IMG/VR virus record: IMGVR_UViG_3300005529_000081
Span: 1-29,296 of that record
DNA length: 29,296 bases
Reading direction: 5' to 3' (one strand)
DNA from: a virus
A model generated the notes under the pieces. It worked only from the letters and a program-made list of their open reading frames with translations. It had not been told where the DNA came from and did not search any database. This document shows, one piece after another, positions 1-29,296 of this stretch (positions within the stretch are counted from its first letter, which is position 1; every line of letters begins with the position of its first letter). The translations under genes were made by a program, and so were the position numbers.

Positions 1-119
1 GCTAGCGCGACGGTAGGGCGGTTGCACTCCGGCCGTCGGGCGAAATCAAAGGGCAGCCTAAGCTTGTAGATGCTCATGCGGTGCGGCTGCGGACGCGGGT
101 TCGATTCCCGCCGCCTCCA
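1..119 (+). ncRNA. ssrA: tmRNA 3' portion, probably host ssrA (5' part outside window)
   Basis: This is the 3' end of a transfer-messenger RNA. It shows the conserved tail of the tRNA-like domain: an AAGCTTGTAGA segment (60-70) matching the E. coli AAGCATGTAG region, then GGACGCGGGTTCGATTCCCGCC, which contains a perfect 5-bp T stem (GCGGG/CCCGC) with a TTCGATT loop, and a 3' acceptor strand CGCCTCC followed by A. No CCA is encoded. The upstream bases (1-57) contain CGACGG/CCGTCG complementarity, as expected of a late pseudoknot. The tag reading frame and 5' acceptor strand lie before the window. I take this copy as the host gene because the prophage integrase end abuts it. Confidence 0.88.
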
Positions 120-388
120 TTCTCCCTGCTAATAGCGATTTCGGATTGGAACAATTCGGCGAAGAGAAGCTCGGCATCAAACCGGGCCGCCTCGGTGGCG
201 AACTCGCACGCTTCGCGAGCCTGGTCGATCGTTGCCCCGTTGCGGAGCATGACCGTGGCGCGCGCCGCGGACGCGTGGGTCGCACCGGCCGACACGAGGA
301 TGCGGGCCATCTGCAGCTCGACGGGCGTCAAGCCAAGGGCCGAGGCGGCATGGCCGCCCCTAGCGCCCGTGTCGTTCGTCGCGCTCAC
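74..388 (-). CDS. Hypothetical phage protein whose ORF runs into attL
   Basis: I do not recognise the family of this 104-residue product. The GTG start is chosen because it overlaps the stop of the previous gene as GTGA, and a GGGAG lies 9 nt upstream. Longer readings exist but would overlap that gene. The central part looks helical, with Ala-rich stretches around the motifs LTPVELQMARIL and DQAREACEFATEAARFDAELL. The last residues, including GGGGNRTRVRSRTA, are antisense to the T-arm of the tmRNA. The native C-terminus in the circular phage could therefore depend on where the att crossover falls. It is the last gene of the repressor-integrase operon. A role in integration or excision is only positional inference. 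Confidence 0.6.
   Translation of the reverse strand: MSATNDTGARGGHAASALGLTPVELQMARILVSAGATHASAARATVMLRNGATIDQAREACEFATEAARFDAELLFAELFQSEIAISRENGGGGNRTRVRSRTA
90..120 (+). other. Probable attL core (tmRNA T-arm to 3' end)
   Basis: Tyrosine integrases often recombine at the T-arm and 3' end of tRNA and tmRNA genes, leaving the gene intact. Here the tmRNA ends exactly where the phage-like gene cluster begins, and the integrase operon runs toward it. The matching attR, which must be a direct repeat, is not in the window. The only similar copy, at 29042-29072, is inverted and belongs to a different tmRNA, so the core boundaries cannot be fixed from this sequence. Confidence 0.6.
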
Positions 389-576
389 CGACCCGCGCTC
401 CCGACCGTGGCTTCCCCGTCGCCTTCCGGTGAGTGGTTGCAGGCGGCAGGGTGTGGGGCGGCCAAGCTCATCTTGAAGCATGAGGAGTCGTGCTCGTGGT
501 CGAGGCCGCAACGCGGCTCCGAGAAGTCGTAGAGAGGATCGGACGCGGCATCGGGGCGATCAGCCATCGAAGTCAC
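385..576 (-). CDS. Small hypothetical protein, Cys/His containing
   Basis: This 63-residue product is unrecognised. The GTG start overlaps the preceding stop (GTGA at 573-576) and its own stop overlaps the next start (GTGA at 385-388). This double coupling is the main evidence that it is real. The sequence is polar, with a C-x8-C pair separated by an HEH segment and a third Cys further on; weak metal binding is possible. An in-frame ATG at 567 (MADRPDA) is an alternative start. Confidence 0.55.
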   Translation of the reverse strand: MTSMADRPDAASDPLYDFSEPRCGLDHEHDSSCFKMSLAAPHPAACNHSPEGDGEATVGSAGR

Positions 577-722
577 CAGGCCCAGGCCCGCAGTCGGTGC
601 AGAGCGTGATCACCACGTCCGACTGAATCGTCGTTCCACGTCTCGGTGTACCCGTCGCCGTCGCACGTCGGGCAAACCTCCGGCTCAGGCGCGTTGGCGG
701 CAGGCGTGTTGTCAGTCGCCAC
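573..722 (-). CDS. Zinc-ribbon-like mini-protein
   Basis: About 49 residues from a GTG at 722, which overlaps the upstream stop by 11 nt; GAAGGGG lies 8 nt before it. The core is CPTCDGDGYTETW, a CxxC followed by a GxGY turn, as in DnaJ-type or rubredoxin-like knuckles. Only one CxxC is present, so a complete zinc site would need the downstream His residues or a partner. It sits in a chain of overlapping genes between the integrase and attL. Its function is unknown. Excisionases in this position are often small, but this one lacks a recognisable winged-helix pattern. Confidence 0.55.
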   Translation of the reverse strand: MATDNTPAANAPEPEVCPTCDGDGYTETWNDDSVGRGDHALHRLRAWAW

Positions 723-936
723 GGGGCCGACCCCTTCGCTCGTGATACTCGACCAGCGCGCGCAGTTCTTCCCGCGCCTCACGGACGTTGATGCTCAACA
801 CCGATCTCTCGTGCATCCTGTCGAGCGCGTCAATCAGCTTCCGGGCAGCGCCGGGGATGCGGATCGAGTCCATCGGGTGAATCTCCTCGAAGATCAGCGG
901 CGACTCGACTTCCTCGCCGTCGATTTCCATGCTCAT
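712..936 (-). CDS. Small acidic hypothetical protein
   Basis: A 74-residue product with an ATG start at 936 preceded by a perfect AGGAGG at 5 nt spacing, one of the clearest ribosome binding sites in this operon. The N-terminal third is acidic (MEIDGEEVESP). The remainder is predicted helical, with a heptad-like stretch from about residue 28 to 68 (AARKLIDALDRMHERS, then REELRALVEYHERR), suggesting a helical hairpin or coiled coil. The family is not recognised. The start overlaps the stop of the upstream 38-codon gene as ATGA. Confidence 0.7.
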   Translation of the reverse strand: MSMEIDGEEVESPLIFEEIHPMDSIRIPGAARKLIDALDRMHERSVLSINVREAREELRALVEYHERRGRPRGD

Positions 937-1049
937 AGAAGCCTCCTGGCGGCACTAGCATCGGGAGGGAGACACCTGGGCGTCTTGTCAGTCGCGGCGG
1001 CACCAACGGCCTCGTGCGACCTACCCTCCCGAATCTTCGGATCAGCCAT
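933..1049 (-). CDS. Micro-protein, 38 residues
   Basis: Its ATG at 1049 lies inside the end of the previous gene (8-nt overlap), and its TGA overlaps the next start as ATGA. That coupling is the reason for calling it despite its length. The product begins MADPKIREG and is polar and basic at the end. The segment AAATDKTP recalls the start of the 49-residue gene nearby (VATDNTP), and the DNA shares the string GACTGACAA. A small duplicated leader is therefore possible. No function can be assigned. Confidence 0.45.
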   Translation of the reverse strand: MADPKIREGRSHEAVGAAATDKTPRCLPPDASAARRLL

Positions 1050-1326
1050 TTGGATGCTCCTCATCCCACGCGGCGACCGCCGCTCTGGCCTCCGGGTCGC
1101 TGCTTTCGCGGGCGAGCTTGCGACCCCACTCGAACGCCTCACGCGGAGGACGACGATGGCCGATGTAGCGCGCGCCGTCCGGCACCCACTCGCGGAACTG
1201 CCACGACATATAGAGGCGTCTGATCGGCCACGGGAGCTTGTCGAGCAGCCATCCCTTTGGATCACGGAAACGTTCCCTGGCGGCAGACTGCCCCTCACGG
1301 CGGTTTTGGTCGGACATTTCCGCCAC
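1042..1326 (-). CDS. Hypothetical phage protein downstream of integrase
   Basis: A 94-residue product. The GTG at 1326 is preferred because AGGAG lies 5 nt upstream, overlapping the integrase stop region; the ATG at 1317 would be too far away. The protein is rich in Arg and Trp: a basic N-terminal helix, then KLPWPIRRLYMSWQFREWVPDG, then a helical acidic end (DPEARAAVAAWDEEHP). It could bind nucleic acid through the basic aromatic middle, but the family is unrecognised. It is the only gene in this operon separated from its upstream neighbour, by 8 nt, rather than overlapping it. Confidence 0.65.
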   Translation of the reverse strand: MAEMSDQNRREGQSAARERFRDPKGWLLDKLPWPIRRLYMSWQFREWVPDGARYIGHRRPPREAFEWGRKLARESSDPEARAAVAAWDEEHPNG

Positions 1327-1334
1327 GACTGCTC

Positions 1335-2393
1335 CTAGACCTCAGCCTCGAACGAGTGCAGAAGAGCCATCGCGAGGTCGGCCGTGTCGAGCTGCGAGTA
1401 CCGGTCGGTCGAGCTGATATCGGCGTGTCCGAGCAGCAGCTTCGCGAGCTTCAGATTGTGGGAGGAGCGCAGGAGCTCGGTCGCCGCCGTGTGTCGTCCG
1501 CGGTGCATGTTCATGCCGGCGGTCGTGCCCTTCTCGACGAGGCCCGCGCGGACGAGGCACCGATACCACCACAGATGGGCGAGCTTCCCGGTCGGCTGGA
1601 TCGTGTGCTTCCGACGCGTGATCTCCGCGTAGCCCTGCCGGCGGTCAGCGAAGGTCACGAACTCGGTCGCGTCCTCGTCTGGCACCTTCATCCGCCTGGT
1701 GTCTTGTCGGTATAGGAGCCAGTGCTCGGGCTGTAGCTGCGCCTCGATCTGCAGGAGCCCGAGCTTCAGCCAGAAGTCGTCGTCGACGATCGGGATCTCG
1801 TAGATGCGGCCACCCTTCGTCCTGCACGTGAACAAGCGCCGTTCGACGTCGAAGTCCTTCGGCTGCGCGTTCACCAGGCCGGACCGCCGGACGCCGTACC
1901 GGAGCACGAGATCGGCGAGGCACCAGTCGGCCGGATACGCCTGGGCCGCGAGGATTGAGGAGACGATCGACGGCATGAACGTGTCGATGCGTGTGTCGCG
2001 GATCTTCGGCCGGCTCAACGCCCGCGCAGGATTCCCGTGCAGGCTGCGCTCGCGGACGCCCCACTCGAAGAAATCAACCCAGACCGACCTGACCTTCGCA
2101 CGCGTGCGAGCCGACCGGTCGCCCCAGAAGTGATCCCAGCACTCACGCAGCCGCTCCGTTCCAACCGGCGGCGCGAAATCAGCGAGCTCGAGGTCAGCGA
2201 AATACAGCGCCAGGCGGGCGAGGATGGCCTCGTAGTCGCGCAGTGTCTCTGCGGTTGCGCCCCACTCGTTCTTCTTCCAGCGGTAATAGCGCGCGACGTC
2301 GAGGCCGAGTGGGGTCGCTCGATAAGAGCGATCCTTCACGGCGTCGCGCATCATCCGTGCCGCGTCCGCCAGAGTCAACGTCGCCTCGGTCAC
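1335..2393 (-). CDS. int: Tyrosine-type site-specific integrase
   Basis: A 352-residue phage integrase that catalyses recombination between phage attP and the bacterial attachment site through a covalent 3'-phosphotyrosine. An N-terminal SAM-like core-binding domain (about 40-130, with the motif VWVDFFEWGVRERSLHGNPA) precedes the catalytic domain. Visible catalytic residues are Arg169 in YGVRRSGLV, Lys193 in RTKGGRIYEIP, His297 and Arg300 in MHRGRHTA, His323 in LLGHADISST and Tyr332 in DRYSQL. Length is normal. The GTG start overlaps the upstream stop as GTGA, with AGGAG about 6 nt before. It lies about 1.2 kb from the tmRNA end and is translated toward it, as expected for integration into ssrA. 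Gly172 replaces the acidic residue common after the first Arg. Confidence 0.93.
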   Translation of the reverse strand: MTEATLTLADAARMMRDAVKDRSYRATPLGLDVARYYRWKKNEWGATAETLRDYEAILARLALYFADLELADFAPPVGTERLRECWDHFWGDRSARTRAKVRSVWVDFFEWGVRERSLHGNPARALSRPKIRDTRIDTFMPSIVSSILAAQAYPADWCLADLVLRYGVRRSGLVNAQPKDFDVERRLFTCRTKGGRIYEIPIVDDDFWLKLGLLQIEAQLQPEHWLLYRQDTRRMKVPDEDATEFVTFADRRQGYAEITRRKHTIQPTGKLAHLWWYRCLVRAGLVEKGTTAGMNMHRGRHTAATELLRSSHNLKLAKLLLGHADISSTDRYSQLDTADLAMALLHSFEAEV

Positions 2394-2569
2394 GCGGCGC
2401 TCCTGAGCCCGGCGATTCCGTGCTCGGGGCAGGCGATGTCATGGACGCCCTGCGAGAGGAACCGCTGATCACACGTACATGGCCGAAACCGAGTGAGGCC
2501 ATCCCGGAGGATGCACGCAAGGCAGCGCCCGAACTTCCGGCACGAGCACACGGCGGCGCTCGAGCTCAT
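2390..2569 (-). CDS. Cys-rich putative zinc-binding mini-protein
   Basis: A 59-residue product beginning MSSSAAVCSC, with six Cys in CxC, CxxC and CxC arrangements in the first half, then CPEH near the end (CxxH). This spacing suggests one or two zinc sites. Both ends are coupled: the ATG overlaps the upstream stop (ATGA) and the TGA overlaps the integrase GTG (GTGA). The gene is short enough to be missed by length-filtered callers. Its position directly before the integrase would suit an excisionase or recombination directionality factor, but no known fold of that class is visible. Confidence 0.65.
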   Translation of the reverse strand: MSSSAAVCSCRKFGRCLACILRDGLTRFRPCTCDQRFLSQGVHDIACPEHGIAGLRSAA

Positions 2570-2769
2570 CCGTGAGCCCCCGCGAGAAGGTCACGGACGA
2601 GCGGGATCGACGCCCCTGCATCGTGCGCAAGCAGAGTCAGCGCCCCGTCGATCGCGTCGACGAGCTCGGCCCGGATCTCCGACAGCTTCGCCGGGTCATC
2701 CGTGCGAGCAGCCGAGACGATCAACGACGAGATCAACTCCGCGAAATGAGCGATCTCGGCCGGCGTCAC
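2566..2769 (-). CDS. Small helical hypothetical protein
   Basis: 67 residues from the GTG at 2769 that forms GTGA with the previous stop; a second GTG directly before it at 2772 would add one residue. The whole protein looks like two amphipathic helices (AEIAHFAELISSLIVSAA, then KLSEIRAELVDAIDGALTLL) and a short C-terminal helix. Its stop overlaps the next ATG. The family is unrecognised; a small dimerising helical protein is the most that can be said. Confidence 0.6.
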   Translation of the reverse strand: MTPAEIAHFAELISSLIVSAARTDDPAKLSEIRAELVDAIDGALTLLAHDAGASIPLVRDLLAGAHG

Positions 2770-3146
2770 CACAACTCCCGCCGTCCGGGCGTCACAGTGC
2801 GCGCCGTATTGCCCAACGTTGTCGTATCAGCGACTGGCAGCCGGACGTTCCACCACCACTTCTTCAGCCGCCAGACGAGCAGCCCGAACCGGGTACGACC
2901 GACGAAACGGATCGCGAGCGCGTCAAGCTCAGCATCGATCTCGCCGGTCACCGCGAGACACTCGAGGTGGGCACGGTTGACCTCGCCGACGTGTACCGCG
3001 ACGTCGATCTTCGTCACGCGCAACGCCGCCGTCACGTCACGGACGACCTCAACTATCTCCCCGTCATGGTCGACGTCCTCTACGAGAAGCACGCGCGTCC
3101 GGTGGCCGACACCACTCTCGTTCACGATCCGCAGCCTCGGATTCAC
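2766..3146 (-). CDS. Hypothetical phage protein
   Basis: A 126-residue product beginning with GTG in a GTGA overlap with the preceding gene. It has a basic N-terminus (NPRLRIVNE), then alternating beta-like segments (TRVLLVEDVDHDGEIVEVV, KIDVAVHVGEV), then an aromatic basic segment (LLVWRLKKWWWNVRLP). The alternation suggests an alpha/beta or beta-rich fold. Codon use and composition match its neighbours. No family recognised. Confidence 0.6.
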   Translation of the reverse strand: MNPRLRIVNESGVGHRTRVLLVEDVDHDGEIVEVVRDVTAALRVTKIDVAVHVGEVNRAHLECLAVTGEIDAELDALAIRFVGRTRFGLLVWRLKKWWWNVRLPVADTTTLGNTARTVTPGRRELW

Positions 3147-3396
3147 GCCGCGCCTCTCGGCAGATTGTCGACGGCAGCCAGGCGCGGAACACCGCGAGTC
3201 GTTGCCATGTCCTCATGGGCAGATGCCCGGCTGCCGCCAACCTCGTCACGCCATAGCCGCTCGAGCAGACGCCGATGGCGCCGGCGAGCAGCGATCGACC
3301 TGAGCACGCCGCGCGCGAGCCCGAACGCGTCCGGCATCAGACACAGCAAGCAGAACGCCAGCCCGGGAACCCAGAGCGGGACGTAGACCGCGGCGG

Positions 3397-3400
<4 letters not shown>
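3143..3400 (-). CDS. Small single-pass membrane protein
   Basis: An 85-residue product with one hydrophobic segment near the N-terminus (about residues 5-26, PLWVPGLAFCLLCLMP and flanks), then a strongly basic stretch (SIAARRRHRRLLERLWRDE). This predicts a membrane anchor with the Arg-rich tail in the cytoplasm. The GTG start and the stop are both in GTGA overlaps. It lies next to the Ala-repeat protein. Superinfection exclusion is a common job for such proteins in lysogeny operons, but that is inference from position. Confidence 0.6.
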
Positions 3401-4229
<829 letters not shown>

Positions 4230-4233
<4 letters not shown>

Positions 4234-4508
4234 GCAACGCTCCTTTCGATGGGCTGCGCCGCGCGAGCCGCGCGAGCGCGAAGATCAGCTGGCAGAGACG
4301 AAGACAGGACGACGAGCGGCACCGCGTTCCGCGCCTCACGCGTACAACGCGGGCAGCGACGACCCACCGAGAGGATCAGGTCATGGACGATGCACCGCTC
4401 CTTCGGCGGACAGTCCGGGCAGCGCACCTTCGGACCGTCGACGACGTCCCCGTCGACGAACTCGTACCCGTCGCACGTCGAGCACACCAGCACCGGCGCG
4501 GTCACCAT
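4230..4508 (-). CDS. Zinc-ribbon protein
   Basis: A 92-residue product with three CxxC-type knuckles: CSTCDGYEF, CPDCPPKERC with a following His, and CPRC. This is the pattern of a two-site zinc ribbon that binds nucleic acid or mediates protein contacts. The ATG at 4508 is preceded by GGAGG at 10 nt and overlaps the stop of the one-TM mini-protein; its stop overlaps the next ATG. The C-terminal third is Ala/Arg-rich and low in Cys. Similar small zinc proteins are frequent in actinophage early regions. The exact role is unknown. Confidence 0.7.
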
Positions 4509-4615
4509 CGCCTACGGCCCTCCTCAGATTGCCCACCGACCCACACGAGCAACAGAAAGACGAACAGCGGCGCACCCACCGCGGACACGATCGCGGCGAT
4601 CGCGAGCGGCGTCAC
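4502..4615 (-). CDS. One-TM mini-protein, 37 residues
   Basis: The GTG start forms GTGA with the HNH gene stop, and its end overlaps the next gene's ATG, so it is coupled on both sides. Residues 3-27 are almost wholly hydrophobic (LAIAAIVSAVGAPLFVFLLL), followed by a charged tail (SEEGRRRW). It is predicted to be a small inner-membrane peptide. It is below the size limit of most gene callers. Confidence 0.6.
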   Translation of the reverse strand: MTPLAIAAIVSAVGAPLFVFLLLVWVGGQSEEGRRRW

Positions 4616-5034
4616 GCTGCCTCCAACGGCGAAGCCGCCGCCGGGTAGTGCTTATCGACGTACCAGCCGAGCCCATGCTCAGCCGCGAACTCGAACACCG
4701 ACGCCGGCAGGAGCTCCCGCGGGATCGGCCGGTAGCCGGTCGTATGCTGCTCATGCCGGTGCTCGCACACCGAGACGCGGTTACGGAGATCCATGCACGC
4801 CGCCGTCAGGCCGAGCTGCCGAAGCTTCGACTTCGCGACCGCGTGATGGCCCTGCACCATCCCCGAGCAGACACCGCCCTCAGCCGGGCACACCACACAC
4901 GGGCCGAGGTCGCGGCGCCATATCGTCGAGTCGACCAGCTGCGGTGCACGCCGGCCAGGCAGCAGAACAGCGGAGCGACGCAGCGGCTTATGCGCCCGCA
5001 GCCGCGTCTTCCGCTTCAACGCCGACCGCCTCAC
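4612..5034 (-). CDS. HNH family endonuclease
   Basis: A 140-residue phage HNH protein. After a basic N-terminal arm (residues 1-30) comes CVVCPAEGGVC (46-56), then QGHHAVAKS with the first catalytic His pair (63-64), then DLRNRVSVC with the central Asn (85), then the last His cluster HRHEQH (92-97). The tail IPRELLPASVFEFAAEHGLGW is typical of actinophage HNH proteins. These enzymes nick or cut DNA with a single metal, and some assist terminase at cos sites. Such assisting enzymes usually sit next to terminase; this one lies in the repressor-integrase operon, so a different use is possible. GTGA overlaps at both ends. Confidence 0.85.
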   Translation of the reverse strand: MRRSALKRKTRLRAHKPLRRSAVLLPGRRAPQLVDSTIWRRDLGPCVVCPAEGGVCSGMVQGHHAVAKSKLRQLGLTAACMDLRNRVSVCEHRHEQHTTGYRPIPRELLPASVFEFAAEHGLGWYVDKHYPAAASPLEAA

Positions 5035-5231
5035 GACCGGCCCTCCTCGGCGTCCGGGGAGACGTCGGCAACAGGTTCACAAGCGGCCTCGTGAACCAGC
5101 GCCGACGTCTCCCGAGATGCCGCCACCTCAGACGGACGGCGAAGAAGATCCTCACGGCGATGCAGCCCCAGCCGCCGCGCGAGCGCCGCACCCTCGCGCC
5201 GGCGCATGTTCTCGATCCAGAGCAGCGCCAT
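5031..5231 (-). CDS. Small hypothetical protein
   Basis: A 66-residue product whose ATG overlaps the previous stop by one base (TGATG) and whose stop overlaps the HNH start (GTGA). The first half is basic and helical (ENMRRREGAALARRLGLHRREDLLRR), the second half acidic (VADVSPDAEEGRS). A DNA- or RNA-contacting helix is conceivable. Family not recognised. Confidence 0.6.
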   Translation of the reverse strand: MALLWIENMRRREGAALARRLGLHRREDLLRRPSEVAASRETSALVHEAACEPVADVSPDAEEGRS

Positions 5232-5437
5232 CAGAAGCCGCCCTCCTCGCGAGCGAGAGCGCGCAACCTGCGCATCAGCGTCCGCTGCTGGCGGAAGTTG
5301 ACCGCCGCACGCGCGAGCTCAGGCGACAGGCCGATCTCATGCTCAACGAGCTCGACCAGCCGATCCGCGAGCCCGATCGCGTCCATGACCGCCTCGTCGA
5401 AGCGGGCGCGGATCTCGACGTCGTCGATGACGCTCAC
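5231..5437 (-). CDS. Small helical hypothetical protein
   Basis: 68 residues from a GTG that overlaps the previous stop as GTGA (5434-5437); longer readings upstream give Arg/Pro-rich junk and would bury that gene. The chosen product is one continuous amphipathic helical pattern (EAVMDAIGLADRLVELVEHEIG, split by SPEL, then NFRQQRTLMRRLRALARE). It may be a helical bundle. Function unknown. Confidence 0.6.
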   Translation of the reverse strand: MSVIDDVEIRARFDEAVMDAIGLADRLVELVEHEIGLSPELARAAVNFRQQRTLMRRLRALAREEGGF

Positions 5438-5586
5438 GAGACCTCGACCTCCGAAACGCCACCGACACGGATCAGCCACGCGCCCAGCCGGCAGAACGCC
5501 ACACCGAGCCGCGCCATCCGGGTCAGCCGTCCGTGAACGGTGAACGTCAAGCGAGGCCCCGAGACGCGCCGGTCGACCAGTGCCAT
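5434..5586 (-). CDS. Small basic hypothetical protein, 50 residues
   Basis: The ATG overlaps the winged-helix gene stop (TGATG), and the TGA overlaps the next GTG (GTGA). The product starts MALVDRRVSGPRLTFTV and has an aliphatic basic middle (LTRMARLGVAFCRLGAWLIRVGG) that could be a short amphipathic or membrane-surface helix. It is too short for length-filtered calling and is supported mainly by double coupling. Confidence 0.55.
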   Translation of the reverse strand: MALVDRRVSGPRLTFTVHGRLTRMARLGVAFCRLGAWLIRVGGVSEVEVS

Positions 5587-6107
5587 CACGCGGCCTCAGC
5601 GGATTCGTTGTGCGTACCGGCGAGGGCCCGCGGGCTCCCGGCACGCACAACGAGCCTGTACGACGACACCGCCCTGGTGAATCCGCGCCGGCCAGGGCCA
5701 GGGATCGGATCCCGCTCGGTGCGGTTCTCGATCTTGTGGCCGCGGCGACGCAGCTCGGCGGCGCGCGAATGAACCGTGAGGCCGACACCGCGATCGCGGA
5801 AGCTGCGACCGAGGATCTCGTTCAGCGTGTGCCACTCGCCATCAGCGAGCGCGGACAGCAGAAACTCACAGTCGCGTGCGCCACGCCTAGCGGTCGCCTC
5901 GCTCGACGGGACGAGATCGGACGAGTTGAAGTAGGCGCCGCGCACCGACCTCCCCTCCGGTGCCGAGACGCGCTCAAAGCGGCCCTCGATGAGCACCCGC
6001 TTCACGTCAGCGTCGCGAGCACTGACGCCCCTGCCGATCTCAGGCACCGTCGCCGGGCCATTGCGATGCAGAAACGCAGCGACCTCGGCTGGCAGCGTCG
6101 CCCTCAC
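5586..6107 (-). CDS. Double winged-helix DNA-binding protein
   Basis: A 173-residue product with two helix-turn-helix-like halves. Residues about 4-50 (VAAFLHRNGPATVPEIGRGV, then ADVKRVLIEGRFERV) look like a winged helix. Residues about 80-125 (LLSALADGEWHTLNEIL, then SRAAELRRRGHKIENRTE) look like a second, with the AELRRRGH-IE turn typical of phage winged-helix replication or regulatory proteins. The GTG start forms GTGA with the repressor stop. It is the second gene of the operon, so it probably acts with the repressor or in early regulation. Replication initiation is an alternative. Confidence 0.7.
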   Translation of the reverse strand: MRATLPAEVAAFLHRNGPATVPEIGRGVSARDADVKRVLIEGRFERVSAPEGRSVRGAYFNSSDLVPSSEATARRGARDCEFLLSALADGEWHTLNEILGRSFRDRGVGLTVHSRAAELRRRGHKIENRTERDPIPGPGRRGFTRAVSSYRLVVRAGSPRALAGTHNESAEAA

Positions 6108-6406
6108 AGGTTCGCGACCTCTTCGCGGAGGATCTGACGGACACGCACGCGGAGGTAGTCGTCGAGCGTCAACGCGGCGGCCTCCTCGTCGTCGTCCGAC
6201 TCGACCGAGCCGGTGAGAAAGAAGTCGAGCTCGTGCCCCGTCGCCTTAGCGATCGCGACGACGCTATGAACGCGCGGCTCGTTCTGACCGTTCTCCCAGC
6301 GGATGATGTTCCGCTCCGAGGTCTCGATCGACCGGGCGAGTTGGCCCTGCGTCAGCCCGGCGCGCTGCCGAGCCTCGCGGATCCGACCTCCAATCAGCCG
6401 TCCCAT
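6104..6406 (-). CDS. XRE-family phage repressor
   Basis: A 100-residue protein with a classic five-helix HTH at residues 7-60: GRIREARQRAGLTQGQLARSIETSERNIIRWENGQNEPRV, split across helices 1-4, with the recognition helix near SERNIIRWE. An acidic linker (SDDDEEAAA) leads to a short C-terminal helical tail, probably for dimerisation. There is no peptidase domain, so self-cleavage induction like lambda CI is not expected. The ATG lies one base after the predicted transcription start with no ribosome binding site, so the mRNA is probably leaderless. It is the first gene of the long leftward operon and is divergent from the HTH gene at 6501. Confidence 0.85.
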   Translation of the reverse strand: MGRLIGGRIREARQRAGLTQGQLARSIETSERNIIRWENGQNEPRVHSVVAIAKATGHELDFFLTGSVESDDDEEAAALTLDDYLRVRVRQILREEVANL

Positions 6407-6413
6407 GGTGCCG

Positions 6414-6442
6414 ATGATGCCATCTCAGAAATGACATGTCAA
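6414..6442 (-). promoter_or_regulatory. Promoter for repressor operon, leaderless
   Basis: On the minus strand a perfect TTGACA (-35, 6442-6437) is followed by a 17-nt spacer and CATCAT (-10, 6419-6414, four of six consensus bases). The start of transcription would fall at about 6407, one base before the repressor ATG. Leaderless mRNAs are common for phage repressors and in actinobacteria. The -35 box lies inside the palindrome at 6432-6441, so repressor binding there would block its own transcription. Confidence 0.6.
6432..6441. promoter_or_regulatory. Palindrome TGACATGTCA, candidate operator
   Basis: A perfect 10-bp dyad in the 94-bp gap between the divergent repressor and HTH genes. It overlaps the -35 box of the repressor promoter. 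The symmetry, size and position fit a dimeric XRE repressor. I saw no second copy nearby. Confidence 0.5.
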
Positions 6443-6500
6443 TAGCGAGAGGGCATTTGCGGCATTGCGCCCTAGACCAGCCACCAGTGAGGCTTCAGAT

Positions 6501-6797
6501 GTGCGGCCGACAACAAAGGATCTACTCGAAGCTCTGCGAAACCCCGGCGAGAGCTACGAGGCCCTCGCGGCGCGCCTGCCGATCTCGATGAGCACCGTGA
6601 ACCGGTGGAAGAAGGAGTCGCCGGCCGAGTGGGATCTCTACATCGAGCTCCTCGATCGAGCCGGCTGGCTCAATCAGGATCGGGTGGAGGGGGGACTAGT
6701 CGCAGCGAGGCTCGCCGCGGATGATGCCCATCGGCGTGCTGATCGTCTAGCAGCCGAGAATGAACGGCCTGCTCGAGCGCGCCGCAAGCGAGCCTAA
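6501..6797 (+). CDS. HTH protein divergent from the repressor
   Basis: 98 residues from a GTG at 6501 with GAGG 8 nt upstream; a TTG at 6465 would add 12 residues but has no good binding site. Residues 17-38 form a helix-turn-helix (ESYEALAARLPISMSTVNRW). A charged helical tail ends in ARARRKRA. It is transcribed away from the repressor and could be the Cro-like or lytic counterpart, or a terminase-small-subunit-like HTH protein. The opposite strand relative to both operons argues for a regulatory switch role. Family not certain. Confidence 0.7.
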   Translation: MRPTTKDLLEALRNPGESYEALAARLPISMSTVNRWKKESPAEWDLYIELLDRAGWLNQDRVEGGLVAARLAADDAHRRADRLAAENERPARARRKRA

Positions 6798-6961
6798 GCG
6801 ACGCAACGATAGCCAGCACAGACTCGAGGAACTCCACGTCGCTCGGGTCCGTCGTCGCTCAATCCCCTCCGCCGCAGAGCCGAGGTTGCATCGCACTCTA
6901 TTGTGAGCAATCGTAAGCAGGCGCACGGCCAAACGACAATGCACCGAACGAGGGAGGCACG

Positions 6962-7492
6962 ATGAAGGTCGGAAGGTTCTTCGAGAAGCGGCGCAAGACG
7001 AAGATCGCCCTGGTCGGCCTTGTTGTCCTGGTGATCATTGCCGCGGCCGCCGGCCATAAAAAGAAGCCCTCGACTCCGGCAGCAGCAGCCAGCACGCCAG
7101 CGGCGGCGGCCGCGGTGACGAAGCCGTCGACTCCGATCACCGACAAGACCCCCGGATTCCTCCAAGACCCAACGCTTTGCATCGGATGCAACGGACAGCT
7201 AACCCAGTACGTTCACGTCACGAACGTGTGGTGTGCATGGCAGGGATCGAATGTGATCGTTCACGCTCAATTCCGGAACAACTCCGTCGAGACGGTCTCA
7301 ATTCACTGGCATCCGTCCTACACGATCGCGCAGGGCGGATCTCACGGAGGAGGCCTGACGTCGATCCAAGGTCTGAAGCTCGTCGGCCACTCAGCTAAGG
7401 GAGAGTTCGTGAAGCAGCGGCCGAAAGGTGTTCCTCCGGGATCGAGAATCGGCTCGTGCGAGCCAGCGCTTGAGGACGTCAGCAGCAGCTAA
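6962..7492 (+). CDS. Membrane-anchored extracytoplasmic protein (possible moron)
   Basis: A 176-residue product with a basic N-terminus, one transmembrane segment (about 15-30, IALVGLVVLVIIAAAA), a Lys patch, an Ala/Pro/Thr/Ser linker (36-60), then an exported domain with Cys at 73, 76, 91 and 166. The domain has beta-sandwich-like strands (SNVIVHAQFRNNSVETVSIHWHP) resembling Ig-like DUF4352-type folds; this likeness is by eye. No lipobox is seen. A purine-rich GAGGGAGG precedes the ATG. It stands alone on the plus strand between two leftward operons and ends at a strong hairpin. That is typical of lysogenic conversion cargo such as surface or superinfection-exclusion proteins. Confidence 0.8.
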   Translation: MKVGRFFEKRRKTKIALVGLVVLVIIAAAAGHKKKPSTPAAAASTPAAAAAVTKPSTPITDKTPGFLQDPTLCIGCNGQLTQYVHVTNVWCAWQGSNVIVHAQFRNNSVETVSIHWHPSYTIAQGGSHGGGLTSIQGLKLVGHSAKGEFVKQRPKGVPPGSRIGSCEPALEDVSSS

Positions 7493-7502
7493 CGACGAAT
7501 TT

Positions 7503-7535
7503 GGCCGCCCCCGCCGGAGGGGGGCGGGGGCGGCC
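7503..7535. terminator. Strong GC hairpin between convergent genes
   Basis: A perfect 13-bp stem (GGCCGCCCCCGCC with GGCGGGGGCGGCC) and a 7-nt loop (GGAGGGG) start 10 nt after the stop of the plus-strand gene and 31 nt before the end of the late operon. A T/A run is weak on both sides (AATTT on the left), so it may act as a high-GC, U-poor bidirectional terminator. Such terminators are common in actinobacteria. Confidence 0.75.
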
Positions 7536-7566
7536 ATGCTGGCACCGAGGACGGTCGGGCCAGTCC

Positions 7567-7974
7567 TCAGGCTGCGGTGATGAGCGCGCGAGCGCGCGCT
7601 GGCGTCACGAGGTTCCCGTACATCGGGCCGCCGAGGTCACAGGTGATCGCGTACAGCCGTGCGAACCGCTCGCGTTTCGGCCGGCGCATCAGGATCTTCC
7701 ACTGCGCCCGGTACGCCTCGACTTCCTGCTCGAGCCGGAACTCCGGGTCGTCGATATACAGCCGCCACCATGCCTCCGGGCCGCCGACAGCTGCCTGCTG
7801 GGCGAAATGGACGCGCTCGTGCGCGATCAGGTCGGGAGGCAGCTGCCGGTCGCCGAGTCCCGGCACGTAGACCGTGCCGTCCCACGCGAACACGGTGCCC
7901 GGCTCCGGATGGAACGCCTCGACGAGCTCGGCCCTGTTCGGCGGCCAGCCGTCGACGATCGCGACATCGGTCAT
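7567..7974 (-). CDS. HExxH putative zinc metallopeptidase-like protein
   Basis: 135 residues from an ATG that forms ATGA with the previous stop; a longer reading upstream is Arg-rich shadow. The motif HERVHFAQQ (HExxH) and, 30-35 residues later, LEQEVEAYR supply two His and a possible third Glu ligand of a gluzincin-type site. Other features are a WDGTVYVPG beta segment before it and an aromatic YIDDPEFRLEQE stretch. It is the last gene of the late operon, beyond lysozyme and nuclease. Similar short HExxH proteins occur near phage lysis genes, but the substrate is unknown. Confidence 0.7.
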   Translation of the reverse strand: MTDVAIVDGWPPNRAELVEAFHPEPGTVFAWDGTVYVPGLGDRQLPPDLIAHERVHFAQQAAVGGPEAWWRLYIDDPEFRLEQEVEAYRAQWKILMRRPKRERFARLYAITCDLGGPMYGNLVTPARARALITAA

Positions 7975-8399
7975 GCCGCAACGGAGGGGAGTGGCTTCGA
8001 TCCTTTCCCGTCCCACGGCGCCGCGTGACCGGCGGCGATCATCACGGCGGCGAGGTCGCGCCCATCGGCGAGAGTGATTGCACCGTCGATGCGGCCGCCG
8101 TACTTGTCCCAGCCCTGCGAGACGAGCGTCACGACGTCGCCGACGTGGAGCACGGTCTCGAGGAACGCGAGTGCGGCTTTCCCCGCCGGCGTCGCGAGCT
8201 CGGGCGCGTTGCAGCCAAGCAGCCGCACCGCCTGCCGCTCGAGCACGACGCCACCTGGCGCACGGTGGACGTTGAAGCCGAGGTCGACGTCGGTCTTCTG
8301 CCGGCCGACCTTCGCGAGCACCAGGTCGACGTCGATCGTGTCGCCATCGTGGATCTCGACGACGGTCGCCCGGTACGGGCCGAACGTGACGGCGCTCAT
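7971..8399 (-). CDS. Thermonuclease (SNase)-like nuclease
   Basis: 142 residues with a staphylococcal-nuclease fold pattern: VVEIHDGDTIDVD (Asp equivalent to D21), VRLLGCNAPEL (R35 and E43 equivalents, with Asn where D40 usually sits), DKYGGRIDGAI (R87 equivalent) and the closing DGRDLAAVMIAAGHAAPWDG. The Asn variant is seen in other members as GINAPE, so activity is plausible. There is no signal peptide. The ATG overlaps the upstream stop as ATGA. As a late, post-lysozyme gene it may degrade host DNA or act in packaging; the role is inferred. Confidence 0.88.
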   Translation of the reverse strand: MSAVTFGPYRATVVEIHDGDTIDVDLVLAKVGRQKTDVDLGFNVHRAPGGVVLERQAVRLLGCNAPELATPAGKAALAFLETVLHVGDVVTLVSQGWDKYGGRIDGAITLADGRDLAAVMIAAGHAAPWDGKGSKPLPSVAA

Positions 8400-8695
8400 T
8401 TCGAGCACACGAGCACGACCCAGCCATGCCCGGCCTTCCCGTTCGTCCAGCCATCGCACGCGAAGCCCGGCAACTCGGACAGCGCCCCGTGGACGTACGC
8501 CTTCCCGGCGAAGTTCGCCCGTACCTGGGCGAGGCTCGCCGACCGCGAAACCAGCGGCCGCGGCACGCGCTTGACGACCGGAAAGCCCTGCCCGCACTCG
8601 TACCCGCCGAAGAAGACCGCGATCACGGCCAACGCGACGAGCACGACGTAGACGACAGGGATCCAGCGCGTCGAGGTCTTCAACAGCCTGCCCAC
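8396..8695 (-). CDS. Signal-anchored small membrane protein
   Basis: 99 residues from a GTG two bases after the preceding stop. One strong transmembrane segment (about 11-32, IPVVYVVLVALAVIAVFFGG) is followed by an exported part with three Cys (in YECG, FACDG and VLVCSK) and the phrase GWVVLVCSK at the end. Topology suggests cytoplasmic N-terminus and outside C-terminus. It could be a spanin-like or holin-partner protein of the lysis cassette, or an exclusion factor. No family identified. Confidence 0.65.
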   Translation of the reverse strand: MGRLLKTSTRWIPVVYVVLVALAVIAVFFGGYECGQGFPVVKRVPRPLVSRSASLAQVRANFAGKAYVHGALSELPGFACDGWTNGKAGHGWVVLVCSK

Positions 8696-8697
8696 GA

Positions 8698-8943
8698 CTA
8701 CTTCGCAGACCCCGACGCCGTCGGCCCCGTCCACGCGCTTTTAACGGTCTGGCACACGCCGGCGACGGCGGCCTTCAGGCCGTTGCGTCCGACGTAGAGG
8801 ACGACCGTCGACACGTCGGCGACGAGCTCCTTCTCCCAGAACGTGCCGACCTGCGCGTGCGCGTACTTCTGCACGAGCGTCTCGACTGCGATCGCGGCAT
8901 GGCTCGCGACCCAGACAGCGACCGCGTTCGGATTCTTCCCCAT
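8698..8943 (-). CDS. Small lysis-cassette protein, holin-like candidate
   Basis: 81 residues from an ATG with AGGAG 8 nt upstream. It begins MGKNPNAVAVWVASHAA and contains VADVSTVVLYVGRNGLKAAVAGV. These recall short actinophage holin-type proteins with a PNA start and a VGRNGLKG-like end, but the helices here are more amphipathic than truly hydrophobic. It lies directly after the lysozyme group. Alternatives are a membrane-associated accessory or a structural leftover. Confidence 0.55.
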   Translation of the reverse strand: MGKNPNAVAVWVASHAAIAVETLVQKYAHAQVGTFWEKELVADVSTVVLYVGRNGLKAAVAGVCQTVKSAWTGPTASGSAK

Positions 8944-8959
8944 GATGGATCTCCTCTCT

Positions 8960-9166
8960 CTACGGGTGGGCGTGGCCGTGCTCGGCCGCGTGCTTCTTGC
9001 AGACGTGATGGGGCGTGCCGCTGACCGGGACGCGCGCCGGCCGCCAGCAGTGCAAGCAGCGGAAATGCCGCAGCGTCAGAAATACGGTCGGGACGACGGT
9101 CAGCGCCGACGCGATCAGGTTCGTGAGGACGGCACCGTCCGGCCAGCCGAACCAGTCGTGCAGCAT
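8960..9166 (-). CDS. Small membrane protein with Cys/His tail
   Basis: 68 residues; the ATG is 2 nt after the lysozyme stop. One transmembrane helix (about 13-33, AVLTNLIASALTVVPTVFLTL) is followed by a tail with FRCLHCWRP and HHVCKKHAAEHGHAHP, a CxxC plus CxxxH arrangement suited to one zinc ion. Small one-TM proteins with a His-rich cytoplasmic tail occur next to actinophage endolysins. It is a candidate holin partner. Confidence 0.65.
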   Translation of the reverse strand: MLHDWFGWPDGAVLTNLIASALTVVPTVFLTLRHFRCLHCWRPARVPVSGTPHHVCKKHAAEHGHAHP

Positions 9167-9168
9167 GG

Positions 9169-9996
9169 TCAGCGGACCTGGCAGCCGGTCTTTCGCGGCG
9201 CCGGGCCGGGCCTCTGGATGCCGCACTCGAGCTTCACCGGCTTCGGCCGCACGTGCCGCTTCGGCTTCGCAGGCTTCCACTCGATCGTGCGCACGCTGCG
9301 GACGAGGAGGTGGCTGCCGTCGATCGAGAAGCCATCCACGCGTGCCCGGTCGGTGAACTGCCATGCGACGACGCGGACGCCGGCGACGAGATGCAGCCTC
9401 GGCCCGTACTCGGCCTGCCACACCCGGAACCGCTTCAGCCGCGGGTCGGTGCGCATGAGCTCGCCGAGATAGGAGCTGGACGCGTACAGGAGCGGCTGAT
9501 AGCCGCGCCGCTCGAGCTCGCGCAGAGCCGCATAGGTCGCGCGGGCCGCAGCTGCTGGCGAGCCGGTCTCCGAATCGACGACCGGCTGAATGTCCCCCGG
9601 CCGTGGCTTCGCGTACGCGAGGAAGTAGTCGGCCTGCGCCGCCCCGCTCTCGTACGGGTGGAGGAACAGGTAGCCGCCGAAAGCATGGTGATGGCGAGCA
9701 GCCGCAGCCCGGAAGGTCGGGTAGACGTGGTCGCGGAACGCGAGGCCTTCGGTCGCTTTCGCCTCGACAGCGGTCACGCCGGGCGCGGCGATCGCGGCCG
9801 CAGCGCGGAAGCCGTTGTTGTTCGACAGGTCGATCAGGCCGGGGCCGAGAACAGCCGCCGACGCGACGCCGGCGCCGAGCACCGAAGCGAGCCCGATCCG
9901 CAGCGCGATCCAGGTGACGTCGACGACCAGGGCGGCTTCCTCCTCGCCGCGCTTGTGTGTGCGCAGCCAGCGGCCTGCCCATCTCAGAGCCTTCAT
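9169..9996 (-). CDS. GH25-family lysozyme (endolysin) with N-terminal membrane segment
   Basis: A 275-residue phage lysin that should cut the glycan strands of peptidoglycan. Residues 52-232 match GH25: the first Asp in LIDLSNNNG (56), the VEAKATEG strand, the catalytic Asp/Glu pair in VVDSETG (141 and 143), YASSSYLGEL, VWQAEYG, and AWQFTD with GFSIDGSHL (Asp about 226). Before it, residues 26-50 are hydrophobic, as in signal-anchor lysins; the first 20 residues are basic. The last 35 residues are Lys/Arg/Pro-rich with two Cys, possibly a wall-binding tail. It is followed by small membrane proteins and the nuclease, forming the lysis end of the late operon. Confidence 0.88.
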   Translation of the reverse strand: MKALRWAGRWLRTHKRGEEEAALVVDVTWIALRIGLASVLGAGVASAAVLGPGLIDLSNNNGFRAAAAIAAPGVTAVEAKATEGLAFRDHVYPTFRAAAARHHHAFGGYLFLHPYESGAAQADYFLAYAKPRPGDIQPVVDSETGSPAAAARATYAALRELERRGYQPLLYASSSYLGELMRTDPRLKRFRVWQAEYGPRLHLVAGVRVVAWQFTDRARVDGFSIDGSHLLVRSVRTIEWKPAKPKRHVRPKPVKLECGIQRPGPAPRKTGCQVR

Positions 9997-10030
9997 GGGA
10001 TCTCCCTTGGAGTGGTGGAGAGGGCGGGCG

Positions 10031-10495
10031 CTACGCGGCGCGGCGGTGGTGGCGCGCCGGCGGTGGTGGCGCTTCGCCGTTCAACATGTCGCGGAGGTAG
10101 TCGACTGCTTGGTCAACCTCGGCCGGGTCGGCTTCGAGGTGGCCTAGCAGCTTGATCGCGGCGCCGCGGAACCCGACGACGAGCATCCGTTGAGCCTCAG
10201 ATGCTTCCGTACGGACGTGCTCGATGACCTTCTCGAGCAGCTCGATCTTCTTCGAGTGCTCTCTGCGTTCGCGTTCCTGCTCGCGCTCGAGCTCGTCGAG
10301 TCGCCCCTCGAGGTCTTCGATCACGTGGCCGCGTACCTCCGCGAGCTCGATCGCCTCCTGCCGGGCGTCTGTCCGTTCGCCCGACCGGGTCTGTCGGCGT
10401 AGATGCAGCAGCGTCAGGAGACTGATGCAGAGCCCGGCTGCGCCGGCGAGCGCCCCCGGCGTCAACAGCACACTGGTTGCAGCTGTAAGCGTCAC
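10031..10495 (-). CDS. Membrane-anchored coiled-coil protein
   Basis: 154 residues from a GTG that overlaps the upstream stop (GTGA). A hydrophobic N-terminus (about 8-29, SVLLTPGALAGAAGLCISLL) is followed by a long charged helix with heptads (about 45-105, including DLEGRLDELEREQERERREHS) and a Pro/His/Arg-rich tail. The layout of one anchor plus a coiled coil resembles spanin-type or holin-associated proteins, and also phage membrane scaffolds. It lies between the holin candidate and the lysozyme. Confidence 0.65.
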   Translation of the reverse strand: MTLTAATSVLLTPGALAGAAGLCISLLTLLHLRRQTRSGERTDARQEAIELAEVRGHVIEDLEGRLDELEREQERERREHSKKIELLEKVIEHVRTEASEAQRMLVVGFRGAAIKLLGHLEADPAEVDQAVDYLRDMLNGEAPPPPARHHRRAA

Positions 10496-10779
10496 GCGAC
10501 CCCCCAGAAGACGTGAACGACGACGGCGATCAGGATGCCTCCGAGCTCGGCGTGGCCGAACTTGGTCTGGAAGCGGATGTGGACGGCGAGGCCGATCAGG
10601 AAGCCGAAGAAGATCGACCGCATGATCGGGACGGCCTTCTCGATCCACCAGGCAGTCTCCGACAAGGTGACCCACGGAGCGACGCGGTCGTAGCCGACGA
10701 GCTCGACGGCGAGGCCGAGCACGAGGATGACGATGCCCCAGACGATGAGGCTCGCGATGATCTGCTCGCGCGTCAGCAT
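10492..10779 (-). CDS. Putative holin, three transmembrane segments
   Basis: A 95-residue product with three likely transmembrane helices at about 6-28 (IIASLIVWGIVILVLGLAVELV), 50-70 (VPIMRSIFFGFLIGLAVHI) and 77-95 (ELGGILIAVVVHVFWGVA). Short loops carry the charges. Size, topology and position just before the lysozyme fit a class I holin, which makes the hole that releases or activates lysin. No sequence family was recognised. The start lies 5 nt after the previous stop. Confidence 0.6.
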   Translation of the reverse strand: MLTREQIIASLIVWGIVILVLGLAVELVGYDRVAPWVTLSETAWWIEKAVPIMRSIFFGFLIGLAVHIRFQTKFGHAELGGILIAVVVHVFWGVA

Positions 10780-10784
10780 CGTCG

Positions 10785-11144
10785 TCAGGACGTAAGTGCC
10801 TGGATGACCGATGCGAGTTGATCAGCGGTGACCGGGGCGGTGCCGTCGCCAGTCTGGATCTGCTCGAGCGCGGCGGCGACCTTCTCCTGCAGCGATGGCA
10901 CGGGCGGAGGAGGCGGCGGCGGATCCACATACGCCTCGCCGCTCACCTGCTGGATCAGCCCGCTCGTCACCTGCGTCGAAGCGAGGTCGTCGCCCTCGAT
11001 CTCAGCGATGTGGCGGAGGCAGAAGAAGCGCGGCTGGTCCGAGACGATCTGCGCGACTACGAAGCCGTCCTTGACGATGACGCCACTGCCGGCACCGGGG
11101 ACGATGGTGTAACCGAGTTGCGTGGCCTGGTCGAACGTGATCAT
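10785..11144 (-). CDS. Hypothetical phage protein with poly-Pro linker
   Basis: 119 residues. The N-terminal part (1-70) is beta-rich (YTIVPGAGSGVIVKDGFVVAQIV). A run of seven prolines (VDPPPPPPPVPS) follows, then a helical C-terminal segment (SLQEKVAAALEQIQ and ADQLASVIQALTS). The ATG overlaps the preceding stop (ATGA). It is the last gene before the membrane/lysis group and probably a minor tail or host-contact protein. Confidence 0.6.
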   Translation of the reverse strand: MITFDQATQLGYTIVPGAGSGVIVKDGFVVAQIVSDQPRFFCLRHIAEIEGDDLASTQVTSGLIQQVSGEAYVDPPPPPPPVPSLQEKVAAALEQIQTGDGTAPVTADQLASVIQALTS

Positions 11145-11767
11145 GCGTTACCTACTTTCTCGACGGCTATGTTCCGCTTCCGGAACTCGAGGCTGGCGCT
11201 GTTGAGATCAGGCGTCCACGTGACACGAAGGTTCTGCGCGACGGTGCCGTCGACGGTGAAGTCCGACCAGCCGCGCGTCACGTTCGGGGTAGGCAGCAGC
11301 GCCGGAACCGCGGCCGTGCCGGCACCCGGATACCCGGCAACCACACCCATCATCCCCGCGAGGTTGGTAGCAGCCTCTTGGACGATGAATAGCTCGGCGG
11401 TGACAGTGTGGCGATTTGCGCCTGACGAGATGCCGAGCAGCTCGGCGGCGATGCCGTTGCCGCCCCAATAGAGCTTGATCGTTCCGCCGTGGACTCCGCC
11501 GGTGTTGTTGAGCAGGTCGGCGAGCAAAGTGATGCGGAGCTTCGAGGCCGACTGCAGAGTGCCGCCGGGGATCGAGACGCCGGTTGCGGCGACCCCGATC
11601 AGATCGGTCTCGGTCACCGACGAGACGATGTCGACGAGCGTCGCGTCCTGCGCTACCGCGGCGAGCACCATCAGGTCGCCGGACGCGCCGAGCAGCTGAT
11701 TCCACAGAGGCGAGCCGACGACAAAGCCGGTCGCTTCGTCGACCGGAACGGTCCACGAAGGAGCCAT
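11141..11767 (-). CDS. Minor tail or host-interaction protein
   Basis: A 208-residue product preceded by GGGAGA. It begins with WTVPVDEATGFVVGSPLWN, the kind of opening seen in phage tail-tip proteins, and continues with small-residue-rich beta strands and a KLYWGGNGIAAELLGI segment. It lies directly after the minor tail protein, where receptor-binding or fibre proteins usually sit. No catalytic motif is visible. Confidence 0.6.
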   Translation of the reverse strand: MAPSWTVPVDEATGFVVGSPLWNQLLGASGDLMVLAAVAQDATLVDIVSSVTETDLIGVAATGVSIPGGTLQSASKLRITLLADLLNNTGGVHGGTIKLYWGGNGIAAELLGISSGANRHTVTAELFIVQEAATNLAGMMGVVAGYPGAGTAAVPALLPTPNVTRGWSDFTVDGTVAQNLRVTWTPDLNSASLEFRKRNIAVEKVGNA

Positions 11768-11782
11768 AGACTGTCTCCCGTT

Positions 11783-13015
11783 CTAGTAGTTGAGGACGGT
11801 GTCGATGCCGAGCTTCGACGTGCCGAGGATCCACCCGAACTGCGCGTCCGCCGGTGACATCTGAAACGTCACGTCCCACGACGTGTTCGGGACGATCGTC
11901 TCGGTGATCTTCTCGACGAAGCAGTCCTGCGAGATCGCGTTACCGGTGGCCGTGCGCTTGAAGGTGAAGCGGTCGCTGTTGTTCGCGCCGAGCAGGACCG
12001 GCCACAGGTATTGGGCGCGCCGGCCGAGCTGCGACCCGATCATCTCGACCGCCGGGATCCGCGGTGACGGCTCCTTCAGGAGGGTGACGAGATACTGCGC
12101 GCACGCGGCCGCTTCTGCCGGACTCGACACGAGGATCGTCCGATCGACCGTGCTGCTGCTCCGCTGGAAGTGATTTGTGACCGACGTCGAATCCGACGCG
12201 GTGACGTCGGTGCCGGTCGAGCCGTCGGCGTTCGTCGGCGTGACAGTGACGAAGTTCACGAGGTACGCGTCGTCGGTGTCGACGGTCGCGCTGTCGCGAT
12301 AAAAGATCGCCCCGCCCGTGTCGCCGATGACCGCTTTCGGCGACGCGGAGTGGATGAGCCGGTAGTGGCGCGACTGGAAGTGGATCGTCCCGTCCGGGCC
12401 GGCGAAGATCAGGCCGTTCTCGGTGAGCTCGACCTGCTGAAGATGCTGGTCGGCGTACGACTGTTTCGCGAACGGCGTCGACACCGGCACCAGCGTCGAT
12501 GCCCCTGAATCGTCGATCGACGCCGTCAGCCCCGCGAGTGCGCACACCGCGGACACGCGGGCGTCGCTCGACTGCGCGGCGAACGTCTGGCCGATCAGGT
12601 CGAACAGCGTCAGCACCTTCATCGCATCCGCCGCGGTGACCGTGACTACCGAAGGAACCTTCCCCGCCTGCGGCCACGCCTGGCTGATGTTCTCGATGAC
12701 GCCCTGCCACCGCGCATACGTGACGCCGTTCCACTGCGCCCGCACGCGAACCCACTGCGTACGGCGGATCCCGACACCGGACGGGTTCGTCGGGTCGTAC
12801 TTCGCGTTCTTCGACCCGAGCGTCATCGTCAGCGAGCCCGGCTGCGTGCGCTGCAGCTCGTCGATCCGGCCGGCACGCGAGAACGTCAGCGACCGCACAT
12901 CCGGAGTGACGTCCCTCCAAACCCGTGTCGGGTTCGTCGGGGCGTTCGTGACGTCGATCTCGACGCAGAGCTGCGGCAGGATGCCGCGGCCGGAGTCGAT
13001 CGCCCAGAAGGTCAT
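11783..13015 (-). CDS. Siphovirus minor tail protein
   Basis: A 410-residue product starting 3 nt after the tape measure gene. The N-terminal half carries a recognisable actinophage minor-tail pattern: WRDVTPDVRSLTFSRAGRIDELQR, then GSLTMTLGSKNAKYDPTNPSG and RTQWVRVRAQWNG, a beta-sandwich hub-type domain. The rest is mixed and ends in ITETIVPNTSWDVTFQMSP. Tail-tip hub or baseplate-like components occupy this place downstream of the tape measure in siphoviruses, so this is probably part of the distal tail. Confidence 0.82.
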   Translation of the reverse strand: MTFWAIDSGRGILPQLCVEIDVTNAPTNPTRVWRDVTPDVRSLTFSRAGRIDELQRTQPGSLTMTLGSKNAKYDPTNPSGVGIRRTQWVRVRAQWNGVTYARWQGVIENISQAWPQAGKVPSVVTVTAADAMKVLTLFDLIGQTFAAQSSDARVSAVCALAGLTASIDDSGASTLVPVSTPFAKQSYADQHLQQVELTENGLIFAGPDGTIHFQSRHYRLIHSASPKAVIGDTGGAIFYRDSATVDTDDAYLVNFVTVTPTNADGSTGTDVTASDSTSVTNHFQRSSSTVDRTILVSSPAEAAACAQYLVTLLKEPSPRIPAVEMIGSQLGRRAQYLWPVLLGANNSDRFTFKRTATGNAISQDCFVEKITETIVPNTSWDVTFQMSPADAQFGWILGTSKLGIDTVLNY

Positions 13016-13018
13016 CGC

Positions 13019-16000
13019 CTACGTATTCGCCTGCCGGACGACCTGGCGCCACAACGGGTGCCCGGCGAGCGCTGACCGCGACACCGCGGTTGCGAGCGCG
13101 TCACCGAGCTCCTTGGGGCTGCCGACGAATCCGCTCGGGACGTTCACCTCGATCGTGATCGTCGATCCGCCACGGCCCGCACCGCCAGCGAACGCCGCAG
13201 ACGGGGCGGAGAGGCCGCCCGCGAGCGCCGCAGACGCGGCCGCCGCGGACCCGGCGAGACCTCCCATCAGGTAGGAGCCCCAGCCGATCGGCTTCGACAG
13301 CGGCCCCTTCTCCGCCGGCGAGTGCGGCAGATACTTCGAGACCGCGTCCGCGAGCTCCTGCGCGGCCCTCTCCGCATTCGCGATCGACTTCCGCAGACCC
13401 TCCGCGAACGCGTCGCCGAGAGCCTTCCCCGAAGCGGCATAGCTGACGCCATATGAGTCGAGGAGCTTGATGATCGCGTCCTGGGTCTGCTGGTGCGTCG
13501 CGTGGATCTTCTCGAGATGCACCTTCAACGCGGCGAGCGCGGCATCCATGTTCTTCTTCCGCTCGGCTATCCGGGCGGCGAGTTGCCTCTGCTCGAGCGC
13601 GTCCTGCTTTTGCAGCGCGGCCTGCATCTGCTGGTACAGGAGATCGTTGAGGTTGTGCTGCGCGTCGACGACGGCCTGGTCGTTCTGCTGCTGCGGCCCA
13701 GCGGTCTCGCCGGCGACGGCGATCTGGGCGTTCGCGGTCGCGGTCTGCAGCACCTTGTTCGCAGCGACGGCCTGCTTCGACGCGGCACCGTACTTCTGGA
13801 TCGCCTCGGTGAGCCCTTCCTGCGCGGCCTGCATCTTCGCGAACGCGTTCGCGATCCCGTCCGACAGTGCCGGCTGCGCCTTCGCGAGATTGTCCTGCGC
13901 GGTCTGCAGCGCGAGCGTCGCTTTCGTCGCCTGGTCGCTCTCCGGCCCGTACTTCTTGACCGCGGCGGTGACGGCGTCCTGGGCGAGCTGCACCCTCGTC
14001 TGGGCGTCGGCGAGCGCCTGCAGCTGCTCTGGGTTCATCGCTCCCGCGCCTGCGGCGCCGAGCGCGTTTGTGAGGTCGGACTGCGCCTTCGCGAGGTTCG
14101 CGCGGAAGTCCTGCTCGTCGTGCGTCGAGGTGAGGCTCGTGAGGAGGTGCCCGGCGAGCGTGCCGGCGGCCTTCTGGATCCCCTCGAACGCGAGGTTCGC
14201 ATCCGAGACGAGCGTCGACCACGACGATGCGAGCTGCGACCTGTACTGGTCGATCGTGCCCTTCGCGCGCTCGAGCGCGACCCGGATGCTCGAGCTCATC
14301 TTCCCCGACAGCGGATTGATCCCCTCGAGGTAGCCGCTGATGATGCCCTCGCCGATCGGCTTGCCGACCCCGTCGGCGAAAAGCAGCGATGGCGAGTTGA
14401 TATGCAGGATCCCGGTGACGGAGTGGTAGGCGCCCATCACTCCGTTCTTCAGGCTGGAACCGAGCCCGCTGGCGAGGCCTTCAGCGCCGTGGATGATCCC
14501 GTCCTTGATGGCCGAGCCGATGTGTGCGGCCTCACCGGTGACCCACGCGATGACCTCGTGGAAGGCGGCCGTGAGTTCCTTGACGATCCAGTGATACGTC
14601 TCGACGGCGAGCTTCTCGAGCGGCTGGATGATGCCCTTCCAGATCGCGGTACCGATGAGATGCGCGACGTCACCGAGAAGCGTCACCGCGGTCTTCAACT
14701 CGTTCCAGATCTGCCCGAGCGTCCCAGCGACGATCTCCTGGATGCCCTTCCAGACTTTCGACCAGTCGCCGTGGATGAGCCCGGAGATCACGTCGATGAC
14801 GCCGTGGATGACCTCGAGCGCGTTCTTGATCGTCTCCTTGATGTAGTTCCAATACGTCTCGGCTGCCGAGGTGAGCGTGCTGCCGAACGTGCGCCACAAG
14901 GCGGTAATCACCGTGACGGCATCAGAGACAACGGTGCGGACGATGTCGACGGCGCCGCTGATGATGGCGCTGATCTGCGTCCAGTTGGAACGCACGACAC
15001 CGACGAGCGCCTCCCCAGCGGCCATCACGGCCCTGAACACGTCCTGCAGATCGGCGACGACCTCGCCGGCGGCGTGCGCGGAGAGGCCCATCTTCTCGAG
15101 CACCTCACGGAACTTGTCCGGCCACAACACGGCCGCGGCGATCGCGGCGACGAGCGCTGCCACGCCGGCGATGACGAGCACGATCGGGTTCGCTGCGACG
15201 AACGCGAGCGCGGTCGAGAGGCCGCCTACCGCGGTGACGACCGTGCCGATGACGCCGACGATCGGGCCGAGGACTGCGAGCACTCCGGCACCGATCAGGA
15301 TGAACTTCCGGATGCTCGGCGAGAGGTGCTCGAACTTCGCTGAGAGCCCGCCGACGACGTCGGCGAGTTTCGAGACGATGGGGAGGAGGACATCGCCGAC
15401 GGTGACGCCGGCGGCCTGCATCTGCGCCCCGGTCTGCGCAAGATGGTAGGCCGTCGTCTGCGTGTACGCCTTCCAGTCCTCGGCGAACTTGTTGCCGCCG
15501 TCGTCGACGGCCTTCACCTTGCTCTTGAGCCGCTCGAGCTGGTCGATCAGGATGAGGACGCCGCCGGCCTGCTTGCCGCCGAACATCGGCGTCAGCGCAG
15601 CCGTCTTCTGAGCGTCGTCGAGGCCCTTCAGCTTGTCCGCGAGCAGCGAGATCGCCGGGACGAGCCCCTGGTTCGCGAGCGTCTCCCCGAGCTGCTTCGA
15701 GCTGATACCGAACGCGGCCATCGCCTTGGCTGCTGCGTGCGACGGGCCCTCCATGAGGCGCATCGTCGAGTTGAGCAGCGTCCCGGCCTGCGCGCCTCTG
15801 ATGTTGTTGTCGCCGAACACCGCGAGCGCGGCGCCGACGTCGCGCAGCGACACCCCGGCGGTCGCGGCCTTCGCCGGGAGACCGGTGCCCATCGCGTCGG
15901 CGAGGTCTTGCATGTGCATGTCGCCGGCACCGACGATCGCGTTCATCTCGCCCATCGCCCGCGTGAAGCCGCCCGCGCCGGCGACGAGCTTCCCCGAGAT

Positions 16001-16462
16001 CACCGCGCCGAGCGCGTTCGTGACATCCTCGAGGTTCGCGCCGCCGACCTTCGCGCCTTCCGCCGCGACGCGGAGCGCGTCGAGCGCTTGGCTGCCACGG
16101 AGGCCCTGCGACGCGAGATGGAAGAGGCCCTTGGAGAGCTCCTCAGGGCCGGTAGCGACCGAGCCGGCCATCGCGACGACGCTCTTCGAGAGATCATCGA
16201 CGGCCTTCTGGCTGACACCGGCCTGCGTGTGGATCTGCTCCATCGACGTCTGGAAGTCCATCGCGGTCTTCGTCGCTGCAGCACCGAGGCCGACGATGGG
16301 CAGCGTCATGTCACGCGTCATCGCCTTCCCGAACCCCGAGATCTTCCCGCCGACGCTCGACATGCGCGACCCGAACGCATCCGTCGACGCGGACGCGCCA
16401 CCGAATGCACGCTGAAGGCTGCTTGCGTCCCCGACGATCTCAACGAGTAACCGTCTGGTCAT
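13019..16462 (-). CDS. Tail tape measure protein
   Basis: At 1147 residues the longest gene of the window. The N-terminus is TP901-type: SRMSSVGGKISGFGKAMTRD, then MDFQTSMEQIHTQAG, then the long Ala/Gly helical segment LAMGEM-like (about 165-280). A hydrophobic stretch (about 385-450, FILIGAGVLAVLGPIVGVIG and following) should insert in the host membrane. Coiled-coil Ala/Gln-rich regions (about 760-960) follow, then a Gly/Ala-rich tail. It sets tail length and is ejected before the DNA. GGAGG lies 7 nt before the ATG. No lytic transglycosylase or peptidase motif was found in it. Confidence 0.95.
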   Translation of the reverse strand: MTRRLLVEIVGDASSLQRAFGGASASTDAFGSRMSSVGGKISGFGKAMTRDMTLPIVGLGAAATKTAMDFQTSMEQIHTQAGVSQKAVDDLSKSVVAMAGSVATGPEELSKGLFHLASQGLRGSQALDALRVAAEGAKVGGANLEDVTNALGAVISGKLVAGAGGFTRAMGEMNAIVGAGDMHMQDLADAMGTGLPAKAATAGVSLRDVGAALAVFGDNNIRGAQAGTLLNSTMRLMEGPSHAAAKAMAAFGISSKQLGETLANQGLVPAISLLADKLKGLDDAQKTAALTPMFGGKQAGGVLILIDQLERLKSKVKAVDDGGNKFAEDWKAYTQTTAYHLAQTGAQMQAAGVTVGDVLLPIVSKLADVVGGLSAKFEHLSPSIRKFILIGAGVLAVLGPIVGVIGTVVTAVGGLSTALAFVAANPIVLVIAGVAALVAAIAAAVLWPDKFREVLEKMGLSAHAAGEVVADLQDVFRAVMAAGEALVGVVRSNWTQISAIISGAVDIVRTVVSDAVTVITALWRTFGSTLTSAAETYWNYIKETIKNALEVIHGVIDVISGLIHGDWSKVWKGIQEIVAGTLGQIWNELKTAVTLLGDVAHLIGTAIWKGIIQPLEKLAVETYHWIVKELTAAFHEVIAWVTGEAAHIGSAIKDGIIHGAEGLASGLGSSLKNGVMGAYHSVTGILHINSPSLLFADGVGKPIGEGIISGYLEGINPLSGKMSSSIRVALERAKGTIDQYRSQLASSWSTLVSDANLAFEGIQKAAGTLAGHLLTSLTSTHDEQDFRANLAKAQSDLTNALGAAGAGAMNPEQLQALADAQTRVQLAQDAVTAAVKKYGPESDQATKATLALQTAQDNLAKAQPALSDGIANAFAKMQAAQEGLTEAIQKYGAASKQAVAANKVLQTATANAQIAVAGETAGPQQQNDQAVVDAQHNLNDLLYQQMQAALQKQDALEQRQLAARIAERKKNMDAALAALKVHLEKIHATHQQTQDAIIKLLDSYGVSYAASGKALGDAFAEGLRKSIANAERAAQELADAVSKYLPHSPAEKGPLSKPIGWGSYLMGGLAGSAAAASAALAGGLSAPSAAFAGGAGRGGSTITIEVNVPSGFVGSPKELGDALATAVSRSALAGHPLWRQVVRQANT

Positions 16463-16537
16463 GCACGCGCCTCCCTTCAGATAGGTCGGTAGTCGCTCGG
16501 GACGAGTTGGGACGACTTCCGCTCGCCGCAGCGATGA

Positions 16538-16714
16538 TCAGTCGCTCGTGCTGCGGTCGATGAAGTCGAGGCAGTTGAGAAGCTGTCCGGGGTCGAGCTC
16601 GGCGAGGTCTGCCGGTCGGAGGTGGCACCAGTGTCCGAGGCCGGGAGACCAGTAGGTCTCGGGGCGGCCGCCTGGCTCGCCGATGAACGCCTCGAAGCGT
16701 TCCCAGAAGATCAG
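16538..16714 (-). CDS. Second tail-chaperone frame (gpT-like extension)
   Basis: A clear reading frame in the -1 phase relative to the preceding gene. Its protein-like part starts just before that gene's stop and runs 58 residues from a CTG overlapping the stop (CTGA): LIFWERFEAFIGEPGG, YWSPGLGHWCHLRP, DLAELDPGQLLNCLDFID. No ATG or GTG lies at the junction, so it is expressed by -1 frameshift or by coupled initiation at CTG. The -1 frame is open back past 16800, and it reads sensibly from about 16760. Position between the G-like gene and the tape measure is the standard place for gpGT. Confidence 0.6.
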   Translation of the reverse strand: MIFWERFEAFIGEPGGRPETYWSPGLGHWCHLRPADLAELDPGQLLNCLDFIDRSTSD

Positions 16715-17082
16715 GCGGTCTCGCTCAGCGAGGCGGGCTCGCCGGGCGATTTCGTAGGAGGGAGCTCTGCTTCCTCCGGGTCTTCTTCGGTGATCTGCTC
16801 GACGTCGAATGCGTCGGGTGAGAGATCCCAGACGATCTTCCGCACCTGGGGATTGTCGAAGCCGGCCCGCTGAAGAGCGACGAGCGCGAAGCCGACGAAC
16901 ACGTCTGTGTCGCCGTTCTTCGCGGCGTCGTCGACCTCAGCGGGCCGGATGCCGGTCTCCATCTTGATCAGGTGGAACTCGCGGTTCGTGAAGAAGAACG
17001 CGCCGCGCGGCTCGAGGTCGTACTCGCCGCCGATCGGCGGGTCCGCGGTGATCTTCACGACCAGCTTCGTCAGCTTCGCCAT
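16711..17082 (-). CDS. Tail assembly chaperone (gpG-like)
   Basis: 123 residues from an ATG with GGAGG 10 nt upstream; the longer reading upstream is shadow. It begins MAKLTKLVVKITADPPIGG and has FFFTNREFHLIKMETG, DVFVGFALVALQRAGF and a very acidic C-terminal part (ITEEDPEEAELPP). Length, acidity and position fit the first tail assembly chaperone, which escorts the tape measure during tail assembly. In the usual arrangement a fraction of ribosomes shifts to -1 and makes a longer product. Confidence 0.7.
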   Translation of the reverse strand: MAKLTKLVVKITADPPIGGEYDLEPRGAFFFTNREFHLIKMETGIRPAEVDDAAKNGDTDVFVGFALVALQRAGFDNPQVRKIVWDLSPDAFDVEQITEEDPEEAELPPTKSPGEPASLSETA

Positions 17083-17107
17083 CGTTGTGTTTCCTCCCCG
17101 TCCGGAG

Positions 17108-17482
17108 TTAGAAGCCGTTCTCATCTGAGAGACGGCCGAGCATCGCATCGAGCAGCCCGACGACTTCGGGCTCTTCCTGCTCGAGAGCGGGCTGCATCGC
17201 CCGATCCATGAGCAGTGGTGCAAGGTTCTTCCGCGGCGATCCGCGCCGCCGCCGTGACTTCGGAGCGACGTAGACGACGCCTGGTGTCACGCCGACACGC
17301 ATCCGTGACCAGGTCGGCCCGATGTTGCGGATCTCGGAGGTGGCGAGTGCCTCCGCGCGCGCGCGGACTGGTTCGGCGGCTGCCGCGAGCTCGGCCTTGA
17401 GCTCGGCCTTGAGCTCTGCTGAGAGCCGGCCGAACGCGGTGCTGAGCTCGCGGAGCCCCTGAACCCGGATCTCGCCCGGCAT
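17108..17482 (-). CDS. HK97 gp10-like tail completion protein
   Basis: A 124-residue product: a helical start (GLRELSTAFGRLSAELKAELKAEL) with two tandem 12-bp repeats at 17387-17410, then VRARAEALATSEIRNIGPTWSRMRVGV and a beta part with basic SRRRRGSPRKN, typical of gp10-like head-tail joining proteins. They usually precede the tail tube gene in transcription order; here it follows it. The start lies 5 nt after the previous stop. Confidence 0.6.
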   Translation of the reverse strand: MPGEIRVQGLRELSTAFGRLSAELKAELKAELAAAAEPVRARAEALATSEIRNIGPTWSRMRVGVTPGVVYVAPKSRRRRGSPRKNLAPLLMDRAMQPALEQEEPEVVGLLDAMLGRLSDENGF

Positions 17483-17487
17483 CGCTC

Positions 17488-17910
17488 TTACGAGGTGAGC
17501 CGCTGGATCGCCGAGGTCTGGCCGTCGACGACGATCTTGATCTTCGAGTTCATCACCTTCGCGACCTGCCCGGAGATCGGGTCGTAGTCGATCAGGTAGC
17601 AGGCGTTCCCGACGTACGCCGGGTTCGTCACCGAGCGTGCGGCGATCGTGGGGCGCACCTCCACTACGAACGAGGTGCCGTTCGCGTAGAGCGGCTGCAG
17701 AGTCGCGTCGACCTTGCCTGCGGCGAAGTCCTGCCGGAGCTCGATCTCGAACGACTCGTCCTTCAGCCCGGGGACGCGGCTCTTGCCGGCTGCCCCCATG
17801 GCGGTCGTCTCTTCGTCTGCGGCCTGGCCGTTGACGACGACGCTGTAGCAGTGGTCGGTCAGATCGACGCTGTTGATGATGACCTGAGCGTTGACCAGGA
17901 GCTTGCCCAT
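17488..17910 (-). CDS. Major tail (tube) protein
   Basis: A 140-residue product preceded by AGGAG. It has the small tail-tube layout: NAQVIINSVDLTDHCYSVVV at the start, then DESFEIELRQDFAAGKVDATLQPL, GTSFVVEVRPT, and PAYVGNACYLIDYDPISGQVAK near the end, all strand-forming. This matches the single-domain tube proteins of actinophages with HK97-type heads. It should stack as hexamer rings to build the non-contractile tube. Position upstream of the chaperone and tape measure genes agrees. Confidence 0.82.
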   Translation of the reverse strand: MGKLLVNAQVIINSVDLTDHCYSVVVNGQAADEETTAMGAAGKSRVPGLKDESFEIELRQDFAAGKVDATLQPLYANGTSFVVEVRPTIAARSVTNPAYVGNACYLIDYDPISGQVAKVMNSKIKIVVDGQTSAIQRLTS

Positions 17911-17913
17911 GAC

Positions 17914-18240
17914 CTAGCTCTCCTTCTTGTCGGGGGATGCGGCCGCCGGCTCGGGGTCCTTCGCCTTGGCCTTCGGTTTCGGGGTGTCGACGCGCTCGAT
18001 GTGGCCGCCCTCGAGGAGCGCCTGCTCCTGCCCGACGGTGAACGAGTGCGTGAACGTCTTGCCGGGCTCAGCGTCGGCGACGGTGCTCGTGCCGACGTTC
18101 CGGTATTGGCGCGGCACGATCTCGAGCCGTCCAGCGGCGAGAAGGTCGGCTTCCTCCGTCGCGGTGAAGTCGTGCTCGAGGGTCTCGCCCGGTTCGGTGT
18201 CGAGCACAGGCTTCGGCGCGGTGACCTTGTAGATGCCCAT
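17914..18240 (-). CDS. Small phage protein with tandem duplicated motif
   Basis: 108 residues. Two copies of a segment of about 38 residues are aligned by eye: YKVTAPKPVLDTEPGETLEH with DFTATEEADLLAAGRLE, and YRNVGTSTVADAEPGKTFTH with SFTVGQEQALLEGGHIE. Identical or similar positions include D-EPG-T, H-FT and the LL-G-(L/I)E ending. A Lys/Pro/Ala tail (KPKAKAKDPEP) is probably disordered. AGGAG precedes the ATG. It resembles a beta-rich virion accessory protein. Its exact role is unknown. Confidence 0.65.
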   Translation of the reverse strand: MGIYKVTAPKPVLDTEPGETLEHDFTATEEADLLAAGRLEIVPRQYRNVGTSTVADAEPGKTFTHSFTVGQEQALLEGGHIERVDTPKPKAKAKDPEPAAASPDKKES

Positions 18241-18257
18241 GAGTGTTCGCTCCTCCC

Positions 18258-18605
18258 TTACGGCTCGGGGACCTGGATGACGGCGATGGTCAGCGACGGG
18301 ACGCCGCTGTAGGTGACGTCGGCCAGGCCGGATCCGTCGGTCGCCGCGAACATGTCGTACGGGAACGGGCCGAGGCGGGCCTCGCCGCCGGCCGGGACGG
18401 ACACGACGACGTTCGCGATCGTCATGTTCGCCAGCGGAACCTTCGTCGCGGCGACCGTGACGGTGAGGGCGCCGCCGGAGCCGTTCTTCACGTGCAGGTG
18501 CGTGTTGTTGTCCGGCGTGAACCTGTCGCCGCCGGCGGCGCAGGCGCCGAACGTCGGGTTGACCAGTCCGGCGCGCGTGACCTTCTGCGTCGTGAGCGTT
18601 GCCAT
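18258..18605 (-). CDS. Conserved phage structural protein, decoration-like
   Basis: A 115-residue product beginning MATLTTQKVTRAGLVNPTFG, with FLHVKNG-type strands (THLHVKNGSGGALTVTV), SVPAGGEARLGPFPYDMF and a final VTYSGVPSLTIAVIQ. I recognise this pattern from many dsDNA phages in head or head-tail gene clusters, where it is a small beta-sandwich. GGAG lies 10 nt before the ATG. It may decorate the head or the tail tube. Confidence 0.7.
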   Translation of the reverse strand: MATLTTQKVTRAGLVNPTFGACAAGGDRFTPDNNTHLHVKNGSGGALTVTVAATKVPLANMTIANVVVSVPAGGEARLGPFPYDMFAATDGSGLADVTYSGVPSLTIAVIQVPEP

Positions 18606-18623
18606 GCGATCTTCTCCTTCGAG

Positions 18624-19037
18624 TTAGCGGGGCGCGTAGACGACGACGGTGAACTCGCACCCGAGCGCAGCCGGGCCGCTCTCACGGCCGTACGTCTGCG
18701 GCTTGGATGCCTTCGTGACGCGGCACGTGTCGCAGACGCCGCCGAGCGTCACGTCTGCCTCGACCGCCTTTTTCACGCCGGCGTTCGGGTCGCGGAACGC
18801 GTCGAGTCTCGCCTGCGCACCCTGGTCGGTCGTGTTACCGACGAGGACGACGATGACGAACTCGAGCTCGTCCATGCCGCCGCCCATCGCCTCGTCGTAA
18901 TCGATCTCGCCCTCGGTCACGTATGTGCCGGGCGCGGTCGGATTGTTGAGGAGGTACGGCGACGACTGGACGCTCGGAACCTTCCCCTTGATGGCGGCCG
19001 CGAGCGCCGCGCGGATCGCAGTCGACTGGTCGCTCAC
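18624..19037 (-). CDS. Tail terminator-like protein
   Basis: 137 residues from GTG. The pattern is a helical start (STAIRAALAAAIKG), then VTEGEIDYDEAMGGGMDELEFVIVVLVGN, DQGAQARLDAFRDP, an SAVKAAVEAD-like helix, and a beta end (CEFTVVVYAPR). This alpha/beta layout with a DEF-V-VLV strand is typical of tail terminator or completion proteins, which cap the tube before head joining. It lies between the connector and the tail tube. Confidence 0.55.
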   Translation of the reverse strand: MSDQSTAIRAALAAAIKGKVPSVQSSPYLLNNPTAPGTYVTEGEIDYDEAMGGGMDELEFVIVVLVGNTTDQGAQARLDAFRDPNAGVKKAVEADVTLGGVCDTCRVTKASKPQTYGRESGPAALGCEFTVVVYAPR

Positions 19038-19050
19038 GCCGGCATCCGGG

Positions 19051-20010
19051 TCACACGATCACCGTCTTCGTGAACGGATCGATGAGCATCGCGACGTCGG
19101 GGTCGAAGCGCGCGAGCCGCACTGCTTCGCCGTCGAAGCCGCCGAGCACCGCGAACGGTGCCTCTCGTGCCCGGCGCATCAGCCTGCTCGCGAGGATGCC
19201 AGCGGCCTCTTGGATCTGCGGCGGTGTTGCCGCCCATCCCCATTTGCCGGTGACGGTGATACGGCCGTCGAATCCGGCCCAGCCCGGCGAGACGTCGGCG
19301 AGCGTGTAGATGAACGGCCGGGCGATCGTCCGGATCGACGTCCACGGGCGGCCGTCCGGTGCGGCGTTGATCGGCTCGAGGTAGAAGTCCTGGTCGAGCG
19401 CCCATGTGTCGCCGAGGAACGTCAGCGACGTAAACGTGCATAGGTCGTCGATGACGCAGTAGCCGGAGTTCAGCGGCAGGAATTTCCTGACCTGCGCGGC
19501 GTCGGCGTCCGGGTAGAAGCGCCGCCCAGTGATCTCGTCGATCGCGCGTGAAGCGGCGGAGATCGCGAGCTCTAGATCTTCGTCGGCGAACGAGAGCCCT
19601 GAGAGGTCGAGGGATGCCTTTAGCTGCTCGAGCGTCAGGTAGTCGGCGCCGAGCGTCGCTGTGGCCGGCGCGCTGATTTCGATGAGGAGGTAGCCGCCGT
19701 TCGGGTAGGACTGCACCGCGCCGCCGGCGAACGTCACCGTCCAGCGGCCGAGGTACAAGCCCGCGACGGCGGTGTCTGCGGACTGCCAGACGTAGTGCAC
19801 CTTCCCCTTGGATCCGTCGCTGCCGTTGCCGTTCTGATCGTTCTGCGCGCCCGCTGCGTTGACGACCGCTGCGCCGCCACCGATCGGGGCGACCGTCAGC
19901 GTCACCGTGGCGCCGCTGATGTCGACGGCTGCCCCGGTGGAGTCCTGCAGGGTGTCCGAGAGGGATTCGCCGTGGTCGTTTTGACCGATGAAGTAGTCGG
20001 CTCCGGCCAT
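19051..20010 (-). CDS. Head-tail connector with extra N-terminal beta domain
   Basis: A 319-residue product. Residues about 1-115 are a BppU-like beta domain (QNDHGESLSDTLQDSTGAAV, ISGATVTLTVAPIGGG, DTAVAGLYLGRWTVTFAGG) as found in phage baseplate and fibre proteins. Residues about 123-319 look like a gp6-type head-tail connector (YLTLEQLKASLDLSGL, DEDLELAISAASRAIDEITGRRF, ending in RLARFDPDVAMLIDPF). The two parts are normally separate proteins. GAGGAG stands about 10 nt before the ATG. The connector part should sit between the portal and the stopper. Confidence 0.75.
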   Translation of the reverse strand: MAGADYFIGQNDHGESLSDTLQDSTGAAVDISGATVTLTVAPIGGGAAVVNAAGAQNDQNGNGSDGSKGKVHYVWQSADTAVAGLYLGRWTVTFAGGAVQSYPNGGYLLIEISAPATATLGADYLTLEQLKASLDLSGLSFADEDLELAISAASRAIDEITGRRFYPDADAAQVRKFLPLNSGYCVIDDLCTFTSLTFLGDTWALDQDFYLEPINAAPDGRPWTSIRTIARPFIYTLADVSPGWAGFDGRITVTGKWGWAATPPQIQEAAGILASRLMRRAREAPFAVLGGFDGEAVRLARFDPDVAMLIDPFTKTVIV

Positions 20011-20017
20011 TGCGCGA

Positions 20018-20680
20018 TTACTCCTCGAGGTTGGTGATCGTGAGCCCGCTGACGGGCGAGGTCTTCGTCTGGCTCGGAACCGTGGTCGTCCCGGTGAGGC
20101 TGGTGACCGTGGCTGCGCGCGTGCGCGTCGTCACAGGTGGTGCTGCGCCGCTAGCAGCGACGAAGACGCGGCTACGGAGCAGCTGCGCAGAGCGGTGGCG
20201 CGTAAACCCGCGGCGCCGATGACGCCGCACGACCGGCTGCAGCCGACGAACGACGATCGTCTGCTGCGGAGCTCGTAGGAGACGCGGGCGACGGGGCCGA
20301 TGCGCACATACCGCCCTAGATCGCGGCGACCGCTCGATGAGAGGCGCGCGCGGCCGAAGAACGGCCGCAAGAGCAGATACGCGAGGCTTGACGATCCTCG
20401 CTCCTACTCGCCGTGCGCGGCCGAGCCGGGCGAGCCGTCCTGCCGCGGCATCGGTCTCGACCATCACGCGCTTGCGCACGAGCGGCGTCGGGGTCGGAGT
20501 CGCGATCGTCGGACGAACGATCTTGCCGCCGCCGCGTCTTGCCCGGCCTAGGTGGTCGAGCAGCACCTGAGCGCGGCTCATCCCGACGACGACCCGCTTC
20601 CTCACCAGCACTGGCGGCGAAGCAAACGGGGCTCGTATGATCCTCGCGCCCTCGCGGCGGCCGCGTCCGAGCCTAGCCAC
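20018..20680 (-). CDS. Arg-rich repeat protein, probably structural
   Basis: A 220-residue very basic product built from at least two full and one partial copies of a motif: LARLGRGRREGARIIRAP with VLVRKRVVV, LLDHLGRARRGGGKIVRP with LVRKRVMVE, and LARLGRARRVGARIVKPR. Further degenerate Arg-rich segments follow, then a Thr/Ser-rich C-terminal part (TVTSLTGTTTVPSQTKTS). It could bind DNA or acidic virion surfaces; no family was recognised with confidence. The frame fits neatly between genes on the same strand, so I consider it real despite its odd composition. Confidence 0.6.
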   Translation of the reverse strand: MARLGRGRREGARIIRAPFASPPVLVRKRVVVGMSRAQVLLDHLGRARRGGGKIVRPTIATPTPTPLVRKRVMVETDAAAGRLARLGRARRVGARIVKPRVSALAAVLRPRAPLIERSPRSRAVCAHRPRRPRLLRAPQQTIVVRRLQPVVRRHRRRGFTRHRSAQLLRSRVFVAASGAAPPVTTRTRAATVTSLTGTTTVPSQTKTSPVSGLTITNLEE

Positions 20681-20683
20681 CGG

Positions 20684-21376
20684 TCACCATCCCGACGCCC
20701 TGCGCTGTGCCTCGCGGCTCACTATCGGCTGTGTGCCACGGGCGCCGCTCGCCGCCGCCGACCAGACGACGATTACTTCCGACCATGTGGAAGAGGCGTG
20801 GTTGAATCCTGCTGTAGTCGCACCGTCTGCGACGAGCTGGTTGTACTCGACCGCTCCCGAGCTGCCCGTGGTCCCGTCGCTGGTCGTTCCTTCGATCGTG
20901 TAGCCCGCGCCGACCGTCGGGACTGTGGAGCTTGCGATCATCGTCGCCGCGACCGCGATGTCCCCCGTGAGCGGGTTTGCGTCGGATATAACGCTCGGGT
21001 TGGCCGAAACACCGTTCGCTGTCTGCGGCACGCCGCGAACGGCTCCGGCACCGGCGAGCGAGAAGCACTTGCCGTACCGGACGTTGGTCGAAACGTTCGT
21101 GTAGGTGATCGTCATCGTGGCGCCGGTGGCTATGAACGCCCCGGCGTCGGCTGACCACACCTCGATCTGCTGACCGGGCGCGAACCTCTTGTCGAGAGCG
21201 AGACTGAGACTTCCGACGGTCACCCCGGTGACCGCCCCCATCCCCGCTTTCGCGAATGAGACGACGACGACTTTCTCGCCCGCTTGGATGTCGCGGGAGG
21301 TCGTCCCTGCGACGGTGTTGCCCGACGCTACGGTTACGCCGAAATTACCGTTTGCGGCCTGGAAGGTTGCCGCCAT
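20684..21376 (-). CDS. Beta-rich phage protein
   Basis: A 230-residue product preceded by a strong GGAGG at 5 nt. It is rich in Gly, Ala, Thr and Val with alternating strands (NTVAGTTSRDIQAGEKVVVV, ITYTNVSTNVRYGKCFSLAG) and a late GYTIEGTTSDGTTGSSGAVEYN. It looks like a beta-sandwich virion surface or fibre-type protein. There is no signal peptide. It lies between the secreted beta-helix gene and the Arg-rich gene in a block of unusual cargo within the head module. Confidence 0.65.
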   Translation of the reverse strand: MAATFQAANGNFGVTVASGNTVAGTTSRDIQAGEKVVVVSFAKAGMGAVTGVTVGSLSLALDKRFAPGQQIEVWSADAGAFIATGATMTITYTNVSTNVRYGKCFSLAGAGAVRGVPQTANGVSANPSVISDANPLTGDIAVAATMIASSTVPTVGAGYTIEGTTSDGTTGSSGAVEYNQLVADGATTAGFNHASSTWSEVIVVWSAAASGARGTQPIVSREAQRRASGW

Positions 21377-21390
21377 AGCGCCCTCCTAGG

Positions 21391-22923
21391 TCAGCCGGGA
21401 ATGGCGCTGTTCGGCGTGGAGACGCCGGTGAGCGTGCAAGCCCCGCGATCCTGCTGGAATTGAGGGCCGCCGAAGCGCCCGTTGGACGTCAGGAATGTGT
21501 TGCCGGTAATCCGGTAGCCCGCGATCGTCCCGCCGCCGTAGGAGCAGATGATCACGACGCTGCCGATCTGGCCGATCTTGTAGCCCATCGCCGCCGCCCC
21601 CTCCGCCGGCCACTGGAAGAGGTTGCCCTCGATGTCGAGACCGACGACGAGGTCGGCGGCGCTCGTCGTCTGGACGCTGATGTTCTGCTCGTTGCAGTTG
21701 AGGAACGTGTTGGAGAGGATCGCGACGGGGCCGGTGGAGATGTCGTCGTGGATGCACTCCATATGTCCGGTCGCGGTGGGCAGCTCGACGAGATCGTGGA
21801 TCGTCGAGTCCGCGAGCATGTTGTCGGCCGACTGCGAGAACGTCGTCATGCCTTTGCAGTCGTTCCACTGGTTTACGGTTCCGGCCGCTCCGGTGGTGAG
21901 CGCGTTGCCGATGGTGTCGTGGATGAGGGAGACGTTGTGGGCGCCGATGAGGTCGAACGTCCCGTGACCGGATATGCCGTCGAAGTGGCCGTCGACGGTG
22001 AGGTTCTGAGCGATGTCGTCGTGGCCGTACCCGGCCGAGCATGTATCGGACTTGCCAGTCTTGCCGCCCGATCTGCCCACGAACGCGAGCCCGCCGCCGT
22101 CCACGAGCACGCCGAGACCGTCGAGTCGCAGATACGTCGCGTTCGACCAGAAGCCTGCGACCTGCCAGCCGCCGGCGGCTGAGAGATCCGGCTCGATCGT
22201 CACGCACCCGGTCGTCGTACCGGACGGCGGCGTCGCAAGATTCGCCTGGAACTGGTCGCACGTCCCGGCGCCGCATGCCTTGTCGGTGCCGCGGTCTACC
22301 TCCTGCGCGCCGTATGTCCACGGCTCGACGAGGATCGTGTCGCCGCACTTCGCTTGCGCGTAGGCGTGCTGGAAGCTGTCGCAGGCGCTACCGGCAGCCT
22401 GGCCGAAAGGGACGAGAGCGGCCGACCTCCCGCAGCTCGTGGATCCGTTCGGAGCGACGAACAGGTTCGCCTTCACCAGCGAGCCGCCAGGCACCGTCAC
22501 CGTCTGGGTGACCGTAGTCGTGACGGGCTGGGTGACCGTCTGCGTCGTCGTGACGGTCTGCGCCGGAAGCGTCGTCGTCACCGGCTGCGTCACCGTCTCA
22601 ACGGTGGTCGTCGTCACCGGCTGGGTGACGGTCGTGCCGGGCAGCGTCGTCGTTTCGGTGGTCGTCTCGGTCCGGGTGAGCAGCTGCGTCTCGACGGTGG
22701 TTGCCGTCTGGGTCGGCACCGTGTAGGTGACGGTGCGGCAGTCGACGTTCCTGAGGCCGGGGATGGTCGCGACGGGCTTGCCGTTCGCGGCGATCGTCTG
22801 CGCCTGCACGCGCGCGCCGACGCACACGCTGACGGTGCCGGTGGTGCCGACCGCGCCGGCGAGCGCGAACCCGCCGAACGCGAGCGCGGCGAGCGCGACG
22901 AGCATGAACAATGGCCGTCTCAT
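21391..22923 (-). CDS. Secreted beta-helix protein with Thr-rich stalk
   Basis: 510 residues from the ATG that overlaps the previous stop (TGATG). Residues 1-26 are a signal peptide (MRRPLFMLVALAALAFGGFA, cleavage likely near ALAGA-VG). A short Cys domain (34-62) follows, then a Thr/Val/Pro/Gln stalk (63-146) with three VTQPVTTT copies. From about 153 a right-handed parallel beta-helix runs to the end: LFVAPNGSTSC, a GDTILVEPWTYG start motif, then repeated LTVDGHFDGISG and NVSLIHDTIGNAL turns. Such folds act as polysaccharide-binding or -cleaving spikes. A Sec signal is unusual for a virion protein, so lysogenic or late cell-surface cargo is an alternative to a tail spike. Confidence 0.85.
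   Translation of the reverse strand: MRRPLFMLVALAALAFGGFALAGAVGTTGTVSVCVGARVQAQTIAANGKPVATIPGLRNVDCRTVTYTVPTQTATTVETQLLTRTETTTETTTLPGTTVTQPVTTTTVETVTQPVTTTLPAQTVTTTQTVTQPVTTTVTQTVTVPGGSLVKANLFVAPNGSTSCGRSAALVPFGQAAGSACDSFQHAYAQAKCGDTILVEPWTYGAQEVDRGTDKACGAGTCDQFQANLATPPSGTTTGCVTIEPDLSAAGGWQVAGFWSNATYLRLDGLGVLVDGGGLAFVGRSGGKTGKSDTCSAGYGHDDIAQNLTVDGHFDGISGHGTFDLIGAHNVSLIHDTIGNALTTGAAGTVNQWNDCKGMTTFSQSADNMLADSTIHDLVELPTATGHMECIHDDISTGPVAILSNTFLNCNEQNISVQTTSAADLVVGLDIEGNLFQWPAEGAAAMGYKIGQIGSVVIICSYGGGTIAGYRITGNTFLTSNGRFGGPQFQQDRGACTLTGVSTPNSAIPG
22496..22735 (-). repeat. Degenerate repeats coding for the Thr/Val stalk
   Basis: Minus-strand units of the type GTCACCCAGCCGGTGACG recur with small changes and encode VTQPVT-type segments. 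They give a low-complexity stalk of about 84 residues between the N-terminal Cys domain and the beta-helix. Confidence 0.75.
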
Positions 22924-23189
22924 CACGGCACCGCGATCGTCGATCCGACCTGCAGCTGAAGGCCAGCGACGACCGATTGCACGTTCCGCGCTTCCTGACC
23001 GAGCTTCTTGATCGCCGCGACGACTTCCGACTGCGACGCCGTGAACTCGAACGGGAACGTGTGCTGCCACAGCACCGTCGTGAACCCCGTGTCGAGCGCG
23101 TCGAAGTACGACACGGCGATCTGTGCGTGCTCGAAGTCGCCGGCGTCAGTGACCGCGTCGATCCGTGCCGTCCACGCCGCTGTCGCCAT
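22923..23189 (-). CDS. Small phage structural-type protein
   Basis: 88 residues. The first two thirds are beta-like (AAWTARIDAVTDAGDFEHAQI, TTVLWQHTFPFEFTASQ), followed by a helical C-terminal part (SEVVAAIKKLGQEARNV) and VGSTIAVP. It resembles small conserved proteins in actinophage structural operons. The start lies 3 nt after the previous stop, with no strong binding site, so it is probably coupled. Confidence 0.6.
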   Translation of the reverse strand: MATAAWTARIDAVTDAGDFEHAQIAVSYFDALDTGFTTVLWQHTFPFEFTASQSEVVAAIKKLGQEARNVQSVVAGLQLQVGSTIAVP

Positions 23190-23192
23190 CGG

Positions 23193-23666
23193 CTAGCACC
23201 GCTCGAATCGGAGCGACGCGCGCACGTTCACTGCGCTCGTCGGGGCGGTGCACCGGATCGCGAACCCCTTCGAGACGTCGTTGTCGAGCGTCTCACCGAG
23301 CGGCCAGTCGTAGTCGTACGTGCCGCCGTTCGGCGTCAGCCGCAGCGTCTTCAGGACCGCGAGCACGGTCGGCTCGACCGTCCAGCCATATGCGCCTGTG
23401 AGGCCGGCCGCGATGGCGCGCCCGTAGATCTGCTGCACGGTGTTCGACGTCGAGTTCGTCCCCGGCGCGTTCGTCGCGAACGTGCAGGCGCACACCTCGA
23501 CGAGCACGGGCTTGTCGGTCGTGGTCACACCGTCGAACGCAATCTCGAAGCCGCGCAGGTCGACTCCGAACTGCGCCGGCGCGAGCACGCCGAGGACGGA
23601 CTTCGCGGTTGCCGCGACGAGCGCAACATCGGCTTCCGTCGAGCACGAGTATCCCGCCTTAGCCAT
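23193..23666 (-). CDS. Conserved phage structural protein
   Basis: 157 residues from the ATG at 23666, chosen because AAGGAG lies 6 nt upstream; the ATG at 23672 would abut that site. The pattern ADVALVAATAKSVLGVLAP, FEIAFDGVTTTDKPVLVEV, YDYDWPLGETL and a final IRCTAPTSAVNVRASLRFE matches a family I recognise from many phage genomes, with a TAPxxVNV ending. It is a beta-rich virion protein, probably minor. Its start overlaps the preceding gene by 8 nt. Confidence 0.72.
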   Translation of the reverse strand: MAKAGYSCSTEADVALVAATAKSVLGVLAPAQFGVDLRGFEIAFDGVTTTDKPVLVEVCACTFATNAPGTNSTSNTVQQIYGRAIAAGLTGAYGWTVEPTVLAVLKTLRLTPNGGTYDYDWPLGETLDNDVSKGFAIRCTAPTSAVNVRASLRFERC

Positions 23667-23958
23667 TTCCATCTCCTTCGTCTTGTGGGTGGCGGGCCGC
23701 GTGGCCCGGGTAGGCGGCGATCGCGACTGCGACGCTGATGTGGTCATGCGTGCCGTCGTCGGGGCCGTCGCCGGCCGTGGTGTGTCCGGAGAGCCACACG
23801 TTGAAGGTCTCGCCGTCGCCGATCACTCCGAGCAGCTGACGCGCGGCTTTGACCGCGGCCTTGACCTGCCGCTCGTCGACGTCGTCAGAGTCGACCTGTA
23901 CCTCGAGCTTCGCGAGCTCGGACGGCGAGCTGATCTGTTTGAACGCTTGCCAGGCCAT
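23659..23958 (-). CDS. Conserved small phage protein (SGHxxxG motif)
   Basis: 99 residues. It has helical segments (SSPSELAKLEVQVDSDDVDE, QVKAAVKAARQLLGVIG), then FNVWLSGHTTAGDGPDDGTH and DHISVAVAIAAY. The SGH-xx-G and late ISVSV-type strand are known from conserved actinophage proteins of unknown role in the structural region. A longer Arg-rich reading upstream is a shadow of the neighbouring genes. Confidence 0.7.
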   Translation of the reverse strand: MAWQAFKQISSPSELAKLEVQVDSDDVDERQVKAAVKAARQLLGVIGDGETFNVWLSGHTTAGDGPDDGTHDHISVAVAIAAYPGHAARHPQDEGDGNG

Positions 23959-23966
23959 CGCGCGGT

Positions 23967-24365
23967 TTACGCGTCGCCGGTCTTCGCCTGGATCGCCTCG
24001 ATGACGGCCTTCTTCGAGGTGCCGGGCTTCTTCAGCGCGTCGAGGTCGTCGCCTTCGATGCCGACGCTCTCGGCGTGGGCGACGAGCTCGGCGAGCTTCA
24101 TCTTGTCGAGCGGCTTCTCCTCGCCGCCATCGCCGCCGTCGTCGGACGGCGTTGCTGCGGCGGCGTCCTTCGGCTTCGGCGTCTTCCGCGCACGCTCGAG
24201 CTCGTTGTACGCGTTGGTGACCGCCTGCTTTGCTTCGGCGAGCACCTCGTCGGGAACCCTCGGCAGATCGTTGAGCTCCGCGACTCTGCGCTCGGCTCCT
24301 TCGACCTCGCGCGCGAGGTCGGCGATGTACCGCTCGCGATGCTCGGCGGTCGGGAACTCTCCCAC
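23967..24365 (-). CDS. Coiled-coil protein with SAP/Rho-N-like end
   Basis: 132 residues from GTG, with a GAGAGG stretch upstream. Residues 5-60 form a coiled coil (ERYIADLAREVEGAERRVAEL). A Lys/Pro/Asp/Gly linker (62-85) leads to a small C-terminal domain (MKLAELVAHAESVGIEGDDL, then TSKKAVIEAIQAK) of the SAP/HeH/Rho-N type, often found in phage head proteins. It lies directly downstream of the major capsid gene, where head-assembly or decoration helpers are common. Confidence 0.68.
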   Translation of the reverse strand: MGEFPTAEHRERYIADLAREVEGAERRVAELNDLPRVPDEVLAEAKQAVTNAYNELERARKTPKPKDAAAATPSDDGGDGGEEKPLDKMKLAELVAHAESVGIEGDDLDALKKPGTSKKAVIEAIQAKTGDA

Positions 24366-24387
24366 GGTGGGCCTCTCTTTCTGATCG

Positions 24388-24440
24388 GCAGAGCGGGGAT
24401 CGGGGCACGCCTTTCGGCTGCGTTGCGATCCCCGCTCTGC
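24388..24440 (-). terminator. 14-bp perfect inverted repeat after the capsid gene
   Basis: GCAGAGCGGGGATC at 24388-24401 pairs with GATCCCCGCTCTGC at 24427-24440, with a 25-nt loop. It lies in the 107-nt gap after the major capsid gene. No U run follows, so it may be an attenuator or RNA stability/processing element that keeps capsid mRNA more abundant than downstream mRNA, rather than a full terminator. Confidence 0.5.
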
Positions 24441-24472
24441 GCGAGGTGGACGATCCTCCTAGGCCGTGAGGC

Positions 24473-25843
24473 TTAGAAGGTCGGCGGAACGAGCCCGGTG
24501 CCGGTGACGGCACCGGAGCCGGCCGGGTAGCGGCCCGCGGTGAACGCGGCGTACCCGTATGCGACGAGCTGCGTCTGCAGCTGATTGCCCGCCTGCTGCT
24601 CGAACGCGAGCGTGATCGGCGCGTCCTCCTGCTCCCACAGGTGGACGATCCGGGACGCCATGACGATGATGCTGTCCTGGTTCGTACCGGCGCCACCGTT
24701 CGTGGGGATGTTCGCGTCGATGAAGACCGGCAGGCCGTGCATCCGGCCGACGAAGCCGTAGCCGGCAGCCTCGCCGCCGGCGTCGACCGTGACTGCGTAG
24801 TTCTCGCCGCTGACGCCGAACAGGGGACGGTTCTGCGTATCGAGCGCGGCCTCGAAGAAGCCCCAGCGCCGCGGGTGCATGACGATCTTGTCGGCGTAGT
24901 AGCCGAGACCGCCGACCGCGGTGTTGATCTGCTGGATGACGTCTGCGATCTTCGGCCACACGCCGGCGACGGTCGCCGTCGACGAGACCGATGACGAGAT
25001 CGAGCCGGTCTGCAGCAGGCCGAGGATCGTGCCCGACGTGCCGGCGCCGTTGAGCGCCCCCGAGTCGAGCGCCGCGTGGTAGCGGGCGATGAGATCCTCG
25101 AACAGGATCGCCTCCGAGTAGGAGGCCCGCTCGAGCGTCTGCCGCGACACCGGCGAGTAGCCGGCGATCGTGCGGACGTTGACGGTCAGGTCGGTCTCGG
25201 TCGGATCCTGCGTCGACACGGCCGTGCTCTCCGTCGCCTGCGCAGCCGCGGAGGTTCCCTGCGTCAGCCGCGGGACGATCAGCGACATGCCCGTCTCGGG
25301 CAGCGGATCGTCGCGGTTGCACTGGTCGGCGAAGACGCGGCCGTTCCGGCTGGCCTTCGCGTACAGGTTGACGAGGTACTGCGGCGGGATGATCCCGCCG
25401 AGCGTGCCCGTCGCCACGGCGAACTGCTCGCGGTCGACGCCGAGCTTGTCCGCGTACCGGTCGATCTCGAACTCGTGGTGCTTCGCGAGACGGCCGGCCG
25501 CCGACGGGTCGCTCTTCATCTGCGACATGTAGAGGTCGCGGAGGAACGAGCGGCTCTTCGGCGTGTACATGTCCGGCTCGTCGACCGTGATCGGAGTCGT
25601 AGCGCCGGCGGGAAGGTCTTCCTTCTTGAAGCGCTCCTTGGAGCGCTGCAGTGCGGCGTAGTCCTCGCGGGCGGTCTTCGCGGCCTCGGCCTTCGCCTCG
25701 GCTGCGGTGACGGCCTCGCGGGCGAGCTTCACCGTGTCGGCGTCCGCGTCGTCGGCGAGCGCCTCGAATGCGGTGATCGCCGCGTCGAGATCGTCGCACG
25801 AAGCGTTGAACGCCTCGATGAGCTCCTTGAGCTTCTCGTCCAT
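24473..25843 (-). CDS. HK97-family major capsid protein
   Basis: A 456-residue capsid protein. An N-terminal coiled-coil delta region (about 1-75, LKELIEAFNASCDDLDAAITAF) is likely removed by the prohead protease. The rest shows HK97-fold signs: GGIIPPQYLVNLYAKASRNG, the E-loop-like region, LPETGMSLIVPRLTQGTSAA, RQTLERASYSEAILFEDLIA, IVMHPRRWGFFEAALD and the final DAPITLAFEQQAGNQLQTQLV. An AAAGGGGG lies 9 nt before the ATG. It follows the protease by 36 nt, the usual order. Confidence 0.95.
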   Translation of the reverse strand: MDEKLKELIEAFNASCDDLDAAITAFEALADDADADTVKLAREAVTAAEAKAEAAKTAREDYAALQRSKERFKKEDLPAGATTPITVDEPDMYTPKSRSFLRDLYMSQMKSDPSAAGRLAKHHEFEIDRYADKLGVDREQFAVATGTLGGIIPPQYLVNLYAKASRNGRVFADQCNRDDPLPETGMSLIVPRLTQGTSAAAQATESTAVSTQDPTETDLTVNVRTIAGYSPVSRQTLERASYSEAILFEDLIARYHAALDSGALNGAGTSGTILGLLQTGSISSSVSSTATVAGVWPKIADVIQQINTAVGGLGYYADKIVMHPRRWGFFEAALDTQNRPLFGVSGENYAVTVDAGGEAAGYGFVGRMHGLPVFIDANIPTNGGAGTNQDSIIVMASRIVHLWEQEDAPITLAFEQQAGNQLQTQLVAYGYAAFTAGRYPAGSGAVTGTGLVPPTF

Positions 25844-25879
25844 GACGAGAGCCCCCTTTCTGCTCGATGGGAGGTGCTG

Positions 25880-26707
25880 CTACGTGGTGCGAAGCCGGGC
25901 GAACGTGCGCCGCATCTCGGCGACCTCGGACCGGCGGGCTGCGCCGCCTCCCGCCACCACTTCCGGCGGGCTGACAGTGCTCGCGCCTCCCTCGTCGGGC
26001 TGACGCTGATGGCCGCCTAGCGCAACCGCGCCAGGCTGACCGGGGAACGCCGCTGCGAACTGCTGCAGCGAAGAAATCGTCTGGGAGAAGACGCCCTGCG
26101 GGCAGGCGCAGACGTCGAAGAGCGTCTTCACCGTGAGGATGCGCCGGAGCATGATGTCGGGCCCCTCGTCGTTCTCGGTGATCGTCGTCTCGTCGCTGCC
26201 GCAGACGAACGCCATCGACGCCTGCTTGATGACCTTGTCGCGCATCTTCACGGCGAGCGCTACACCGTCGGGGTCGTCACGTGACACCTTGGCGAGGTAG
26301 CGGAGGCCGTGCGCGTCGACGCTGAGCTGCAGCGAGCCGGGCTCGCCAGCCGGGACGTCGGTTGCCGCCACGGCGCGGTTCATGTCGTGGCCGAGGTTGA
26401 AGTGGACGACTCCGTCCGGAGCGTTGAGCGCCTGCGTGCTGAGCACATCGTCGAATGCGGATGGGTCGATCTCGAGGATGATCCGCAGCCACTTCGAGTC
26501 GAGGTAGATCGCCTGCTGGTTGAAGACGGCCGCGTAGCCGCTCATCGTCCACGTGTTGTCCGGGTTCGCGCTCGGGTCGCGCACGTCGACGTTCGTGAGC
26601 GGCACGATCGCGGAGAAGAGCTCGCCAGCCGCCGAGGCCGGCTGCTCGAGCGCCGCGGTCGCGAGCGCGTCGGCGTCGGGGACGAGCTCGGACTCGATCA
26701 GAGACAT
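25880..26707 (-). CDS. HK97-type prohead protease (S78)
   Basis: A 275-residue serine protease that matures the capsid. Motifs are GYAAVFNQ (57-64), LRIILEIDPSAFDDVL, VVHFNLGHDMN with the catalytic His (107), GLRYLAKV, KQASMAFVCGSDE with the nucleophile Ser (164) and TLFDVCACPQGVF. The N-terminal 40 and C-terminal 60 residues are extra and may tether it to the scaffold. The ATG overlaps the portal stop by one base (TGATG). Confidence 0.92.
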   Translation of the reverse strand: MSLIESELVPDADALATAALEQPASAAGELFSAIVPLTNVDVRDPSANPDNTWTMSGYAAVFNQQAIYLDSKWLRIILEIDPSAFDDVLSTQALNAPDGVVHFNLGHDMNRAVAATDVPAGEPGSLQLSVDAHGLRYLAKVSRDDPDGVALAVKMRDKVIKQASMAFVCGSDETTITENDEGPDIMLRRILTVKTLFDVCACPQGVFSQTISSLQQFAAAFPGQPGAVALGGHQRQPDEGGASTVSPPEVVAGGGAARRSEVAEMRRTFARLRTT

Positions 26708-28134
26708 CAGTGTCCTCCTGTCACGCTGGCGAGGTGTTCATCGACGGCTCGGCGAGCGACGTCGCGGATCTGCTCCATCTCGCGCTTCGTCTGCACGGCA
26801 AGCGAGAGCTGGTGGAAGTACGCGCGCCGCTGCGCGAGCGTGTCGTCCGGCGAGTCAGACGGCGGCTTGAGCGGCTTCATCGGGACGGCGTTCGGGGCGC
26901 CGCCGACCGGGGTGATCTGCGGGATCTGCCCGATGCCGTCCGGGTACGGCTCGTAGCCGAGCTCGTGCCGCGCCTCGTCGGGCAGCAGCACCCCGGACTG
27001 AACGAAGCCCTGCAGGATCGTCGCCTCGGTGAGGAGGTCGCCGCGGACGAACCCGCTCGTGTCGAAAGCGGGATACATGCCGAGGCTGCCGTTCGTCTCG
27101 GCGCGAAGAAGCGCGGACGTTCCGAAGAGCTCCTGGTCGCTGTCGAGCGCCGACTCGAGCCGCTCGAGCTCGGGCCCGAGCCCGAACCGCAGCCACGTCA
27201 TCAGGTCTTGCTCGAGGTTCGGCGTGCCGCGCTGCTGCACGGAGACGCCGAGGAGGTTCGCCGGCACGCCCATGATCCGTGACGCGTCCATGACGGTCAG
27301 CTGCGCCATCTCAACGAACGCGGCGTCCGCAGCGGTCATGCCGATCGGCGTGATCTTCGCGCCGCCGCCGACGACCGCGGTCGTCTCGCCCTCGGTGCCC
27401 TCGTAGTTCGACCGCCAGGACTCGCGCCACTGGTCGGCGGATTCCTTCGACACGTTCGCGGGGAACTCGAGCGCGACCTGCAGCGCCGTCCCGCGCCGCC
27501 ACATGCGAGCCTCGTGCCGCTGCCGGCCGACCGGACCGGCGAGCGCGTCACGGAAGACCTCGATCGGGGATGGCGCGACGAGCTGGCCGCCTTGCCCGTG
27601 GCCGCGGATATGCAGAATCGTGTCGGGCCCGAGGTTGCGGTAGAGCCCGGTGCCCTTGCCGACAGGATCGACATAACCGGGCGACGTCTGGACGGTGTAG
27701 GTGCCGTCGTCATTGACGCCGACCTGATCCGGGTGCAGCGCCCACCACTCGACGATCTTCCCGCCGTCGGCGTTCTTCCAGAGGTACGCGTTGTTGCGGT
27801 AGGCGAGCGATTCCTCGACCGTCTCCCAGAACGTGAAGCGTGTCTGCACGGGGTTCGGCCGGTTCCGGAAGAGCTTCGCCTGCCACACGTTGTCGACGCG
27901 GCCACGCATCGGACCGTCGCCACGCCAGCAGTAGAGATGCAGCGACGCGATCGCTTCGGCACGCAGCCGTGCGGCGCGGTGGATCGCGGGGATGCCGCGC
28001 ATCTCGCGCTCGCCCATCCGCGACTGGATGCTGCGCAGGCCGGTGTAGCCGTACCGCACCATGTTCGTCAGCGCGAACGAGCTCGCGAAACGCTCGATGG
28101 TGAGGCTCTGGCCGCTCTTCGTCCGGATGATCAC
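26707..28134 (-). CDS. HK97-family portal protein
   Basis: 475 residues from a GTG forming GTGA with the previous stop; longer readings would overlap that gene. Portal motifs are VWQAKLFRNRPNPVQTRFTFWETVEESL, split before AYRNNAYLWKN; LYRNLGPDTILHIRGHG; FPANVSKESADQWRESW; AFVEMAQLTVMDASRIMGVP, then ANLLGVS; and GFVQSGVLLPDEARHELGYEP. The portal dodecamer is the DNA entry and exit vertex and docks the terminase. No terminase gene precedes it within the window. Confidence 0.95.
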   Translation of the reverse strand: MIIRTKSGQSLTIERFASSFALTNMVRYGYTGLRSIQSRMGEREMRGIPAIHRAARLRAEAIASLHLYCWRGDGPMRGRVDNVWQAKLFRNRPNPVQTRFTFWETVEESLAYRNNAYLWKNADGGKIVEWWALHPDQVGVNDDGTYTVQTSPGYVDPVGKGTGLYRNLGPDTILHIRGHGQGGQLVAPSPIEVFRDALAGPVGRQRHEARMWRRGTALQVALEFPANVSKESADQWRESWRSNYEGTEGETTAVVGGGAKITPIGMTAADAAFVEMAQLTVMDASRIMGVPANLLGVSVQQRGTPNLEQDLMTWLRFGLGPELERLESALDSDQELFGTSALLRAETNGSLGMYPAFDTSGFVRGDLLTEATILQGFVQSGVLLPDEARHELGYEPYPDGIGQIPQITPVGGAPNAVPMKPLKPPSDSPDDTLAQRRAYFHQLSLAVQTKREMEQIRDVARRAVDEHLASVTGGH

Positions 28135-28583
28135 GAGTACGCGCTCCGCGTTCCGACCTTGACCTGCGCGAGCACCGCTTCCTTCGTCCGGTGATCGGCG
28201 CACAGCGGGACGTGCTCGGGCCAGTGGTCAGCGTTGTATCGGGCGCCACCCTTTGTCGGCGTGTCGCAGCGCTTCTCCTCGACGACCGCCTCGCAGCCGT
28301 GCCAATTCGGGAAGACGTCGTCGCTGAAGGCGAGAGTTTCTTCGACCTTGGCGAGGCACCACTGCCGGTAGCAGTCCTCGGCCTCTTCGCGGGTCGCGTG
28401 CGGTGCGTGCGCCTTCCCGAGCGTCGGCTCGCCGACCTCGTAGCCGTATTTCTCGGCGTCCTCTTCGGTCGCTGGCGGCCCAGGATCGCGGCAGCACTGG
28501 TGCGTCCAGATCCGGTCGTCATTCTGCACCGTGAAGTGCCAGCCTGACCCGTCGGAGAGCTTGCGTGCTTCCGCGTAGTTCAT
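28131..28583 (-). CDS. Conserved actinophage protein with Cys/His pairs
   Basis: 150 residues: MNYAEARKLSDGSGWHFTVQ at the start, THQCCRDPGPPAT, HATREEAEDCYRQWCLAK, NWHGCEAVVEEKRCDTPTKG and VPLCADHRTKE. The MNYxEAR opening, the HATREEAE segment and the paired Cys/His occur in a conserved family of actinophage proteins of unknown role. A zinc site is likely. ATGA and GTGA overlaps tie it to both neighbours. Confidence 0.75.
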   Translation of the reverse strand: MNYAEARKLSDGSGWHFTVQNDDRIWTHQCCRDPGPPATEEDAEKYGYEVGEPTLGKAHAPHATREEAEDCYRQWCLAKVEETLAFSDDVFPNWHGCEAVVEEKRCDTPTKGGARYNADHWPEHVPLCADHRTKEAVLAQVKVGTRSAYS

Positions 28584-28789
28584 GCTCGCGCGACCTTCCG
28601 CGCGGTGTCACGGGCCCAGCGTCGGCGGACAGCACGGTTCAGGGGCATGACGAGCATCCGGTCGAAGTCGATCCGGTCGCACCGCTGGCATTTCGTGAGC
28701 TGGACGCGGCGGCCGCGGCCGTCGAAGGTCTCGATCTCGTCGCGGTGTCCGAAGATCCGGCACCGGAGCCGTGCGATCCTCTTCGTCAC
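28580..28789 (-). CDS. Small basic zinc-knuckle protein
   Basis: 69 residues from GTG in a GTGA overlap. It has LRCRIFGHRDE, then LTKCQRCDRIDF: a Cys/His half site and a CxxC, spaced as in a small zinc ribbon. The tail is Arg-rich (LNRAVRRRWARDTARKVARA). Nucleic-acid binding is plausible. Family not identified. Confidence 0.65.
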   Translation of the reverse strand: MTKRIARLRCRIFGHRDEIETFDGRGRRVQLTKCQRCDRIDFDRMLVMPLNRAVRRRWARDTARKVARA

Positions 28790-29019
28790 CGGATGACCTC
28801 GTAGAACGCGACACGGTCGGCCGGGATGACGAGGAGCTGCGAGTCGAGCTCGGCCGGGTTGCCCTCGACGCTCGTGATCAGCACCGGGAGCGCGATCGCG
28901 TATTCCCGGCGGCGCTTCGCGACGAGGAGGCCTTCGACGGAGGGAAGCTGCATCCCTTCGTGCGGGTCGATCAGGTGCATCCGCACGCGCCGGGCGCGCT
29001 TCACGCGCAGCTTCATCAT
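28786..29019 (-). CDS. Small hypothetical phage protein
   Basis: 77 residues. A strong GGAGG sits 7 nt before the ATG at 29019. The start is basic (MMKLRVKRARRVRMHLIDPH), the rest beta-like (GLLVAKRRREYAIALPVLIT, SQLLVIPADRVAFYEVI). It is the first protein gene to the left of the second tmRNA, 23 nt away, and starts the visible late operon. Confidence 0.65.
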   Translation of the reverse strand: MMKLRVKRARRVRMHLIDPHEGMQLPSVEGLLVAKRRREYAIALPVLITSVEGNPAELDSQLLVIPADRVAFYEVIR

Positions 29020-29042
29020 CGAGGAACCTCCGGTGAAGGGGA

Positions 29043-29296
29043 TGGAGCCGGCGGGAATCGAACCCGCGTCCGACCAGGCCGTGCAGGAGCGCCGTCTACC
29101 AGCTTTCCGGGGCGGCGTGTGCCGCCTCCACCAGGGCGCCGTCTTTCCCGGCCCGAGTCAGCTCGTCTCTCCGAGCCGTCCGCCGTGTAGGTGCTGTTAC
29201 GCGGCGACCAGGACGTTCGAGTTCGCGAACGCCTCGAGCTCTGCGAGCCCGGCGGCGACGTACTCGGCCGTCACGGAACGATCGTTGTCGTTCGCA
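29043..29296 (-). ncRNA. ssrA: Second tmRNA (5' part beyond window), possibly phage-encoded
   Basis: On the minus strand the sequence ends in AAGCTGGTAGACGGCG, then GGACGCGGGTTCGATTCCCGCC and the acceptor strand CGGCTCC with A at 29043. The T stem and loop are identical to those of the first tmRNA, but the rest differs. Upstream lies a tag frame starting GCG AAC GAC (Ala-Asn-Asp) and ending TAA. Only 154 nt separate this stop from the 3' end, against about 240 in E. coli, so the pseudoknot region is compact; hairpins GCTCG/CGAGC and GGCGGC/GCCGCC are visible. The resume codon lies at the window edge, and the 5' tRNA half is outside. Confidence 0.85.
29197..29295 (-). other. tmRNA tag reading frame, 32 residues
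   Basis: The frame starts ANDNDRSV, continues through AEYVAAGLAELEAFA and ends SNVLVAA before TAA. The AND start is the classical tag opening and the VLVAA end resembles the LAA degron recognised by ClpXP. Thirty-two residues is much longer than the 10-15 usual in bacteria. The preceding bases that set the resume codon lie outside the window. Confidence 0.75.

Follow-up and report, generated by a model that had tools for sequence, protein, structure and literature searches.

A tmRNA gene with a 32-residue tag among the packaging genes of a putative temperate actinobacteriophage, and its scaffold in unrelated phages

About 2.3% of phage genomes (402 of 18,146) encode a tmRNA (PMC9004378), and these genes have so far been counted but scarcely explained. 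The complete virus record analyzed here (the window; 29,296 bases, both ends open) carries tmRNA sequence at each end, which raises the question of whether the right-hand copy belongs to the phage or to its host, and of what it might do for a phage. On the minus strand, positions 29043–29296 correspond to the 3′-terminal 254 nt of a tmRNA gene that runs off the contig on its 5′ side, an assignment based on the tag frame, the alignment and a complete homologue in a related contig (L026:2385–2727). As the initial annotation had proposed, this tmRNA comes in addition to, and differs from, the one at the left end: the two have in common only a T-arm/acceptor stretch (31 bp, 97% identity), in inverted orientation.

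The tag frame (29197–29295, minus strand) runs from GCG at 29295 to TAA and encodes ANDNDRSVTAEYVAAGLAELEAFANSNVLVAA before the stop; the anticipated length of 32 residues is thus recovered both by frame reading in the window and by the ARAGORN tag in L026, and 29 of the 32 codons, as read from the sequence, end in G or C. The post-tag part is, as had been noted, short (154 nt), and comprises on the same strand a 7-bp hairpin (29159–29178; two-sided changes at 3 pairs in the relative L052), a second hairpin of 8 bp (29109–29129; two-sided changes at 2 pairs), the 3′ strand of a long P2 stem (29071–29103), whose 5′ strand is off the contig and whose pairing is seen in the relatives L026, L060 and L052, the T-arm GCGGG-UUCGAUU-CCCGC (29051–29067) and, finally, the 3′ acceptor strand CGGCUCC with discriminator A (29043–29050), whose U70 has G3 as its partner in the relatives with a complete gene. 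The gene does not encode CCA, and the post-tag part with its two supported hairpins has little room for the three pseudoknots of a PK1–PK4 series. The window copy receives no ARAGORN call and falls below the Rfam gathering threshold, with a sub-threshold RF00023 match at 29040–29100 (29.8 bits), because its 5′ half is absent.

A complete version of the gene is found in L026, a 4.1-kb contig that we reached by two independent routes, a tmRNA 3′-end pattern and the portal protein, which is 92% identical to that of the window. Its 343-nt tmRNA combines a G3:U70 pair, a resume codon and a 32-residue tag with an LVAA end; in the Rfam covariance scan that the initial annotation had suggested, it matches RF00023 over model positions 1–374 (53.3 bits, E 6e-18), and ARAGORN places it at 2385–2727 with the tag ANENDRSVTDEYVAAGLAELEAFANSNVLVAA followed by a stop. 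Its post-tag part is 97% identical to the 154 nt of the window. Two genes that read as HNH and small terminase (terS) genes are followed in L026 by the large terminase gene terL, which ends at 2289, 95 nt ahead of the tmRNA, and then, beyond the tmRNA, by a 77-aa gene, a 68-aa gene and the portal gene. The window has, all on the minus strand, the 77-aa gene of unknown function 23 nt past the tmRNA (28786–29019; 98.7% identical in L026), the portal protein (26707–28203; phrog_12, E 9e-66) and the major head protein (24473–25843; phrog_2263, E 1e-48). The terminase expected further to the right is therefore present in this relative, and the expectation that the tmRNA sits inside the phage is likewise borne out, with phage genes flanking it on both sides. 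Since L026 has a complete copy between terL and the portal operon, we regard the tmRNA as phage cargo rather than host DNA. Its initially proposed position holds in that it lies next to the portal operon, but not in that it precedes the whole late region. The location at the extreme end of a metagenomic contig could also suggest an assembly chimera or a fusion of host ssrA with phage DNA; the probability of such an artifact is negligible, as the junction recurs in the independent contig L026, where phage genes flank it on either side. The right tmRNA was also considered as an attR and ruled out, given its inversion relative to the left copy and its embedding among phage genes in L026.

Comparison with further relatives indicates that the tmRNA was inserted into the phage, because the terL homologues of L031 and L032 directly abut the 77-aa gene, with no space for a tmRNA. 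At the same position L028 and L037 have about 1.9 kb; in L037 (5670–7599) this terL-to-portal gap contains two long genes that, judged by eye, resemble ATP-grasp and glycosyltransferase genes. The site between terL and portal thus appears to be an accessory slot, as relatives hold there either nothing or other cargo genes. When the records of the 80 terminase relatives, many of them fragments, were scanned over their full extent, a tmRNA passed the Rfam cut-off only in L026, and the other portal relatives (L028–L037) yield none with Rfam or ARAGORN; such rare carriage, in roughly one of 80 terminase relatives, argues that the tmRNA is dispensable. The tag pattern has no match in the collection of genome contigs and matches L026 only in that of viral contigs, and nucleotide similarity of the tmRNA to named phages or plasmids does not extend beyond the T-arm. 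Among named phages, the capsid and terminase relatives are mostly actinobacteriophages (34–43% identity), which points to an unsampled actinobacterium as the probable host.

The same RNA scaffold recurs in unrelated phages. The tmRNA of L060 (tag GNDHMDRSASDLTFPKEWAREYDLVAA, 27 residues; RF00023, 50.2 bits) starts 10 nt past a tRNA-Met(CAU) call, and that of L052, a record identical to L007 (tag ANSFEHASVSTSLSREFDLAAAA, 23 residues; RF00023, 54.5 bits), is missed by ARAGORN; both match the whole Rfam model above its gathering score, and both genes lie upstream of the respective terminase genes. L060 and L052 have portal (phrog_104), capsid (phrog_283) and terminase (phrog_9) types in common, and neither shows tblastn similarity to the terL or portal of the window type. 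After the tag, the L060 RNA is 92% identical to that of L026 and 81% identical to that of L052, and its greater closeness to L026 suggests horizontal movement of a tmRNA cassette. Between L026 and L060, identity is 84% before the tag and 77% over the first ten codons, drops to 45% in the tag body, with an additional 18-nt in-frame gap, and returns to 94% at the DNA level over the LVAA end and stop. With 84–92% identity outside the tag and 45% in its middle, the scaffold has been conserved whereas the tag body has been replaced. The family thus offers a natural experiment, in which near-identical RNA scaffolds carry different long tags in unrelated phages, and one of its members is found within the packaging genes of a temperate phage with an integrase beside host ssrA. 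A further pattern match, L059, was rejected as a scaffold carrier, as it is protein-coding DNA without a tmRNA. We also observed a CAU-anticodon tRNA with an unusually short D-arm region directly upstream of the tmRNA in both L026 (2313–2380) and L060 (1293–1361); ARAGORN and Rfam detect it, weakly, in L060 only, and it may form a tRNA-tmRNA cassette with the tmRNA in both contigs.

The shared scaffold bears on whether the RNA is kept functional. The acceptor GGGGCCG/CGGCUCC with G3:U70 is complete in L026, L060 and L052, and the window shows its 3′ strand with U70. Across seven helices, 50 pairs are paired in 98.2% of cells (n = 4 sequences), and two-sided changes occur at 5 pairs compared to a shuffled mean of 1.4, a level reached by 2 of 500 shuffles, with 0–1 in slid controls. 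Helix pairing with compensatory changes in these four sequences, in agreement with the independent Rfam model, supports a real tmRNA without proving it. A resume codon opens a tag frame with a hydrophobic, Ala-rich C-terminus (GCG...GTCGCCGCGTAA, tag end LVAA and stop); the sequence ahead of the resume codon, UCAAAU in L026 and ACAACU in L060, fits only weakly the preferred AUAG/AUAA tetramer (PMC4236655), and the L060 tag begins with Gly. The gene could alternatively be a captured relic, acquired by imprecise excision and drifting without function: ssrA often serves as an integration site, an origin of phage ssrA by imprecise excision has been suggested (PMC9004378), and tag bodies differ strongly. 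We nevertheless consider such drift unlikely, as compensatory changes keep the stems, conservation extends to the acceptor, the T-arm and the tag end, the frame stays open with in-frame indels over three tag types, and the tmRNA is not adjacent to the attachment site.

That site probably lies at the other end of the window, where positions 1–122 (plus strand) contain the 3′ portion of a separate tmRNA of ordinary type (RF00023, 70.8 bits as a truncated match); the leftmost 119 nt are most plausibly host ssrA sequence at the junction created by integration. A tyrosine integrase (1335–2393, minus strand; phrog_1, E 2e-24; PF00589) adjoins this partial tmRNA, whose T-arm and 3′ acceptor strand are complete. 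A 28-nt core, ACGCGGGTTCGATTCCCGCCGCCTCCAT, at positions 93–120 spans the 3′ end of ssrA and is common to L145, where it lies ~570 nt past an integrase 64% identical to that of the window, in the same relative orientation. L145 has no ordinary tmRNA body ahead of the core, and its copy, a T-arm/acceptor sequence at about 3478–3510 beside the homologous integrase, may be an attP or a tRNA-like end. An exact ssrA pattern has no match in the genome or viral contig collections. As side observations, L145 begins (1–500) with a long run of GGCAAC/GGCATC-type hexamer repeats near its integrase, and the window encodes a helix-turn-helix repressor-like protein (6104–6406, minus strand; phrog_2328, E 2.5e-14), which fits a temperate phage.

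By analogy with tRNA-dependent lysogeny (PMC10865867), integration might break host ssrA and the phage copy might substitute for it, as the initial annotation had envisaged. The integrase beside partial ssrA, the phage's possession of its own ssrA, and the established tRNA version in actinobacteriophages, where temperate phages such as mycobacteriophage Fionnbharth likewise pair an integrase at an RNA gene with a phage copy of that RNA class, would all accord with this. In the tRNA version, however, integration over a core of ~8–17 bp leaves the host gene unrestored (PMC10865867), whereas here the T-arm and the acceptor 3′ strand both fall within the 28 nt common to the window and L145, so that a functional 3′ end is retained and integration should rebuild host ssrA, the 5′ half of which is off the contig. 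The RNA is also carried in other contexts by phages of the L060 and L052 type, and the table of the tRNA-dependent lysogeny paper contains no tmRNA case (PMC10865867). We therefore judge such a replacement role decidedly unlikely. The prophages CP4-57 of E. coli and CP4So of Shewanella resemble the present phage in their integration at the ssrA 3′ end, but differ in that ssrA is damaged on excision there and, in the accessible portion of that source, no tmRNA of their own is described (PMC10107115).

Given the RNA architecture, reading frame, phage location, occurrence in unrelated phages and conserved scaffold with replaced tag body that are established at the level of sequence, we favor as the probable reading a phage-encoded active tmRNA, carried as cargo of a temperate soil actinobacteriophage between terL and the portal operon, pointing in the direction of the late genes, and tagging chains on ribosomes that it would rescue late in infection. 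During lytic growth the tmRNA would most likely be co-transcribed with the packaging genes, matured as a tRNA would be, and charged with alanine by host AlaRS via G3:U70. It presumably relies on host SmpB, because the window genes that were searched include no smpB; SmpB would load the charged tmRNA on ribosomes stalled at broken mRNA, the stalled chain would gain Ala plus the 32-residue phage tag with its LVAA end, and the tagged chain would be passed on to an AAA+ protease of the host, either ClpXP or a related enzyme. The longer tag could conceivably act as a longer degron. Relaxed constraint and phage-specific routing are both compatible with a long, replaceable tag body. We tentatively entertain, at low probability, a mobile tmRNA cassette (in two cases with tRNA-CAU just upstream) with conserved scaffold and exchanged long tag body, by which each phage would direct stalled chains to its own protease or adaptor route, independent of the host tag. 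A related proposal is that the phage copy serves counter-defence by replacing a host tmRNA cut by a defence toxin, or that its tag routes chains to a protease other than that used by the host tag: the variable part is the tag body while the scaffold is kept, and a chromosomal tmRNA-cleaving toxin is known in HigB of M. tuberculosis (PMC3912914). Variable tags are, however, also expected if only rescue matters, and E. coli survival needs rescue, not degradation (PMC8012679), and we find this proposal quite unlikely. The family makes it testable whether a phage tmRNA serves ribosome rescue alone or also steers proteolysis.

Compared to the one-piece tmRNA of RF00023, the phage RNA has the same G3:U70 acceptor, T-arm, tmRNA-type D-loop, long P2 stem, resume codon, tag frame and post-tag helices, and differs in its 32-residue tag, its 154-nt post-tag part and scores of only 50–55 bits. 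The initial annotation had considered a phage tmRNA placed before the portal genes with an extended tag to be new; 32 residues, roughly threefold the usual length, is indeed extreme, but lies inside the published range of 8–35 (PMC8012679, PMC2862035), the commonest length being 10 (PMC11915505). Phage tmRNAs are already known, and phage tags of 20–28 residues can be read or are annotated elsewhere, so neither feature is new in kind. The annotated tags of Gordonia phage Mareelih and of EniyanLRS have 28 and 22 residues, respectively, and ARAGORN gives a tag of 20 residues in Streptomyces phage BillNye. The tmRNAs of large actinobacteriophages (Gordonia Forzavirus Mareelih and Boopy, Wildcat-type EniyanLRS, Streptomyces Loccivirinae) are thus phage-borne RNAs of standard form, several with long tags, but they are found among tRNA genes in 78–134-kb genomes, unlike the present gene, which sits between packaging genes in a phage with an integrase, and they show no blastn similarity to its scaffold. 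The window tag shares an EAFANS stretch with the Mareelih and Boopy tags (shuffle p 0.002–0.003 before correction for 11 comparisons), which is only suggestive of homology with the Gordonia tags. In a set of many-tRNA phages (L010, L020, L024, L047–L050 and Phage Phass-1, L163), tags seem to have 23–24 residues, such as DNDMSVVMIHPAFAAFMAERVAA, by manual reading, where ARAGORN gives a different tag or none for the L010-type contigs and Phage Phass-1; standard tools overlook or misread phage tags. The 32-residue tags of the window and L026 are the longest among those measured here.
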